Part shown: piece by piece, positions 1 through 64,000 of the stretch | Position numbering within the stretch: the first letter of the stretch is position 1 | Layout: every line of letters starts with the position of its first letter | NCBI RefSeq assembly: GCF_014653945.1 | Contig: NZ_BNAU01000003.1 | Span: forward strand, 310,001-374,000 | Length of the DNA: 64,000 nucleotides | Source of the DNA: Amycolatopsis deserti | GTDB taxonomy: Bacteria > Actinomycetota > Actinomycetes > Mycobacteriales > Pseudonocardiaceae | Reading direction: 5' to 3' | Position numbers and translations under genes: made by a program | Notes under the pieces: model-generated | Databases searched by the model: none | Seen by the model: the letters and a program-made list of their open reading frames with translations, nothing else | Told to the model about the DNA's origin: nothing

Positions 1-2
1 TC

Positions 3-1214
3 GCCCCCGGCCCGGGGGTGACGCTGCTCGGCGGGCCGGGCGCGGTCCTGGACGGCAACCGCGACAACCGGTACGCCATCACCGGACGGGCCGCGAACGT
101 CACCATCCGGCACCTGACGATCCGCAACTTCGTCGCCCCACGGGACGAAGGCGTGGTGAACCACGACTCCGGCGACGGCTGGACCGTCGAGCACAACACC
201 CTGACCCGCAACCGCGGCGCCGCCCTGATGGCCGGCGCGCGCAACCGCATCGCCGGGAACTGCCTGAAGGACAACGGCCAGTACGGCCTCAACGCCTACC
301 AGTCCGGCAACCGCATCACCGGTCTGGTGGTCGAGGGCAACGAGTTCACCGGCAACAACACCGAGGACTGGGAGTCGCAGCTGCCCGGGTGCGGCTGCAC
401 CGGCGCGATGAAGTTCTGGGCGGTGAACGGCGCCGATGTGCGGAACAACTGGATCCACGGCAACCGCGGCACCGCCGTGTGGGCGGACACCAACAACAAC
501 GACTTCCTGATCGAGGGCAACCTCATCGAGGACAACGACGGCACCGGCATCTTCTACGAGATCAGCTACAACGCGGTGATCCGCGGCAACACGCTGCGGA
601 ACAACGCCTGGGCGACCGGCCGCGAGTTCGCCGGTGAACGCGACCCGTTCCCGGTCGGCGCGATCTACCTGTCCGAGACCGACGGTGACGCGCGGATCCC
701 GGCGCGCACCGCGAAGATCGAGGTCACCGGCAACCTGCTGGAGAACAACTGGGGCGGCGTCGTGGGCTGGGCCAACGCGGACCGGTTCTGCAACTCCTCG
801 GCGTCCACCACCTCCGACTGCACGCTGGTCGTCGGACCGGACAACACCTCGGCGTGCTCGCCACCGGCGATCGCCCGCGAGCCGCTGTACACCGACTGCC
901 GGTGGTGGACCTCCGGCCTTGACATCCACGGCAACACGTTCCGCTTCGACCCGGCCGCGGTCGACGGTGGCTGCCCGCCCGAGTTCTGCGGACGGATGGC
1001 GTTGCTGTCGAACTACGGCAGCTCGCCGGACTGGTCGCCGTACCAGGGCGACGTGATCCAGCGGCACATCGTGTTCGAGGCGGGCAACCGGTGGCACGAC
1101 AACACCTACACCGGGCCGTGGCGGTTCACGGTGCCGGACATGAGCACGACGGTGCCGGTCCCGCAGTGGACCGGGGCGCCGTACCACCAGGACGCGGGCA
1201 GCACGTTCGGATGA
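3..1214 (+). CDS. Right-handed parallel beta-helix protein, 5' end outside window
   Basis: The open frame runs in from the left edge, and the first in-window start codon (GTG at 18) lies inside the beta-helix repeats, so the N-terminus is missing. The protein shows successive Asn/Gly-rich coils of the pectate-lyase-like fold: NVTIRHLTIRNF, WTVEHNTLTRNR, NRIAGNCLKDNG, DFLIEGNLIEDND, AVIRGNTLRNN and KIEVTGNLLENN. The C-terminal third is richer in Cys and Trp, as expected for a secreted or surface protein. Such helices bind or cleave polysaccharides; no catalytic residues can be assigned here. Its stop overlaps a possible start of the next gene, so the two are probably co-transcribed. Substrate unknown. 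Confidence 0.8.
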   Translation, partial: APGPGVTLLGGPGAVLDGNRDNRYAITGRAANVTIRHLTIRNFVAPRDEGVVNHDSGDGWTVEHNTLTRNRGAALMAGARNRIAGNCLKDNGQYGLNAYQSGNRITGLVVEGNEFTGNNTEDWESQLPGCGCTGAMKFWAVNGADVRNNWIHGNRGTAVWADTNNNDFLIEGNLIEDNDGTGIFYEISYNAVIRGNTLRNNAWATGREFAGERDPFPVGAIYLSETDGDARIPARTAKIEVTGNLLENNWGGVVGWANADRFCNSSASTTSDCTLVVGPDNTSACSPPAIAREPLYTDCRWWTSGLDIHGNTFRFDPAAVDGGCPPEFCGRMALLSNYGSSPDWSPYQGDVIQRHIVFEAGNRWHDNTYTGPWRFTVPDMSTTVPVPQWTGAPYHQDAGSTFG

Positions 1215-1225
1215 CGGAGGGGCGG

Positions 1226-2353
1226 ATGGGACGCAGGTTGTGCGCGGAGAGCGAGTACCCGGCGGCGCTGCTCGCCGTGGCGGCGTACCGCCTGCCGGGG
1301 AGCGACCGGGCGTTCCCGGCGGAACCGGTGGGCGCCGAGGAGTGGCCGGGGCTGCTCGCGGCGGCGCGGAAGCACCGGATGACCGGGTTGCTGACGGCGG
1401 CGATCACCGCGGGCGCGTTCCCGGCGACCGGTGAGCAGGCGCGCGAGGTGAAGTCCGCGCACGCCACCAACCAGATGCGCGTGCTGGTGCTGGAGCACGA
1501 GCTGCTGCGGATCCTCGACCTGCTGGCCGGGGCACGCATCGAGGCGCGGGTGCTGAAGGGAACGGCCGTCGCGCACCTGGACTACCCCGATCCGGCGCTG
1601 CGGTCGTTCAACGACCTCGACGTGCTGGTGCGGGCCGGGGACATCGACCGGACGGTCGAGGCGCTGCGGACCGCGGGTTTCCAGCGCACGCTCGCCGAGC
1701 CGCGGCCGGGGTTCGACCGGCGGTTCGACAAGGGCATGACGTTGCGCCCGCCCGCCGGGTACGAGCTGGACCTGCACCGCACGTTCGTGCTGGGCCCATG
1801 GGGGCGGCGGGTCGACCTGGACGCGGTGTGGGACGAGGGGCAGGAGTTCACGATCGGCGGCCGGGCGGTGCGGGCGTTGTCGCTGCCGAACCGGTTCCTG
1901 CACGCCTGCTACCACGCCGCCCTCGGCGACTGGCCGCTGCGGCTCGGCTCGCTGCGGGACGTGGCCGAGATGCTGCGGGTGGTGGATCCGGGGCAGGTGC
2001 GGCGGCTGGCCGCGTCGTGGGGTGCGGAGGCGGTGGTGGCCGCCGCGGTGGCCGACACGGTGCGGCTGCTCGGCATCAAGGTGCCGGGCGAGCTGGCCCA
2101 CTGGGCGGTCGCCTACGTGCCGTCTCCCCGGGACGAATCGTGGCTGGGGTTGCACACGACACCGGACAAGACGTTCGCCGCGCAGGCGGTGGCGACGCTG
2201 CGGGTCCTGCCGTGGCGCGACAAGCCCGCGTACCTGCGCGCGCTGGTCTTCCCGGACGCGAGCTACACGGCGGACCGGCACCGTTCGGTGCTGAGCCGGT
2301 TCGGCTACGCCCTGCGCGAGGTGCGGAAGGGTTCGCCCACCGGGCGGCGCTGA
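1226..2353 (+). CDS. Nucleotidyltransferase family protein (PF14907-like)
   Basis: 375 residues. The core matches the uncharacterised nucleotidyltransferase family NTP_transf_5: an LKG motif at about residues 110-112 followed by a metal-site-like NDLDVL at about 129-134, then a conserved DLHR stretch. I chose the ATG at 1226 because GGAGG (1216-1220) sits 5 bases upstream; an in-frame ATG at 1211 would overlap the upstream TGA but has no ribosome-binding site. Members of this family occur in exopolysaccharide loci and in some lasso-peptide loci; the pseudomycoidin homologue PsmN modifies the phosphate placed on the peptide's C-terminal Ser. The HPr-kinase-like gene at 7657-8574 makes a similar role plausible here, but the gene is 2 kb from the nearest lasso biosynthetic gene, so this is inference. 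Confidence 0.75.
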   Translation: MGRRLCAESEYPAALLAVAAYRLPGSDRAFPAEPVGAEEWPGLLAAARKHRMTGLLTAAITAGAFPATGEQAREVKSAHATNQMRVLVLEHELLRILDLLAGARIEARVLKGTAVAHLDYPDPALRSFNDLDVLVRAGDIDRTVEALRTAGFQRTLAEPRPGFDRRFDKGMTLRPPAGYELDLHRTFVLGPWGRRVDLDAVWDEGQEFTIGGRAVRALSLPNRFLHACYHAALGDWPLRLGSLRDVAEMLRVVDPGQVRRLAASWGAEAVVAAAVADTVRLLGIKVPGELAHWAVAYVPSPRDESWLGLHTTPDKTFAAQAVATLRVLPWRDKPAYLRALVFPDASYTADRHRSVLSRFGYALREVRKGSPTGRR

Positions 2354-2359
2354 GCCGGG

Positions 2360-3298
2360 TCAGCGCCGCAGCTCGGCGACCAGCAGGTTCGAGTCGTTCC
2401 CCACCAGGTTGGCGCCGTTGGTCACGTACACCCGGTGCCCCCGCACGACGACGGCCGTCGTCCCCTGCATGCCGTCCGCGGCGTCCAGCAGGGTGTCGTG
2501 GGAACCGTCCGCGCCCACCCGCACGAGCTCACTCGCCTGGTTGATCGCGGCGAGGATCTCGTCGCCCCGGCCGGTGAAGTCGAAGTCGTCGATGCCGGCC
2601 AGCCCCGTGGCCCGGACCTCGGCGCGGCCGCCGGTCACCGGGATGCGGACGATGGTGCCCCGGTCGGAGTTGCTCGCCCACACGGCACCGTCGTGGATCT
2701 TCAGGCCGTTGGCGCCGAAGAAGCCGTCCGGCGCCAGAGCCGGGTCAGCCGACCACACCGACGCCGCGCCGCCCCGCAGCGGGGCTTGCCAGATGCGCCC
2801 GTCGGCGGAATCGGTGACGAGGACGCGGTCGCGGTCGATGACCAGCGCGTTCGGCATGGTGTCGGCGGGCAGCGGCACGACGAGCCGAGGCTCGCCGGAG
2901 CGGCCCAGCCGCCAGATCCCGGTCAGCGCGCCCTGTCCGGCGGAGTAGAGGAAGTACACGTCGCCGCTGCCCGACCGGGCGACCCCGGTGACCACGGGGG
3001 CCCCGACGACCGGGGTGGTGCCGCCGCCACCTGGCGGCAGCGGCATGGTGACCAGCACCTGGACGGCCCCGTCCGGCGCGACCCGCACCACCTGGCGGGC
3101 CGGGATCATGCCGATCACCGCGCCACCGCCGGGTTGCGGGGCGATGCTCTCGGCGGCCTGGCCCGCGGCGCGGTCGAAGTGGGCGAGCACGCGCACGTCC
3201 GCCAGGCGGCTGGGGCCCGGGTGCGCCCGCGCGGTGGCCGGGGCGCCCGCGACGAGCAGAACGGCGGCGAGCAGGGCGGCGGTCCGGTGGGCGGTCAT
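2360..3298 (-). CDS. Secreted SMP-30/gluconolactonase-like beta-propeller protein
   Basis: 312 residues, starting at ATG 3298, whose codon overlaps the stop of the regulator upstream (ATGA, 3295-3298). A longer open frame exists upstream but reads through the regulator in another frame. A signal peptide is evident: MTAHR, then a hydrophobic Ala/Leu/Val segment ending near ATARAHP. The rest has six-bladed propeller repeats with blade motifs such as GDVYFLYS, DRVLVTDSADGRIW, GAVWASNSDRGTIVRIP and HRVYVTNGANL. Proteins of this type are lactonases or ligand-binding propellers; the catalytic metal ligands cannot be assigned from sequence alone. Co-translation with an XRE regulator suggests a small two-gene operon. 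Its link to the lasso locus is only positional. Confidence 0.7.
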   Translation of the reverse strand: MTAHRTAALLAAVLLVAGAPATARAHPGPSRLADVRVLAHFDRAAGQAAESIAPQPGGGAVIGMIPARQVVRVAPDGAVQVLVTMPLPPGGGGTTPVVGAPVVTGVARSGSGDVYFLYSAGQGALTGIWRLGRSGEPRLVVPLPADTMPNALVIDRDRVLVTDSADGRIWQAPLRGGAASVWSADPALAPDGFFGANGLKIHDGAVWASNSDRGTIVRIPVTGGRAEVRATGLAGIDDFDFTGRGDEILAAINQASELVRVGADGSHDTLLDAADGMQGTTAVVVRGHRVYVTNGANLVGNDSNLLVAELRR

Positions 3299-4146
3299 GC
3301 TTCTCCTTCGGTGGTGAAGGTCTCCTGGCCGAGCACGGCCAGCAGCTCCAGCTGCGACACCGCGGCGCTGCCCGGCGCGGGTGAGTACACGATCAGGCGC
3401 TGGTCCTGCCGGGCCGTCGCCAGGACGTCGAAGTCCAGTTCGATGAGCCCGACCGCGGGGTGCCGGATGCGTTTGCGGTCGCTGCGACGGACCGCCACGT
3501 CGTGCCGGTCCCAGAGCCCGGCGAACTCCGCGCTCGCCGCGCGCAACGCCTCGACCAGCTCGCCCGCCGCGCGGTCGGCCGGCCGGGCCGCGAGGGTCGC
3601 CCGCAGGTCCGCCACCTGCGCCTGGCTCTCGTGCTCGTGGTCCTCGGCCGGATGACGCTCGCGCATCGCCGGATCGGTGAACCACCGGTAGGTGCAGCTG
3701 CGGGCGAGGCCGCGGAACCGGGTCTGCTCCCCCAGCAGCGCGTCCGCCATGGCGTTCTGGGCGAGGACGATGTTCAGGTCGGAGGCGATCAGGGCGGGCA
3801 GGCCCGTCACCCCGTCCAGCAGCCGGAGGAGGCCGCGGCTGACGTGCTCGTCACCACCGGCGCACGGCGGAGCGTGGTGACCGGCGAGGCGGAACAGGTG
3901 GTCGCGTTCGTCGGTCGTCAGCCGCAGCGCACGGGCCAGCGCCGCGAGCACCGTGACCGATGGTTGCGGGCCGCGGCCCTGTTCGACCCTGGCGTAGTAG
4001 TCCGGTGACATGCCGGCGAGCTGGGCCACCTCGAAGCGCCGCAGCCCCGGCCTCCGGCGTCGCCCGCCCGCCGGGACACCGACGTCCGCCGGCTGGAGCA
4101 GCGCCCGCCGGCGCCGGAGGAATTCCGCGAGTTCGTCCCGTGCCAC
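3295..4146 (-). CDS. XRE-family regulator with MmyB-like ligand domain
   Basis: 283 residues. The N-terminal half has a Cro/CI-type helix-turn-helix at about residues 30-75 (FEVAQLAGMSPDYYARVEQGR, followed by PSVTVLAALARAL). The C-terminal half matches the MmyB ligand-binding domain of actinobacterial regulators (LNIVLAQNAMADALLG, ARSCTYRWFTDPAMRE, RIRHPAVGLIELDFDVL). Such proteins usually control adjacent genes and may respond to a small hydrophobic ligand. The gene ends in an ATGA overlap with the SMP-30-like gene and begins 52 bases past the end of the lasso cyclase gene on the same strand, so it may be read from the precursor promoter as well as from its own. Confidence 0.85.
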   Translation of the reverse strand: MARDELAEFLRRRRALLQPADVGVPAGGRRRRPGLRRFEVAQLAGMSPDYYARVEQGRGPQPSVTVLAALARALRLTTDERDHLFRLAGHHAPPCAGGDEHVSRGLLRLLDGVTGLPALIASDLNIVLAQNAMADALLGEQTRFRGLARSCTYRWFTDPAMRERHPAEDHEHESQAQVADLRATLAARPADRAAGELVEALRAASAEFAGLWDRHDVAVRRSDRKRIRHPAVGLIELDFDVLATARQDQRLIVYSPAPGSAAVSQLELLAVLGQETFTTEGEA

Positions 4147-4198
4147 GCCCCCAGCATGATCCTCTGCCGGCGGGACAACCAGGACTCGTCGATACCAC

Positions 4199-5329
4199 CT
4201 AACCGCTGGTCGCCAGCCACGCCTGCTGCAGCAGCGTCATCGACGGCGCGTGCGGGCTCGGCGAGAGCCAGTTGTCCCGCAGCGCCTCGGCGTCCACCAG
4301 CTCAGCGTCCACCCCGCGACCGGTCCACTCGCGCGCGAAGGCGCGTGTCCGTTCCGTGAAGACCGCCCCCGTGAAGTCCGCCTTCGTCGTGCGTTCCAGG
4401 ACTTCGCGGGGCAGCAGGTCGCCGAAGACGTCGCGCATCGTGGCCGTCCGGCCGCTCCACCCCCAGAACCCGGCGGCCCGCGCGATCGCCGCCACGAAGT
4501 CCGGCTCGGCGAACGTCTGCACGTACCGGCAGTCCAGTTCGGACCCCAGCGCGCGCACCGTCCGGTAGCCCAGCCGCGCGCAGCGTCGCGTCGTGAACTG
4601 CCACGCGTGGCGGCCGGCGTGCAGCTCGTACGCCGCCGCGTCCGCCGCGTCCCGTTCGGCGAGCACCTCCTCCGCCGCGGGCCGCAGCCACGGGCGCCGG
4701 TACCGGGCGCGCAGCACGGCCCGCCGCCGCACGGACGCGGGCGCCAGCGCGCGCACCGCGTCGGTGAACACCCGGGCCGGCACCCGCCCGCGTGCCTTGA
4801 GCACCTTGGTCAGCGGCGTGATCCGCTTCAGCCCGAACACCTCGTCGCCGCCCTCGCCGGTCAGCAGCACGCCACCGCGAGCCGCGTCCATCATCCGCCA
4901 GGTCGGCGCGAAGTTCGGCGGCCACACCAGCCCGTGCCGCCGCAGCACCGCGGTCGCGATCGGGCCGACCGGATCATGCTCGTCGTCCACGGTCAGCACG
5001 ATGCGTTCGGTGATCCCGAGGTGCGCGAGCACGGCGTCCTGCCACGCGGATTCGTCCGACCCGGGCGCCGCCGGGTAGCGCAGCGTGATCGGCACCGGCA
5101 GGGGCAGTCCTTCGCGCCGGGCCAGTGACACCGCCGCGGCCAGCAGCGCGGAGGAGTCGCGGCCGCCGGAAAAGGCGACCAGGCAGGGTGTCCGCGTCAG
5201 GTGCCCGAGCAGGATCCGGTCGAGCACCCGCCGCGGCTCGCCGGGATCGCCCAGCGGCAACGGGACGAGGTCGTACCCGTTGATCCAGCCGCCCGCGATC
5301 TCCAGTCGGTCCATTGTGTACAGGGCCAC
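4199..5329 (-). CDS. Lasso macrolactam synthetase C1, synthetase domain only
   Basis: 376 residues with an asparagine-synthetase-type ATP pyrophosphatase domain. The PP-loop SGGRDS is at residues 54-59 and the second ATP/Mg motif GEGGDE at 158-163. Lasso C proteins use this fold to adenylate the side chain of a ring Asp/Glu and close the macrolactam on the core N-terminus. The usual C protein is about 500-600 residues with an N-terminal Ntn glutaminase-like domain; here fewer than 50 residues precede the PP-loop, so that domain is absent. The start is GTG 5329 or ATG 5314; neither has a strong ribosome-binding site. It lies directly downstream of both precursor genes behind a strong hairpin (5369-5408). 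A second, diverged copy is at 8993-10111. Confidence 0.8.
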   Translation of the reverse strand: MALYTMDRLEIAGGWINGYDLVPLPLGDPGEPRRVLDRILLGHLTRTPCLVAFSGGRDSSALLAAAVSLARREGLPLPVPITLRYPAAPGSDESAWQDAVLAHLGITERIVLTVDDEHDPVGPIATAVLRRHGLVWPPNFAPTWRMMDAARGGVLLTGEGGDEVFGLKRITPLTKVLKARGRVPARVFTDAVRALAPASVRRRAVLRARYRRPWLRPAAEEVLAERDAADAAAYELHAGRHAWQFTTRRCARLGYRTVRALGSELDCRYVQTFAEPDFVAAIARAAGFWGWSGRTATMRDVFGDLLPREVLERTTKADFTGAVFTERTRAFAREWTGRGVDAELVDAEALRDNWLSPSPHAPSMTLLQQAWLATSG

Positions 5330-5368
5330 GGGGTGCTCACTTTCGGACAGTCGGCGGACGGGGACAGG

Positions 5369-5408
5369 CGGTCACGGGACCGGCGGCAGCGCGCCGGCCC
5401 CGTGACCG
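5369..5408 (-). terminator. Strong stem-loop between lasso precursors and cyclase C1
   Basis: CGGTCACGGG (5369-5378) pairs perfectly with CCCGTGACCG (5399-5408). After one A/C mismatch the stem continues with CCGGC (5380-5384) against GCCGG (5393-5397), giving 15 pairs around an 8-base loop. There is no T-tract on either strand. It lies in the 87-base gap after the second precursor gene. Its position fits a leaky terminator or 3' stabiliser that keeps precursor mRNA more abundant than enzyme mRNA, an inference from the general layout of RiPP operons. Confidence 0.6.
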
Positions 5409-5416
5409 GTGAATCG

Positions 5417-5557
5417 TCATGAGTACGTGTCGTTGTCGCCGAGAATCGGCAATGCCCACGTGAGGTTGTCCGGCGCCTGACCGAACAGGTTCGCCTGTGT
5501 CAAGTCCGTCACCGAACCCAATAGGGTGATTTCCGGGGTCGCATACGGTTCGCGCAT
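5417..5557 (-). CDS. Lasso peptide precursor A2 (Ala1 core)
   Basis: 46 residues, too short for ordinary gene calling. ATG 5557 is preceded by a strong GGAGGTGA ribosome-binding site. The leader (1-21) carries the conserved lasso signature: Tyr5, Pro8, Ile10, Gly14 and the penultimate Thr20. The predicted core begins at Ala22 with ANLFGQAPD, placing Asp at core position 9 for a nine-residue macrolactam ring. The tail includes NLTWALPILG and ends DNDTYS, giving a 25-residue core with C-terminal Ser. Ala as ring residue 1 is less usual than Gly. Leader residues align position for position with the neighbouring precursor at 5602-5739 although the cores differ. Its stop is followed by a strong stem-loop and then cyclase C1. 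Confidence 0.85.
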   Translation of the reverse strand: MREPYATPEITLLGSVTDLTQANLFGQAPDNLTWALPILGDNDTYS

Positions 5558-5601
5558 GTGTTCACCTCCCCCCGCTACTGGCAGGGATGGGAAAACCGGG
5601 G

Positions 5602-5739
5602 TCAGGAAAACGTCAGATCTCCGAAGAGGCTACCGGCAGCGAAATCGGCGTCGAGCCGGGATCCCGACGACTGACCGAGCGTGAGCTCGGACAACGTGCC
5701 GATGTCCTCGATGCCCGGCGCGGCGTACTCTTTCTTCAT
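5602..5739 (-). CDS. Lasso peptide precursor A1 (Gly1 core)
   Basis: 45 residues. ATG 5739 has a clear AAAGGAG ribosome-binding site 5 bases upstream. A much longer open frame through this start was rejected because it runs antisense through the exporter gene. The leader (1-21) has Tyr5, Pro8, Ile10, Gly14 and Thr20, the YxxP...G...T signature read by the RRE protein and the leader peptidase. The core starts at Gly22 with GQSSGSRLD, so Asp falls at core position 9 (Asp at 11 is an alternative). The tail runs through ADFAAGSLFG and ends DLTFS, giving 24 residues with a C-terminal Ser. It is the first gene of the operon A1-A2-C1, read away from the exporter. Confidence 0.88.
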   Translation of the reverse strand: MKKEYAAPGIEDIGTLSELTLGQSSGSRLDADFAAGSLFGDLTFS

Positions 5740-5907
5740 ATCGCTCCTTTCCGTTACTCGTCGACGAAGGAGAGCCGAAGGACCTCGACCGGGATTCGCC
5801 TGAATGCTCCACGCCGTTACAACCGCTCGCCGAATGTGCTGGTGAAGTTGTCCAACCGGTACCGGAACAATTCCGGGAATTCGTTTTCCCGGCGGTAGGA
5901 TCCGACG
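5740..5907. promoter_or_regulatory. Divergent promoter region of the lasso locus
   Basis: 168 bases between precursor A1 (minus) and the exporter (plus). It is visibly less GC-rich than its surroundings, as expected for promoters. It contains a perfect inverted repeat CCGGAA-CAA-TTCCGG at 5862-5876, close to the exporter start, which could be an operator. I cannot assign -35/-10 boxes with confidence on either strand. The exporter's ribosome-binding site (GTAGGA, 5895-5900) is at the right end. Confidence 0.5.
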
Positions 5908-7674
5908 GTGGGGATCAGAAGCGTCGCGGCCACGCCGCGGTTGATCACGGCCGCGGCGCGCGAGGTCGCGGCGGCCGACCGGTTCGGCACCGCAACCGCG
6001 GCGGTCTACCAGATCGTCGGCGCTGTCGGCGCGCTCGGCGTCGTCGCGGCGAGCAAGCTCACCTTCGACGCGTTGCTGCAACCGGATCACGCCCGCTTCG
6101 GCCTCACCGTTTCGTTGCTGGCACTGGCGTTCACGACCGCACTGTCCGGTTCGGTCACCGCCCTGCAGACCCAGCAGCACCGGTTGCTCGGCGAACGCGT
6201 GTCGCAACGGGTCTGGGACCGCGTGCTGGACACCACCGCGCGCGCGGACCTGGTGACCTACGAGTCCGCCGGCTTCGCCACGTCGCTGGAACGCGTCCAG
6301 CAGAACGCGCTGACCCGCCCGTTCGCCGTGACCACCGCGCTGCTCGGGCTGACCGGGAGCCTGCTCGGGGTCGTCACGATGTCGGCGGTGCTGATCGGGG
6401 TCGAGCCGCTGCTGGTGCCGATCCTGCTCGCCGCCGGGCTGCCCGCGGTGCTGCTCGCGCGGTGGGCCAGCCGCACCGAGTTCGCGTTCGCCCACCGGCT
6501 CACGCCGCTGTTCCGCCGCCGCAACTACCTGCGGCAACTGCTCACCCAGCGCCCGTACGCGGCCGAGCTGCGCGCGTTCCACTCGACGAAGCCGTTGCGG
6601 GCGCGGCACGGCGAGCTGAACGCCGGGATCAACGGAGCGCTGCGGCAGCAGGTCCGGCGCCGCCAGGTGATCGCCGGGCTCACCACGGTCGGCGTCGCCC
6701 TGTCGCTGACCGCCGCGCTGCTGGCGATCATCGGGCTGGTGCGCAGCGGCCGGATCGACCTGCCCGCGGCGGGCGCCGCCGCGATCGCGGTGCGGTTGCT
6801 GAGCAGCCAGCTCGGCACCTTGTTCACCTCGATCGGCGGGCTGCTCGAATCGGCGCCGTTCCTGGCCGACCTGGAACGGTTCGTCGCGTCGGCCCCGCGT
6901 TCGGCGGCCGCCGGGGCGAAGCGGCCGTTGCGGCAGGGCGTCGTGTTGCGGGACATCAGCTTCCGCTACCCCGAGCAGGAGCGGCCCGCGGTCGACTCGG
7001 TGGACATCGAGATCGGCGCGGGCGAGGTGGTCGCGCTGGTCGGCGAGAACGGCTCCGGCAAGACGACGCTGGCCAAGATCGTCGCCGGGCTCTACGACCC
7101 GGACCTTGGCACGCGCCGCTGGGACGGCACGGACGCCCCGGCGGCCGACATCCGCGCGTCGGTGACGGTGATCTTCCAGGACTTCGTGCGCTACCAGATG
7201 ACGTTGCGCGACAACATCACGATCAGCGACGGCGACCGCCCCGCCGACGAGGAGTCGGTGCACGACGCGGCCCGGCGCGCGGGCGTGCTCGGCGTGACGC
7301 GCGAGCTGCCGCACGGCCTGGACACGATGCTCGGCCGGGACCTGGACGAGGGTTTCGACCTCTCCGGCGGGCAGTGGCAGCGGGTGGCGCTGGCGCGGGC
7401 GCTCTACCGGGACACGTCGCTGGTGGTGCTGGACGAACCGGCCGCGGCGCTCGACCCGCGCGCCGAGCACGAACTGTTCACCGACGTCCGGGCGATGCTC
7501 GGCGGGCGCGCCGCGCTGCTGATCTCGCACCGCTTCTCCAGCACCCGGATGGCCGACCGGATCTACGTGCTCGACGCGGGCCGCGTGGTGGAGTGCGGCA
7601 CGCACGACGAGCTGATGGCCCGCGCCGGCCAGTACGCCGAGCTGTACCGCCTCCAGTCAGCGGCCTACCGCTGA
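5908..7674 (+). CDS. Lasso peptide ABC exporter (fused membrane and ATPase domains)
   Basis: 588 residues. The N-terminal half (about 1-330) is a transmembrane exporter domain with several hydrophobic segments. The C-terminal half is an ABC ATPase: Walker A GENGSGKT near residue 379, Q-loop region VIFQDFVRYQMT, signature LSGGQWQR near 485, Walker B LVVLDEPAAALD and H-loop LISHRFSS. It matches the D component of lasso loci, which exports mature peptide and confers self-immunity. The start is GTG 5908 with GTAGGA 7 bases upstream. It is divergent from the precursor operon and its last 18 bases overlap the convergent kinase gene, which supports one compact locus. Confidence 0.88.
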   Translation: MGIRSVAATPRLITAAAREVAAADRFGTATAAVYQIVGAVGALGVVAASKLTFDALLQPDHARFGLTVSLLALAFTTALSGSVTALQTQQHRLLGERVSQRVWDRVLDTTARADLVTYESAGFATSLERVQQNALTRPFAVTTALLGLTGSLLGVVTMSAVLIGVEPLLVPILLAAGLPAVLLARWASRTEFAFAHRLTPLFRRRNYLRQLLTQRPYAAELRAFHSTKPLRARHGELNAGINGALRQQVRRRQVIAGLTTVGVALSLTAALLAIIGLVRSGRIDLPAAGAAAIAVRLLSSQLGTLFTSIGGLLESAPFLADLERFVASAPRSAAAGAKRPLRQGVVLRDISFRYPEQERPAVDSVDIEIGAGEVVALVGENGSGKTTLAKIVAGLYDPDLGTRRWDGTDAPAADIRASVTVIFQDFVRYQMTLRDNITISDGDRPADEESVHDAARRAGVLGVTRELPHGLDTMLGRDLDEGFDLSGGQWQRVALARALYRDTSLVVLDEPAAALDPRAEHELFTDVRAMLGGRAALLISHRFSSTRMADRIYVLDAGRVVECGTHDELMARAGQYAELYRLQSAAYR

Positions 7675-8574
7675 GAGCAGGTCCGCGAGCACCTCGTCGC
7701 GGAAGGGCGGGCCCCAGGGCACGGTCGCCTCGAACACCGGCACCTGCGCCACCAGGTCCGCCAGCCGCTGGAACGCGAAGTCCATCACCGCCGGATCCCG
7801 CCACCCCAGCACGCGCGGGAACTGGCTCATCCGCACGAACGCCCGCGCCCCGGTGATCCGCTCCACCGAAACGTCCGTCGCGGACCGGCTCGGCCGCGGG
7901 ATCACGCACGCGGCCAGCGGCAACGCGCTGGCGGACACAGTGGACCGCAAAGCCAGCCGGCCGTCGGCGGTCGGCCGCACGTCCTCCGCGGCGGCCCCGT
8001 CCGCCAGTCCGCGCGCGGCCATCCGCAGCCGGTTCTCCGTGCTGCCCGGGTACACGAGCGCGCCGGGATCGACGCGCAGCACGTCGTCGGCCACCAGGTC
8101 GCACCCGTACCCGCACAGCGCCGCCGCCAATGTGGACTTCCCCATCCCCGACGCGCCGACGAACGCCAGCGCGCGGTCGTCCACCCGCACCGCGCTCGCG
8201 TGCAACACCAGGTGCGAGTTCAGGGTCAGGTGGATGGCGAGCAGCGCGCCCGTCGCGAGCACGGTCAGCAACCCGTGATCGGCCGACGGGTCGAGGTGGT
8301 AGGTCACCTCACGCAGCCGCACGTCGCCGACGAACTCGCACAGCGACGGGTACCGCAGCACGGTCCGGTCCCCGTCCGTGGCGAGTGTGTAGAACACCCG
8401 CCCGTCCGGTTTCGCCAGTTCGGCCAGGCACCGGCCGGGCAGCTCGGCCCGCGGCACCGTCCGATCGGAACCGCGGCGCAGCACCAGATCCGGCTCGCCG
8501 CCGTCACCGGGTGGCAGCGCCAGTTCGACATCGCTCCAGACGGTCAGCCCGTGAGCCTGGTAGGTGAAGTCCAT
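7657..8574 (-). CDS. HPr-kinase-like protein K of the lasso locus
   Basis: 305 residues resembling the C-terminal catalytic domain of HPr(Ser) kinase/phosphorylase. The HASAV motif is at 125-129, the P-loop GASGMGKST at 140-148 and LVADD at 160-164. Homologues in paeninodin-type lasso loci phosphorylate the side chain of the precursor's C-terminal Ser. Both precursors here end in Ser, so the substrate is present. ATG 8574 is preceded by GGGGTGA; an upstream in-frame GTG at 8583 would give a 4-base GTGA overlap with gene B. It is the last gene of the E-C2-B-K operon and its end overlaps the convergent exporter by 18 bases. A general carbon-control HPr kinase is unlikely given this context. Confidence 0.83.
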   Translation of the reverse strand: MDFTYQAHGLTVWSDVELALPPGDGGEPDLVLRRGSDRTVPRAELPGRCLAELAKPDGRVFYTLATDGDRTVLRYPSLCEFVGDVRLREVTYHLDPSADHGLLTVLATGALLAIHLTLNSHLVLHASAVRVDDRALAFVGASGMGKSTLAAALCGYGCDLVADDVLRVDPGALVYPGSTENRLRMAARGLADGAAAEDVRPTADGRLALRSTVSASALPLAACVIPRPSRSATDVSVERITGARAFVRMSQFPRVLGWRDPAVMDFAFQRLADLVAQVPVFEATVPWGPPFRDEVLADLLSAVGR

Positions 8575-8579
8575 TGTGG

Positions 8580-8996
8580 TCACCCCGCCGATCCGAGTAC
8601 CGCGTACCGCGCCGCCATGGGGTCCATCGCCCTGCCGTCGATCTCCAGCCACGAGTGCGCGGCGAACCGGCCGTCCTCGCGCCGCACGCCGATGCGCAGC
8701 ACCGGTTCCAGCTCCCGCAACCGGTGCCCGATCAGCAGGCACTGCCGCAGGCACGTGTCCCCGGCCGGCCACCGCGACACCACGAAGTACGAGGCCCGGA
8801 TCGGCGCCCGCGACCACCGCGGCAGCACCGGCGCCTCGGCCGAGGGCGGCTCGGTGCTGGTGAGATCGCAGCGCACCCCCAGCCGGCGGCACGTTTCCCG
8901 CAGGTCCGAGCGCCGCAGGCGGAACTCGATCCGCACCATCGGCGGAAGCGCCCGCAGCACCTCCCAGGCCAGCCGGGCCCGTCGCCGCCACCTCAT
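8580..8996 (-). CDS. Lasso leader peptidase B (transglutaminase-like)
   Basis: 138 residues, the usual length of a stand-alone B2 protein with the Transglut_core3 fold. The likely catalytic Cys is residue 82 in TCLRQCLL, with His114 in AAHSWLEIDG and Asp120 completing a Cys-His-Asp triad. Such enzymes cut the precursor after the leader, just past the penultimate Thr, exposing the core N-terminus for ring closure. The start is ATG 8996, overlapping the C2 stop (ATGA). A second Cys at 86, where many homologues have Ser, is a minor oddity. The leader-binding RRE is encoded separately at 10092-10343, so this is the split E plus B2 arrangement. Confidence 0.87.
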   Translation of the reverse strand: MRWRRRARLAWEVLRALPPMVRIEFRLRRSDLRETCRRLGVRCDLTSTEPPSAEAPVLPRWSRAPIRASYFVVSRWPAGDTCLRQCLLIGHRLRELEPVLRIGVRREDGRFAAHSWLEIDGRAMDPMAARYAVLGSAG

Positions 8997-10111
8997 GCCG
9001 CCTCCGCCAGCCAGGCCTGCTGCAACAGCATCGCGGTGGACGCCGGCGGCTCGTCGGCCAGCCACGCGGTCCGCAACGCGTCCGGATCGACCAGCGACGC
9101 GTCGACACCGCTGCCGTCCCAGTTCCGCGCGAACTCCCGCGACCGCGCCCCGAAGCGGGAGGCGTTGAACCGCGCCTTGTCCCGCCGGGTGAGGACCGCC
9201 TCCGGCAGCAGCCCGTCCGCGACCAGCCGGGTGCCCGCCGCGCGGGTCATCGGTGCGACAGCCGCGTAGGACGCCACGAACGTCGGATCGGCGAACGGTT
9301 CCACCAGCTCGCAGCCGTACTCCGCGGCCGCGTCGGCCCGCGTCCGGAATCCCACCGAGAACGCGCGGGTCGCCAACGCGGTGCGCACGCTGGTCTCCCA
9401 CCGCAACGGGCGGTCCGCGGCCGCGCGCCACAGCGTGCGGCGCACGTCCGGCCGCAGCCACGGCATCGGCAGCGACCGGCGCGCGAGCCGTCGGCGGGCG
9501 AACGCGGGCGCCGCGCACAGCGCGAACTGCGCCCAGTCGGCCCCGGTCATCCCCCGGCCACGACGGCGCGCCACCGCCCGCAGCGTCCCGAGCCGGTGCC
9601 CGCCGAGCACCTCGTCCCCCGCGTTGCCGGTGACCAGGCTGCCGCCCGGCGCGTGCGACGCGAGCAGCATCGTGTTGCCCAGCGCCGCCGGGTAGACCGG
9701 GCCGCGCGCCCGCAGCACCGGCCGCACGAGCGGTCCGATCAGGTCCAGCTCGCCGTCGATGTCCCGGCGCGCCCAGGTGTCGACGCCGACGTGCCGGATC
9801 ACCGCCTCCTGCCAGGCCGACTCGTCCGCGGCCGCGTCACCGGGATAGCGGAAGGTCAGCGCGATCGGTGGTGCGAGCCCCTCCCGTGCGGCGAGATCGG
9901 CCGCGACCGCCAGCAACACCGACGAGTCCCGCCCACCGGAAAAGGCGATCACACACGGCTCACGCAGCAACGCCGGTCGCACGGCGTTCCGCAGCGCCAG
10001 CACCGGGTCCGTGGGCACGCCGAGCGGGAACGGCGCGACACCGAGCGGCTGACCGGCCGCGATGTCCAGTGTGGACAGCCGCGGCGGCGCCTCAGTGGAG
10101 GAGCTCGGCAT
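8993..10111 (-). CDS. Lasso macrolactam synthetase C2, synthetase domain only
   Basis: 372 residues, a diverged paralogue of the protein at 4199-5329. The PP-loop SGGRDS is at 58-63; the second motif is GNAGDE (162-167), where C1 and most asparagine synthetases have GEG. The N-terminal glutaminase-like domain is missing here too. Both paralogues end in a similar MLLQQAWLA tail. The start is ATG 10111, which overlaps the end of the E gene by 20 bases; it lacks a strong ribosome-binding site, so coupling to E is likely. The longer open frame reaching 11173 runs antisense through the PAP2 gene and was rejected. C2 may cyclise one of the two precursors or pair with C1. Confidence 0.8.
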   Translation of the reverse strand: MPSSSTEAPPRLSTLDIAAGQPLGVAPFPLGVPTDPVLALRNAVRPALLREPCVIAFSGGRDSSVLLAVAADLAAREGLAPPIALTFRYPGDAAADESAWQEAVIRHVGVDTWARRDIDGELDLIGPLVRPVLRARGPVYPAALGNTMLLASHAPGGSLVTGNAGDEVLGGHRLGTLRAVARRRGRGMTGADWAQFALCAAPAFARRRLARRSLPMPWLRPDVRRTLWRAAADRPLRWETSVRTALATRAFSVGFRTRADAAAEYGCELVEPFADPTFVASYAAVAPMTRAAGTRLVADGLLPEAVLTRRDKARFNASRFGARSREFARNWDGSGVDASLVDPDALRTAWLADEPPASTAMLLQQAWLAEAA

Positions 10112-10343
10112 CGCGGAGCCGGCCGAGGAAGGCCTCGATGTCGCGGCGCGCGGTGTCCGCGTCGATCTCGTACTCGCTGGTGATCGCGCCGACCAGGTCC
10201 TCGACCGACCGCTCCTCGGCGAGCAGCTCGAACAACCGCGTGCCGACACCGGTGATGGTGAAGTACTTCGAGGTCGACAGGCTGAGCACGATCGTCTCGT
10301 CACCGATGGTGCGAGCCGAGATGTCGGATGCCCGTACGCGCAT
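10092..10343 (-). CDS. Lasso RRE protein E (PqqD-like leader binder)
   Basis: 83 residues with the PqqD/RiPP recognition element pattern: ETIVLSLSTSKYFTITGVGTRLFELLAEERSV is the strand-turn-strand-helix core, described here by its two halves (residues about 16-30 and 31-48), followed by a helical winged part ending RLRDAELLH. These domains bind the leader and present it to the B protease and the cyclase. ATG 10343 has a good GGGAGG ribosome-binding site 7 bases upstream. It is the first gene of the minus-strand operon E-C2-B-K, so its promoter should lie in 10344-10441. Confidence 0.87.
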   Translation of the reverse strand: MRVRASDISARTIGDETIVLSLSTSKYFTITGVGTRLFELLAEERSVEDLVGAITSEYEIDADTARRDIEAFLGRLRDAELLH

Positions 10344-10441
10344 GGCGGCCCTCCCGGAGCTGGCGGCTTCTCCTGCGAGTCGCCGGCGACCGCCTCCCCG
10401 TTACGCCGAAACGAACCCGGCCGGGAGACCGACTCCCAACG

Positions 10442-11110
10442 GTGACCCGCACCTTGCTGCCCGCACGAGCCGCAATGCCCGCCACCGTGCGGCGTCCCCT
10501 GCTGGTGCTGGCGATCCCCGCCGCGATCACCGTCGTCGTGCTGGCCGTCCACTTCGCCGGCACGCACGCCGCGGGCGCGCTCGACCGCTGGATCCTCGAC
10601 GCCTCGGGCGGCGCGATCCCGTTCCCGTCGCAGCAACGGGTCACGGCCAAGGGCCTGGACTTCGCGGGCGAACCGGCGGGCGCCGCGCTGCTGGTGACCG
10701 CGCTGATCGCGCTCTGCCTGGTGCTCGGGCACCGGCGCGCGGCCGTGCTCGCGGTGCTCGGCCCCGGTCTGTCGGTGGCCGTGACGACGCTGCTGAAACC
10801 CGTCGTGGGGCGCACCATCAACGGCCCGCACCTGTCCTACCCCAGCGGGCACACGGCGGTGGTGACCGCGATGGTCCTGGTGTTCGCGTTCGTCCTGGTG
10901 GACCGGCTGCGGCTGCGCACGCCCGCCGCGACGGCCGTCGTGCTCTACGCCGCCGTCACCACCGGTGCCGCGGAAGCGTGGGCGCAGTACGGCATGGTCG
11001 TGCACTACCCGACGGACACGCTGGGCGGCTTCTGCGTCGCGCTCGCCGTCGTGCCCACCACGGCCTGGCTCGTCGACCGCGTCACGCGTAGGGCCGGAAC
11101 ACCGGCTTGA
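10442..11110 (+). CDS. PAP2-family membrane phosphatase
   Basis: About 222 residues from GTG 10442 (ATG 10475 is equally possible; neither has a clear ribosome-binding site). Several membrane segments alternate with the PAP2 motifs: KPVVGRTINGP, YPSGHTA and VVHYPTD. The His of PSGH and the His/Asp of the third motif are present, but the Arg residues of the canonical KX6RP and SRX5H motifs appear as Ile and Gln. Family members dephosphorylate lipid phosphates such as undecaprenyl diphosphate. It starts back to back with lasso gene E and its 3' end overlaps the aminotransferase gene by 29 bases. It may recycle lipid carrier for the adjacent glycan operon. Confidence 0.75.
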   Translation: MTRTLLPARAAMPATVRRPLLVLAIPAAITVVVLAVHFAGTHAAGALDRWILDASGGAIPFPSQQRVTAKGLDFAGEPAGAALLVTALIALCLVLGHRRAAVLAVLGPGLSVAVTTLLKPVVGRTINGPHLSYPSGHTAVVTAMVLVFAFVLVDRLRLRTPAATAVVLYAAVTTGAAEAWAQYGMVVHYPTDTLGGFCVALAVVPTTAWLVDRVTRRAGTPA

Positions 11111-12395
11111 CCGGGCGGCCACCGATCCACGGCGTCGGGTCCTCGGCGTCCAGCGCCTTGCGGTACACGGCACACGCCTGGGCCACCACGTCCACCGTCC
11201 GGTCGATGTCGGCCTCCGTCAGTGCGCTGCTCACCACGAACGACGGCCCGAGCACGCCACCGGCCACCAGCTGGCGCAGGAACAGCGTCCGGTACGGCTG
11301 GGACGGCCGCAGCTGCTCGTCGAGCGTGCCGAACACCAGGTTGCTCGCCCGGCCCCGCACCACGACGTGCTCGCCGACGCCCATCGCCGCCGCCACGTCC
11401 CGCACCCCGGACGCCAGGCGCTCGCCCAGCGCGTGCAGCCGGGCCGTGACGCCCTCCTCGACGTAGGTGTCCATGACGGCCATCGCCGCGGCCAGTGAGT
11501 GCGTCTCCGCGCCGTGCGTGGTGGACAGCAGGAACACCCGCTCCCGCGCGTGCCGCAGCCCGCCGAGCTCCATCAGCTCCCGCTTGCCGGCCAGCGCGGA
11601 CACCGCGAACCCGTTGCCGAGCGCCTTGCCGAACGTGGACAAGTCCGGCGTCACGCCGTAGTAGCCCTGCGCGCCCGCCTCCGACCAGCGGAACCCGGTG
11701 ATCATTTCGTCGAAGATCAGCACCACGCCGTAGGAGTCGGCCAGCGCGCGCAGCCCCTCGAGGTACCCTGGCGGGGGCTCGACCGCGGTGGCGGCCTCCA
11801 GGATCAGGCACGCGACGTCGTGCTGCCGCAGGACCTCCTCGGTCGCGGCCAGGTCGCCGTACGGGAAGCGCACGGTCAGCGCGGCGATCTCGTCCGGGAT
11901 CCCGGCGGGCATGCCGGTGGTGCCGATGAACCAGTCGTCGGTGGAGAAGAACGGGTGGTCGGCGCAGATCGCGACCACCCGCCGCCCGGTCGCCGCACGC
12001 GCGAGCCGGACCGCGGCGGTGGTGACGTCCGAGCCGTTCTTGGCGAACTTGACCATCTGCGCGGTCGGCACGGTCGCCAGGAACTTCTCCGCGGCGGCCA
12101 GCTCCACGGTGGACGGCCGCACGAAGTTGCTGCCCCGGTCCAGCTCGCGCCGCACGGCCTCGACCACCCGCGGGTGCGCGTGCCCGAGGCTCACCGACCG
12201 CAGCCCGGAGCCGTACTCGATGTATTCGTTGCCGTCCACGTCCCACACGTGCGCGCCGCGGCCGTGCGAGATGACCGGCGCCAGCCCCTCCGGGTACTGG
12301 TCCTCCCCCTTGGCGTAGGTGTGCGCGCCACCGGGCACGAGCTGGTGCAGACGCTCGTTGGCCTCGGTGGACCGGGGCAGGAACTGCGCGTCCAT
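11082..12395 (-). CDS. Class III aminotransferase, glutamate-1-semialdehyde aminomutase-like
   Basis: 437 residues, fold-type I PLP enzyme. The PLP-binding Lys is about residue 257 in DLSTFGKALGNGF and the cofactor Asp about 229 in LIFDEMITGFRW. ATG 12395 has a GAGGTGA ribosome-binding site; a longer upstream frame reads through the epimerase gene and was rejected. As last gene of a nucleotide-sugar operon it more likely aminates a keto-sugar or builds an amino substituent than serves heme synthesis (true HemL lies in hem operons). It follows the RmlC-like gene by 5 bases. Substrate not determinable from sequence. Confidence 0.85.
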   Translation of the reverse strand: MDAQFLPRSTEANERLHQLVPGGAHTYAKGEDQYPEGLAPVISHGRGAHVWDVDGNEYIEYGSGLRSVSLGHAHPRVVEAVRRELDRGSNFVRPSTVELAAAEKFLATVPTAQMVKFAKNGSDVTTAAVRLARAATGRRVVAICADHPFFSTDDWFIGTTGMPAGIPDEIAALTVRFPYGDLAATEEVLRQHDVACLILEAATAVEPPPGYLEGLRALADSYGVVLIFDEMITGFRWSEAGAQGYYGVTPDLSTFGKALGNGFAVSALAGKRELMELGGLRHARERVFLLSTTHGAETHSLAAAMAVMDTYVEEGVTARLHALGERLASGVRDVAAAMGVGEHVVVRGRASNLVFGTLDEQLRPSQPYRTLFLRQLVAGGVLGPSFVVSSALTEADIDRTVDVVAQACAVYRKALDAEDPTPWIGGRPVKPVFRPYA

Positions 12396-12400
12396 GACTG

Positions 12401-12949
12401 TCACCTCAGGGTCTTCAGAACTTCGGCGAGCGAGGGCGCGCGCCGGTCGCGGTCGGAGGTCAGGCTCACCGGCAGCGGCCACGGGATGGCCAGGTCCGGG
12501 TCGTCGAACGCGATGGTCACGTCTTCGGACGGGTCGTGCGGCCGGTCGATGCGGTAGGAGACGTCGGCGGGGTCGGTCAGCGCCTGGAAACCGTGCGCGC
12601 AGCCCGCCGGCACGTACACGCTGACCTGGGTGTCGCCGGAGAGCTGGAAGTACTCGGTGTTGCGGAAGGTCGGCGAGTCCGGCCGCAGGTCCACGACGAC
12701 GTCGAACACCTCGCCGTAGGAGCAGCGGACCAGCTTGGCCTCCCCGGCGCCGGAGCGCAGGTGCATCCCGCGGATCACGCCCTTGACCGAGCGGGACAGG
12801 CTGTCCTGCGCGAAGCCGTCCGGGTCGATGCCGACGGAGGCGACGACCTCGCGGTCGAACGTGCGCGAGAAGAACCCGCGCGCGTCGGCGTGCGGTGTCG
12901 GTTCGAACAACCACGCCCCGGCGATGCCGGGTACCGGTACGGCCTTCAC
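12401..12949 (-). CDS. rfbC: dTDP-4-dehydrorhamnose 3,5-epimerase family (RmlC-like)
   Basis: 182 residues, the normal RmlC size, cupin fold. Visible family motifs are DARGFFSRTF, GVIRGMHLRS with the catalytic His, KLVRCSYGEVFDVVVD, and VYVPAGCAHGFQALT. The enzyme epimerises C3 and/or C5 of 4-keto-6-deoxy sugar nucleotides. The start is GTG 12949 with AGGGAG upstream, overlapping the preceding stop (GTGA). With RfbF rather than RmlA in the operon, its nucleotide may be CDP rather than dTDP; that is inference. Confidence 0.88.
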   Translation of the reverse strand: MKAVPVPGIAGAWLFEPTPHADARGFFSRTFDREVVASVGIDPDGFAQDSLSRSVKGVIRGMHLRSGAGEAKLVRCSYGEVFDVVVDLRPDSPTFRNTEYFQLSGDTQVSVYVPAGCAHGFQALTDPADVSYRIDRPHDPSEDVTIAFDDPDLAIPWPLPVSLTSDRDRRAPSLAEVLKTLR

Positions 12950-14124
12950 GTCCGGCTCCCTTCGATGACGGACTCGGACATGATGTCGAACTGGCGCTCG
13001 AGCCGCTCGGTCATCACACGATTGCGTTCCTTGAGCACCGCGGTCAGCTCCTCGCGCCGGTCCTCCAGCTCGCGGAACTGCCGCACCAGCCGGTCGAAGT
13101 CGGGTTCCCGGGCGGACTGGCAGAACTCGCCGAGCCCCATCGCCTCCATGAGCACGTCGTTCTTGCGCGCGTAGCCCAGGGAAATCGTCGGTTTCGCGGT
13201 CTTCAGCGCGCAGAGCACGTTGTGGTAGCGCGTGGCGACGACGACGTCGACGGCGGCCATCTGGTGCATGAGGTCCTGCAGCGAGGTCAGTGGCTCGGCG
13301 ACGATATCCGCGCCCGGCACCGCGGCGATGATCTCCGCGGGCACCTCGGCGTCGGCGACATCGCCGGTGAACAACCGGATCGGGCGGCCCTCGTCGGCCA
13401 GCAGGCGCACGAACCGTTTCACGGTGGCCAGGTAGGCGCGGTTGATCTCGTCCGCGCGGGCGCGGTCGTCGTTGCCGCCGTGGAAGGCCATCACGCCGAC
13501 CCCGACCGCGCCGGCCGAGGTCCGCGGTTCGGGACCGTCGAGGCCGAACGCCAGGTCCGGGAAGACGCCGTCCCCGCTCACGTCGACCCCCATGCGGGCC
13601 ATCGCCTGACGCGAGTGCTCGTCCCGGTAGGACCGGTAGTGCGCCAGCCGCGCGGCGCGCGTGATGACCCACCGGGTGGCGCGTTTGCGCACCACGTCGG
13701 CGCCGACGCTGACGAGCGCGACCCTGGTCCCGGTGAGGCGGGCGGTCACGCCGAGCCAGAACAGCGAGTACGGCAGCGCCCACGGCCGCAGCGGCAGCGT
13801 CGCCTCCAGCACCCCCATCCCGGGCACGATGACCACGTCGAAGTTCCGCACCCAGGCCCAGGTCCGGAACGGGTCGAGCAGCTTGCCGAGCACCTTCAAC
13901 CCGGCCGCCCGCAATCCGGTCGCGTCACCCGCGTGCGGCTCGTACCACTGCAGGTGCGTGGCGGGCGCGCCGTACCGCGCGGTGAGTTCCTCCGGCCCCA
14001 TCGCCAGGAAACCCAGCTCGGAGTCCGGATATCGCTTTCGCACGTATCTCAATACGGCGTCGAGCGATCCGTCGTTGCCCAGGTTGCCCGAGCCGAGGAT
14101 GCCGAAGAACCCGATGCGCGTCAC
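12946..14124 (-). CDS. Polysaccharide pyruvyl transferase family protein
   Basis: 392 residues of the PF04230 family: N-terminal GFFGILGSGNLGNDG, a central VVIVPGMGVLEAT, and C-terminal ATRYHNVLCALKTAKPTISL followed by a helical tail. Members transfer pyruvate from PEP to a sugar or act as related GT-B-like enzymes. The start is GTG 14124, overlapping the stop of the GT2 gene; it ends in a GTGA overlap with the RmlC-like gene. Its place after flippase and glycosyltransferase suggests it decorates the finished glycan. Confidence 0.8.
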   Translation of the reverse strand: MTRIGFFGILGSGNLGNDGSLDAVLRYVRKRYPDSELGFLAMGPEELTARYGAPATHLQWYEPHAGDATGLRAAGLKVLGKLLDPFRTWAWVRNFDVVIVPGMGVLEATLPLRPWALPYSLFWLGVTARLTGTRVALVSVGADVVRKRATRWVITRAARLAHYRSYRDEHSRQAMARMGVDVSGDGVFPDLAFGLDGPEPRTSAGAVGVGVMAFHGGNDDRARADEINRAYLATVKRFVRLLADEGRPIRLFTGDVADAEVPAEIIAAVPGADIVAEPLTSLQDLMHQMAAVDVVVATRYHNVLCALKTAKPTISLGYARKNDVLMEAMGLGEFCQSAREPDFDRLVRQFRELEDRREELTAVLKERNRVMTERLERQFDIMSESVIEGSRT

Positions 14125-14975
14125 GAAAGCAGACCCACCTTCCGCAGTGGCTTGCCGCCGAGCCATTCCGCGATCACGGCGTAGCAGCGGCGCCGTTCGC
14201 TCGACGACAGCGGTGCGCGCCGGATCGCCGTGACGTACCCGGCCAGGTACTCGGCGAACAGCCGCGCCTTCGACTGGCCCTCCCGGCGCGGGTCGAGGTT
14301 CGCGCACACCTTCTGCACCGAGCCCAGGTTGTCGCCGCGGCCTGGGTGCTCGCGGCGGAAGAACATGACCTCCGGGACCTGCACGAACGTCCCGTGCAGC
14401 GCGAGTTCACCGACCAGCTTGCGGCCGGCGTTGTGGTAGCTGTCGTGCGGTGCGATCCGCCGCATCACCGAGGTGCGGATGACGCCGTAGAAGTCGTCCC
14501 CGCCTTCGGTGAACATCAGGCTGCGGAACCGGACCGCGGCGTCCGGCGAATCGGTGGCCAGGCCGTAGTCGTAGTTCTCGATGACCTCGCCCCGCTCGTC
14601 CACGATCGCCATGTACGTGTGCGCGAGCACCGCTTCCGGGTGCTCGTCGAGCGCCTGGACGCAGCGCGCCAGCAGCTCGGGGGCGAACAGGTCGTCGTGC
14701 GCGGCCCACTTGAAGAACTCGCCGCGCGCCGCCCGCACCACGAAGTTGTGGTTGGGCGCGGCCCCGATGTTGCGCGGCTGCCGCACGTACCGGATGCGGT
14801 CGTCCCGCGCGGCGTACTTCTCGCAGATCTCCTGCGTGCCGTCGCCGGAGGCGTTGTCCGAGATGATCAGTTCGAAGTCGGTGAAGGTCTGGGCCAGGAG
14901 GTTGTCGAGCGCCTCGGCCACGTAGTTTTCCCCGTTGTAGACGGGCAGTCCGATGCTCAACCTCGGTGCGGTCAT
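14121..14975 (-). CDS. GT2-family glycosyltransferase
   Basis: 284 residues, GT-A fold. Starts LSIGLPVYNGENY, then LLAQTFTDFELIISDNAS, the nucleotide-sugar metal motif AAHDDLF, and a C-terminal helical part. It transfers a sugar from a nucleotide donor onto a lipid-linked or glycan acceptor. ATG 14975 overlaps the flippase stop (ATGA) and its end overlaps the pyruvyltransferase start (GTGA). Donor and acceptor unknown. Confidence 0.88.
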   Translation of the reverse strand: MTAPRLSIGLPVYNGENYVAEALDNLLAQTFTDFELIISDNASGDGTQEICEKYAARDDRIRYVRQPRNIGAAPNHNFVVRAARGEFFKWAAHDDLFAPELLARCVQALDEHPEAVLAHTYMAIVDERGEVIENYDYGLATDSPDAAVRFRSLMFTEGGDDFYGVIRTSVMRRIAPHDSYHNAGRKLVGELALHGTFVQVPEVMFFRREHPGRGDNLGSVQKVCANLDPRREGQSKARLFAEYLAGYVTAIRRAPLSSSERRRCYAVIAEWLGGKPLRKVGLLS

Positions 14976-16261
14976 GGGGTCCTCGATTCCTCCGGGACAG
15001 GGACGTGTGCGCGGGCGGCGACGTGCAGCTGGCTCCACCACACGAACGCGCCCGCGAAGGTGGCGCACGCGACGCCCCAGCCGGACCCCACGGCCCCGCC
15101 GATCGCCGCGCCGGACAGGCCGCCGATGACGTAGAGGGACGACGCGATGAGCTGGCAGCGCATGCTGCGGCGGGCCGCGCCCAGCGCCCGCAGGCCGGTC
15201 GCGGCGCCACCGATGAAGCTCGCGTTGAAGACGGACAGCGTGGCGGGGATGATCATCGCCTGGGCGGTGCGCCAGACGTCGCCGAGCACGAGCTCGCCGA
15301 GGTGGTCGTTCAGGACGAGCAGCAGCGCGCCGCCCCACAGCAGCGCAGCGAGCGCCTGGCTCCCGCCCAGCACCAGGCAGAAGGTCGTCAGCCGCCGCAC
15401 GTTGCGGCGCACCACGCGGGCCGCCTCGGGCACCGCGACGTAGGCCAGGCCCATCAGGACCGCGAGGAACGGGCCGAGCAGCAGTTCGCCACCCCGCACG
15501 GTCCCGACGGCCGCCAGTCCGGCGATGGCGCCGAGGCCGTACATCCGGATCTGCGAACCACCGCTGTTGCTGACGTTCTCGACGAGGTAGCGCGGCCCGA
15601 GGTCGCGCTGGTCGCGCAGCCAGGACCGCACCCCGTCGAGGCTCGGCCGCAGACCGGTCTGCAGGTAGCCGTAGCCCGCGGCGACCGCGGCCGCGCCACC
15701 CCAGGCCAGCAGGAACGCGACGACGCTGCCGTGCAGCGCGGCCAGCACCATCGCCGGGATCATGGCCACGCCCCACAGGGCGTCGTTGACGAACGACTTC
15801 TGGCCTTCGCCGGAGGCGAAGAACGCGAACCGCCAGCTGTCCTGCAACAGCAGCGGCGGCAGGATCACGCCGAGCGCGACGAACGCCGGTCCGACGCTCC
15901 CGCCCACCACGATTCCGAACAGCACGCTGACCAGGCCCGCCACGGCGCCCACGGCCAGTGCGGTCGCCGACGACCGGGCCACCGCCGCACGCCACACACC
16001 GGTGTCGACGCCGCTGAAGCGCACCATCAGCGGGTCGGTCGCCAGCCCGCGCGAGACGTTGAGCATGACACCGTAGGTGACCCACGCCAGGCTGAAGACG
16101 CCGAACGCGGTGACGCCCAGTTCGCGGGCCACGTAGATGCCGACGGCGAAGTTCGTCAGGCTCGACACCGCCTGGTCGCCCAGCCCCCAGGACAACCGCC
16201 CGGCCATGGCTCGCAGCCCGGACGGCTTCGCAGCGGGCTTGCGGTGGCGGCCCGTGGTCAT
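14972..16261 (-). CDS. Oligosaccharide flippase-like membrane protein (Wzx/MATE type)
   Basis: 429 residues with about 12 hydrophobic segments, beginning RLSWGLGDQAVSSLTNFAVGI, a characteristic start of polysaccharide-biosynthesis flippases. It should move a lipid-linked glycan across the cytoplasmic membrane. ATG 16261 has GGAGGGGTGA about 7 bases upstream. This ribosome-binding site sits in the only sizeable gap of the operon (16262-16306), after the epimerase, so translation restarts independently here. Confidence 0.85.
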   Translation of the reverse strand: MTTGRHRKPAAKPSGLRAMAGRLSWGLGDQAVSSLTNFAVGIYVARELGVTAFGVFSLAWVTYGVMLNVSRGLATDPLMVRFSGVDTGVWRAAVARSSATALAVGAVAGLVSVLFGIVVGGSVGPAFVALGVILPPLLLQDSWRFAFFASGEGQKSFVNDALWGVAMIPAMVLAALHGSVVAFLLAWGGAAAVAAGYGYLQTGLRPSLDGVRSWLRDQRDLGPRYLVENVSNSGGSQIRMYGLGAIAGLAAVGTVRGGELLLGPFLAVLMGLAYVAVPEAARVVRRNVRRLTTFCLVLGGSQALAALLWGGALLLVLNDHLGELVLGDVWRTAQAMIIPATLSVFNASFIGGAATGLRALGAARRSMRCQLIASSLYVIGGLSGAAIGGAVGSGWGVACATFAGAFVWWSQLHVAARAHVPVPEESRTP

Positions 16262-16306
16262 GGGATCACCCCTCCACCAGTGCGTGCATCCCGGGCCCGC
16301 AACGCA

Positions 16307-17329
16307 TCACACGAACCGCAGGGTGTCGTCGACCGCACCGGCCTCGCGGTGCCGCTTGAGCCGCGCGAGCCGGGTGAAGCTCCGCTCGAACGCGGAGTGG
16401 GTCAGCCCGTGCCGCTGGTAGGCCTCGACCAGCTCGACCGCGCCGTCCTTGACCGACCACTCGCAGGTGAAGCCGGGGATCGCGGCGCGGAAGCGGGAGA
16501 AGTCGACCCGGTAGGACCGCGGGTCGGCGCCGGCCTCGCCGGTGATCCGCAGCCGAGAGCCCGGCACGGCCTCGACGACCTGCTCGGCGATCTCGGCGAC
16601 GGTCACGTTGTTGCGCTCGGTTCCGATGTTGAACGCCTTGTCGTGCACCGCTTCGCGCGGCGCGACCAGCGCGGCGGCGAACGCCCGCGCGATGTCCCGC
16701 GCGTGCACCAGCGGCCGCCACGGCGTGCCGTCGGAGAGCACCAGCACCTCACCGGACAGGCACGCGTGCCCGACCAGGTTGTTCAGCACGATGTCCGCCC
16801 GCAGCCGCGGCGAGAACCCGAACGCGGTGGCGTTGCGCAGGTAGACCGGGGTGAAGTCGTCATCGGCCAGCTCGTGCAGGTCGTCCTCGACGAGCACCTT
16901 CGACTCCGCGTACGGCGTCACCGGCCGCAGCGGAGCGTCCTCGTTGACCAGGTCCGCGCCGCCCGAAGCGCCGTACACCGAGCAGGTGGACGCGTAGAGG
17001 AACCGGGACACCCCGGCGTCCTTGGCCAGCCGCGCCAGCCGGACCGCGGCCCTGTGGTTGATCTCGTAGGTCAGCTCGGGCGCCAGCGCGCCCAGCGGGT
17101 CGTTGGACAGCGCCGCCAGGTGGATCACGGCGTCCACACCGGACACGTGCTCGGGTGTGACGTCCCGCAGGTCCACCCGGTGCCCGGGCGGGTCCTGCGG
17201 CTTCGGGCCGAGCACGCACTCGTCGAACAGACCGGAGTCGAGCCCGGTCACCTCGTGCCCGGCGGCGGTGAGCACCGGCGCCATCACCGTGCCCAGATAC
17301 CCCTTGTGCCCGGTCAGCAGCACACGCAT
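16307..17329 (-). CDS. NAD-dependent sugar epimerase/dehydratase (extended SDR)
   Basis: 340 residues. Rossmann motif TGHKGYLG at the N-terminus, then HLAALSNDP, the catalytic STCSVYG and YAESK, and a substrate-side RNATAFGFSPRLRAD. These enzymes epimerise, reduce or dehydrate nucleotide sugars; the exact reaction cannot be read from sequence. A 4,6-dehydratase activity cannot be excluded and would supply the missing step of the operon. It follows the PIG-L gene by 3 bases. Confidence 0.85.
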   Translation of the reverse strand: MRVLLTGHKGYLGTVMAPVLTAAGHEVTGLDSGLFDECVLGPKPQDPPGHRVDLRDVTPEHVSGVDAVIHLAALSNDPLGALAPELTYEINHRAAVRLARLAKDAGVSRFLYASTCSVYGASGGADLVNEDAPLRPVTPYAESKVLVEDDLHELADDDFTPVYLRNATAFGFSPRLRADIVLNNLVGHACLSGEVLVLSDGTPWRPLVHARDIARAFAAALVAPREAVHDKAFNIGTERNNVTVAEIAEQVVEAVPGSRLRITGEAGADPRSYRVDFSRFRAAIPGFTCEWSVKDGAVELVEAYQRHGLTHSAFERSFTRLARLKRHREAGAVDDTLRFV

Positions 17330-17332
17330 GGC

Positions 17333-17974
17333 TCAACCCTCCAGCTGGAGACACAACTTCCGGACCGCGAAGGCCTCCGCGTACCGCGCCTGGCATTCGA
17401 TCCCCCGAATGCGGGCCAGCCCGAGGAAAGCCTCCCGGTCGTACCAAGGACGATGTCGCTGCGAGGGGTAGTGCCGTTGCAGCAATTCGACTTTTTTCTC
17501 GGCGAGTTCGTCACGCAGCGGCACGTACACCGACGGTGTGCCCAGGTCGCCGTCCCACTTGACGATCTCGTAGCCGAGCGTGAGGTGCCCGCGGAACGCG
17601 GTCGGCACCAGCTTGGCGAGGCCGCGGTGGTCCTGGTGCGCGTCGTCGGTGCGCGGTGCGACGATCAGGTCCGGGTCGGTGCGCGCCCGCAGTTCCTCCA
17701 GCGCGTTCTTGACCTCGTCCCAGTGCGCGGGCAGCCGGCCGTCCGGCATCTTCAGCACGGTCACGTCCAGGTCGGCGCCCGGGCAGAACGCCGCGAGCGC
17801 CGCGCGTTCCTCGTCCTCGCGCTCACTGCCGCCGCCGGAGAGCACCAGGGCGTCCACCCGCAGTCCGGGACGGCTCAGCGTGAGCAGGGTGCCGCCCGCG
17901 CCGATCGCGATGTCGTCGCAGTGGGCGCCGAGCACCACGATCCGCTCGAGCCGCTCCGGAATCAGTCCGATCAC
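17333..17974 (-). CDS. PIG-L family deacetylase
   Basis: 213 residues. The zinc site AHCDDIAIGAGG lies near the N-terminus and HQDHRG downstream supplies the second ligand, as in MshB and PIG-L N-acetylglucosamine deacetylases. GTG 17974 overlaps the RfbF stop (GTGA). In this operon it probably removes an N-acetyl group from a sugar intermediate. MshB itself is longer and lies elsewhere in these genomes. Confidence 0.85.
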   Translation of the reverse strand: MIGLIPERLERIVVLGAHCDDIAIGAGGTLLTLSRPGLRVDALVLSGGGSEREDEERAALAAFCPGADLDVTVLKMPDGRLPAHWDEVKNALEELRARTDPDLIVAPRTDDAHQDHRGLAKLVPTAFRGHLTLGYEIVKWDGDLGTPSVYVPLRDELAEKKVELLQRHYPSQRHRPWYDREAFLGLARIRGIECQARYAEAFAVRKLCLQLEG

Positions 17975-18759
17975 GCCGGCACTCGGTCCTTCTCCCACAG
18001 CGCCCACGGGCGCACCCCGCGCGTGTAGGCCTCGTCCAGGGCGTAGCGCTCCTTGACCGTGTCCGTCGGCTTCCAGAAGCCGCGGTAGGGGTAGGCGAGC
18101 AGGCGGCCGCGCTTGGCGAGTTCGGCGCACCCGTCGGCGACCAGGTCGCCGTTCTCCGGGATGTGGTCGAACACCTCCTGGCGCAGCACGAAGTACCCGC
18201 CGTTCTCCCACAACGGCATCTCGCTCACCGCGGTGATGGAGCCGACCAGGCCGCCCTCGTCCATCTCCACGCAGTGGAACGACGACTGCGGCGGCACGAC
18301 CATCATCGACGCGCCCGCGTCCGACCGGGAGAACCGTTCGATCATCGACGGCAGCGGCGCGTCGGTGAGCACGTCGGCGTAGTTGGCGAGGAACATCTCG
18401 TCACCGTCGAGGTGCTTGCGCACGCGGCGCAGCCGTTCCCCGATCGGCGACTCGATCCCGGTCTGCACGAACGAGATCGTCCAGTCCGCGATGTCGGTGG
18501 ACAGCAGCTCCGCCTTGCCGCCGCGCAGCACGAAGTCGTTGGAGGTGGTCTCCTCGTAGTTGAGGAAGAAGTCCTTGATGTGGTGGGCGCCGTAACCGAG
18601 GCACAGGATGAACTCGGTGTGCCCGAAGTGCGCGTAGTAGCGCATCACGTGCCAGATCAGCGGCCGGGGACCGACCATCGCCATGGGCTTGGGCACGTCG
18701 GAAGCGGTGCCGTTGCGCATCCGCATCCCGTACCCGCCGCAGAACAGGACGACCTTCAC
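17971..18759 (-). CDS. rfbF: Glucose-1-phosphate cytidylyltransferase (RfbF-like)
   Basis: 262 residues. Nucleotidyltransferase signature GGYGMRM followed by DVPKPMAMVGPRPLIWHVM, then FLNYEE, VQTGIESPIGERLRRV and LANYADVLTD, characteristic of RfbF. It makes CDP-glucose from CTP and glucose-1-phosphate. GTG 18759 has a GAGGTGA ribosome-binding site and overlaps the methyltransferase stop. The usual partner CDP-glucose 4,6-dehydratase (RfbG) is not recognisable nearby. The signature has GMRM where many homologues have GTRL. Confidence 0.88.
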   Translation of the reverse strand: MKVVLFCGGYGMRMRNGTASDVPKPMAMVGPRPLIWHVMRYYAHFGHTEFILCLGYGAHHIKDFFLNYEETTSNDFVLRGGKAELLSTDIADWTISFVQTGIESPIGERLRRVRKHLDGDEMFLANYADVLTDAPLPSMIERFSRSDAGASMMVVPPQSSFHCVEMDEGGLVGSITAVSEMPLWENGGYFVLRQEVFDHIPENGDLVADGCAELAKRGRLLAYPYRGFWKPTDTVKERYALDEAYTRGVRPWALWEKDRVPA

Positions 18760-19994
18760 GTTGGATTCACCTCGACGATTTCCAGGCGGGGTATGGGGAA
18801 GACCAGCTTGCCGCCCCACTCCCCGACGTAGGACAGCTGCTGGGTCAGTTCGTCCCGCAGGTTCCAGGGCAGGACCAGGACGTAGTCGGGCCGGTCCGCG
18901 GCGATGCGGTCCGGCGGCAGGATCGGGACGCGCGTGCCCGGCGTGAACCGGCCGTGCTTGTACGGGTTGCGGTCGACCGTGTAGGCGAGCAGGTCCGGCC
19001 GGATGCCGCAGTGGTTGAGCAGGGTGTTGCCCTTGCCCGGCGCGCCGTAGCCGACCACGGTGAGGCCGTCGTCGGCCGCGTCCACGAGGAACCGCAGCAG
19101 GTCGCGGCGCACGCGGGCGACCCGGGCGGCGAACTCGGTGTAGCCGGAGAGTTCGTGCAGCCCGGCGGCCTTCTCCCGGGCCAGGACGTCGACCATGCGG
19201 TGGCTCGGTTCACCGGCGGTTTCGGCGGGCTGGGCCCACAGCCGGATGGAGCCGCCGTGGGTCGGCAGCAGCTCGACGTCCACTAGGGACAGTCCGCCGG
19301 AGGCGAGCGCCCGCTGCGCCGAAGCCACCGTGTAGTACTGGAAGTGCTCGTGGTAGATCGTGTCGTACTGGGTCTTCTCGATGAGCGTGAGCAGGTGCTG
19401 CACCTCGATCGACACCCAGCCGTCGTCGGCGACCAGCGCGCGCAGGCCCTTCGTGAAGCCGATGACGTCCGGGATGTGCGCGTAGACGTTGTTCGCCACG
19501 ACCAGATCCGCGGGACCGTGCTCGGCCCGCACCGCCGCGCCGGTCTCCGGGCCGAGGAACGCGGTCAGCGTGGGCACGCCCGCGTCCCGGGCGGCTTGGC
19601 CGACGTTCACCGACGGCTCCACGCCGAGGCAGCGGATGCCCTGTGCCACAACGTGTTTGAGCAGGTACCCGTCGTTGCTGGCGACCTCGACGACGAACGA
19701 GTCGCCGTCCAGGCCCAGCCGGTCCACCGCACCGGCGACGAACCGGCCCGCGTGATCCACCCAGGATTCCGAATACGACGAGAAATACGCGTATTCGGTG
19801 AACGTTTCCTCAGGAGTGATCAACGGCGGGATCTGCGCGAGCCAGCAGTCCGTGCACACCCGCAGGTGCAACGGAAAGGTATTTTCCGACTCGTCCAGTT
19901 GTGCTTCGGTCAGGAACGCCTCGCACGGCGGGGTCGCCCCGAGGTCGACGACGCTGGCCAGCTGTGTCGAGCCACAGAGTCGGCAGGAGGTCAT
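18756..19994 (-). CDS. Sugar C-methyltransferase, first gene of the glycan operon
   Basis: 412 residues with three parts. An N-terminal zinc-binding domain has CRLCG and CTDCW pairs. A SAM-binding Rossmann domain has VVEVASNDGYLL and ANNVYAHIPDV. A C-terminal domain has VGYGAPGKGNTLLNHCG. This is the NDP-4-keto-sugar C3-methyltransferase family (TylCIII/NovU type), producing methyl-branched sugars. Its substrate is normally a 4-keto-2,6-dideoxy or 6-deoxy sugar nucleotide. A promoter is expected in the 76 bases upstream (19995-20070), although read-through from the hydrolase gene is possible. Confidence 0.88.
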   Translation of the reverse strand: MTSCRLCGSTQLASVVDLGATPPCEAFLTEAQLDESENTFPLHLRVCTDCWLAQIPPLITPEETFTEYAYFSSYSESWVDHAGRFVAGAVDRLGLDGDSFVVEVASNDGYLLKHVVAQGIRCLGVEPSVNVGQAARDAGVPTLTAFLGPETGAAVRAEHGPADLVVANNVYAHIPDVIGFTKGLRALVADDGWVSIEVQHLLTLIEKTQYDTIYHEHFQYYTVASAQRALASGGLSLVDVELLPTHGGSIRLWAQPAETAGEPSHRMVDVLAREKAAGLHELSGYTEFAARVARVRRDLLRFLVDAADDGLTVVGYGAPGKGNTLLNHCGIRPDLLAYTVDRNPYKHGRFTPGTRVPILPPDRIAADRPDYVLVLPWNLRDELTQQLSYVGEWGGKLVFPIPRLEIVEVNPT

Positions 19995-20070
19995 GCTCCT
20001 GATTCGGGAGACGCGAAGGACCTGTTACAAACACGCGGCCGGTTCGTCCCACCGTCTTCGAAATGAGACC

Positions 20071-20901
20071 CTATTTGCGGATCTCCAGCGTGCAGCACTT
20101 CGGCCCGCCACCGGCCTTGCGCAGCTCGGAAATGTCCACGGGCACCGGTTCGTAGCCGCGGGCCGCGAGCCGCTCGGCCAAGTCCGTGGCCTCCACCGGC
20201 AGCACCACGTTGCGCCCGTCGGACACGCCGTTGAGGCCGAAGCACTCCGCGTCGGCCGCCGTCGCGAGCACGGCGTCGGGGAACAGGCGCGCCAGGACGC
20301 GGCGCGAGCCGGCCGAGAACGCCTCCGGGTAGTAGGCGATCTGTGCCGGCGTGGTGTCGGTCGCCTCGCTGAGCACGAACAGCGCGGTGTCCAGGTGGTA
20401 GTAGCGCGGGTCGGTCAGCCGCAGTGACAGCACCGGCACCCCGAGCACCTCCTGCGCCTCGGCGTGCGCGGCGGGGTCGGTGCGGAACCCGGTGCCGGCG
20501 AGCAGCATCCGGCCGGTCCACGCGAAGTCGCCCTCGGCCTCGTTCACGTAGGACGGCATGACGACGTCGCGGTAGCCGTGCTCGACGAACCAGCGGCGGA
20601 AGTGCTCGGCCTCGGCGGCGCGCTGCGGGGCGCGGAAGCGGGCGCCGAGCACCCGGCCGTCGACGACGGTGCCGGAGTTGGCGGCGAAGACCATGTCCGG
20701 CAGCCCTGGCTGCGGCTCGATCTCCTCGACCGTGTGCCCGAGGCGGCGGTAGGTGTCCCGCAGCTCGCGCCACTGCGCCATCGCGCGCCCGGCGCTGACC
20801 GGCTGCGTGGGGTCCATCCAGGGGTTGATCGCGTACTCGACGGCGAAGAACCGGGGCGGGCACATGAGGTATCGGCGGGTCGTCGGTACCCGAGTCGTCA
20901 T
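20071..20901 (-). CDS. Dimethylargininase-like amidinohydrolase
   Basis: 276 residues, pentein fold. Landmarks are LMCPPRFFAVEYAINPWM at the N-terminus, PDMVFAANSG, the His motif YYHLDTALFVL and the C-terminal catalytic Cys in KCCTLEI. Family members hydrolyse methylarginine or arginine to citrulline, or act in ornithine-related catabolism. ATG 20901 is separated by 73 bases from a divergent Lrp-type regulator, the usual arrangement for a regulated amino-acid catabolic gene. Confidence 0.85.
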   Translation of the reverse strand: MTTRVPTTRRYLMCPPRFFAVEYAINPWMDPTQPVSAGRAMAQWRELRDTYRRLGHTVEEIEPQPGLPDMVFAANSGTVVDGRVLGARFRAPQRAAEAEHFRRWFVEHGYRDVVMPSYVNEAEGDFAWTGRMLLAGTGFRTDPAAHAEAQEVLGVPVLSLRLTDPRYYHLDTALFVLSEATDTTPAQIAYYPEAFSAGSRRVLARLFPDAVLATAADAECFGLNGVSDGRNVVLPVEATDLAERLAARGYEPVPVDISELRKAGGGPKCCTLEIRK

Positions 20902-20974
20902 GAGTTCACGGTATGGCTCGATTCAGGGACAATCAATCGCTGTTTCTTGCTCATCCACCTGCTAAACATTGCGT

Positions 20975-21421
20975 GTGAACACGCTCGACCAGCAGATCGT
21001 TTCGTGCCTCGTCACGAACGCGCGCGCCAGCTACGCCGAGATCGGGAAGGTCGTCGGCCTGTCCGCCCCGGCGGTCAAACGCCGGGTCGACCGGCTGCTG
21101 GAGACCGGGGTGCTGCGCGGCTTCACGGCGGTGGTCGACCCGGAGGCGCTGGGCTGGGGCACCGAGGCGTTCGTCGAGGTGCACTGCCGCGGCAACATCT
21201 CCCCGGCCCGCATCCGGGCCCGGCTGGAGCCGCTGCCCGAGGTGGTCGCCGCCTACACGGTGACCGGCGCGGCGGACGCGATCGTGCACCTGCGGGCCGC
21301 CGACATCCACCAGCTGGAGATGGCGCTGGAGCGGCTGCGCGGGCTGGAGATCATCGACCGGACGGTGTCCACCGTCGTGCTGTCCAGGCTCCTTGAGCGC
21401 CCGCCCAACCCCACGACATGA
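20975..21421 (+). CDS. Lrp/AsnC-family transcriptional regulator
   Basis: 148 residues. N-terminal HTH (LDQQIVSCLV, SYAEIGKVVGLSAPAVKRRVDRL split across residues about 3-40) and a C-terminal RAM ligand-binding domain (VVAAYTVTGAADAIVHLRA). The GTG at 20975 matches the usual Lrp N-terminus; a TTG at 20969 is also open. No ribosome-binding site precedes it, so the message may be leaderless. It is divergent from the dimethylargininase-like gene, its likely target, and overlaps the following enoyl-CoA hydratase gene (ATGA). Confidence 0.87.
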   Translation: MNTLDQQIVSCLVTNARASYAEIGKVVGLSAPAVKRRVDRLLETGVLRGFTAVVDPEALGWGTEAFVEVHCRGNISPARIRARLEPLPEVVAAYTVTGAADAIVHLRAADIHQLEMALERLRGLEIIDRTVSTVVLSRLLERPPNPTT

Positions 21422-22194
21422 TGGCGACCATGACCGAACGCATCGTGACCGAGCGGCGCGGCAGGGTCGCGGTGATCACCGTCGACGCGCCGCAGCGGCG
21501 GAATTCGCTGACCCTGGCGCTTTCCACCGAACTGGCCCAGGCCGTCGCCGAGGCCGAGCAGGACCGCAACGTGCACGCGCTGGTCGTCACCGGCACCCCG
21601 CCGGCGTTCTGCGCCGGAGCCGACCTGACCACGCTGGGCAGCGCGCAGGAGGAGGGCCTGCGGGCGGTCTACGAGGGTTTTCTCGCGGTGGCGCGGTCCA
21701 CATTGCCCACGATCGCGGCGGTCGGTGGCGCGGCCGTCGGCGCCGGGCTGAACCTCGCGCTCGCCGCGGACGTCCGCCTCGCCGGGCCGCGCGCGAAGTT
21801 CATCCCGCGGTTCCTCGAACTCGGCCTGCACCCCGGCGGCGGATTCACGTGGATGCTGCAGCGCGCGGTGGGTATCCAGCGGGCGCGGGCGATGACGTTG
21901 TTCGGCCAGTCGCTGGACGCCGCGGCGGCGGAGGCGGCCGGGCTGACGTTGCGCACCGTGGACGGTGACCACGACGACCTGCTGGAGGCGGCACTGGAAC
22001 TGGCGAAACCGGCGGCGGACGCACCCCGCGAGGTGGTACTGGCGACCAAGCTCTCGATGCGGCAAACCTCGACCATGGCCGAGCATTCCCGAGCAGTGGA
22101 CACCGAGATCGAACCGCAGGTGAAGTCCCTGAATTCCCCCGACTTCGCGGAACGTCTGGCCTCGATGCAGGCGAAGATCACCACACGGAACTAG
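21418..22194 (+). CDS. Enoyl-CoA hydratase/isomerase family protein
   Basis: 258 residues, crotonase fold. Oxyanion-hole segments are PPAFCAGADLTTLG and GAAVGAGLNLALAADVRLAG. The first catalytic Glu position of hydratases is not obvious, and RFLELGLHPGGG supplies the second region. It acts in acyl-CoA metabolism; substrate unknown. ATGs at 21418, 21421 and 21430 are all possible; 21418 gives an ATGA overlap with the regulator, so the two are co-translated. Confidence 0.85.
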   Translation: MMATMTERIVTERRGRVAVITVDAPQRRNSLTLALSTELAQAVAEAEQDRNVHALVVTGTPPAFCAGADLTTLGSAQEEGLRAVYEGFLAVARSTLPTIAAVGGAAVGAGLNLALAADVRLAGPRAKFIPRFLELGLHPGGGFTWMLQRAVGIQRARAMTLFGQSLDAAAAEAAGLTLRTVDGDHDDLLEAALELAKPAADAPREVVLATKLSMRQTSTMAEHSRAVDTEIEPQVKSLNSPDFAERLASMQAKITTRN

Positions 22195-22200
22195 ACGTAA

Positions 22201-22213
22201 CCGTAAGTTACGG
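22201..22213. promoter_or_regulatory. Palindrome upstream of korA
   Basis: CCGTAA-G-TTACGG is a perfect 13-base inverted repeat just after the enoyl-CoA hydratase stop and about 120 bases before korA. Too short and without a T-tract for a terminator; it could be an operator for korAB. No regulator is assigned. Confidence 0.3.
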
Positions 22214-22334
22214 GTAACCGGGATCACACCGCCGATTCTCGTCACAGAACAACAAGTAAGGTGGAGGTATCGGCGGAAGTGTGCCCACCGGCCACGACGA
22301 CGCGGCCTGTCGGGAGAGAGGGATTCTCTGACCC

Positions 22335-24236
22335 ATGAGCACGAGCACGAACGGCAACGGTGTGCTGTCGGCGAGCCGACCCACCGAAGTCGCCAAGCTG
22401 GACCGCGTGGTCATCCGGTTCGCCGGCGACTCCGGTGACGGTATGCAGCTGACCGGTGACCGGTTCACCTCGGAGGCGGCGGCCTTCGGCAACGACCTGG
22501 CCACGCTGCCGAACTTCCCCGCCGAGATCCGCGCGCCACAGGGCACCATCCCGGGCGTCTCGTCGTTCCAGGTGCACTTCGCCGACTACGACATCCTGAC
22601 CCCCGGCGACCGGCCGGACGTGCTGGTGGTGATGAACCCCGCCGCGCTCAAGGCGAACCTGCGGGACGTGCCCAACGGCGGCACGATCATCGTCAACACC
22701 GACGAGTTCACCAAGCGCAATCTCACGAAGGTCGGCTACGACTCCGACCCGCTGGCCGACGACACGCTGTCGGCGTTCCAGGTGCACAAGGTCGCCATGT
22801 CGACCCTGACCCAGGGGGCGCTGGAGGGCACCGGGCTGGGCAAGAAGGACGCCGAGCGGTGCAAGAACATGTTCGCGCTCGGGTTGCTGTCGTGGATGTA
22901 CCACCGGCCGACCGAGGGCACCGAGGCGTTCCTGCGGGAGAAGTTCGCGAAGAAGCCGGACATCGCCGAGGCGAACATCCTGGCCTTCCGGGCGGGCTGG
23001 AACTACGGGGAGACCACCGAGTCGTTCGTCACCACGTATGAGGTGGCGCCGGCGAAGCTGGACAAGGGCACCTACCGGCAGATCACCGGCAACACCGCGC
23101 TGGCCTACGGGATCGTGGCGGCCGGGCAGCGGGCCGGGTTGCCGGTCCTGCTGGGCACGTATCCGATCACCCCGGCTTCGGACATCCTGCACGAGCTGTC
23201 CCGGCACAAGAACTTCGGTGTGATCACCTTCCAGGCCGAGGACGAGATCGCCGGCATCGGCGCCGCCCTGGGCGCTTCCTACGGCGGCGCGCTCGGGGTG
23301 ACCTCGACGTCCGGGCCGGGCGTGGCGCTGAAGTCGGAGACCATCGGGCTGGGCGTGATGCTGGAGCTGCCGCTGGTGGTGATCGACGTGCAGCGCGGCG
23401 GCCCGTCCACGGGTCTGCCGACCAAGACCGAGCAGGCCGACCTGCTGCAGGCGATGTTCGGCCGCAACAGCGAGTCGCCGCTGCCGGTGATCGCGCCGCA
23501 GTCCCCCGGGGACTGTTTCGCGGCGGCGATCGAGGCGGTGCGGATCGCGTTGAAGTACCGGACGCCGGTGATGATCCTGTCCGACGGCGCGAACGCCAAC
23601 GGTTCGGAGCCGTGGCTGATCCCGAACGTCGAGGACCTGCCTGACCTGTCGGTGGAGTTCGCCACCAAGCCCAACGCGGCGGACGGCTCGGGCGAGTTCT
23701 GGCCGTACGTGCGCGATCCGGAGACGCTGGCGCGCGAGTGGGCGGTGCCGGGCACGCCGGGTCTGGAGCACCGCATCGGTGGTCTGGAGAAGCAGGACGG
23801 CAAGGGCAACATCTCCTACGATCCGGACAACCACGACCACATGGTCCGGCTGCGCCAGGCCAAGATCGACGGCATCGACGTGCCCGATCTGGAGGTCGAC
23901 GACCCCTCCGGCGAAGCCCGGGTGCTGGCGCTGGGGTGGGGGTCGACGTTCGGCCCGATCGGCGCCGCGGCCCGCCGGGTGCGCAAGCAGGGCATGCCGA
24001 TCGCGCAGGCGCACCTGCGGCACCTCAACCCGTTCCCGCGCAACCTGGGCGAGGTCCTGGCCCGCTACGACCGCGTGGTGGTGCCGGAGATGAACCTCGG
24101 GCAGCTCGCGCTGCTGCTGCGCGCGAAGTACCTCGTGGACGTGCACTCCTACACCAAGGTCGCCGGCCTGCCGTTCAAGGCCGAGGAACTGCAGCACGTC
24201 TTCACCGACATCATCGAAGGAGCGCTGACCCGATGA
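22335..24236 (+). CDS. korA: 2-oxoacid:ferredoxin oxidoreductase, alpha (fused gamma-alpha) subunit
   Basis: 633 residues. The N-terminal gamma domain has VIRFAGDSGDGMQLTGDRF and PAEIRAPQGTI. The pyrimidine-binding alpha domain follows (LLGTYPITPASDILHELS, FQAEDEIAGIGAALGASYGG, TSTSGPGVALKSE), then a C-terminal transketolase-like part. With KorB it converts 2-oxoglutarate and CoA to succinyl-CoA while reducing ferredoxin, an alternative to the 2-oxoglutarate dehydrogenase complex in actinobacteria. It overlaps korB by 4 bases (ATGA). Confidence 0.92.
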   Translation: MSTSTNGNGVLSASRPTEVAKLDRVVIRFAGDSGDGMQLTGDRFTSEAAAFGNDLATLPNFPAEIRAPQGTIPGVSSFQVHFADYDILTPGDRPDVLVVMNPAALKANLRDVPNGGTIIVNTDEFTKRNLTKVGYDSDPLADDTLSAFQVHKVAMSTLTQGALEGTGLGKKDAERCKNMFALGLLSWMYHRPTEGTEAFLREKFAKKPDIAEANILAFRAGWNYGETTESFVTTYEVAPAKLDKGTYRQITGNTALAYGIVAAGQRAGLPVLLGTYPITPASDILHELSRHKNFGVITFQAEDEIAGIGAALGASYGGALGVTSTSGPGVALKSETIGLGVMLELPLVVIDVQRGGPSTGLPTKTEQADLLQAMFGRNSESPLPVIAPQSPGDCFAAAIEAVRIALKYRTPVMILSDGANANGSEPWLIPNVEDLPDLSVEFATKPNAADGSGEFWPYVRDPETLAREWAVPGTPGLEHRIGGLEKQDGKGNISYDPDNHDHMVRLRQAKIDGIDVPDLEVDDPSGEARVLALGWGSTFGPIGAAARRVRKQGMPIAQAHLRHLNPFPRNLGEVLARYDRVVVPEMNLGQLALLLRAKYLVDVHSYTKVAGLPFKAEELQHVFTDIIEGALTR

Positions 24237-25297
24237 CCGCCACGGATCTCGGTCTCCCCCAGCTCGGTGGCCTGGACCTAGTGCCGACCACCGACGAGAC
24301 CCAGAAGGCGAAGGACTTCAAGTCCGACCAGGAAGTGCGCTGGTGCCCGGGCTGCGGTGACTACGTCGTGCTCAACACGGTGCAGTCGTTCCTGCCCACG
24401 CTCGGGCTCAAGCGCGAGAACATCGTGTTCGTCTCCGGTATCGGCTGTTCGTCGCGGTTCCCGTACTACCTCAACACCTACGGGATGCACTCCATCCACG
24501 GCCGCGCGCCGGCGATCGCGACCGGGCTGGCGACCACGCGGCCGGACCTGTCGGTGTGGGTGGTCACCGGTGACGGCGACGCGCTGTCGATCGGCGGCAA
24601 CCACCTGATCCACGCGCTGCGCCGCAACGTCAACATCAAGATCCTGCTGTTCAACAACCGGATCTACGGCCTGACCAAGGGCCAGTACTCGCCGACCTCG
24701 GACCCGGGCACGATCACCAAGTCCACCCCGATGGGGTCGGTGGACACGCCGTTCAACCCGATCTCGCTGGCGCTGGGCGCGGAGGCCACCTTCGTCGGCC
24801 GCGCGTTGGACAGCGACAAGAAGGGGCTGACCGAGGTGCTCACCGCGGCGGCCCAGCACCGCGGCTCGGCGCTGGTGGAGATCTACCAGAACTGCCCCAT
24901 CTTCAACGACGGCGCGTTCGACGTGCTCAAGGACAAGGACGAGGCCGCGCACCGGATCATCCCGCTGCGCGCGGGCGAGCCGATCCGGTTCGGCCCCGAC
25001 GGCGAGTACGGCGTGGTGCCCAACCGCTGGGGCGGTTTCGAGATCGCCAAGGTGGCGGAGGTCGGCGAGGACGAGCTGATCGTCCACGACCCGACCATCA
25101 CCGACACCGCGTACGCCTTCGGCCTGTCCCGCATCGGCGACCAGCACCTCAACCACACCCCGACCGGCATCTTCCGCCAGGTCGCCCGCCCCACCTACGA
25201 CGACCAGGCCCGCGCCCAGGTCGAACAGGCCCGTTCCGCCAAGCCGGCCGACCTGCAGGCACTGCTGACCGGCAAGGACACCTGGAGGGTCGACTGA
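24233..25297 (+). CDS. korB: 2-oxoacid:ferredoxin oxidoreductase, beta subunit
   Basis: 354 residues. The TPP and iron-sulfur subunit: WCPGCGDY near residue 40, SGIGCSSRFPYYL, the TPP motif VVTGDGDALSIGGNHL followed by NIKILLFNNRIYG, and a third Cys in YQNCPIFNDGAF. The Cys residues fit the single [4Fe-4S] cluster of two-subunit enzymes. ATG 24233 overlaps the korA stop. A rho-independent terminator follows at 25349-25384. Confidence 0.93.
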   Translation: MTATDLGLPQLGGLDLVPTTDETQKAKDFKSDQEVRWCPGCGDYVVLNTVQSFLPTLGLKRENIVFVSGIGCSSRFPYYLNTYGMHSIHGRAPAIATGLATTRPDLSVWVVTGDGDALSIGGNHLIHALRRNVNIKILLFNNRIYGLTKGQYSPTSDPGTITKSTPMGSVDTPFNPISLALGAEATFVGRALDSDKKGLTEVLTAAAQHRGSALVEIYQNCPIFNDGAFDVLKDKDEAAHRIIPLRAGEPIRFGPDGEYGVVPNRWGGFEIAKVAEVGEDELIVHDPTITDTAYAFGLSRIGDQHLNHTPTGIFRQVARPTYDDQARAQVEQARSAKPADLQALLTGKDTWRVD

Positions 25298-25348
25298 GTT
25301 CGGACGCTCGAGGCCCCGCGCCCTGCCCCGGTGCGGTCCGACCACACG

Positions 25349-25384
25349 AAAAAGCCCCGCACAGCCATCCGTGCGGGGCTTTTT
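25349..25384. terminator. Bidirectional rho-independent terminator
   Basis: AAAAAGCCCCGCAC, loop AGCCATCC, GTGCGGGGCTTTTT. The stem is 9 G/C-rich pairs flanked by A5 and T5, so it works on both strands. It ends korAB (plus) and the convergent sunset-domain protein gene (minus). Confidence 0.93.
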
Positions 25385-25393
25385 CGCCTGTCC

Positions 25394-26869
25394 CTAGAGC
25401 GGCCGGAACCCGACCCGCTCCGCGTCGTCCGCGGTGCGGAACCACACCTCCGCCACCATGCGGTTGTACTGCGGCGAGTCCTCGGTGCAGTACCGCAGCG
25501 CGGTCACGCTCGCCTTGACGGTGAACTCCTCGGACGGCTTCCCGCCGCCCGGCCGCGGCATCGCCGATCCCGGGCCGAACGGTCCCGGCGGCACGGAGCT
25601 GTCCCGCGGGGTCGGCTCGAACAGCGAGCCGCTGCGGCCACCTTCCTCGGTCCGGATCGGCTCCCGCCGCTCGACGGTCCGCATCGAGGGCCGCGGCGGG
25701 TCGAAGGCGTGCGAGGACCGCCGCGGCTGCCGCTTGGGCAGGACCTGCGTGGTCTCCGTGGCCGTCTCCTCGTCGGTGGCCTGCTCCGGCTCGCCGGAAC
25801 CGAACGCGTAGGCCGGCGGCTCCGGCTCGGCCGGGGCGAACGGCGTGAAGGCCGACCCGGACTCCGGCACCCGCTGCGGTTCGGGAGCGTGATCGGGATC
25901 GAACAGCGACCCCCGCTCCGGCTCCGGAGCCTCCTCCCGCCCGAACAGCGTCCCGGCCCCGGCCGCCGACTCGTCACGCGCGTGCGCTCCCCGGCCCGCC
26001 TGGCCCTGCTCGAACAGCGAGGAGCGCTCGTCAGCCTCCGGCGACCCCTCACGCCCGGCCCGCTCCTGCTCGAACAACGAGGCGCGCTCCGCAGCCGACG
26101 CCCCACGCTCATGTGCACTGCCGGCCTGGCCCGGCTCGAACAAGGCGCCGCGCCCAGCAGCCGGCTCATCCCGCTCGAACAACGAGCCACGCCCGGTGGC
26201 CGTCTCGTCCCGGCCGAACAGCCCCGCCGGCTGCTCCTCCGACGGCCCGGCCTGCTCCTGCCCGAACAACGACCCGCGCCCAGCCCCCTGGTCCTGCTCG
26301 AACAGCGACCCGCGCCCCTGCTCGGCTCCAGCCGCCGGGCCCCGCCGGTACGCGGCCTCGTCTTGTTCGAACAGCGCTCCGCGCCCCTGCTCGGCCTCCG
26401 CGAAGCCAGGCGCAGCCTCATCGCCCTGCTCGTGATCGCCCACGCGCAGCGCCCCGCGCTCGGCGGCGTCGTCCCGCTCGCGGCCGAACGCGTTGAAGAC
26501 CGTCGTCGCGTCGGACTGCGGCTCCTCCGGCTCGAACAGCGAGTCGTCGTCGATCTCGGACCCCGGCTGGTACCCGGGCGACCGTCCGGCGAGACTGTCG
26601 CGCTCCAGCCAGGACGGTGGCGCGTGGTGCTCCTCGGCGCCAGGGGTCTCCGCGGCGATCGGTTCCTTCCGCGCGACCGGCGCGGACACCGGGTCCCGCT
26701 CCATCGTGCGCGTCGGCTGCGCGGCGGGCGCGCTCTGCGCGGCGAGGAGCCTGCGCTCCAGGTGGCGGCTTCTCGCCTGGGCGGGTCGTGCCAGGAACAA
26801 CCAGGTCAGCAGCACCCCGACCACGAATGCCGCCGCGCTCCACAGCCAGACCTGTCCGAAAATGGACAT
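25394..26869 (-). CDS. Single-pass membrane protein with LF-repeat tail and sunset-like domain
   Basis: 491 residues. One membrane segment at about 8-28, followed by RPAQARSRHLERR, predicts a cytoplasmic C-terminus. Residues about 108-420 are low-complexity, rich in Glu, Gln, Ala, Gly and Arg, with about 12 copies of a five-residue motif [SAGT]LF[EGD][QPR] (for example SLFEQ at 188, 265 and 285, SLFER at 229, ALFEP at 242). The last 45 residues (VKASVTALRYCTEDSPQYNR, then AEVWFRTADDAERVGF) resemble the sunset domain of ArfC-like accessory proteins. Function unknown. ATG 26869 has a GGAAGGG site upstream. It converges on korB at a shared terminator. Confidence 0.75.
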   Translation of the reverse strand: MSIFGQVWLWSAAAFVVGVLLTWLFLARPAQARSRHLERRLLAAQSAPAAQPTRTMERDPVSAPVARKEPIAAETPGAEEHHAPPSWLERDSLAGRSPGYQPGSEIDDDSLFEPEEPQSDATTVFNAFGRERDDAAERGALRVGDHEQGDEAAPGFAEAEQGRGALFEQDEAAYRRGPAAGAEQGRGSLFEQDQGAGRGSLFGQEQAGPSEEQPAGLFGRDETATGRGSLFERDEPAAGRGALFEPGQAGSAHERGASAAERASLFEQERAGREGSPEADERSSLFEQGQAGRGAHARDESAAGAGTLFGREEAPEPERGSLFDPDHAPEPQRVPESGSAFTPFAPAEPEPPAYAFGSGEPEQATDEETATETTQVLPKRQPRRSSHAFDPPRPSMRTVERREPIRTEEGGRSGSLFEPTPRDSSVPPGPFGPGSAMPRPGGGKPSEEFTVKASVTALRYCTEDSPQYNRMVAEVWFRTADDAERVGFRPL

Positions 26870-26955
26870 CCGTGCTGCCCTTCCTTTCCTACCGCGCGGT
26901 TACCACTCTCAGTGACGCCGCAGCGGCGCGCGCATGACGCTCGAACGCAACCCCA

Positions 26956-27981
26956 TTACCGCGTCCGCGCGACGAGGTAGTCCGCGACGGACTCGCACGC
27001 GTCCCTCGCGGGCCCGGCCGGCAGGGGGGCCAGCTCGGTCCTCGCCCGCTGAGCGTAGTCCGACAGGGTGACCATGGCGCGGTCCAGGCCGGTGGACGCC
27101 CGGAGCAGCGTCAGGGCCTCCTCGACCAGCTCGTCGTCGGTGATCGGGCCGGCCAGCAGCTCGACCAGCCGCGGGTCGGTGTCCGGGTCGGCCAGCGCGT
27201 ACAGCATCGGCAGCGTGCGCACGCCTTCGCGCAGGTCGGTGCCCGGCGTCTTGCCGGACTCGTGCGACGGCGACGCGATGTCGATGATGTCGTCGGAGAT
27301 CTGGAACGCGGTGCCGATGATCTCGCCGAACCGCTGCATCGCGAGGATCGCGTCGGGCTTGGCGCCGGACACCATCGCGCCGAACCGCCCGGAGGTGGCG
27401 ATCAGCGAACCGGTCTTCTGCGCGATCACGGTGAGGTAGTGGTCCACCGGGTCCTCGCCCTCGCCCGGCCCGACCGTCTCCCGCATCTGGCCGGTGACCA
27501 GCTCGCTGAACGTCTCGGCGAGGATCCGGGCGGCGTCGGTGCCCAGGTCGGACACCAGCCGTGAGGCGTGCGCGAACAGGAAGTCGCCGGTCAGGATGGC
27601 GATGCTGTTGGTCCAGCGGGCGTTGACGCTGGGCGCGCCGCGCCGCATCGTCGCCTCGTCCATCACGTCGTCGTGGTACAGCGTGGCCAGGTGCACCAGC
27701 TCGACGGCCGCCGCGGCGATCACGACGTCGGAGTGGTTGCCCTCGCCGAACTCGCCCGCCAGCAGGGTCAGCATCGGACGAAAACGTTTGCCACCCGCCT
27801 CGACCAGGTGCGACGCGGCGTCGTGGACGGCCCGCACCTCGCTGCGCGCGGTGTCGCGCAACAGCTTCTCGACGTCGTCCAGTCCAGCGGCCAGCGTGCG
27901 CAGCAGCTGCTCGTCGGCGATCCGCAGGCCCACGCTCCCGCGCAGCTCCTCGATCGTGCTACCCCGGTGCCGCACTGACAC
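26956..27981 (-). CDS. grcC: Long-chain polyprenyl diphosphate synthase (GrcC-like)
   Basis: 341 residues, all-alpha isoprenyl synthase. GGKRFRPML at the N-terminal side, first Asp-rich motif DDVMD in LYHDDVMDEATMRRG, second motif DDIID in FQISDDIIDIA. It elongates FPP/GGPP to the side chain of menaquinone. In mycobacteria the homologue grcC1 lies beside menJ and menG, which are about 20 kb away here. The start is GTG 27981 with a GGAGAGGG site. It is divergent from the MFS gene. Confidence 0.9.
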   Translation of the reverse strand: MSVRHRGSTIEELRGSVGLRIADEQLLRTLAAGLDDVEKLLRDTARSEVRAVHDAASHLVEAGGKRFRPMLTLLAGEFGEGNHSDVVIAAAAVELVHLATLYHDDVMDEATMRRGAPSVNARWTNSIAILTGDFLFAHASRLVSDLGTDAARILAETFSELVTGQMRETVGPGEGEDPVDHYLTVIAQKTGSLIATSGRFGAMVSGAKPDAILAMQRFGEIIGTAFQISDDIIDIASPSHESGKTPGTDLREGVRTLPMLYALADPDTDPRLVELLAGPITDDELVEEALTLLRASTGLDRAMVTLSDYAQRARTELAPLPAGPARDACESVADYLVARTR

Positions 27982-28110
27982 GTTGTCCGCCCTCTCCGCA
28001 CTTCACTGACCGGTCCTCACCAGCGTAATGGCTGCACCCGGGGCGTTCGTGCGCCCTCTGCGAACCACTCCGGTGATGCGCGTGACAGCGCGCCCCACAC
28101 CATCGGGTGA

Positions 28111-30063
<1,953 letters not shown>

Positions 30064-30214
30064 CACACGCATCCGACAAAAACGCCGCCCCGACGGGAAA
30101 ACGGCGCGACTTGTCCACATCGCCTTCAGCCATCCACAGAATCTCGTTCTGTTTCCCACTCCGCCGCCACACCGGGCATGCTCGAGACATCCCTCCCGAA
30201 AGGAGCCTCGAGAA

Positions 30215-30418
30215 ATGACCGAACAGACCCTTCCCGGCCGCCGCAACCGCAACCAGGCCACCCGCCTGGCCCTGGCCGAGGCGCGCCAGCGTGGACTGGC
30301 CCGGCGGCATCTGCGCAAGCTGATGCGGCTGGCCCACGACCAGCCCTGCCGTTGCGGCGAAGTGCACCGGCACGTGTGTTCCTATCCCGACGTGGTGCGC
30401 GCGCTCGATTCCACCTGA
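30215..30418 (+). CDS. Small Arg-rich Cys/His protein, unknown function
   Basis: 67 residues. ATG 30215 has AGGAG (30201-30205) 9 bases upstream, supporting real translation. The N-terminal half is strongly basic and helical (ATRLALAEARQRGLARRHLRKLM); the C-terminal half has a compact PCRCGEVHRHVC motif that could hold a metal. No known family recognised. It ends 12 bases before a hairpin it shares with the convergent nuo operon. Confidence 0.6.
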   Translation: MTEQTLPGRRNRNQATRLALAEARQRGLARRHLRKLMRLAHDQPCRCGEVHRHVCSYPDVVRALDST

Positions 30419-30429
30419 CCGCCGAACGC

Positions 30430-30467
30430 GGAAGTGCCCTCCGCCCGGGTGGGCGAAGGGCACTTCC
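30430..30467. terminator. Hairpin between nuoN and the small convergent gene
   Basis: GGAAGTGCCCT (30430-30440) pairs with AGGGCACTTCC (30457-30467), and CGCCC (30442-30446) with GGGCG (30451-30455) inside. Long G/C-rich stem without a T-tract, placed exactly between converging genes 14 bases after nuoN. Likely terminator or 3' stabiliser of the nuo transcript. Confidence 0.75.
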
Positions 30468-30480
30468 GGAAGTCACGGCG

Positions 30481-32043
30481 TCAGAAGGCGAAGGCGCCCG
30501 CTCCCGCCCAGTCGAGCGCGAAGGCGGGGGCGACACCGAGCAGCAGGGTGATGATCACGCCGAGCGTGATCGCCGCCGTGGTGAACGCGCCCGGCACCGT
30601 CACGGTGGGGCCGTCGGGGGCCGGCTTGCTGAAGTACATGAGCACGACCACCCGCAGGTAGAAGAACGCCGCGACGGCGCTGAACACCAGCGCGACCACC
30701 ACCAGGGGCGCCATGCCGTCCCGCAGCGCCGCCGAGAACACCACGAACTTGCCGACGAACCCGCTGGTGAGCGGGATCCCGGCCAGAGCAAGAAGGAGGA
30801 AGGTGAACACCCCGGCCAGCACGGGCGACCGCTTGGCCAGGCCGGCCCACGCCGACAGGTGCGTGGCCTCGCCCTTGGCGTCGCGCACGAGCGAGACCAC
30901 CCCGAACGCGGCGAGCGTGGTGAAGCCGTAGGCCAGCAGGTAGAACAGCGTGCCGGACAGGCCCTGGTCGGTCATCGCGAGCGTGCCGACGAGCAGGAAG
31001 CCGGCGTGCGCGATGGACGAGTAGGCGATCATGCGCTTGACGTCGGTCTGGGTGAGGCCGAGCACGGCGCCGATCGCCATGGAGATGATCGCGACCGCCC
31101 ACAGCACGCCGCGCCACTCCCAGCTGGTCGACTCGAACCCGACGGTCAGCACGCGCAGGATGCCACCGAACGCGGCGACCTTGGTGCAGGCCGCCATGAA
31201 CCCGGTGACCGGGGTCGGCGCGCCCTGGTAGACGTCCGGCGTCCAGGTGTGGAACGGGCCGACTGAACCCTTGAACAGCAACCCGACCACGAGGAGGCCC
31301 ATGCCCGCGAACAACAGCATGTCCGAACGGTCCGAGCCGGCCGCGGCGCCCGCGATGTCGGCCAGCTTGACCGAACCGGCGTAGCCGTACAGCAGCGCGA
31401 GCCCGTAGAGGAAGAACGCCGACGAGAACGCCCCGAGGAGGAAGTACTTGACCGCCGCCTCTTGCGACAGCAGGCGCCGGCGCCGGGCCAGGCCGCACAT
31501 CAGGTACAGCGGCAGGCTCAGCACCTCGAGCGCGATGAACATGGTGAGCAGGTCGTTGGCCGCGCAGAACGTCATCATCCCGCCCAGCGCGAACAGCGCC
31601 AGCGGGAAGACCTCGGTCTGCATCCCGGTCGAGCCGACCTGGGCCCGGTCCTGCACCGTGCCCGGCCGGATGGCGGCCTGCGCCACGAAAGCGCCGCCCG
31701 GCTCCACCGAGCGGTCCGCGATCAGCAGGATCGCGGGCAGCGCGAGGGCGAGCAGGGTGCCCCACAGGAACAGGGCGGGCTTGTCGACCGACACCGCGCC
31801 GCTGAGGGTGGTCAGGCCCTTGACCGGCGAACCGCTGACGTACACGGCCAGCGCGACGCCGGCGGCGGCCAGCCCGGTCAGGCTGAGCAGCACCTGCGAC
31901 GGCCACCGCATGTGCCGGGGCAGGAAGGCCTCGAACAGCACGCTGACGCACGCCGCGCCGAGCACGATCAGCACCGGCAGGATCGCGTCGTACTCGATCT
32001 GCGGTGCGGTGATTTGCCCTTGCTGGGCCAGAATCCCGAGCAT
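30481..32043 (-). CDS. nuoN: NADH-quinone oxidoreductase subunit N
   Basis: 520 residues, antiporter-like membrane subunit with about 14 helices. Family features include FALGGMMTFCAANDLLTMFIALEVLSLPLY (read in parts near residues 150-180), GLLFKGSVGPFHTWTPDVYQG and MIAYSSIAHAGFLLVG. It forms part of the proton-pumping arm of complex I. Last gene of the nuo operon, one base after nuoM, with a hairpin immediately downstream. Confidence 0.95.
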   Translation of the reverse strand: MLGILAQQGQITAPQIEYDAILPVLIVLGAACVSVLFEAFLPRHMRWPSQVLLSLTGLAAAGVALAVYVSGSPVKGLTTLSGAVSVDKPALFLWGTLLALALPAILLIADRSVEPGGAFVAQAAIRPGTVQDRAQVGSTGMQTEVFPLALFALGGMMTFCAANDLLTMFIALEVLSLPLYLMCGLARRRRLLSQEAAVKYFLLGAFSSAFFLYGLALLYGYAGSVKLADIAGAAAGSDRSDMLLFAGMGLLVVGLLFKGSVGPFHTWTPDVYQGAPTPVTGFMAACTKVAAFGGILRVLTVGFESTSWEWRGVLWAVAIISMAIGAVLGLTQTDVKRMIAYSSIAHAGFLLVGTLAMTDQGLSGTLFYLLAYGFTTLAAFGVVSLVRDAKGEATHLSAWAGLAKRSPVLAGVFTFLLLALAGIPLTSGFVGKFVVFSAALRDGMAPLVVVALVFSAVAAFFYLRVVVLMYFSKPAPDGPTVTVPGAFTTAAITLGVIITLLLGVAPAFALDWAGAGAFAF

Positions 32044-32044
32044 T

Positions 32045-33595
32045 TCACTGGCCTCCGTTGAGTGCGGAAAGCGTCGCGTCGACCGACGGGGTCACCGTGT
32101 CCAGCACGGGTTGGGGGTAGAAGCCGAGCCCGATGATCAGCACGACCATCGGCACCAGGATCGCCAGCTCCCGGCCGCCGAGGTCCCGGATCGTCTTCCG
32201 GGCGCCCAGCTCGGGAGCGATCGCGGTGCCCGGGCCTCCCCCGGCGCCGACCAGCGCGGTCCCCCGCACCGGGCCGGTCATCAGGCGCTGGTACAGCCAG
32301 AGCACGTAGGCCGCGGCGAGCACCATGCCGACGGTCGCGAGGATCGCGTACACCGGCTGGGTCTCGAACGCGCCCAGCAGCACCAGGAACTCACTGACGA
32401 ACGAGTTGGTACCCGGGAGGGACAACGTGGACAGACCCGCGATGAGGAGCATGCCGCCGAGCAGTGGCGTGAGCTTGTACATGCCGCCGTAGTCGGAGAT
32501 CCGGGTGGACCCGCCGCGCGCGATCACCAGGCCCAGCACCACGATCAGCATGCCGGTCGCGAGGCTGTGGTTGAGCATGTAGGTCACCGCGCCGACGGTC
32601 GCCTGCTGGGTGAAGGCGAAGATGCCCAGTGCGATGAACCCGAAGTGGGCGATCGAGACGTAGGCGACGAAGCGTTTCATGTCCTGCTGCCCGGCGGCGA
32701 GGATCGAGCCGTAGAGCACGCCGATCACGGCGAGCACCAGCACCAGCGGTGCCAGCTGTTTGCTGGCCTCCGGGAACATCGGCAGGCAGTAGCGCAGGAA
32801 ACCGAACGTGCCGACCTTGTCCAGCACACCGACCAGCAGCACGGCGACGCCGATGGGCGCCTCGCCGGCCGCGTCGGGCAGCCAGGTGTGGAACGGCACG
32901 AGCGGCGCCTTGATCGCGAACGCCAGGAAGAACCCGAGGAACAGCCAGATCTGGGTGCTCGCCGGCGCGTCCCGGACCACCGTGACCAGCGTGGCCCAGT
33001 CGAAGGTGCCGTTGCCCAGCTCGTCGGCGGCGAGCGAGTAGGCCCCGATCGCCGAGGCCAGCATGATCAGACCGCCGAGGAAGGAGTACAGGAAGAACTT
33101 GACCGCCGCGTACTGCCGGTTCGCGCCGCCGTAGCCGCCGATGAGGAAGTACATCGGGATCAGCATGATCTCGAACAGCACGTAGAACAGGAACACGTCG
33201 GTGGCGGCGAACACCGCGATGGTGATGGCCTCCTGCACCAGGATCAGCGCGAGGAAACCACCCGCGCTGCGGTCCTGCGGCAGCTTGTCCGCCGTGCCCA
33301 GGGCGCCGATGACGATCGGCACCAGGAAAGCGATCACGGCGATCATCACCAGCGCGATGCCGTCGATGCCGAAGGAGATGTGCACGCCGAAGCTCGGGAT
33401 CCAGTCCATCGAGCTGGTGTGCTGCAGGCGGGCGCCGTCCGGCTGGTAGGTCGCCCACGTCGGGATGATCATCGCCAGCTCGACGAGGGCGAACACCACC
33501 GCGGCGACGGTGGCGAGCCGGTCGTTGCGGCGCAGCCCGGTGACGACGCACGCGCCGACCAGCGGCCAGAGGATGAGGGCCAGTACCCAGGTCAT
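32045..33595 (-). CDS. nuoM: NADH-quinone oxidoreductase subunit M
   Basis: 516 residues, antiporter-like membrane subunit. Landmarks are [22 protein letters not shown] with the conserved Glu, [25 protein letters not shown] (read in halves) and [16 protein letters not shown]. It pumps protons as part of complex I. ATG 33595 overlaps the nuoL stop (ATGA); a longer upstream frame reads through nuoL and was rejected. Confidence 0.95.
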
Positions 33596-35487
33596 GAGAA
33601 CCTCACCATCAGCAGTGCGGCGACGAGGACGAACGAGCCGGCCAGCATCGACAGGGCGTACGAGCGGACGAAGCCGGTCTGCAGTCTGCGCAGCCGCCCG
33701 GACCCGCCACCGAGTGCGGCGGCCAGGCCGTTGACGGCGCCGTCGACGCCCCGGCTGTCGAGGTAGACCGAGAACCGGGTGAGCCACATGCCCGGGGTCG
33801 CGACCAGTGCCTCGTTGACCGCGTTGCCGTACAGGTCCTTGCGGGCCGCCTTGACGACGGCGGAGACGTTCTCCGGCCGCTCGACCGGGGTGTCCCGGCG
33901 CCCGACGACGAGCCAGGCGAGCAGCACGCCGAGCGCGGACAGGGCGACCGTGATCCACGGGATGAGCGAGTGCGGGATCGCGGTGTGCTCGGCCTCGCCG
34001 AGTTCACCCAGTGCCGGGGCGAGCCACTCGGAGAGGCGGTCGCCGAGGGCGAAGAACGCGCCGGCGCCGAGCGAGCCGATGGCCAGCACGATCATCGGCG
34101 CGGTCATCACCGGCGGCGACTCGTGCGGGTGGAACTCCTTGCCCTCGGCGGTGCGCAGGTCGCGCCAGCGTTCCTTGCCGAAGAAGGTGAGCAGCATCAG
34201 CCGGGTCATGTAGAACGCGGTCAGCGCGGCGCCGAGCATCGCGGCGAGGCCGAACACCCAGCCGCGCCAGCCTTCCTGGCCGAAGGCGGCCTCGATGATC
34301 GCGTCCTTGGAGAAGTAGCCCGACAGGAAGGGGAACCCGATGAGCGCCAGGTAGCCGAGCCCGAAGGTGACGAACGTGATCGGCATGTGCCGGTACAGGC
34401 CGCCGAACTTGCGCATGTCGACCTCGTCGTTCATGCCGTGCATGACCGAACCGGCGCCGAGGAACAGACCGGCCTTGAAGAAGCCGTGCGTGAGCAGGTG
34501 CATGATGCCGAGCGCGTAGCCGAACGGCCCGAGCCCGACGGCGAGCATCATGTAGCCGATCTGGCTGACGGTCGAGTACGCGAGCACCTTCTTGATGTCG
34601 TCGTAGGCGCAGCCGATGATGCACCCGATCAGCAGGGTTATCGCGCCGACGAGGGTGACGATCAGCCGGCCCGTCTCGGTCTCGTTGTAGATCGGGTTGG
34701 CGCGCGCCACCAGGTACACGCCGGCGGTGACCATGGTGGCCGCGTGGATCAGGGCCGACACCGGGGTCGGGCCCTCCATGGCGTCCGGGAGCCACGCCTG
34801 GAGCGGGAACTGGCCGGACTTACCGCACGCGCCGAGCAGCAGCAGGATCGCGATCGCGGTGATCACGGCGGGCGGGGCGTCGCCGATGCGGTCGAACACA
34901 CCCGCGTAGGTGACCGTGCCGAGGTACTTGAACATCAGGAAGATCGCGAGCGCGAGGCCGACGTCACCGACGCGGTTCATCAGGAACGCCTTCTTCGCGG
35001 CGGTCGCCGCGGACGGGCGGTCCGAGTACCAGCCGATGAGCAGGTACGACGCCAGGCCGACGCCCTCCCAGCCGAGGTAGAGCGTCACGAAGTTGTTGCC
35101 CAGCACCAGAACCAGCATGGAGGCCACGAAGAGGTTCAGGTACCCGAAGAAACGACGCCGGTTGCGGTCCTCCGCCATGTAGCCGATCGAGTAGATGTGG
35201 ATCAACGCGCCCACACCGGTGATCAGCAGGATGAAGACGAGTGAGAGCGCGTCGATGCGGAGTCCGAAGTCGATCTGGAGGTCACCGACGCCGATCCAGG
35301 TGAACATCCTGGTGTCGGTCACGTGCCCGTCGCTGCCGAAGAACAGCACCAGGCCGTACACGAACGACGCGATGACCGTCGCACACCCGAGGAGGTGACC
35401 CCAGCGGTCGGTGCGCCGTCCCCCGGCCAGCAGGACGAGCGCGCCGAGGGCCGGAAACGCGACCAGCAGCCACGATGATGCGATCAC
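33592..35487 (-). CDS. nuoL: NADH-quinone oxidoreductase subunit L
   Basis: 631 residues, the largest antiporter-like subunit with a C-terminal lateral helix region. Motifs include [34 protein letters not shown] (in parts near 115-150), [25 protein letters not shown] around residue 230 and [18 protein letters not shown] 35487 is the only suitable start after the nuoK stop at 35507. The distal pump of complex I. Confidence 0.95.
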
Positions 35488-35506
35488 TGAGTAGCCCTTG
35501 CCCTTC

Positions 35507-35806
35507 TCAGTACTTGAGCAGGTTGGTGTCGTCGACCGAGGCCGAGCGGCGGGTGCGGAAGATGGCCATGATGATCGCCAGCCCGACGACGACCTCGGCG
35601 GCGGCGACGACCATCACGAAGAACGCCATCACCTGGCCGTCGAGCCCGCCGTTCATGCGGGAGAACGTGACCAGGGAGAGGTTCACGGCGTTGAGCATCA
35701 GCTCGATGCACATGAACACGACGATGGCGTTGCGCCGCACCAGCACGCCGACCGCGCCGATGGCGAACAGCAGGGCCGAGAGCAGCAGGTAGTAGGTGGG
35801 GGTCAT
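35507..35806 (-). CDS. nuoK: NADH-quinone oxidoreductase subunit K
   Basis: 99 residues, three transmembrane helices. The conserved buried Glu residues are in [18 protein letters not shown] and [14 protein letters not shown]. Small proton-channel subunit of complex I. ATG 35806 overlaps the nuoJ stop (ATGA). Confidence 0.95.
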
Positions 35807-36600
35807 TCCTCGTCACCCTTCCCGACCAGTGCGTGGGCGTCGGGCTGCGGTTCGGTGCCCTCGACCTGCTTGCGCTCGGCTTCGAGGCGGGCCGTGGGCG
35901 TGGACTCGATGATCGTGGACAGCGACTCGGGCGCGACCGAGCCGTCGGGCAGGATCGCGGGAGTCGTGACCGAGTGGGAGGTGGCGAACACGCCGGGTCC
36001 CGGCTTGGGCGAGATGCGTTCGTACTCGCCGCGGAACCGGGCCTCGACGAGTTCCTTCTGCGTCCGGCGGCCGCGCTTCTCGGTGAAGGCGAGCACCATG
36101 GCCCCGAGCGCGGCGGTGATCAGCAGCGCCGAGGTGAGCTCGAACGGGAACAGGTAGTCGGTGAAGATGAGGCGGCCGAGCCCGCCCGCGGTCCCGTCCG
36201 GCGCGGGCGCCGGGGTGACGTTGGCGAGCGCCCGGGTGAGCGCGGTGGCCATGAGCCCGGCGATGCCGATGCCGAGGATGCCGCCCCACAGGCGCTGCCC
36301 GCGCAGCACCTCGACGACGGAGTCGGAGCTTTCCCGGCCCACGAGCATCAGCACGAACAGGAACAGCATCATGATCGCGCCGGTGTAAACGATGATCTGG
36401 GTGAACCCGAGGAACGGCGCGCGCTGGACCATGTAGAGGATGCCCAGCGAGAACATCGTGAGGGCCAGGAAGAGCGCCGAGTGAACCGCATTGCGCGCGA
36501 AGATCAGCCCGAGGGCGCCCAGAAGGGCCACCGGACCAAGAATCCAGAACGCGATGGCCTCTCCGGTGGAGACCGCCTCCGCGACCTGTGCCAGCACCAT
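35803..36600 (-). CDS. nuoJ: NADH-quinone oxidoreductase subunit J
   Basis: 265 residues. Five membrane helices ([19 protein letters not shown]-like start, [21 protein letters not shown]) followed by a soluble tail of about 95 residues, longer than in E. coli. I prefer ATG 36600 over GTG 36603: GAGGAGGTG lies 7 bases before the ATG. This ATG shares a base with the stop of a small upstream ORF (TGATG), suggesting coupling. Confidence 0.93.
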
Positions 36601-36683
36601 CACCGCACCTCCTCAGGCATGGCCCCCACGGACGTGCCGCGCGCCGGCCGGTGGGCCCAGGAAGAAAACTGGAAGCGGCTCAT
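36600..36683 (-). CDS. Possible small coupled ORF Y between nuoI and nuoJ
   Basis: 27 codons: [13 protein letters not shown], then ARGTSVGAMPEEVR. ATG 36683 has GAGGAG 8 bases upstream and overlaps the stop of ORF X (ATGA). Its TGA shares one base with the nuoJ ATG. No hydrophobic segment or known family. It may be a true peptide or only a translational bridge carrying ribosomes to nuoJ, whose ribosome-binding site lies inside it. Confidence 0.4.
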   Translation of the reverse strand: MSRFQFSSWAHRPARGTSVGAMPEEVR

Positions 36684-36805
36684 CGGACAGTCTCCTCACC
36701 GGAGCAACCCGAGTCCGGGGCGTTGCCGCGGAACGCGGAGCGCCCCTCGGGCGGATTCGTCCGGCTGCGGATCGACGGGACGCGCAGAAAGACCCGGGCC
36801 GTCAT
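36680..36805 (-). CDS. Possible small coupled ORF X between nuoI and nuoJ
   Basis: 41 codons: [20 protein letters not shown], then [13 protein letters not shown] and [11 protein letters not shown] 36805 overlaps the nuoI stop (ATGA) and its own stop overlaps ORF Y (ATGA). About 85% of third positions are G or C, near but below the neighbouring nuo genes. Basic, no membrane helix, no family recognised. Together X and Y fill the only 200-base gap in the operon. Confidence 0.4.
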
Positions 36806-37368
36806 TGGATCGCCTCCTCGCGGGAGGTTTCCACCGTTTCGCCCGTTGGGATGCCTCTGCCGCGGGCCAGCTCCGGGCCGTGCACGTAGTAGTCCTGCTC
36901 GTCGTCGCCCAGGCGCATTGGGTGCGGGGGTTGCTCCATGCCCGGCAGGAGCGGTGCGAGCAGGTCCTCCTTGGTCCAGATCAGCTTCTGGCGATCATCG
37001 TCCGCCAGTTCGTAGAAGTTGATCATCGTCAGGGAGCGGGTCGGGCAGGCCTCGACGCACAGGCCGCAGCCGATGCACCTCAGGTAGTTGATCTGGTAGT
37101 CCTTGCCGTACCGCTCACCGGGCGAATACCGGGCGTCCTCGGTGTTGTCGCCACCCTCGACGAAGATCGCGTCCGCCGGGCACGCCCACGCGCACAACTC
37201 GCAGCCGACGCACTTCTCCAGCCCGTCCGGGTGCCGGTTGAGCTGGTGCCGCCCGTGGTAGCGCGGCGCGGCCGGGGCGCCGATCTCCGGGTACTCCTCC
37301 GTCGCCACCTTCTTGAACATCGTCCCGAACGTGACGCCGAAACCCTTGATGGGGTCAAACAGTCCCAT
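36802..37368 (-). CDS. nuoI: NADH-quinone oxidoreductase subunit I
   Basis: 188 residues. Two 8-Fe ferredoxin motifs, [12 protein letters not shown] and [12 protein letters not shown], carry clusters N6a and N6b that pass electrons towards NuoB. ATG 37368 has AGGAGGG 7 bases upstream. The C-terminal 50 residues are an acidic extension. Its 5' end overlaps the end of nuoH. Confidence 0.95.
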
Positions 37369-38692
37369 CGGAACCCTCCTTCCCGGCGCCCACCTGGGCA
37401 GGCTCCGAAGTCCGACCCGCCACCCGGCGCCGGCGCTTCCCGGCGCCCCGCTCGGGCACCTCGGGCACGCGCAAATCCAACGGCGGCAACGGGAACCCGC
37501 CACCGGTGACCGGCACCGAATCGCCCTCCGCCTGCTTCTTCTCCGGCACCAGCAGCGCGATCGCCACCGCGACCACCACCACGATCGCCCCGCCGATCAG
37601 GATCTGGCCCGTCGAGAGCCCGCCGTTGTTCCGGATCGCGCGGATCGACGAGATGATCACGATCCACACCAGGTTGGCCGGCACCAGGACCTTCCAGCCC
37701 AGCTTCATGAACTGGTCGTAGCGGAACCGCGGCAGCGTCCCGCGCAGCCAGATGAACCCGAACAGCAACGCGAACAGCTTCACCGCGAACCAGATCAGCG
37801 GCAGCCACCCCTGGTTCAGCGGCGAATCCAACCCGACGAACGGGAACATCCAGCCACCGAGGAACAGCGTCGTCGCGAACGCCGAGACGATCACCATGTT
37901 CACGTACTCGGCGAGGAAGAACATCGCGAACTTCATCGACGAGTACTCGGTGTGGAACCCGCCGACCAGCTCCGACTCCGCCTCCGGCAGGTCGAACGGC
38001 GCCCGGTTCGTCTCGCCGACCATCGAGATCAGGTAGATCACGAAACTCGGCAGCAACAGGTAGAAGTACCAGCCGCGGGCCTGCGCCTCGACGATCGCGC
38101 CGGTCGCCAGCGACTGCGAGTACAGCACCACCCCGACGATCGACAGGCCCATCGCGATCTCGTAGGAGATCACCTGCGCCGCCGACCGCAGCCCGCCGAG
38201 CAGCGGGTACGGCGACCCGGACGACCACCCGGCGAGCACGATCCCGTACACCCCGACCGACGAGCAGGCCAGGATCACCAGCACGCCGACCGGCAGGTCG
38301 ACCAGCTGCAACACGGTCTGCTCACCGAAGATCGACACCCGCGGCCCGAACGGGATCGCGGCCAGCGCGATCAGCGCGGGCACCGCGGACAGCACCGGCG
38401 CCAGGAAGTACACCTTCCGGTCGGCGCCGTCCGGGATGATCTGCTCCTTGAACGGCAGCTTGATCGCGTCCGCCAGCGACTGGAAGTACCCGCCGGGGCC
38501 GACGCGGTTCGGGCCGGGCCGGTTCTGCATCCGGCCGATCGCCTTGCGCTCCCACACGATGAGGAAGATCGTCAGGAGCGGCCCGATCAGCAGGACCACG
38601 ACCGTCTTGAGCAGGATCAGCCACCACGGGTCGTCCGCGAGCAGCTCCGCCCTGGTCATCTGCTCAGGAACCTGAGCAACCAACGGTGTCAT
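37355..38692 (-). CDS. nuoH: NADH-quinone oxidoreductase subunit H
   Basis: 445 residues, eight-helix quinone-site subunit. Landmarks are [20 protein letters not shown] and [19 protein letters not shown] with [12 protein letters not shown], and [19 protein letters not shown] basic C-terminal tail of about 60 residues is common in actinobacteria. ATG 38692 overlaps the nuoG stop (ATGA). Confidence 0.95.
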
Positions 38693-41153
38693 CGCCGCAC
38701 TCCCTCGATGTTGACGACCGCCCCGTGGCCGGCGCCGAGCGTCGGGCGCAGCCGCGAGCCGTCGGAGTTGCCCGGCAGCCACACCACGTCGTCCGGCAGG
38801 TCGGCGATCTCGACCGGCAGCGTGATCGCGCCCCGCTCGGTCGACACCGTCACCTCGTCACCGAGCTCCGCCGCGGTCTTCGCCGACACCCGGGCCACCA
38901 CCCTCCGCGCGGTCCCGGCCAGGTGCGGCTCGTCCGCCTGCAGCGAGCCCTCGTCCAGCAGCTGCCGCCAGCTCGCCAGCCGCGCCTGCCCCGGCCCGAC
39001 CTCGGCGGCCGCGCGCGCGGCACCGGACTCCCAGAACTTGCCGTGCGAGGCGCCCGACGAGCCGAGCCGGGCGAAGTCGGCGTACGCGGCCGCCGGGGTC
39101 TGGGTGAACAGGTCCGCGTCCATCTCGACGGCGAGCGTGTCCAGCACCCGGCAGTCCGGCAGGGCGCCGGTGCCCTCGAGCGTCGCGTCGAACACGCGGC
39201 GCCGGCCCTCCCAGTTGACGAAGCTGCCGGACTTCTCGACCACCGGTGCGATCGGCAGGACCACGTCCGCGTGCTCGGTGACCGTGCTCGCCCGCATCTC
39301 CAGGCTCACCACGAACTCCGCCCGCGACAGCGCCCGCCGCGCCAGCTCCGGGTCCGGCAGGTCGTCCAGGTCCACGCCGCCGACGACCACGCCGGACAGG
39401 TACCCGCCGGCCAGCGCGCCGACGATGTCGTTAGTGTCACGCCCCGGCTCGGCCGGCACCGACACCCCCCACGCCGCCTCGACCTCGGCGCGCGCCGCGT
39501 CGTCGGTCACCGGGCGGCCGCCGGGCAGCAGCGTCGGGGCGACACCGGCGTCCAGCGCGCCACGCTCCCCCGCCCGGCGCGGGATCCACGCGACCTTCGC
39601 GCCGGTCCGCGCGGCCAGCCGCCGCACCGCGGCGAACAGGCCCGGCACCTCGGCCGCCCGCTCGCCGACCAGCACGACCGCGCCGTCCGCGCCCAGCGCC
39701 GACTCGACGTCCGGCGCGTGCTCCGGAATGCCGTCCAGCGCCGCGGCCTCCGAGCCGGGCACGCACGCGAGCAGCTCGCCGGAGGTCTTGCGCACGGACG
39801 GCGTCGTCCACTGTCCCAAGTGGACTACGCGGGCGCGGTTCTTGCGGGCGGCCTTGCGCAGCCGGAGGAAGACGATCGGCGCCTCCTCCTCGGGCTCGAA
39901 CGCCACGCACAGCACCGTCGGCGCGTTCTCGATCGCGCCGAACGTGACGCCGTGTTCCGGCGTCGTGCCCGCCACTTCGGCGGCGAGGAAGTCCAGCTCC
40001 TCCGGCGAGTGCGCCCGCGCCCGGAAGTCGATGTCGTTGGTGCGCAACGCGACCCGGGCGAACTTCGCGTAGGAGTAGGCGTCCTCCAGGGTCAGCCGGC
40101 CGCCCGCGAGGACCGCGGCGCCGCGGCTGTCCCGGGCCTTCGCCAGCCCCTCGGCGGCGACCCGCAGCGCCTCGGTCCACGGCGCTTCCCGCAGCTCACC
40201 GGAGGCGTCGCGCACCAGCGGCCGCCGGATCCGGTCCGCCGCCGTGGCGTACCGGAACGCGAAGCGGCCCTTGTCGCAGATCCACTCCTCGTTGACCTCC
40301 GGGTCGTTCGCGGCGAGCTTGCGCATCACCTTGCCGCGCCGGTAGTCGGTGCGCTCCGCGCAGCCGGACGAGCAGTGCTCGCACACGCTGGGCGCGGACA
40401 CCAGGTCGAAGGGCCGCGACCGGAAGCGGTACTGCGCGCTGGTCAGCGCCCCGACCGGGCAGATCTGGATGGTGTTGCCGGAGAAGTACGACTGGAACGG
40501 CGCGCCCGACGACGTGCGCGACGCGAGGTCGAACACGTCCGCCGTTTCGGCCGTGCCGATCTGCTGGTGCGCGCCGCGCTCCAGCAGGTCGATGAACGGG
40601 TCGCCGGCGATCTGCGCGGAGAACCGCGTGCACCGCTGGCACAGCACGCACCGCTCGCGGTCGAGCAGCACCTGCGTGGAGATCGGCAGCGGCTTGGGGA
40701 ACGTGCGCTTGGTGTCGCGGAACCGCGAGTCGGCGCGGCCGTGCGCCATCGCCTGGTTCTGCAGCGGGCACTCACCGCCCTTGTCGCACACCGGGCAGTC
40801 CAGCGGGTGGTTGATGAGCAGCAGCTCCATCACGCCCTGCTGGGCCTTGTCCGCGACCGGCGAGGTGAGCTGGGTCTTGACGACCATCCCGTCGGCGACC
40901 GTCATCGTGCACGACGCCTGCGGTTTCGGCATCGGCCGCCCGCCCATCTCGACCTCGACGAGGCACTGGCGGCAGGCCCCGGCCGGGTCGAGCAGCGGGT
41001 GGTCGCAGAACCGCGGGATCACCGTGCCGAGCCGCTCCGCGGTGCGGATCAGCAGCTCGCCCTTGGGCGCGATGACCTCTTCGCCGTCGATGGTCAGCTT
41101 GACGTGACCTTCCGGGACCGGCGTCTCGGTCTTGGGGTTCTCTGGCGCGATCG

Positions 41154-41157
<4 letters not shown>
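38689..41157 (-). CDS. nuoG: NADH-quinone oxidoreductase subunit G
   Basis: 822 residues. N-terminal 2Fe-2S ferredoxin domain ([21 protein letters not shown], in parts near 40-60), the His-Cys segment [18 protein letters not shown], and the cluster-bearing [11 protein letters not shown] and CEHCSSGC. A molybdopterin-oxidoreductase-like domain follows. It relays electrons from NuoF. ATG 41157 overlaps the nuoF stop (ATGA); an upstream GTG at 41196 is open but lies inside nuoF. Confidence 0.95.
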
Positions 41158-42430
<1,273 letters not shown>

Positions 42431-42434
<4 letters not shown>

Positions 42435-43168
42435 TTCTTCTCCACCTCCGGCAACGGCACGTCGTCCGCCATGACCGGGGCGGTCCAGCCCCGCTCCTGC
42501 GCGATCCGCGCACCCATCAGGGTTTCCGGCGCCTGGGACGGTCCGTCCACCTGCGCCCGGTAGGTCTGCTCGTCCTCCGGGAAGAACCCGGCCAGCTGCA
42601 GCTCGGCGCTCTTGAAGTCGCCCAGCGGCGCCCCGCGCGAAGGCTGCGGCTTCTCCCCGCGGCGCAACGCGTCGACCAGCTCCACCGCGCTGTCCGGCGT
42701 CTGCTTGTCGTAGTACTCGTAGTTGACCTGCAGCACCGGCGCGAGGTCGCAGGCGGCCAGGCACTCGGCGTGCTCCAGCGTGATCGACCCCGGCTCGCCC
42801 GGAGTGCCCGCGGTTTCCTCGTGCCCCAGCGGTTTCCCGTCCTCGCCCAGGTGCTCCTGCAGCGTGCGGTAGATCGCGTCGCCGCCGAGCGCCGCGCACA
42901 GCGTGTTCGTGCACACGCTCACCAGGTGCTCGCCGCACGGCTTGCGCTTGTACATGGTGTAGAACGTGACGACCGCACTGACCTCGGCCTCGGACAGCCC
43001 GAGCTGCTGGGCGCAGAACGTCACGCCCTCCTGGCTGACGAACCCCTGCACCGACTGCACCAGGTGCAGCATCGGCAGCAGCGCCGACCGGGACTGCGGG
43101 TAGCGGGCCATCAGCTCCCGCGCCTTGGCCACGGTGTCCGCGTCGAACAGTTCCTTCGCTTGGGTCAT
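42431..43168 (-). CDS. nuoE: NADH-quinone oxidoreductase subunit E
   Basis: 245 residues. Thioredoxin-like 2Fe-2S subunit with [13 protein letters not shown] and [17 protein letters not shown] supplying the four cluster Cys. An extension of about 80 residues follows the core, as in other actinobacterial NuoE. It is usually paired with NuoF in NADH oxidation. ATG 43168 overlaps the nuoD stop (ATGA). Confidence 0.95.
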
Positions 43169-44547
43169 CGATCCACTCCGCCCATGACCGGGTCCACGGA
43201 CGCGACCGCCGCGATCACGTCCGCCACCAGGCCGCCCTCTGACATCGCCGGCAGGGACTGCAGGTTGACGAAACTCGGTTCCCGGACGTGCACGCGCATC
43301 GGCCGGGTGCCGCCGTCGGAAACGAGGTGGAAGCCCAGCTCGCCGCGCGGCGACTCGACCGTCGAGTAGACCTGCCCCGACGGCACCTTGAAGCCCTCCG
43401 TGACCAGCTTGAAGTGGTGGATCAGCGACTCCATCGACTGGCCCATGATCTTGCGGACGTGCTCGAGCGAGTTGCCCATGCCGTCGCTGGAGATCGACAA
43501 CTGCGCCGGCCACGCGACCTTGCGGTCCTCCACCATGACCGGGCCCGGCTCGATCATCTTCAGGCACTGCCGGATGATCCGCAGCGACTGGTGCATCTCC
43601 TCGACCCGGCACAGGTACCGGCCCCAGCAGTCGGCCTCGGTGGAGGTCGGCACGTCGAACTCGAACTCGTCGTAGCGCGAGTACGGCTGGATCTTGCGCA
43701 GGTCCCACGGCAGGCCCGCGGACCGCAGCACCGGGCCGGTGACGCCGAGCGCGAGGCACGCGTCGACCGGCAGGTACCCGACGCCCTTGAGCCGGTTGCG
43801 CCAGATCGGCTGGCCGGTGAACAGCTTGTCGTACAGGGGAAGGCGCTCGTCCATCACCTTGACGAACTCGCTCACCTTCTCCTTCCAGTCGGTCGGCAGG
43901 TCCTGCGCGACGCCGCCGGGGCGGATGAACGCGTGGTTCATGCGCAGCCCGGTCAGGTACTCCAGCAGGTGCAGGACCTCTTCCCGCTCGCGGAACCCGA
44001 AGGTCATCGCGGTGGTGGCGCCCAGCTCCATGCCGCCGGTGGCGATGTAGACCAGGTGCGAGCCGATGCGGTTGATCTCGCAGAGCATGACGCGGATCAG
44101 CTCGGCGCGGCGCGGGGCCTGGATGCCGAGCAGCTTCTCCACGCCCAGGCAGTAGCCCAGCTCGTTGAACAGCGGGGACAGGTAGTCCATGCGCGTCACG
44201 AAGGTGACGCCCTGGGTCCAGGTCCGGTACTCGCAGTTCTTCTCGATGCCGGTGTGCAGGTAGCCGATGACCGACCGCAGCTGGGTGACGGTCTCGCCCT
44301 CCAGCTCCAGCACGAGCCGGAGCACGCCGTGCGTCGACGGGTGCTGCGGGCCCATGTTGATGACGATCCGCTCGTCGTGCTGGGCGTCCTCCAGCACGTC
44401 GTCCCAGTCACCGCCGCTGACGTGGTAGATGCGGCCTTCGGTGGTGTCGCGGGATTCGGCGTACTCGGCGGTGCTGTCCGCGCTGTCGCGGCCGGCGTCG
44501 GTGGTGTCCGTACCGGTGCTGACGTCCGCGATTCGATCGGTAGTCAC
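43165..44547 (-). CDS. nuoD: NADH-quinone oxidoreductase subunit D
   Basis: 460 residues. 49-kDa quinone-site subunit: [22 protein letters not shown] (in parts near 65-85), [24 protein letters not shown] and [16 protein letters not shown]. The N-terminal 40 residues are a variable acidic stretch. GTG 44547 overlaps the nuoC stop (GTGA). Confidence 0.95.
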
Positions 44548-45296
44548 GAGTACGACCTCCGCTGATCGGGGGGCGGGATCTCCGCGCCCTTGTACTCCAC
44601 CGGGATCCCGCCGAGCGGGTAGTCCTTGCGCTGCGGGTGACCGTCCCAGTCGTCCGGCATCAGGATCCGGGTCAGGGCCGGGTGGCCGTCGTAGACGATG
44701 CCGAACAGGTCCCACGCCTCGCGTTCCTGCCAGTCGGCCGTCGGGTAGACCTCCACAATGGACGGGACGTGCGCGTCCTCGATGTCGACCGCGACCTCCA
44801 GCCGGATGCGCCGCCGGTAGGTCATCGACGTCAGGTGGTACACCGAGTGCAGCCGCTGCGGCACGTCCGGCCCGTAGTCCACACCGGACACCGAGCTGCA
44901 CAGCTCGAACCGCAGGCCGGCGTCGTCGCGCAGGATCCGGCACATCGCGACCAGGTGCGCGCGGTCCACGTAGAGGGTGATCTCGCCGCGGTCGACGGTC
45001 ACCTGGTGCACCGCCTCGGCGGGCACGTCGTTCTCGGCCAGCGCGGCGAAGAACTGGTCGGCGAACTCGTCGAACCAGCCGCCGTAGGGCCGTTCCGCCG
45101 GTGGCGGCAGGTAGGCCGGCAGCCGAAGCCCGCCGTAGCCGGAGGTGTCACCGCTGTCCGAGACGCCGAACATGCCGCGGCGCTCGCGGCCGGCGACGAT
45201 CGGTTGCGCCGGGCGCGGTCCACTCGGCTCCAGGCCGGTGTCCGGGCGCTGGGCGCTGGACTGTTCGCCGCCGGTCTCGGGGTTCTCTTCAGCCAT
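44544..45296 (-). CDS. nuoC: NADH-quinone oxidoreductase subunit C
   Basis: 250 residues. 30-kDa subunit with the signature [20 protein letters not shown] and [11 protein letters not shown]. About 60 residues of Pro/Gly-rich N-terminal extension precede the fold. It lies 6 bases after nuoB and overlaps nuoD. It helps dock the quinone module. Confidence 0.94.
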
Positions 45297-45302
45297 GCCG
45301 CA

Positions 45303-45845
45303 TCACTTCTTCGCGTACTTGATCGACGACGGGATCAGCTCGGTCTGGTGCCCGGCCAGTGCCGCGGCGCGGCGCGGCCCGAGCGGCTCGTCCTGGATCT
45401 TGGCGTGCAGCTTGAGGATCGCGTCCAGCAGCATCTCCGGGCGCGGCGGGCAGCCCGGCAGGTACATGTCGACCGGCACGATGTGGTCCACGCCCTGCAC
45501 GACCGCGTAGTTGTTGAACATGCCGCCGGAGGAGGCGCAGACGCCCATCGCCAGCACCCACTTCGGCTCGGCCATCTGGTCGTAGATCTGCCGCAGGACC
45601 GGGGCCATCTTCTGCGTGACCCGGCCGGCGACGATCATCAGGTCGGCCTGGCGCGGGGTGGCGGAAAAGCGCTCCATGCCGAAGCGGGCGATGTCGTAGC
45701 GCGAGCCGCCGACGGTCATCATCTCGATCGCGCAGCAGGCGAGCCCGAAGGTGGCCGGCCACAGCGAGTTCTTGCGCGCCCAGTTGACCAGCTTCTCCAG
45801 GCTGGCCAGCAGGATGCCGTTGGGGAGCTGCTCTTCGAGTCCCAT
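45303..45845 (-). CDS. nuoB: NADH-quinone oxidoreductase subunit B
   Basis: 180 residues. Carries cluster N2, the electron donor to quinone: [21 protein letters not shown] and [18 protein letters not shown] give the conserved adjacent Cys pair and the two distal Cys. ATG 45845, 12 bases after nuoA. Confidence 0.96.
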
Positions 45846-45857
45846 GACGTCCCTCCC

Positions 45858-46268
45858 CTAGTTCCAGTCGAGCCCGCCGCGACGCCAGACGTAGGCGTAG
45901 GCGAAGCCGACGGTCGCGATGAACAAGACGATCTCCACCAGGCCGAACAGGCCGAGCGCGTCCGCCGAGACGGCGAACGGGTAGAGGAAGACCATTTCGA
46001 TGTCGAACAGGATGAACAGCATCGCGGTGATGTAGTAGGCGACCGGCATGCGGCCGCCACCCACCAGCGGCTGCGGGGACGGTTCGATCCCGCACTCGTA
46101 GGCCATCTGCTTCGCCCGGTTGTACCGGCGCGGGCCCACCAGCGGGCCGAGCAGCACGGAGAACACCGCGAAACCCGCGGCAAGGACGAACAACAGGACC
46201 AGCGGCAGGTACATCTCCAGCCCCGGGGACGAGGCCGCCTGCGCGAGGGGGAACTGCGACATCAGCAC
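45858..46268 (-). CDS. nuoA: NADH-quinone oxidoreductase subunit A, first gene of nuo operon
   Basis: 136 residues, three membrane helices, with the family signature YECGIEPSPQP and FILFDIEMVFLYPFAV. The start is GTG 46268 (GGAAAGGA 11 bases upstream) or ATG 46262. It is the promoter-proximal gene of the 14-gene operon; two Rex-type operators lie 41 and 73 bases upstream. Confidence 0.93.
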   Translation of the reverse strand: MLMSQFPLAQAASSPGLEMYLPLVLLFVLAAGFAVFSVLLGPLVGPRRYNRAKQMAYECGIEPSPQPLVGGGRMPVAYYITAMLFILFDIEMVFLYPFAVSADALGLFGLVEIVLFIATVGFAYAYVWRRGGLDWN

Positions 46269-46308
46269 GGTGATTGCCGTCCTTTCCGCGCCGTTGCGAA
46301 CGTGCCGC

Positions 46309-46326
46309 TTGTGAAACTGTTCACAA
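46309..46326. promoter_or_regulatory. Rex-type operator, nuoA-proximal
   Basis: TTGTGAA-ACTG-TTCACAA, a perfect 7+7 inverted repeat matching the Rex consensus TTGTGAA-N4-TTCACAA. Rex is an NADH/NAD-sensing repressor that controls respiratory genes in Streptomyces and Firmicutes. It lies in the leader of nuoA. Confidence 0.85.
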
Positions 46327-46340
46327 TCTCCGTTGCGGGG

Positions 46341-46358
46341 TTGTGAAGCGGTTCACAA
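46341..46358. promoter_or_regulatory. Rex-type operator, nuoA-distal
   Basis: TTGTGAA-GCGG-TTCACAA, a second perfect copy 32 bases centre to centre from the first, about three helical turns, so both face the same side of DNA. A possible minus-strand -10 hexamer TATGCT (46364-46359) directly abuts it. Confidence 0.85.
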
Positions 46359-46407
46359 AGCATAGGGGCAGTGTAGGACGTGGCTCACATTGTTGTCGCG
46401 GGGTGTT

Positions 46408-46426
46408 TCGGGTAAGGCGACCCTAA
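46408..46426. promoter_or_regulatory. Possible IdeR/DmdR iron box
   Basis: TCGGGTAAGGCGACCCTAA matches 15 of 19 positions of the iron-box consensus TWAGGTWAGSCTWACCTWA. It lies about 140 bases upstream of nuoA. The iron-rich complex I would be a sensible target, but one imperfect site is weak evidence. Confidence 0.35.
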
Positions 46427-46630
46427 CCGGGAGATGCCCTGGTGGACGGCCATAAGCCCGAGACCAGCACGAAAAGGATCTTCCCGATCACGCAACGGAG
46501 AAGTGGTGTGACGCAACCCACGGTGAGTGGGCGCAACCGGCGCCGCTTGCGAGCCAGATCACGCCCCCGGACATGTGACGGAGGTCATCCCGACGCGCGT
46601 GATGACCTCCGGTGGACGGCGCCTGGCGCA

Positions 46631-47641
46631 CTAGCGGCGGAGCGGGGCGCCGGCCTCGTGGAGGTGCCGCAGCGCCTGCGCCCAGGAGCCGACCAGGCCG
46701 GTCTCCGAGTACGGCACCCCGATCTCGGCGCAGTACTGCCGCACGATCGGCTGCGCGTGACGCAGGTGCGGCGTCGGCATGCTGGGGAACAGGTGGTGCT
46801 CGATCTGGTAGTTCAGCCCGCCCATCGCGATGTCGACGAACCGGCCGCCGCGCACGTTGCGGGACGTGAGCACCTGCCGTCGCAGGAAGTCCGGCCGGTC
46901 GTCGCCGGTCAGGGTCGGCATGCCCTTGTGGTTCGGCGCGAAGATCGATCCCAGGTAGACGCCCCACAGCCCCTGGTGGACGGCGATGAACACCAGCGCC
47001 TTCACCGGCGACAGCACCAGGAACACCGCGCCCAGGTACACCGCGAAGTGCGTGAACAGCAGACCCGCCTCCAGCCACCGGTGCTTCAGTCCGGGCTTGA
47101 GCACCGCGCGGATGCCCGACCAGTGCAGGTTCAGGCCCTCCAGCGTGAGCAGCGGGAAGAACAGGACCGCCTGGTGGCGGCCGATGAACCGGGGCAGGCC
47201 GCGGCTGGCCCTGGCCTGGCCCTGCGACCAGACGAGGATGTCCGGCGCCACGTCCGGGTCGAGCTCCTCGTGGTTGGGGTTGGCGTGGTGGCGGGTGTGC
47301 TTGTCCATCCACCAGCCGTAGCTCAGGCCGATGCCGAGGTTGCCGGCCAGCAGCCCGGCGATCTCGCTCGGGCGGCGGGTGCGGAAGACCTGCCGGTGCG
47401 CGAGGTCGTGCGACAGCAGGGCGATCTGGCCGAACAGGACGGCCAGCAACACGGCGACGACCAGCGTCGCCCAGGAGTCGCCGAGCCAGGCGAACAACGT
47501 CCAGGAGTAGCCGAACAGCGCGATCACGACGGCGGCGCGCAGGGCGTAGTAGCCGGGGCGCCGGTTCAGCAGGCCGGCCTGCTTGATGCGCTGGGACAGC
47601 AGGGCGAAGTCACTGCCGGTGTCGGCTTGTGTGGTGGGCAC
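46631..47641 (-). CDS. Membrane fatty acid desaturase
   Basis: 336 residues with the three His boxes of membrane di-iron desaturases: LSHDLAHR, HTRHHANPNHEE and YQIEHHLFPSMP, embedded in hydrophobic segments. It introduces a double bond into an acyl chain, probably acting on lipid-bound or CoA-bound fatty acids. The last box with Gln-Ile-Glu resembles front-end/acyl-lipid desaturases (DesA3-like). The start at GTG 47641 lacks a good ribosome-binding site, so the true start is uncertain. Confidence 0.87.
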   Translation of the reverse strand: MPTTQADTGSDFALLSQRIKQAGLLNRRPGYYALRAAVVIALFGYSWTLFAWLGDSWATLVVAVLLAVLFGQIALLSHDLAHRQVFRTRRPSEIAGLLAGNLGIGLSYGWWMDKHTRHHANPNHEELDPDVAPDILVWSQGQARASRGLPRFIGRHQAVLFFPLLTLEGLNLHWSGIRAVLKPGLKHRWLEAGLLFTHFAVYLGAVFLVLSPVKALVFIAVHQGLWGVYLGSIFAPNHKGMPTLTGDDRPDFLRRQVLTSRNVRGGRFVDIAMGGLNYQIEHHLFPSMPTPHLRHAQPIVRQYCAEIGVPYSETGLVGSWAQALRHLHEAGAPLRR

Positions 47642-47716
47642 CCACCGAGTCTGTTGCGCCGCGGGAAGATCCGGCAGCCTGCGCGCACCCGGAGGCGCGG
47701 TGGGGCTGCCCCCACC

Positions 47717-48988
47717 TCAGGCGCTGGGCGTCAACCGCGCGGCCAGCGAGATCATCCGGTCCACCGCGTCGCCGCCCTTGGCGTCGTAGCAGCCGGACAG
47801 GCCCTTGTAGATCAACGGGATCAGCGGGTTGATCCGCAGGCCGTACTTGGTCGCCGCGCGCATGACCTTCGGGTTGCCGATCGCCTTCGCGAAGACGTTG
47901 CCCAGCCGGTAGTAGCCGCCCATCAGCTCCTTCAACGCGAGCGGGTAGCCACGCAGCGCGCGCTCCCGCGACGAGCCCTCGGGCCGCGCCAGCGCCTGCA
48001 CCACGAACTCCGCCGCGAGCTGCGCCGACTCCATCGCCGCCGAGATGCCCTCGCCGTTGAACGGGCTCACCATGCCGCCCGCGTCGCCGAGCAGCAGCAG
48101 GCCGTCGCGGTAGTGCGGGGTGCGGTTGAAGCCCATCGGCAGGCCGGCGCCGCCGATGCGGCCGATCGCGTTCTCCTCGCGGTAGCCCCACTCCTCCGGC
48201 GTCGAGTCCAGCCACTGCCGCATCAACGCGCGGTAGTCCATGTTCCGGAACGACTTCGACGTGGACAGCATCCCCAGCCCGACGTTCACCGTGCCGTCGC
48301 CGAGCGGGAACGCCCACCCGTAGCCGGGCAGCAGCTGCGGGTTGCGCGGGTCCTTGCGGTCCCACAGCTCCAGGTGGCCCTCGATGAACGGGTCGTCGTG
48401 CCGCGGGCTCTTGTAGTACCGCCGCACGGCGACACCCATCGGGCGCTTCTCGTGGGTCTCGATGCCGATCGAGCGGGCCAGCCGCGCCGACACGCCGTCA
48501 CAGGCCAGGACCAGCGGTGCGTGGTAGCGCACCGGGGTTTTCTCTGGCCCCTGCTTCCCTTCGACACCGATCACGCGGCCGGTGCGCGCGTCGGTGATCG
48601 CGCCGGTGACGGTGGTCCGCTCCAGCAGCCGGGCGCCCGCCTTGACCGCGGTCTTGGCCAGCAGGTCGTCGAAGTCCTGACGGGTGCGCGAGACGCCGTA
48701 GGGCGGGTAGCTGGTCAGCTCCGGCCAGTCCAGCTCCAGCGTCAGCTCGGCGGTGAGGATCCGCAGGCCGCGGCTGTGCACCCAGCCGGCCTCCCGGCTG
48801 GTGTCGATGCCCAGGTCGATGAGCTGCTTGACGCCACGCGGGGTGAGGCCGTCGCCGCACACCTTCTCGCGCGGGAACTCGGTCTTCTCCAGCACCAGGA
48901 CGTCGATCCCGGCGCGCGCCAGGTACGTCGCGACGGTGGATCCGGCCGGGCCCGCGCCGACGACGATTACCTGAGCGTCCTGGGTCAT
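47717..48988 (-). CDS. menJ: Geranylgeranyl reductase family, MenJ-like menaquinone reductase
   Basis: 423 residues. FAD-binding GAGPAGSTVATYLARAG at the N-terminus, then KVCGDGLTPRGVKQL and the second FAD motif LLLGDAGGMVSPFNGEGI. Family members saturate isoprenyl double bonds; the mycobacterial MenJ next to menG reduces the beta-isoprene of menaquinone. ATG 48988 overlaps the menG stop (ATGA), strong support for menaquinone tailoring. Confidence 0.88.
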   Translation of the reverse strand: MTQDAQVIVVGAGPAGSTVATYLARAGIDVLVLEKTEFPREKVCGDGLTPRGVKQLIDLGIDTSREAGWVHSRGLRILTAELTLELDWPELTSYPPYGVSRTRQDFDDLLAKTAVKAGARLLERTTVTGAITDARTGRVIGVEGKQGPEKTPVRYHAPLVLACDGVSARLARSIGIETHEKRPMGVAVRRYYKSPRHDDPFIEGHLELWDRKDPRNPQLLPGYGWAFPLGDGTVNVGLGMLSTSKSFRNMDYRALMRQWLDSTPEEWGYREENAIGRIGGAGLPMGFNRTPHYRDGLLLLGDAGGMVSPFNGEGISAAMESAQLAAEFVVQALARPEGSSRERALRGYPLALKELMGGYYRLGNVFAKAIGNPKVMRAATKYGLRINPLIPLIYKGLSGCYDAKGGDAVDRMISLAARLTPSA

Positions 48989-49689
48989 GCCTCGGAGTTT
49001 ACGGAAGGCTTCACGGCGCGGTGGATGGCGACGACGCCGAACGTCAGGTTCAGCCACTCCACCTTCGACCAGCCCGCGCTCGCGATGATCTGCGCCAGGC
49101 TGCGCTGGTCGTGCCAGGCGGCCATGGATTCGGCCAGGTAGGAGTAGGCCTCCGGGTTGGACGAGGCGAACCGGCCGAGCAGCGTCATCACCCACAGGAT
49201 GAGCCGCTTGTACAGGAACCGGATGGGCGGGAATGTGGGCGTCGACACCTCGCAGATCACCAGCCGTCCACCGGGCTTGACCACGCGTGCGATCTCCTCG
49301 AGCGCGGCCTTGGTGTCGACGAAGTTGCGGATGCCGAAGCTGATCGTCGCGGCGTCGAAGCTGTCGTCGGCGAAGGGCAGGTGCAGCGCGTCGGCGGCGA
49401 CCATCGGGACGCGGCGGTGCTTGCCGCTGCGGAGCATGCCGAGCGAGAAGTCCGCGGCCAGGCACCACGCGCCGCCGCGCGCGTACTCGGCTGTGGACAC
49501 CCCGGTGCCGGCGGCGAGGTCGAGCACCTTCTCGCCGCGGCGGGCGTCCAGGACGCGGGACGTCGTCGTGCGCCATCGGCGGTCGAACCCGAACGTCATG
49601 ACCGAGTTCGCCCGGTCGTAGCCCTCCGAGACGCCGTCGAACATGGCGGCGACCTCGTGCGGATCTTTGTCGAGGCTCGCACGTGACAT
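48985..49689 (-). CDS. menG: Demethylmenaquinone methyltransferase
   Basis: 234 residues, UbiE/MenG family class I methyltransferase. MFDGVSEGYDRANSVMTFG, the SAM motif VLDLAAGTGVSTAEYA, and SFGIRNFVDTKAALEEIARV are diagnostic. It performs the last methylation of menaquinone. It is one base after the GT4 gene stop at 49691 and overlaps menJ, giving a co-directional operon. Confidence 0.93.
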   Translation of the reverse strand: MSRASLDKDPHEVAAMFDGVSEGYDRANSVMTFGFDRRWRTTTSRVLDARRGEKVLDLAAGTGVSTAEYARGGAWCLAADFSLGMLRSGKHRRVPMVAADALHLPFADDSFDAATISFGIRNFVDTKAALEEIARVVKPGGRLVICEVSTPTFPPIRFLYKRLILWVMTLLGRFASSNPEAYSYLAESMAAWHDQRSLAQIIASAGWSKVEWLNLTFGVVAIHRAVKPSVNSEA

Positions 49690-49690
49690 G

Positions 49691-50797
49691 TCAGGAGCCT
49701 AAAGCAGATAACATCCCTCGCACGCTCGCGGGCCACGCGAATTCCTCCGCCCGCGCCCGGGAAGCCGCACGTCGCAGGTCCTCCGGGCTCTCCAGCAGGC
49801 CGGTCACGGCGGTCGCGAACGCCCGCGGCACGTCCGGAACCGCCGCCCCGCACCCGGGCCGGACGATCTCCCGCAGCGCCGAGGACTGCGACACCACCAC
49901 CGGCGTCCCGGACGCCAGCGCCTCCAATGCGGCGAGCCCGAACGTCTCGTGCGGGCCGGGCGCGAGTGAGACGTCCGCGCTCGCCAGCAGCCGCGCGACC
50001 GTACTCCGGTCGGACACGAACCCGAGGAACGTGACCGGCAGCCCGCGGGCCCGCCGCTCCAGCGCCCGCCGTCGCGGCCCGTCCCCGGCGATCACCAGCC
50101 GCACCCGGTCGCCCGACTCGGTCAGCTCGGCGACGGTGTCCACACTGCGCTCGACGTGCTTCTCCGGCGACAGCCGTCCACAGTGGACGAGCAACGCGTC
50201 GGCGCCGGAGGCCAGCTCGGAACGCAACCCGGGATCGTGGTGCCGCGGCTGGAACGCGGCCAGATCGACGCCCAGCGGGACCTGGCGGACGTTGGCGACC
50301 CCGATCCGGTCGAACTCCTCGCGGGCGAACGACGTGGTGCACACGACGGTGTCGTAGTTGCCCGCCATCCGCCGGTTGGCGACGTCGGCCACGCGGCGGG
50401 CCAGCGGACCGGGCACGAGGAACTGCTGCAGCAGCCGGTCCAGCCGCTCGTGCGAGATCACCACGCTGGGCACGTCGCGCCGGTGCGCCCACACCCCCAT
50501 CCCGCGCAGGGTCAGCCGGTCGGACACCTCCAGCCGGTCCGGGCGCAGCGCCGACAGCAACGCCCGCACCCGGTACGGGTCAACCGCGCGGTAGCCGCCG
50601 GTGCCGGGGATCTTCGGCGCGGGCAGGCTGATCCGGCGCACCCCGGTGGGCAGCCGCTCCTCGGCGTGCCGGGGCCCTGGCACGACCAGCGTCACGCGGT
50701 GGCCGCTCGCCACGTACCCGGCGCCCAGGTGGTGCAGCGCGGTGCGCAGCCCACCGGAGCGGGGCCCGTAGAAGTTCGCCAGCTGGACGATGTGCAT
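49691..50797 (-). CDS. GT4-family glycosyltransferase
   Basis: 368 residues, GT-B fold. N-terminal MHIVQLANFYGPRSGGLRTAL, C-terminal HCGRLSPEKHVERSVD and the donor-site E-x7-E motif in PGPHETFGLAALEALASGTPVV. It likely transfers mannose or another hexose to a phospholipid or glycolipid. It follows the MgtA-like gene by 4 bases and precedes menG by one base. Confidence 0.88.
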   Translation of the reverse strand: MHIVQLANFYGPRSGGLRTALHHLGAGYVASGHRVTLVVPGPRHAEERLPTGVRRISLPAPKIPGTGGYRAVDPYRVRALLSALRPDRLEVSDRLTLRGMGVWAHRRDVPSVVISHERLDRLLQQFLVPGPLARRVADVANRRMAGNYDTVVCTTSFAREEFDRIGVANVRQVPLGVDLAAFQPRHHDPGLRSELASGADALLVHCGRLSPEKHVERSVDTVAELTESGDRVRLVIAGDGPRRRALERRARGLPVTFLGFVSDRSTVARLLASADVSLAPGPHETFGLAALEALASGTPVVVSQSSALREIVRPGCGAAVPDVPRAFATAVTGLLESPEDLRRAASRARAEEFAWPASVRGMLSALGS

Positions 50798-50801
50798 GGC
50801 A

Positions 50802-51923
50802 TCAGGCGGCTCGCGCGACGCGGCCGGTGACCACCTCGTAGTGCTGCACCAGCTCCGCGCACACCGCAGGCCAGGTCCGGCCCAGCACGACCTTGCGCGC
50901 CTTGCCTCCCAGCCGCTCCCGCAGCGCCGGGTCGCGCAGGTCGCGCACGCGCCGCACCAGCTCCTCGGCGAACCCGGCCGGATCGGGCGGCAGCAGGTAC
51001 CCGGTGCGACCGGGCAGGACCAGGTCCCGCGGGCCGCCCGCGTCCGGCGCCAGCACCGGCAGCCCGGAGGCCATCGCCTCCTGCACCGCCTGGCAAAACG
51101 TCTCGTGCGGTCCGGTGTGGACGAACACGTCGAGGCTCGCGTAGGCCGCGGACAGCTCGTCGCCGTAGCGGGCGCCGAGGAACGCCGCGCCGGGCAGCCG
51201 GTCCCGCAGCTCCTCGCGGTCCGGCCCGTCGCCGACGACCACCAGCCGCACGCCGTCCACACCGGCCAGCGCGGCGAGCCGGCCGACCTCCTTCTCCGGC
51301 GCCAGCCGCCCGACGAACCCGACCAGCAGCTCCCCGTTGGGCGCGAGCCGGGCACGCAGCTCGGGGTCGGCGTGCGCGGGCGAGAAGCGCTCGACGTCCA
51401 CGCCCCGGCCCCAGCGGTGCACGCGGGGCACGCCGTGCGCGCGCAGGTCCTGCACGGACTGGGTGGACGGCGCGAGCGTCCGGTCGGCCTTGGCGTGCAG
51501 CCGGCGCACCCACCGCCACGCCGCCCGCGCGCCGAGGCCGAGCCCGTACGCGGTGGCGAACCCGGCGATGTCGGTCTGGAACACCGCGATCGAGGGCACC
51601 CGCAGGCGCCGGGCCGCGGCCAGCCCACGCGCGCCGACCACGAACGGCGAGGCCAGGTGCACCACATCCGGCCCGAACGCGGTGAGCGCCGTCAGCACCG
51701 TGCGGGTGGGCAGGCCGATCGGCAGCGAGTTGACCACCGGCAGGTCCAGCGCCGGGATCCGCACCACGGGCGCACCGCGGTAGTGCGTGGGCCCGGTGAG
51801 ACCGGGCGCGACCACCATCACGTCGTGGCCGGTGCCGGTGAGGTGCTCGATGACCCGCAGCACGGAGTTGGTCACGCCGTTCACCTGCGGAAGGAAGCTT
51901 TCGGTGACGATGGCGACGCGCAC
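50802..51923 (-). CDS. mgtA: GT4 mannosyltransferase, MgtA-like
   Basis: 373 residues. [39 protein letters not shown] and [20 protein letters not shown] match the actinobacterial family of mycobacterial Rv0557 (MgtA), which mannosylates a glucuronosyl diacylglycerol. The same menG neighbourhood occurs in mycobacteria. The start is GTG 51923. It is divergent from the IMPase-family gene. Confidence 0.87.
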
Positions 51924-52065
51924 GATGCCACCGTGGCAGCCGGTCCGGTTCGGGCGGAAAAGCCCGCGTGACGAGGGGACCAACGGTGCCCGAACTTCAC
52001 GAAGCTTTCTCCGCTTCACCTGGGTGTCGCGTCCCGGACACTTGGTGCCGCCACACTCGGCTGGC

Positions 52066-52911
52066 GTGACCCTCCTCTCCGCCCGCCCACCCCACCCGGT
52101 CGAACCGGGCTTGCTGTCGCGAGCGCTCGAGGTCGCCGGGCGGCTGGCCAACGACGCCACCGACGTGATCACCGCGACCGCCGGCCGGGGCGCCCACCCC
52201 GACATCGCGGACTCGCCGTTCGACTGGGTCACCGACACCGACCGCATCCTGGAGCGGCACACCCGCCGCGTGCTGACCGCGGAGTTCCCCGGCATCCCCG
52301 TCGTGGGCGGCGAGTTCGGAGCCGACACCGGCGCCGATTCGGCGGCCTACCGGTGGGTGGTCGACCCGGTCGACGGCACCGCCAACTACGTCGCCGGCGT
52401 GCCGTGGTGCGCCTACAGCCTCGCGCTGGTCGACGCGTCCGGGCCGGTCGTCGGAGTGGTCGCCGACCCCTACCGCGCCCAGATCTACGCCGCCGCGCGC
52501 GGCCGCGGCACGCGCGCCAACGGCAAACCGGTCCGGCTGGTCGACCGGGACCGGATCGCCGGGTCGATCGTGTGCACCGAACTGGCCCGCAAGGGTCCGT
52601 GGCCGGGCATGGGCTCGTTCATCGAACGCGCCGCCGAGGCGCACGCCGGGGTGCGGGTGCTCGGCTCGGCCGCGTTGTCGATCGCGCAGGTCGCGCTCGG
52701 GCACGCCATCGCCGCGGTGCTGCACAGCTACCACGAATGGGACGTGGCCGGCTCGGTCGCGCTGGCCATCGAGGCCGGCGCCGTGGTGCTCGACCGGCGC
52801 GGCTCGGACAGCCCGCTGCCCACCGACGGCCTGCTCGTCGCCGCACCCAGCGTCGCCGAGGAAGTCCTGTCGTGGTGGCAGGAAACCGAACGGGAGATCC
52901 GCGCGTCCTAG
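52066..52911 (+). CDS. Inositol-monophosphatase family phosphatase
   Basis: 281 residues. Metal-binding motifs [18 protein letters not shown] and C-terminal [19 protein letters not shown] are all present. Substrates in the family include inositol phosphate, histidinol phosphate and nucleotide bisphosphates; this member cannot be assigned. GTG 52066 was chosen because upstream sequence in frame lies within the antisense of the GT4 promoter. Confidence 0.88.
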
Positions 52912-52946
52912 CCCCGGAGAAGATCACGGACCCGGGAGAACACGAC

Positions 52947-53264
52947 ATGCTGATCTACGGCTGGCGCAAGAGCGTCCAGGAGCTGGCCACCGCGACCTAC
53001 CTGTGCGGGAACTGCCAGAACCCGAGCGCCCACGCGCTGCGCCGCGCCGTCACGAAGTTCACGCTGTTCTTCATCCCGCTGTTCCCGATCAGCTCGAAGT
53101 ACTTCACGGTGTGCACCTTCTGCGGCATGACGAACAAGCTGACCAAGGACGAGGCGCGACAGGTCCAGGCCATGCAGCAGCAGGCGCCGCAGGCCGCGTT
53201 CCCACAGCAGCACGCGCCCCAGTACCCGCAGCAGCAGATCCAGCCGCCGCGCCAGGGTTTCTAA
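52947..53264 (+). CDS. Zinc-ribbon small protein
   Basis: 105 residues. CGNCQNPSAHALRR and CTFCG form a two-CxxC zinc-ribbon around a hydrophobic FTLFFIPLFPIS strand. The tail is Gln/Pro/Ala-rich (QQQAPQAAFPQQHAPQYPQQ). ATG 52947 has GGGAG 9 bases upstream. This is the zinc-ribbon-15 type of conserved actinobacterial protein with unknown role. Its stop overlaps that of the convergent gene. Confidence 0.8.
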   Translation: MLIYGWRKSVQELATATYLCGNCQNPSAHALRRAVTKFTLFFIPLFPISSKYFTVCTFCGMTNKLTKDEARQVQAMQQQAPQAAFPQQHAPQYPQQQIQPPRQGF

Positions 53265-53824
53265 CGCACCACGCGGTAGTGGAGGAAGACGACCTTCGAG
53301 GGAAAGGTGCGGGTTTCCAGGAGTTCGAGATCCACCCGGCGCTCGCGGTGGTCGAAGTACGGGGTGCCGCCGCCGACCAGCACCGGGTAGACCCTGATCC
53401 GGTACTCGTCGATCAGCCCCAGCTCGGCCGCCTGGGCGGCCAGGTTCGCACCGCCGATCCCGATGTTGCCGTCCCCCGGTTCGGCGCGCAGCCGCTCGAT
53501 CTCCTCCGCCAGGCCGCCGGAGGCCAGGCGGGCGTTGCCCCGCACCTCCGACAGCGTGTTGGAGAAGACGACCTTGGGCAGCGCGTTCCAGATCGCGGCG
53601 AACTCGCGCTCCCCGTCGTCGAGCGAGTGCTCCTGCTCGGCGGTCTCCCAGTACAGCATCGTCTCGTACAGCCGTCGCCCCATCAGGTGGACGCCGAGGT
53701 CGCGGACCTCGTCGGTGGCGAAGCGGAAGACCTCCTCGTCGGGCTCCGACCAGTCGAAGCCACCATCCGGCCCGATGATGTAACCGTCGGCAGAGGCAGA
53801 CAGCGAATAGGTCACACTGCGCAT
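53261..53824 (-). CDS. Dihydrofolate reductase-like (RibD C-terminal domain) protein
   Basis: 187 residues. SLSASADGYIIGPDGGFDW, GRRLYETMLYWET, and GIGGANLAAQAAELGLIDEYRIRVYPVLVGGG (in parts near 128-155) identify the DHFR/RibD-C fold. Such stand-alone proteins are NADPH-dependent reductases of unknown substrate. ATG 53824. Convergent with the zinc-ribbon gene, with overlapping stop codons. Confidence 0.87.
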   Translation of the reverse strand: MRSVTYSLSASADGYIIGPDGGFDWSEPDEEVFRFATDEVRDLGVHLMGRRLYETMLYWETAEQEHSLDDGEREFAAIWNALPKVVFSNTLSEVRGNARLASGGLAEEIERLRAEPGDGNIGIGGANLAAQAAELGLIDEYRIRVYPVLVGGGTPYFDHRERRVDLELLETRTFPSKVVFLHYRVVR

Positions 53825-53840
53825 CGGGTCCTCCTGAGCT

Positions 53841-54335
53841 TCAGCCGGATCTGACCGGGGTTTCGCTGTCCACGACGGCGACCTCCGGTTCGACCGGCAC
53901 GGCGCGGCGCAGGCGCTGGCGGATCAGCCACGCCACCGCCACGGCGACCAGCCAGGTGACCAGGATCGTGGTGCCCAGCGGCAGCAGCGTCAAGGTCGCG
54001 GTGCGGCCGGCGACGCGGGCCAGGTCCGGATCGGTCGCGTCGTATTCGATGCGCACCAGGTCGCCCGCGACCAGCCCGCTCGGGTAGAGCACGCCGTTGG
54101 ACGGGATGTGCACGATGCCGTCCGGGGTTTCGAACCGGATGATCGTGCGGTCCCAGGCCACCGCGTCGACCTCGGCCGTCGCCGTGCCCAGGTGGCCGGT
54201 GATGGCCTGGTCGTTGCGGATCGCGGCGAGCAGCAGCCCCGCGCACAGCACGGTGATCACGACGGCGACGGCGAGCACGCAGCGACGGCCGACCTTCAGC
54301 CACCACAGAGTTCTCGCCGTCACTCGTCCGAGCAT
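53841..54335 (-). CDS. DUF3592-type membrane protein
   Basis: 164 residues. Two hydrophobic helices (about 18-40 and 112-137) flank a beta-rich loop with IIRFETPDGIVHIPSNG and LVAGDLVRIEYDATDPDLARV, the DUF3592 pattern. Function unknown. It starts 12 bases downstream of the broken metallopeptidase gene and 16 bases upstream of the reductase-like gene. Confidence 0.78.
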   Translation of the reverse strand: MLGRVTARTLWWLKVGRRCVLAVAVVITVLCAGLLLAAIRNDQAITGHLGTATAEVDAVAWDRTIIRFETPDGIVHIPSNGVLYPSGLVAGDLVRIEYDATDPDLARVAGRTATLTLLPLGTTILVTWLVAVAVAWLIRQRLRRAVPVEPEVAVVDSETPVRSG

Positions 54336-54347
54336 AGAAGGTGCGGG

Positions 54348-55847
54348 TTAACGGCTGTGCCCGGCCGCCAGCAGCCGGTGGGTCTGCTGGATGGCGGGGT
54401 AGGACTTCGGCTGCGCGGCGGCGCGCAGGGTGGCCGCGCCGTTCGGGCCGGTGGCCGGCTTGCCCGCGGTGAACAGCCAGGTCTGGAACAGCTGCCGCAG
54501 CGGCTTGCCGGAGACCTGCTCGGCCAGCGCGACGAAGTCGCTGATGCGGGCGTCGTCGCCGCGGTGCTGGGCGACCTAGGTGCGCAGGATCGTGAAGAAC
54601 GCGTCGTCACCGACCGCCGTGCGCAGCGCCTGGACGGCCAGCGCGCCGCGGTCGTAGACGGCGTCGTCGAACTGGTTGGCCGCGCCCGGGTCGCCGGGCA
54701 GGACCTGCCAGAACGGGTCGTCGGCCGGGTGGGAGTCGTAGACGTACTGGGCGAGCTCGGCCGCGGTGCCCTCGCCCTGGTGCTCCGACCACAGGTACTC
54801 GGCGTAGCTGGCGAAGCCCTCGTTGAGCCAGATGTCGCTCCAGCGGCCCAGCGAGACGGAGTCGCCGAACCACTGGTGGGCGTTCTCGTGCGCGACGACC
54901 GAGGTGTTCGCGCCGGCGACGAAGAACTTGTTGCTGTAGACCGGGCGGGTCTGGGCCTCCAGCGCGAAGGTCAGCCCGGTGCTGACCACGCCGCCCTGCG
55001 CCTCGAACGGGTACTCGCCGAACTGGCTCGCCAGGAACTCGACGATCTCCGGGGTGCGCTCGACGCTGGCCTTGGCGGCGCCCAGGGAGTCTCCGGTGGC
55101 CGCGTCGTAGGCGGTGAGGAACGGCTGACCGCCCGGGGTGGTGGCCCGGTTGATCTCGAACTTCCCGACCTCGAGGGTGGTCGCGTAGGTGTTCTGGGGC
55201 TGGGTGCTGCGCCAGTTCCAGCGCGTCCAGCCGGCGCGCTGCTTGGTCGTGCGGACGAGCGTGCCGTTGGACAGGGCGGCGACGTCGTCGGGCACCTCGA
55301 CGGAGACGTCGTAGGTCGCCTTGTCGGTGGGGTGGTCGCTGGCCGGGTACCACCACTGGGAGTTCTGCGGCTCGTCGACGGCGAGCGCGCCGTCCGGGGT
55401 CTTCTTCCAGGCGGTGTAGCCGTCGATGACGACCTTGGAGGGCGTGTCGGCGTAGGTGACGACGACGGTGACCGGCTGGTTCTTCGCGAGCGGCTTGGCC
55501 GGGGTGACTTCCAGCTCGCCGTCGCGGACGGTCCGGAAGGTGGCCGGCTTGTTGTTCACCCGGATGTCGCGGACCCGGAGGCCGAAGTCGAGGTCGAAGC
55601 TGGACAGGTCCTGCGTGGTGGTGGCGAGGATCGTCGTGGTGCCGGAGAGCTGGTCGGTGGCCGGCTGGTAGGTGAGGCGGATGTCGTAGTGCGCGACGTC
55701 GTAGCCGCCGTTGCCGGCGTAGGGGTAGTAGGGATCGCCGGCGCCGGAGGCCCCGGGAGCGGGCGCGGCGGTGGCGGTCGAGGCGAGGAGCACGATCGCG
55801 ATTCCGGTGGTCACGGCCCCCAGGCCGGCGCGAGTTCGCAGACGCAT
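54348..55847 (-). pseudogene. Secreted M1-family metallopeptidase interrupted by an amber codon
   Basis: ATG 55847 opens a signal peptide (MRLRTRAGLG then hydrophobic to ATAAPAP). The M1 fold follows, with zinc site HENAHQWFGDS and WLNEGFASYAEY (HExxH-x18-E) and FALEAQTRP before it. The frame stops at a TAG at 54576-54578 after FFTILRT, yet continues in frame for 75 more family-like residues (VAQHRGDDARISDFVALAEQ and QTWLFTAGKPA) to a TAA at 54348. M1 proteins usually have Trp after ILRT, so a single TGG-to-TAG change explains it. The truncated product would be 423 residues and keep the active site, so residual activity is possible. A sequencing error is the alternative. Confidence 0.85.
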
Positions 55848-55947
55848 GGGGCGGACGCTAGCGGGAAAACTTCCCACCGGAAACGGCCGAAAGAAGGTTC
55901 CCACTGACTGAGGCGAGTTGACCACTCCGGGGCGGGCGTGGCGGAGG

Positions 55948-57612
55948 TCAGGAGAGAGCGCTCGACACCGCCGTGCGGATGCGCGCGTGCAGGTCGCGGT
56001 GGCGGGTGCGGTCCACCTGCACCTCGACCACCCGCAGGCCGGGCGTCGGGCGCAGCGCCTCGCGGAACTCCTCGATCGTGCCGGCGCGCACGTGCGGGAT
56101 GCCGAACCCCGCGCACAGCGCCGACAGGTCCGCGCCGTGCGGGGTGCCGAACACGTGCTCGAACGCGTCCCGGTGCTCGGGCGCCCCCTGCTCCAGCAGC
56201 GAGAAGATCCCGCCGCCGTCGTCGTTGAGCACCACGATCGTCAGGTCCGGCCGGGTGTCCGCCGGGCCGGCCAGCAGACCGTTCACATCGTGCAGGAACG
56301 TCAGGTCACCGAGCAGCGCGTAGGACTGCCCGCGGTGCACCGACGCCGCGCCGATCGCCGTCGACACCGTGCCGTCGATGCCCGCCACGCCGCGGTTGCG
56401 GTGCACCAGGATGTCCGGCCGCATCCGCCCGGCCAGCGCCACGTCCCGCGCCGGGTTGGACGAGCCGACCACCAGCAGCGCGTCCGGCGGCAGGGCGTCG
56501 ACCAGCTCCGACGCCAGCCGCAGCCCGCTCGGCCACTGCTCGCGCCGCAACGCCCGGCCGACGGCTTCGTTCGCCAGCGCGTCCGCTCGCTGCCACGCGG
56601 CCAGCCAGTCCGGATCGGCGGGCTTGGTCGGCGAGTCGAACCACTGCCCGACCTGCCGCACGTTGTGCGCGGGCGCGGGCCAGTCCGAGTCCGGCCGCAC
56701 CAGCAGCACCTCGACGTCGGCGTCCGACAGCAACTGCTGGATCTGCCGGAACACCGTCGGCCGGCCCAGGCACAGCACCTGCTCCGGCTTGTGCCGCCGG
56801 ATGAACTCCTCCGCGCCGAGCAGCCACACGCCGGAGGAGATCGCCGACGACCCGAGCAGCCCGAGGCCGCCGGTCTCCGAGATCACCGGCCAGCCGTGCT
56901 GCTCCCCCCATTCGCCGGCGGCCCGCACCCCGCTGTCGCACGCGATGACCAGGCCGCACCGGGCCGAGGGCACCACGAACGACGGCAGCGCGCCGAAGTC
57001 CGGCAGCTCGGTCCACCGCTCCCCGCCGGGGCGGCCCTCCAGCGACTCGTACCACTCGTCGTCGCCGTCGGGCACCAGCGGCTCGCGGAACGGGACGTTC
57101 AGGTGCACCGGGCCGCAGCGCCACTCGCCGTAGGCCGCGTTCCAGGCCCGGCAGATCTGGCTGCGCCAGTACGCGTTCTGCCCGCCGCGCCGCTCGGCGA
57201 CGGCCAGCTCGTCGAAGTAGCGGACCGCCCCGCCGTAGAGCCGCTGCTGCTCGATGACCTGGTTCGCGCCCGCGGCGCGCAGCTCCGGCGGGCGGTCGGC
57301 GGTCAGCACGATCAGCGGCACCCCGGCCCGGTCGGCCTCCAGGACCGCGGGGTGGAAGTTCGCCGCCGCGGTGCCGCTGGTGCACACCACGGCGACCGGG
57401 CGCCCGGTGCGCGCCGCGATGCCGAGGGCCAGGAAACCGGCGCCCCGCTCGTCGATGCGGACGTGCAGCTGGAGGCGTCCCGCGGCGGCCGCGGCGTGCA
57501 GCGCCAGCGACAGCGGCGCGTTGCGCGAGCCCGGGCAGAGCACCACGTGGGAGACGGTGTTGCGGACGAGTTCGTCCACGATGACCTTGGCCTGCGCGGT
57601 CGACGGATTCAC
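55948..57612 (-). CDS. menD: 2-succinyl-5-enolpyruvyl-6-hydroxy-3-cyclohexene-1-carboxylate synthase
   Basis: 554 residues, TPP enzyme. N-terminal VVLCPGSRNAPLSLAL and DERGAGFLALGIAARTG, central GLLGSSAISSG, and the TPP site YALLGDLTFLHDVNGLL with VLNDDGGGIFSLLEQG. It condenses isochorismate and 2-oxoglutarate in menaquinone synthesis. The start is GTG 57612, 57 bases from divergent menB; a shared promoter lies between. Confidence 0.94.
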   Translation of the reverse strand: MNPSTAQAKVIVDELVRNTVSHVVLCPGSRNAPLSLALHAAAAAGRLQLHVRIDERGAGFLALGIAARTGRPVAVVCTSGTAAANFHPAVLEADRAGVPLIVLTADRPPELRAAGANQVIEQQRLYGGAVRYFDELAVAERRGGQNAYWRSQICRAWNAAYGEWRCGPVHLNVPFREPLVPDGDDEWYESLEGRPGGERWTELPDFGALPSFVVPSARCGLVIACDSGVRAAGEWGEQHGWPVISETGGLGLLGSSAISSGVWLLGAEEFIRRHKPEQVLCLGRPTVFRQIQQLLSDADVEVLLVRPDSDWPAPAHNVRQVGQWFDSPTKPADPDWLAAWQRADALANEAVGRALRREQWPSGLRLASELVDALPPDALLVVGSSNPARDVALAGRMRPDILVHRNRGVAGIDGTVSTAIGAASVHRGQSYALLGDLTFLHDVNGLLAGPADTRPDLTIVVLNDDGGGIFSLLEQGAPEHRDAFEHVFGTPHGADLSALCAGFGIPHVRAGTIEEFREALRPTPGLRVVEVQVDRTRHRDLHARIRTAVSSALS

Positions 57613-57669
57613 CGGGCACCGCCCGGCGTGTCACCCGTCACCACAGTCACACGGCCTATTCTCCCAAAC

Positions 57670-58593
57670 GTGCATGACGCCCAGGTTTCCGAGCTGTTCG
57701 ACCCGTCCGCCTGGACCGAAATCGAGGGTTTCGGTTTCACCGACATCACCTATCACCGTTCCGTCGAGGCCCGCTCCGGCAAACGCGTCGTGCGCGTCGC
57801 GTTCGACCGCCCCGAGGTTCGCAACGCCTTCCGCCCGCACACCGTCGACGAGCTCTACCGCGCTCTCGACCACGCGCGGATGAGCTCAGATGTCGGCTGC
57901 GTCCTCCTGACGGGGAACGGTCCCTCGCCGAAGGACGGTGGGTGGGCGTTCTGTTCCGGTGGTGACCAGCGTATTCGCGGTCGGTCCGGCTATCAGTACG
58001 CAAGCGGCGAGACCTCCGACACGGTCGACCCCGCGCGGGCCGGCCGACTGCACATCCTCGAGGTCCAGCGGCTGATCAGGTTCATGCCGAAGGTCGTGAT
58101 CGCGGTGGTCCCGGGCTGGGCCGCCGGTGGCGGGCACTCGCTGCACGTGGTGTGCGATCTCACGCTCGCCTCCGCCGAGCACGCGCGGTTCAAGCAGACC
58201 GACGCCGACGTGGGCTCGTTCGACGGCGGGTTCGGCTCGGCCTACCTGGCCCGCGAGGTGGGGCAGAAGTTCGCGCGGGAGATCTTCTTCCTCGGCCGGG
58301 AGTACGACGCCGAGCAGATGCACCGGATGGGCGCGGTCAACGCGGTCGTGCCGCACGCCGAGCTGGAGGCCGAGGCGCTGCGGTGGGGCTGGGAGATCCT
58401 CGGCAAGTCGCCGACCGCCCAGCGGATGCTGAAGTACTCGTTCAACCTGATCGACGACGGGCTGGTCGGGCAGCAGGTGTTCGCCGGCGAAACCACCCGT
58501 CTGGCCTACATGCAGGACGAGGCGGTCGAGGGCCGGGACGCGTTCCTGGAGAAGCGGGACCCCGACTGGTCGGCGTTCCCCTACTACTACTGA
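57670..58593 (+). CDS. menB: 1,4-dihydroxy-2-naphthoyl-CoA synthase
   Basis: 307 residues, crotonase fold. GWAFCSGGDQRIRGRSGYQY is the MenB signature, with VVPGWAAGGGHSLHVVCDLT and TDADVGSFDGGFGSAYLARE around the active site. It closes the second ring of the naphthoquinone. The start is GTG 57670. Followed by menE after one or a few bases. Confidence 0.95.
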   Translation: MHDAQVSELFDPSAWTEIEGFGFTDITYHRSVEARSGKRVVRVAFDRPEVRNAFRPHTVDELYRALDHARMSSDVGCVLLTGNGPSPKDGGWAFCSGGDQRIRGRSGYQYASGETSDTVDPARAGRLHILEVQRLIRFMPKVVIAVVPGWAAGGGHSLHVVCDLTLASAEHARFKQTDADVGSFDGGFGSAYLAREVGQKFAREIFFLGREYDAEQMHRMGAVNAVVPHAELEAEALRWGWEILGKSPTAQRMLKYSFNLIDDGLVGQQVFAGETTRLAYMQDEAVEGRDAFLEKRDPDWSAFPYYY

Positions 58594-58600
58594 GGTGAGC

Positions 58601-59749
58601 GTGCGCGAGGTCTGGCTGCGGGGCCCGGAATCGATCGACGAGCTGGCCGGGGCGGTCGCCGCGGCGCTCGACGGGGGCGAGGCGGTGCTACCCCTCGACG
58701 CCGGTGATCCCAAGGCCGCCGGATTGCTGGCCGGGATGCGGCCGGACGAGCCGGTGGAGCCGGGCACCGCGGTGATCATCGCGACCTCGGGGTCCACCGG
58801 CGAACCCAAGGGCGTGCTGCTGTCCGCCGAGGCGCTGCAGGCGTCGGCGGCCGCCACGCACGCCCGGCTCGGCGGGCCGGGCCGCTGGCTGCTGGCGACC
58901 CCGGCGAACTACATCGGCGGCCTGCAGGTGCTGGTCCGGTCGATGCTCGCCGGGCAGCCGTTCGCCGTGCTGCCGCCTGGACCGTTCCGGGCGGAACGCT
59001 TCGCCGAGGCCGCGCGGCCGGTGCTCGCCGGGGACGGGCCGCGCTACACCGCGATGGTCCCGACCCAGCTGACCCGCCTGCTCGACGCCGGCGGCCCCGG
59101 CCTGGACGCGGCCAAGGCGTTCGACGCGATCATCCTCGGCGCCGCCGCCACCACCCCGGCCCTGCGTGCCCGCGCCGCCGAGGCGGGCGTGCGGATCGTC
59201 CCGTCCTACGGGATGAGCGAGACCGCGAGCGGCTGCGTCTACGACGGCGTCCCGCTCGACGGGGTCGACGTGCGGATCGCCGACGACGGCCGGATCCTCA
59301 TCGCCGGGCCGGTCCTGACCCACGGCTACCGGCTGCGTCCCGACCTCACCGCCGAGGCCTTCGACGGGCGCTGGTTCCGCACCGGGGACCGCGGGCAGCT
59401 GCGCGACGGGCGCCTCGAAGTCCTCGGCCGCCTCGACGACGTGATCAACACCGGCGGGGTCAAGGTGTCCGCGGCGGCGGTGGAACGCCTGATCACAGCC
59501 CTGCCGGGGGTGCGGGAGACCTGTGTGGTCGGGTTGCCGGACGCCGAGTGGGGCCAGGTCGTCGCCGCCGCGGTCGTGGCCGAGGGCGAGGCGCCGAGCG
59601 TGGACGAGCTGCGGGCGGCGGTGCGGGCGTCCGCGGGTGCCGCGGCCGTGCCGAAGCGGGTCGAGTTCGTTACCACACTCCCGCTGCGCGGGCCGGGCAA
59701 AATCGACCGGACAGCGGTCGCGGAGCAGATTTTTCCCCCGGTTGGTTGA
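58601..59749 (+). CDS. menE: o-Succinylbenzoate-CoA ligase
   Basis: 382 residues, an acyl-adenylating enzyme shorter than typical AMP ligases as in actinobacterial MenE. P-loop IIATSGSTGEPKGVLL, PSYGMSETASGCVYDG, and WFRTGDRGQLRDGRLEVLGR are visible. It activates o-succinylbenzoate before MenB. I chose GTG 58601 with GAGG 5 bases upstream; GTG 58595 is in frame and also possible. Co-directional with menB. Confidence 0.92.
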   Translation: MREVWLRGPESIDELAGAVAAALDGGEAVLPLDAGDPKAAGLLAGMRPDEPVEPGTAVIIATSGSTGEPKGVLLSAEALQASAAATHARLGGPGRWLLATPANYIGGLQVLVRSMLAGQPFAVLPPGPFRAERFAEAARPVLAGDGPRYTAMVPTQLTRLLDAGGPGLDAAKAFDAIILGAAATTPALRARAAEAGVRIVPSYGMSETASGCVYDGVPLDGVDVRIADDGRILIAGPVLTHGYRLRPDLTAEAFDGRWFRTGDRGQLRDGRLEVLGRLDDVINTGGVKVSAAAVERLITALPGVRETCVVGLPDAEWGQVVAAAVVAEGEAPSVDELRAAVRASAGAAAVPKRVEFVTTLPLRGPGKIDRTAVAEQIFPPVG

Positions 59750-59780
59750 CATCGGGCGCGGACCGTCTTTCAGTTAGCCC

Positions 59781-59921
59781 ATGATCTCGCTGAAACGTCT
59801 CCTGGTCGCGGCCGTCGGAGCCGCGTTCGCCGTCCTCGCCGTAGCCGGCACGGCGGCGGCCGATCCGCCGCTGCCGGACTCCGGCACGCTCACCTGGTCC
59901 GTCCCGGTCGTCGGGGAGTAG
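59781..59921 (+). CDS. Possible tiny secreted protein between menE and menA
   Basis: 46 codons from ATG 59781: [20 protein letters not shown] then [17 protein letters not shown], ending TWSVPVVGE. The first 27 residues are a textbook signal peptide with an AAA-D cleavage site, leaving about 19 residues. A TTGACA hexamer at 59746-59751 could be its -35 box, with a poor -10 near 59770. No family recognised. It could be real or the remnant of a longer secreted gene. Confidence 0.5.
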
Positions 59922-59944
59922 GCGCGCTCGACCAGAATGCAGTC

Positions 59945-60817
59945 ATGGCGACTGTGACGGAGTGGATCGAGGGGGCCCGGCCGCGGACGCTGCCCAACGC
60001 CGTGGCCCCGGTGGTGGCTGGTGTGGGGGCGACGATCCAGCTGGGGGCGTTCACCTGGTGGCAATCGCTGCTCGCGCTCCTCGTGGCGCTCGCGCTGATC
60101 ATCGGCGTCAACTTCGCCAACGACTACTCCGACGGCATCCGCGGCACGGATGCCGACCGGGTCGGGCCGTTGCGCCTGGTCGGCTCCGGTGCGGCGGCGC
60201 CGAAGCTCGTGCTGACCGCGGCCTTGACCTGCTTCGGCGTGGCCGGGGTGGTCGGGCTGGTGCTGGTGGCGGTCACCGGGCGGTGGTGGCTGATCGCGAT
60301 GGGCGCGGCGTGCATCCTCGGCGCCTGGTTCTACACCGGCGGCCGCAAGCCCTACGGTTACGCCGGGCTCGGCGAGGTCGCGGTGTTCATCTTCTTCGGC
60401 CTGGCCGCCGTGCTGGGGACGGTGTACGTGCAGGCCGGGCGGATCAGCTGGGAGGCGCTGGGGGCCGCGGTGGCCGTCGGGTGCTTCTCGATGGCCGTGC
60501 TGGTGGCGAACAACCTGCGGGACATCCCGACCGACGAGGTGGCCGGGAAGGTGACGCTCGCCGTCCGCCTGGGCGACGCCGGGACGCGGCGGTTCTACCT
60601 GACGCTGATCGCGGTGCCGTACGTGGTGACGGTGCTGCTGGCGGTGTGGCACCCCTGGCCGCTGATCGCGCTGGTGACCGCGCTGCTGCTGCGGACGCCG
60701 GTGCGGGCGATCACCGGCGGCGGGACGGGGCCCGGGCTGATCCCGGTGCTGAAGGACACCGGGTTGGCGATGCTGGCCTGGTCGGTGCTCACCGCCGTGG
60801 GGCTCGCGATCAGCTGA
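59945..60817 (+). CDS. menA: 1,4-dihydroxy-2-naphthoate polyprenyltransferase
   Basis: 290 residues, UbiA superfamily, eight to nine helices. First Asp motif [17 protein letters not shown], second [14 protein letters not shown]. It attaches the polyprenyl chain (from a GrcC-type synthase) to the naphthoate head group. ATG 59945. Its last 8 bases overlap the convergent cds1 gene. Confidence 0.94.
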
Positions 60818-61883
60818 CCCACTTGCCCGTTGCGAGGAAACGTTCCATGCGCGCGGTGTGCGGGGCCAGGTCGAAGCCCTGCTGGGTGATCCACTCGTCG
60901 TTGTAGTACGTGTGCGCGTATCGCTCGCCGCCGTCGCAGATGAGGGTTACCACGCTGCCCACCTGGCCCGCCTCGAGCATGCTCGCGATGATCTCGAACG
61001 CCGCGTACAGCGCCGTGCCCGTCGAGCCGCCCGCCCAGTGGCCGGTGCGCTCCCGCAACAACCTGATCGCCGCCATCGACGCGGCGTCCGGGACCTGGAT
61101 CATGTGGTCGATCACCGTCGGCACGAAGGACGGCTCCACCCGCGGCCGTCCGATGCCCTCGATGCGCGACGGCATCCCCGTGGTGTAGTCCATGGCGCCG
61201 GTCTGCCACGCGCCGTAGAACGACGAGTTCTCCGGGTCGGCCACCGCGATCTTCGTGGTGTGCCGCCGGTAGCGCACGTACCGGCCGAAGGTCGCGCTCG
61301 TGCCGCCCGTGCCCGCGCCGACCACGATCCACGACGGGACCGGGTGCCGTTCGGCGCGCATCTGGGCGAACACCGACTCCGCGATGTTGTTGTTGCCGCG
61401 CCAGTCCGTCGCCCGCTCGGCGTAGGTGAACTGGTCCAGGTAGTGCCCGCCGCACTCCGCGGCGAGCCGCTCGGCCTCGCTGTACATCGCGGACGGGACG
61501 TCCACGAAGTGGCACCGGCCGCCGTAGAACTCGATCAGCTCGATCTTCTCCTGGCTGGTCTTGCGCGGCACCACCGTCACGAAGTCCAGGCCGAGCATCC
61601 GGGCGAAGTACGCCTCGGACACCGCGGTCGAGCCGCTGGAGGCCTCGATCAACGTGGTGTCCGGCCCGATCTGGCCGTTGACCAGCGCGTACAGCAGCAG
61701 CGACCGGGCCAGCCGGTGCTTGAGCGAGCCGGTCGGGTGCACCGACTCGTCCTTCAGGTACAGGTCCACGCCCCACTCGGGCGGCAGCGGGAAGCAGTGC
61801 AGGTGCGTGTCGGCGCTGCGGTTCGCGTCGGCCTCGATGAGGCGGATCGCTTCGCGCACCCACGCCCTATTCGTCGGCGGCAT
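60810..61883 (-). CDS. cds1: PLP-dependent L-cysteine desulfhydrase, Cds1-like
   Basis: 357 residues, fold-type II PLP enzyme. The PLP Lys is in [11 protein letters not shown], with [45 protein letters not shown] and [14 protein letters not shown]. This set closely follows mycobacterial Cds1 (Rv3684), which releases hydrogen sulfide and pyruvate from cysteine. A generic cysteine synthase is less likely. ATG 61883 overlaps the DUF4229 gene by 17 bases. Confidence 0.87.
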
Positions 61884-62148
61884 CCTCGCCCCTCAGCTGG
61901 GCCCGCAGCTTCGCCCGCTCGCGCGCGCGGTGCTCGTTGCGCGCCGCCAGCCCGGCGGTGACCCGCGCGTTCAGCCCGCGGAACGCCAGCAGCCCCACCG
62001 GCAGGCCGACCACCACCCCGACGGCGATGGCGACCAGCAGCGGCACCTTCACCAGGACGAGCACAGCCGCCACGACGACGATCAGCCCGAACCGCGCGAG
62101 CAGGTAAAGCGTCAGGTCGCGGCCCAGATGAGTACGGGTCTCGCTCAC
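61867..62148 (-). CDS. DUF4229-type small membrane protein
   Basis: 93 residues with two membrane helices ([19 protein letters not shown] and [20 protein letters not shown]) and a basic coiled tail [16 protein letters not shown]. Matches the actinobacterial DUF4229 pattern; role unknown. It is co-directional with and overlaps cds1, so it is likely its operon partner. Confidence 0.8.
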
Positions 62149-62159
62149 GTCTGAGGAGC

Positions 62160-62633
62160 CTACGCGCCGGTGGCGGGCGGGTCTTCGAGCACCGTGTTGT
62201 TCGGCCGCCCCTCGAACCGCGTGGACAGCACCACCGTGGTCCGCGTGCGCGCCACCCCGCCGATCCGCCGCAACCGCCCCAGGGTGTGCTCCAGCTCGTC
62301 GACCGTCGGCACCCGGACCTTCACCACGAACGCCTCGTCGCCGGCGACCGCGTAGCAGCTCTCCACCTCGGGCAGCGCGCCCAGTTCCTTGGCCACGTCG
62401 TTGTCGTCGGCGGTGTCGGTGGGCTGGATGCCGACCAGCGCGGTCACCCCCAATCCGACGGTGCTCGGGTTGACCGTCGCGTGGTAACCGGTGATCACGC
62501 CGGCCGCTTCGAGCTTGCCGACGCGCTCGTGCACGGACGACGCGGACAGCCCCACGGTTCTGCCCAGCTCCGCGTAGGTGGCACGGCCGTTCAGGCGCAA
62601 CGCGGCGATGATCTTGCGGTCCAGCGCATCCAC
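62160..62633 (-). CDS. Lrp/AsnC-family transcriptional regulator
   Basis: 157 residues. HTH LNGRATYAELGRTVGLSASSVHERVG (in parts near 13-38) and RAM domain VESCYAVAGDEAFVVKVRVPTVDELEHTL (near 90-118). Upstream of the DUF4229-cds1 pair on the same strand, it may regulate cysteine breakdown in response to an amino acid. ATG 62633. Confidence 0.88.
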   Translation of the reverse strand: MDALDRKIIAALRLNGRATYAELGRTVGLSASSVHERVGKLEAAGVITGYHATVNPSTVGLGVTALVGIQPTDTADDNDVAKELGALPEVESCYAVAGDEAFVVKVRVPTVDELEHTLGRLRRIGGVARTRTTVVLSTRFEGRPNNTVLEDPPATGA

Positions 62634-62845
62634 GGACGCCAGCCTAAGGTGCCTTTACCCACAGGCGCCCACCACCGCCGCGCCAGTTGCTTAGCGTGCG
62701 CAAGCTGGGCGTTTTGTCCATTACTACCCCTTTACCTATTGACAACCGTTCGAGTACCTGGCGGGTGAGATGCCACGATTGCCGTGTTGATCGAACCGGG
62801 GCTTCGACCTCCGGTTTAGCACCTTGGTCGTTAAGGAGGCGGAAA

Positions 62846-63055
62846 ATGACCGCTAGCACGGGAGGGCGCCTGCTGACGCCCGGCGAAGTCGCCGCGTTGT
62901 TCCGGGTCGACCCGAAGACCGTGACCCGGTGGGCGACCGCGGGCCGCATCGGCTCGATCCGCACCCCCGGCGGGCACCGGCGGTTCCGGGAGTCCGAGGT
63001 CAACGCCCTGCTGGCCGAGCTCACCACGGACGCGAGCGAGCCGTCCCGCGTCTGA
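62846..63055 (+). CDS. bldC: Developmental regulator BldC
   Basis: 69 residues: a MerR-like winged HTH alone (LLTPGEVAALFRVDPKTVTR, WATAGRIGSIRTPGGHRRF), the exact architecture of BldC. In Streptomyces it binds DNA cooperatively as head-to-tail oligomers and delays development. ATG 62846 has AAGGAGG 7 bases upstream. A TTGACA hexamer lies at 62739-62744 in the 212-base region upstream, without a convincing -10. Confidence 0.93.
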   Translation: MTASTGGRLLTPGEVAALFRVDPKTVTRWATAGRIGSIRTPGGHRRFRESEVNALLAELTTDASEPSRV

Positions 63056-63186
63056 CGAGGCGGTGCGAACCCCGCGGACCGGCCCAGCCGGACCCGCGGG
63101 GCCCGAGCGCGTCAAGGAGAACTCACGCCCGAGGGGTTACCCTCGGTACAGCAGTTCCGCGCCAACGCACTCGGAAGGGAGCGGGG

Positions 63187-63360
63187 ATGATCTACCTGCT
63201 CGCAGCGATCGGAGCGCTCACCATCGCTGTCCTGTTGTGGCGGGCCTTCGGCCCCGAGCACGTCGGAGTGTCCTCGCGAGCGACCGTCCCACCGGACGAC
63301 GACCCCGAGTTCCTGCGCAAGCTGGGCGAGCAGAAGCCGCCCAAGTCCGACGAGGACTGA
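63187..63360 (+). CDS. Small single-helix membrane protein, unknown
   Basis: 57 residues: one N-terminal helix (IYLLAAIGALTIAVLLWRAF) and a soluble acidic tail with DDDPEFLRKLGEQ. ATG 63187 has GGGAG upstream. Resembles small conserved actinobacterial proteins of unknown role; no catalytic motif. Confidence 0.7.
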   Translation: MIYLLAAIGALTIAVLLWRAFGPEHVGVSSRATVPPDDDPEFLRKLGEQKPPKSDED

Positions 63361-63361
63361 T

Positions 63362-64000
63362 CTACCGCTTCCCCGGGAACGCGTCCGCCATCGTGGCGGC
63401 GAGTTCCAGCAGCGCCATCCGCGTCTCCGGCGTCAGGCGCTCCAGCTCGATCTCCGCGCCCTCTTCCAGGTGCGGGTCGAACGGGATCCGGCACACCGCC
63501 CTGGTCCGCGCCGCGAAGTGCGCGGCCAGCTTGTCCAGGTCCACCGAACCGGCCTTCGGGCGCACCGAGTTGATCACGGTCACCGACCGTTTCACCAGGT
63601 CGCCGTAGCCGTGGGCGTCCAGCCAGTCCAGAGTGGCCGACGCGCTGCGCGAACCGTCCACCGAACCCGACGACACCACGACCAGCGCGTCGGCCGCATC
63701 CAGCACGCCCTTCATGGCCGAGTGCATCAAACCGGTGCCGCAGTCGGTGAGCACGATGTTGTAGAAGTGCTCCAGCAGGTTGACCGTGCGCAGGTAGTCG
63801 CTCTCCGAGAACGCCTCCGACACGGCCGGGTCCTGCTCGCTGGCGAGGATCTCCAGCCGGCTCGACCCCTGTGAGGTGTAGGCGCGGACGTCGCTGTAGC
63901 GGGTGATCTTGTCCGCGTCCCGCAGCAGGTGCCGCACCGTCGCCGTGGTCTCGATCGGGATCTTCTGCGACAGCGTGCCGCGGTCCGGGTTCGCGTCGAC
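63362..64000 (-). CDS. ParA/MinD-like ATPase, N-terminal part outside window
   Basis: The frame is open to the right edge, so the gene begins beyond 64000; the internal start at 63937 is not genuine. Visible residues include VDANPDRGTLSQKIP, the Walker-B-like region YNIVLTDCGTGL, LVVVSSGSVDGSRSASATL and SVTVINSVRP. This is the deviant Walker ATPase domain of MinD/ParA-like proteins, often with a Pro-rich N-terminus in ESX-associated or chromosome-positioning proteins. The P-loop lies off the window. Convergent with the small membrane protein. Confidence 0.82.
   Translation of the reverse strand, partial: VDANPDRGTLSQKIPIETTATVRHLLRDADKITRYSDVRAYTSQGSSRLEILASEQDPAVSEAFSESDYLRTVNLLEHFYNIVLTDCGTGLMHSAMKGVLDAADALVVVSSGSVDGSRSASATLDWLDAHGYGDLVKRSVTVINSVRPKAGSVDLDKLAAHFAARTRAVCRIPFDPHLEEGAEIELERLTPETRMALLELAATMADAFPGKR

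Follow-up and report, generated by a model that had tools for sequence, protein, structure and literature searches.

The closest described relatives of the locus analysed here are class II lasso clusters of the kinase type, namely that of paeninodin (padeA-K) and the kinase clusters thco, syan and psm (PMC9266682, PMC8498205). The published code of lasso leaders comprises Tyr(-17), Pro(-14), Leu/Ile(-12) and Thr(-2) (PMC10368454), and the first residues observed experimentally in lasso peptides are Gly, Cys, Ser, Ala and Asn, Gln and Val not being listed (PMC12670498). Some ruminal genomes carry more than one lasA (PMC7533575).

Lasso engineering faces the practical, still unsettled question of what determines the core that a given cyclase will fold and close. 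The locus described here lies in a 64-kb window of Amycolatopsis deserti DNA (the whole stretch of 64,000 nucleotides that was analysed). Judging from its genes, it is likely to be a kinase-type class II lasso cluster making two peptides by means of a common module and one dedicated cyclase per core.

Two precursors with a common leader register

A previous sequence-only reading of this DNA had proposed two lasso precursors with a common leader register and differing cores, and both open reading frames were confirmed on the minus strand:

5417-5557, minus strand: A1 precursor, 46 aa, leader MREPYATPEITLLGSVTDLTQ plus core ANLFGQAPDNLTWALPILGDNDTYS
5602-5739, minus strand: A2 precursor, 45 aa, leader MKKEYAAPGIEDIGTLSELTL plus core GQSSGSRLDADFAAGSLFGDLTFS

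The details of that proposal also held. The leaders are 21 residues long and the cores start at residue 22; Tyr5, Pro8, Ile10, Gly14 and Thr20 coincide in the two leaders; and the cores, of 25 residues in A1 and 24 in A2, both have Asp at position 9. The leaders thus display YxxPxL/I at -17 to -12 and Thr(-2), and Asp9 falls within the segment (core positions 7-9) at which Asp or Glu is expected in a lasso precursor. Both cores end in Ser and neither contains Cys, in agreement with class II, which lacks a disulfide. The predicted rings are Ala1-Asp9 in A1 and Gly1-Asp9 in A2. For the peptides less one water, [M+H]+ values of 2688.294 (A1) and 2388.110 (A2) are predicted, rising by 79.966 to 2768.260 and 2468.077 if a phosphate is added. 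Ala1 had been considered less common; it is uncommon, but it already figures among the N-terminal residues observed experimentally (PMC12670498).

Strong Shine-Dalgarno sequences (GGAGGTGA and AAAGGAG) are found at both starts. A strict motif combining leader and acidic residue retrieved exactly A1 and A2 from the open reading frames of the window, and retrieved nothing from 60 windows simulated with the third-order composition of this DNA. With NF033521, the NCBIfam lasso leader domain, A2 scores 19.4 bits (cut-off 19) and A1 17.6 bits, slightly below that cut-off. The sequence-only reading had required that other genomes hold related precursors next to B/C/E genes; such precursors were found in about 20 related clusters, where the orthologues of A1 and A2 occupy the same location. 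When Amycolatopsis-type genomes are compared in pairs, A1 and A2 each give a dN clearly lower than dS, indicating that both are maintained as proteins. A chance motif as the origin of A1 and A2 was ruled out by the simulations, the conservation and the dN below dS.

The invariant positions are Y5, P8, G14, T20, Q21, D30 and the final S in A1 (20 relatives), and Y5, P8, G14, T20, L21, D30 and the final S in A2 (11 relatives), the final Ser being present in all 20 A1 and 11 intact A2 sequences. Residue 1 of the A1 core is mostly Ala, the exceptions being Gln (L032, L048), Ser (L045, L046), Gly (L049) and Val (L066), while the residue preceding it is always Gln. The precursors with Gln or Val at the predicted core position 1 lie at 13521-13661 of L032, 13583-13717 of L048 and 13130-13273 of L066. 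The A2 core is nearly fixed across genera (GQSxGSRLDADFAAGTxFGDLTFS) and is preceded by Leu. This near-fixation argues for a conserved target or role of the A2 peptide, with A1 drifting more. All A2 cores and several A1 cores end in GD-x-(aromatic)-Ser, which may be a pattern read by the common kinase.

Asp9 and the C-terminal Ser, present in every intact precursor, fit ring closure at position 9 and, by analogy, a phosphorylation like that of paeninodin. The products could nevertheless be unthreaded macrolactam peptides, or only one of the precursors could be functional. Threading is not readable from sequence, and with 24-25 residues the cores are on the long side for this class of peptide. 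However, both precursors are under constraint, with Asp9 and the leader code retained, and the enzymes encoded beside them belong to lasso families, which makes such an outcome improbable.

The presumed shared module

Around the precursors the lasso cluster is complete, with B1, B2, an HPr-kinase-like gene, an ABC exporter and the cyclases, and a nucleotidyltransferase-family gene adjoins it. The genes other than the cyclases are:

1226-2353, plus strand: N, NTP_transf_5 family (PF14907, 137 bits)
5908-7674, plus strand: D, ABC exporter, fused permease/ATPase (PF00005, 97 bits)
7657-8574, minus strand: K, HPr-kinase-related tailoring kinase (TIGR04352, 38 bits, and PF07475, 25 bits, both below cut-off)
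8580-8996, minus strand: B2, leader peptidase, transglutaminase-like (NF033537 lasso_biosyn_B2, 52 bits, cut-off 33)
10092-10343, minus strand: B1, RiPP recognition element, PqqD fold (PF05402, 64 bits)

B1, C2, B2 and K are located upstream of the precursors on the same strand, and C1 downstream of A1. The recognition element and the leader peptidase of a lasso cluster are both represented, B1 by its PF05402 score and by a match to the TbiB1 structure 5v1u (E 3e-13), and B2 by a score over the NF033537 cut-off; a PDB sequence search with B2 gave no match. B1 should bind both leaders. K contains a candidate motif, His125-Lys146-Asp163-Asp164, that is invariant in 12 homologues, and together with the C-terminal Ser of the precursors it assigns the cluster to the kinase type. 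The sequence-only reading had recognized the two precursors, and had overlooked this kinase and the Ser that ends each core, as well as the shortness of the cyclases. The exporter gene D is divergent and is conserved in nearly all relatives.

The limits of the cluster are given by an empty site. The same-genus genome G113 has no block matching positions ~2340-10405 and possesses both flanks and N (L176, 6800-8100), so that the cluster appears to be gained or lost in one piece. N adjoins the clusters of most relatives, yet it is kept in the cluster-less G113, and it is therefore a probable but not certain member. A flanking PAP2 phosphatase was considered as a de-protecting enzyme and dropped, as both flanking PAP2 genes persist in G113, where the cluster is missing. 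The stretch between N and C1 (2360-4146) encodes a regulator whose ligand-binding domain is MmyB-like, and a beta-propeller-like protein that is probably secreted; among the clusters checked, these genes are present only in some of the same genus (L033-L035).

Two short cyclases

The sequence-only reading had also missed the second cyclase, and with it the pairing of precursors and cyclases. The two cyclase genes, and the hairpin that separates C1 from A1, are:

4199-5329, minus strand: C1, short lasso cyclase, 376 aa, GTG start, motif GEGGDE (PF00733, 71 bits)
5369-5408, minus strand: hairpin of 17 bp, between the A1 stop and the C1 start (fold z -4.3)
8993-10111, minus strand: C2, short lasso cyclase, ~372 aa, start codon uncertain, motif GNAGDE (PF00733, 57 bits)

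Both are assigned to the ATP-dependent cyclases of the asparagine synthetase type, on the basis of PF00733 and of the conservation of SGGRDSS and of a Lys. They are 41% identical to each other and form separate clades, each with support 100/100 and a long stem. The active-site loop is of the GEGGDE type in C1, Asp replacing Glu in one relative, and GN[AG]GDE in C2, with the Asn fixed in 11 of 11 C2 sequences. We take the Glu/Asn position to be that of the catalytic Glu348 of asparagine synthetase B. A plasmid search for C2 gave no match.

C1 and C2 consist of the synthetase domain only. The N-terminal region of about 240 residues found in ordinary lasso cyclases is absent from both, and upstream of either gene there is no space for another domain; in other phyla, the cyclases encoded next to HprK-like genes have 625-677 residues, the extra ~240 being at the N terminus. 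The AlphaFold model of C1 is a confident single domain (mean pLDDT 92) whose fold matches are weak, the top-ranked ones being beta-lactam and asparagine synthetases. Single short cyclases are common in other actinobacterial families. The locus also suggests that an entire branch of actinobacteria can do without the N-terminal domain of ordinary lasso cyclases. The missing N-terminal region might instead be substituted by association of C1 with C2 into one hetero-oligomeric cyclase acting on both peptides. We regard this as very improbable and have rejected it, because each cyclase occurs without the other: C1 is alone in at least nine relatives and C2 in one, in clusters that are otherwise complete, the genomes of the single-cyclase relatives have no second copy elsewhere, and lone short cyclases are common in other actinobacteria.

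Two further observations concern short cyclases. In L041 (5776-4607) the C1 frame continues beyond its usual end to 567 residues, by a C-terminal extension, a fusion or a lost stop. The loci L158-L171 (family f15) are lasso-like, with a short cyclase and glycine-rich cores such as GGTVGPDDGLGGGGDGSL, and no kinase was detected in them.

A strong hairpin of the same shape is found at the A1-C1 position in 20 of 21 clusters (it is absent in L040) in spite of widely different sequences. As it has no U-run, it is read as a likely attenuator or mRNA stabiliser, which would keep the precursor mRNA in excess over the cyclase mRNA.

Apparent pairing of precursors and cyclases

The distribution of the four genes was followed in 22 related clusters, all from Pseudonocardiaceae where named. 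C2 is present in 11 of them, always between B1 and B2, and A2 is intact in 10 of these 11; in L036, C2 is accompanied by an A2 with a one-base frameshift and a damaged leader. Ten of the 11 clusters without C2 have no intact A2. One of these ten, L048, retains a probable decayed A2 remnant; the eleventh, L066, a Pseudonocardia MAG, has an A2-type gene whose core starts with Ala, not Gly. A1 occurs in every cluster with C1. Each pair can stand alone: in Actinophytocola, Qaidamihabitans and Amycolatopsis marina the cluster contains C1 and A1 without the other pair, and in Haloechinothrix halophila (L050/L065) it contains C2 and A2, C1 and A1 being absent.

The co-occurrence of A2 and C2 is significant if kinship is ignored (Fisher p 3e-4), and the kinship-aware paired contrasts, of which one to three are independent, are underpowered. 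With at most three contrasts on the tree, the A1-C1 and A2-C2 pairing is suggestive, not proven. Beyond the family the deep branches of the tree give no resolution for an A/C co-phylogeny.

Few independent losses or gains on the tree is also what would be expected if C1 and C2 were general cyclases for both precursors, with dosage or drift behind the second copy and nothing but shared ancestry behind its co-occurrence with A2. L066, with its A2-type gene and C1 only, is compatible with this explanation, as are the family f34 clusters, in which one cyclase is used for two precursors, so a second cyclase is no general need. But several observations disagree with it: (i) the clades of C1 and C2 are old and long-stemmed, and each has been conserved on its own; (ii) they carry a group-specific active-site residue, Glu (once Asp) in C1 and always Asn in C2; (iii) they occupy different gene positions; (iv) L050 has retained only C2 and A2, and L048 has a probable decayed A2 where C2 was lost, and (v) the two f34 cores are alike, whereas those of A1 and A2 are much less so. 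General cyclases are thus an unlikely explanation, although one to be reckoned with.

Outside the family, L191 (G646) carries at 6487 an A2-like precursor, LTLGGKDGAQLDAAFPAGTPRGKLTFS, together with a single short cyclase of the GEGGDE type, a kinase and an exporter. The proposal that C2 alone accepts A2-type cores everywhere is weakened by this locus and by L066.

A model for the synthesis of two peptides

We lean towards a model in which one recognition, protease, kinase and export module would be combined with two dedicated minimal cyclases. B1 would bind the YxxPxI leader common to A1 and A2, and K would phosphorylate the C-terminal Ser of both cores, N possibly decorating the Ser phosphate. 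B2 would cut after Thr(-2)-Gln(-1) in A1 and after Thr(-2)-Leu(-1) in A2. C1 would then adenylate Asp9 of the A1 core and join it to residue 1, which is Ala here and Ala, Gln, Ser, Gly or Val in relatives; C2 would likewise close the A2 core between Gly1 and Asp9. Both peptides would be exported by D. The sequences themselves show the genes, their motifs, their conservation and their co-occurrence; threading, Ser phosphorylation, the use of one cyclase per core and export are what we infer. The site of the kinase could differ from the C-terminal Ser, given that BsfK phosphorylates Ser3 (PMC10368454). We give somewhat better than even chances to a fuller reading, in which the two cyclases, both free of the N-terminal domain, also diverged in specificity, along with a Glu-to-Asn change that became fixed in the active-site loop of the synthetase domain and with a split in the first core residue (Gly for C2; Ala, Gln, Ser, Gly or Val for C1).

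As two cyclases of about 375 residues share the leader binder, protease, kinase and exporter, cyclase-core specificity becomes testable with the rest kept constant, and the relatives with a single pair (C1/A1 only or C2/A2 only) amount to natural deletion strains.

Comparison with known kinase-type systems

Openly licensed literature, incompletely covered, contained no two-cyclase lasso cluster and neither the A1 nor the A2 core string, and no description of a phosphorylated actinobacterial lasso peptide was found in the literature covered. The locus widens the range of kinase-type lasso clusters, which now takes in Pseudonocardiaceae and further actinobacteria. What sets it apart from the known kinase-type clusters is the combination of two precursors and two short cyclases of matched occurrence, for which priority is not claimed.

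With the paeninodin type the locus shares a precursor ending in Ser, an HPr-kinase-like K, the split B1/B2, C and the exporter. The candidate His-Lys-Asp-Asp motif of K and the C-terminal Ser match what has been reported for PadeK (PMC9266682). The psm cluster also has a nucleotidyltransferase N; the N described here is of the domain class described for PsmN/BsfN, a likeness drawn from the descriptions. By its parts the locus is also like pseudomycoidin; in that type, which combines phosphate and hexose, N is expected to act on the phosphoserine, a role that the N described here may or may not have. What distinguishes the present locus from the paeninodin type is the doubling of both precursor and cyclase, each cyclase consisting of the synthetase domain alone. 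The bsf cluster of Bradymonas sediminis has the same gene set, A, B1, B2, C, D, K and N (PMC10368454), but it differs in having a single precursor with Ile(-2), one cyclase and a kinase that acts on Ser3 in the ring (PMC10368454). Ordinary cyclases from Burkholderiales and others (L086, L091, L111), whose genes adjoin HprK-like ones, resemble C1 and C2 in the Asn-synthase domain and in the SGGxDS and GxGGDE-type motifs, and differ from them in size, 625-677 aa with a long N-terminal region compared with ~375 aa.

Lasso systems with several precursors and a single cyclase for both, many of them with a kinase, include ruminal genomes (PMC7533575) and loci of family f34. The f34 loci L179, L180, L181 and L183 are of the kinase type and hold two similar Ser-ending precursors with one short cyclase. 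In contrast to such clusters, each precursor type of the present locus has its partner cyclase.

Follow-up and report, generated by a model that had tools for sequence, protein, structure and literature searches.

The locus described here, from a soil actinomycete, is a gene cluster for two lasso peptides with one kinase, K, common to both, and its two products are very probably phosphorylated at their C-terminal ends. It lies in a stretch of 64,000 nucleotides of the Amycolatopsis deserti genome (contig NZ_BNAU01000003.1, positions 310,001 to 374,000), the whole of which is referred to as the window. The features of the locus are collected in Table 1.

Table 1. Features of the lasso peptide locus and adjoining genes, in window coordinates
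Feature	Position	Strand	Description
C2	4199-5329	-	376 aa single-domain Asn-synthetase-like macrolactam synthetase; SGGRDSS PP-loop; matches PF00733
Precursor A1	5417-5557	-	46 aa, MREPYATPEITLLGSVTDLTQ followed by predicted core ANLFGQAPDNLTWALPILGDNDTYS; predicted ring A1-D9; C-terminal Ser
Precursor A2	5602-5739	-	45 aa, MKKEYAAPGIEDIGTLSELTL followed by predicted core GQSSGSRLDADFAAGSLFGDLTFS; predicted ring G1-D9; C-terminal Ser
D	5908-7674	+	ABC exporter, permease and ATPase; convergent with K
K	7657-8574	-	305 aa protein of predicted HPr-kinase/PEPCK fold; candidate lasso precursor kinase
B2	8580-8996	-	Lasso leader peptidase, transglutaminase-like; NF033537 lasso_biosyn_B2, 52 bits (cut-off 33)
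C1	8993-10135 (start approximate, ~10.1 kb)	-	Second single-domain cyclase; matches PF00733
B1	10092-10343	-	PqqD-like RiPP recognition element (RRE); PqqD, 64 bits
PAP2-family phosphatase	10442-11110	+	Between the aminotransferase and B1
Sugar/polysaccharide operon	11082-19994	-	Adjoins the lasso genes upstream of B1; class-III aminotransferase, RmlC-like epimerase, polysaccharide pyruvyl transferase, GT2, epimerase, nucleotidyl transferase, sugar C-methyltransferase; flippase-like protein (by eye, without Pfam hit); PIG-L-like deacetylase (by eye)

The minus-strand operon has the order B1-C1-B2-K, and the same strand carries A2, then A1 and then C2 on the other side of D. The ATG of K is located 5 nt past the stop codon of B2, and K is co-directional with B2, C1 and B1. 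B1, B2, C1, C2 and D are all identified with Pfam and NCBIfam, and the locus thus has the leader peptidase, RRE, leader-type precursors and PP-loop macrolactam synthetase by which a lasso cluster is recognised. Both precursors have a YxxPxI RRE motif, Thr(-2), a ring Asp9 and Ser as the last residue. With the lasso_leader_L3 model, A2 scores 19.4 bits, just over the cut-off of 19, and A1 scores 17.6 bits, just under it. Shine-Dalgarno-like sequences, found by eye, lie upstream of A2 (AAGGAG) and A1 (GGAGGTG). Single copies of B1, B2, K and D are common to the two precursor/cyclase pairs. The less ordinary features are that each of the two precursors is co-inherited with a cyclase of its own, that the cyclases are short (~376 aa) and that a sugar operon is contiguous with the lasso genes.

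By its sequence and its model, K is a protein of the HPr-kinase fold with all the catalytic residues of the known lasso kinases. The preliminary description had placed an HPr-kinase-like gene with an intact P-loop inside the lasso operon, and both the P-loop GASGMGKS (G140-S147, in the numbering of the 305-residue protein) and the gene order bear this out; the other catalytic residues are H125 and D163/D164. Family models recognise K weakly: Pfam PF07475 gives 25 bits (cut-off 33) and NCBIfam HprK_rel_A (TIGR04352) gives 38.3 bits, below its cut-off of 200. A profile built from 28 homologues of K, on the other hand, matches the HPrK structures 2qmh, 1jb1 and 1ko7 (E ~1e-5), and the PEPCK/HPrK fold is seen in its AlphaFold model (pLDDT 95). 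The model superimposes on PEPCK with a VIA Z of 16.9 (257 residues, 4.0 Å), while the match to HPrK is weaker (Foldseek E 2e-4). Since PEPCK and HPrK are two branches of one superfamily, the higher rank of PEPCK in Foldseek is no evidence of a PEPCK function. The catalytic His, Lys, Ser and two Asp residues do not vary within the core of the K clade; the one exception is the L222 kinase, a more distant relative, in which Glu replaces the first Asp. The closest named relatives are A. tucumanensis and A. thermalba, whose kinases are 92% identical to K. The same residues (His, P-loop Lys/Ser and Asp-Asp) have been tested by mutation in the lasso kinase BsfK (PMC10368454).

The main evidence for the target of K comes from the precursors that accompany it. 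K loci came from a set of 390 genomes belonging to the bacterial family, of which 24 have K, and from GTDB contigs (23 loci). The controls were lasso loci of that family without a kinase, located through B2 alone and having the best B2 scores. Precursors were called by the leader motif, Thr(-2) and a ring Asp or Glu only, the last residue being left out of the criteria, and a few precursor frames within unrelated genes were taken out manually. All 36 distinct predicted cores beside K end in Ser, as do 2 of the 61 without a kinase (Fisher 1.4e-24); because the p-value ignores shared ancestry and the controls are those with the best B2 scores, it gauges the strength of the association and not its independence. 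Clustering of the cores at 50% identity leaves this nearly absolute association in place (13/13 beside K against 2/41 in the controls). A 37th core of the K clade, from L038, is non-canonical in that its leader is followed by no ring acid at positions 7-9, and it also ends in Ser. Kinase loci whose precursors lack a terminal Ser, proposed earlier as the telling counter-example, were sought within the K clade (at least about 38% identity), and none was found.

The last Ser is retained while its surroundings change. The two window precursors had been described as ending in Ser (DNDTYS, DLTFS) despite otherwise unlike cores, which holds for both A2 and A1. Their last codons are TCC and TCA; in other K loci the codon is TCG, TCC, TCA or AGC, differing by locus, so that Ser is kept across the difference between the TCN and AGC codon classes. 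In the A1 family the ring Asp9, one Gly in the tail and the last Ser are the sole invariant residues after the leader, and the tails differ in length and sequence, yet the final residue is always Ser. Thr(-3) is a further invariant residue of the A2 family, and therefore A2 alone does not fix the site of phosphorylation. The linkage of the K clade with a terminal Ser is well supported by these sequence comparisons. Since every close relative of K adjoins a Ser-ending peptide, K very probably phosphorylates the last Ser of the precursors, a prediction that is likewise well supported.

The rule extends only to the clade. When distant kinases were gathered through a profile search of the phylum, the order and plasmids, many adjoined Ser-ending precursors (L222, L223, L228, L236, L250, L251, L253, L259, L260, Priestia and Sulfitobacter), but others adjoined precursors ending in V (L224), P (L226, L227, L229 and L258), D (L234), G (a second L222 locus) or T (Halopiger). 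Relatives of K below about 35% identity thus break the rule. In a quick tree, whose long branches make placement rough, the window K falls inside a large part in which all precursors end in Ser, and the exceptions fall outside it. L224, which was inspected manually, has a kinase 34% identical to K, lies outside the all-Ser clade and has a cyclase ORF with a long N-terminal part. Because distant kinases can also have precursors ending in V, P, D, G or T, the proposal that any HprK-like kinase implies a terminal Ser was rejected, and it is not well supported that a lasso-cluster kinase should, as a general rule, signify a terminal phosphoserine. The earlier suggestion that Ser is kept for the kinase is supported for the K clade, with its 36 of 36 cores, and does not apply to every distant HprK-like lasso kinase.

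The distant loci also include other arrangements. At L226, L227 and L229, B1, B2, K and an exporter adjoin a Cys-containing, Pro-ending precursor (GNSGPPGCNPSDGCVAPGLGSQ...), and no cyclase was recognised. At L243-L245 and L257, an HprK-like gene is surrounded by small precursors, between one and three in number and nearly identical (REPYAKPELVKHDNLKDITFEC...CSVVVP); lasso B2 or cyclase was not found at these loci, which possibly represent another kinase-linked RiPP. L294, on a plasmid of Halopiger xanaduensis, is an archaeal lasso-like locus with an HprK-like kinase, a nucleotidyltransferase and a flippase, and its candidate precursor ends in Thr.

The K loci of Pseudonocardiaceae carry A1 and C2 only, A2 and C1 only (Haloechinothrix, L035) or, as in the window, both pairs. 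L036, a Pseudonocardia MAG, has both precursors with only C2 within reach, and in L082 A2 is a frameshifted remnant (4600-4900, minus strand), while its partner C1 is still open. With this remnant counted as A2, A2 and C1 occur together in 11 loci, A2 without C1 in one, C1 without A2 in none and neither in 11 (Fisher 9.6e-6). A2 and C1 are co-inherited, and this, together with the adjacency of A1 and C2, suggests that C1 serves A2 and C2 serves A1.

Both cyclases are unusually small. The PP-loop SGGRDSS of C2 is located at residue 54 of 376, while in the control cyclases of the family the motif SGG[LM]DST is at residues 229-393 (at 166 in one) of ORFs that mostly exceed 600 aa. Cyclase ORFs of the K clade mostly have fewer than about 120 residues between the upstream stop and the PP-loop motif, and the longer open frames overlap the upstream gene where this was checked (the window and L025, in which B1 lies ahead of C1). 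The model of C2 (pLDDT 92.5) aligns to asparagine and beta-lactam synthetases only from about residue 158 of those enzymes onward, which indicates that C2 does not have their N-terminal domain. C2 thus differs from a canonical cyclase, in which an N-terminal Ntn/glutaminase-like domain puts the PP-loop at about residue 230 or beyond. A separate copy of this domain was not found among the recognised ORFs of the locus, and searches limited to open-licence papers turned up none that describes single-domain lasso cyclases. K and the short cyclase occur in the same Pseudonocardiaceae genomes (23/24 each), and the only short-cyclase locus found without K is in G320, a fragmented genome that is 72% complete.

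At almost every K locus of Pseudonocardiaceae, orthologues of the sugar operon are next to K, and they are hardly ever present next to control lasso loci; AT3, in particular, adjoins K at 22 of these 23 loci and is found at 1 of 77 controls. The gap between the aminotransferase and B1 is just 80 nt in L026, and in L095 and L098 the two sets of genes are interleaved (B1-AT3-NTP-CMT-C2-A1-K-B2). Two Nocardioides loci retain the epimerase and the C-methyltransferase in a changed order, while several K loci outside Pseudonocardiaceae have no homologues of these sugar genes. The linkage may be inherited synteny, but a shared role of the lasso and sugar genes is favoured because rearrangements keep the link. 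The PAP2-family phosphatase, which most K loci of Pseudonocardiaceae retain next to K, is a possible further part of the system. Glycosyltransferases also adjoin kinase-bearing lasso clusters in rumen Bacillota (PMC7533575).

Other targets or roles have to be weighed against phosphorylation of the last Ser. K might act on an internal Ser or Thr, the terminal Ser being incidental, as BsfK phosphorylates Ser3 of a precursor that ends in Asp (PMC10368454); the window A2 core, with Ser3, Ser4 and Ser6, and the invariant Thr(-3) of its family would agree with this. Position 3, however, is occupied by Leu in A1 and varies over the whole set (L14, S5, G4, A3 and others among 32 cores), and across the K-clade cores there is no conserved internal Ser/Thr column, the last position alone being Ser or Thr throughout, so that an internal site was rejected as the main reading and is quite improbable. 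An equally small likelihood attaches to the idea that what maintains the terminal Ser is a need of the exporter, of the short cyclase or of the activity of the product, with K having another role or being vestigial. K, the short cyclase and the terminal Ser are almost inseparable phylogenetically, and since they share ancestry, comparison alone does not fully separate a Ser kept for the kinase from one kept for another part. Against such a role, loci with short cyclases and divergent kinases have precursors that end in G (L222) or P (L258), the catalytic residues of K do not vary, and the enzyme class and position of K fit those of known kinases of C-terminal Ser.

A further step after phosphorylation of the terminal Ser would be compatible with the main reading. 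The phosphoserine could be an intermediate that is elaborated further, for instance by receiving a sugar or by becoming linked to a glycan, lipid-carried or at the surface, that the adjoining operon makes. This is unlikely but deserves some weight: the lasso and sugar genes are contiguous, co-directional and, at two loci, interleaved, AT3 is concentrated at K loci, and the phosphate of pseudomycoidin bears a hexose (PMC8498205, PMC9266682). This proposal is weakened by the fact that linkage within a single family may be no more than inherited synteny, by several K loci outside Pseudonocardiaceae that have no homologues of the operon, and by the window itself, where neither a ligase nor a dedicated nucleotidyltransferase N was found beside K. 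Speculatively, the terminal phosphoserine may link to a surface glycan. In the fullest form of this proposal, which is somewhat less likely again, it would be a handle through which both peptides are sugar-capped or joined to the surface glycan of the adjoining operon, making the locus one of a glycan-tethered actinomycete lasso family with a single-domain cyclase for each precursor.

For the preferred reading, phosphorylation of the terminal Ser by K, the route can be outlined as follows. B1 would bind the YxxPxI leader of A1 and A2, and K, with ATP and Mg, would add one or more phosphates to the side-chain of the C-terminal Ser of both while they are still linear. B2 would then cut off the leader after Thr(-2)-x, and C1 (for A2) and C2 (for A1) would join residue 1 to Asp9, locking the lasso. 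The product would be exported by the ABC protein D. The phosphorylation, its site and the order of modification are modelled on PadeK, ThcoK and SyanK, while the specificities of C1 and C2 and export by D are suggested by the locus.

With this reading, C-terminal lasso phosphorylation, which reviews describe in Bacillota and Pseudomonadota, would also take in a conserved actinomycete family. The locus provides a natural test set, in which one kinase faces two unlike substrates with little in common apart from their leader, ring Asp and terminal Ser. As small catalysts, the single-domain cyclases would be of use in studies of lasso folding, and the linked sugar operon leads to a concrete hypothesis on the purpose of lasso phosphorylation.

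C-terminal phosphorylation of lasso peptides and the accompanying Ser rule are already known (reviewed in PMC8498205 and PMC9266682), and the present system is of a kind represented by paeninodin, ThcoK, SyanK and pseudomycoidin. The pairing of HprK-related kinase A with PqqD_rel_X (TIGR04352/TIGR04353) likewise combines an HprK-like kinase with a PqqD-like protein, but the window proteins fall well short of the curated cut-offs (38 of 200 and 20 of 35 bits). The comparison with published kinases made use of BsfK and of a paeninodin-family locus from Priestia. BsfK of Bradymonas, the kinase of the lasso precursor BsfA, has the catalytic motif of K and scores 108 bits with the widened K profile. 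Its precursor, modified at Ser3, has Ile(-2) and a terminal Asp, while both window precursors have Thr(-2) and a terminal Ser; the hallmarks of BsfK-type substrates, Ser or Thr at core position 3 and Ile or Val(-2), are absent from A1, with its Leu3, and the second of them from both precursors.

In pseudomycoidin biosynthesis PsmK acts on the terminal Ser, as is predicted by analogy for K. PsmK is accompanied by the nucleotidyltransferase PsmN, a putative member of the Pfam family NTP_transf_5; no such gene is seen beside K in the window, and a K-clade locus of Georgenia (L044) does have an NTP_transf_5 gene. The paeninodin-type clusters of PadeK and ThcoK (Bacillota) and the system of SyanK (Sphingobium) share with the window an HPr-kinase-like K, the H/K/S/DD motif, split B1 and B2 and precursors ending in Ser. 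The alignment of the K profile to the kinase of a Priestia plasmid, from a locus annotated by NCBI as paeninodin-family, runs over the full length (hhalign probability 99, E 3e-18), and the tail of the Priestia precursor, GDLTFES, resembles the GDLTFS of A2. The cyclase of that locus has 646 aa with SGGLDS at residue 267, compared with 376 aa and the motif at residue 54 in C2. The window thus differs from the PadeK, ThcoK and SyanK systems in its actinomycete host, in its two precursors with two co-inherited cyclases, in the single-domain form of these cyclases and in the sugar operon contiguous with them.
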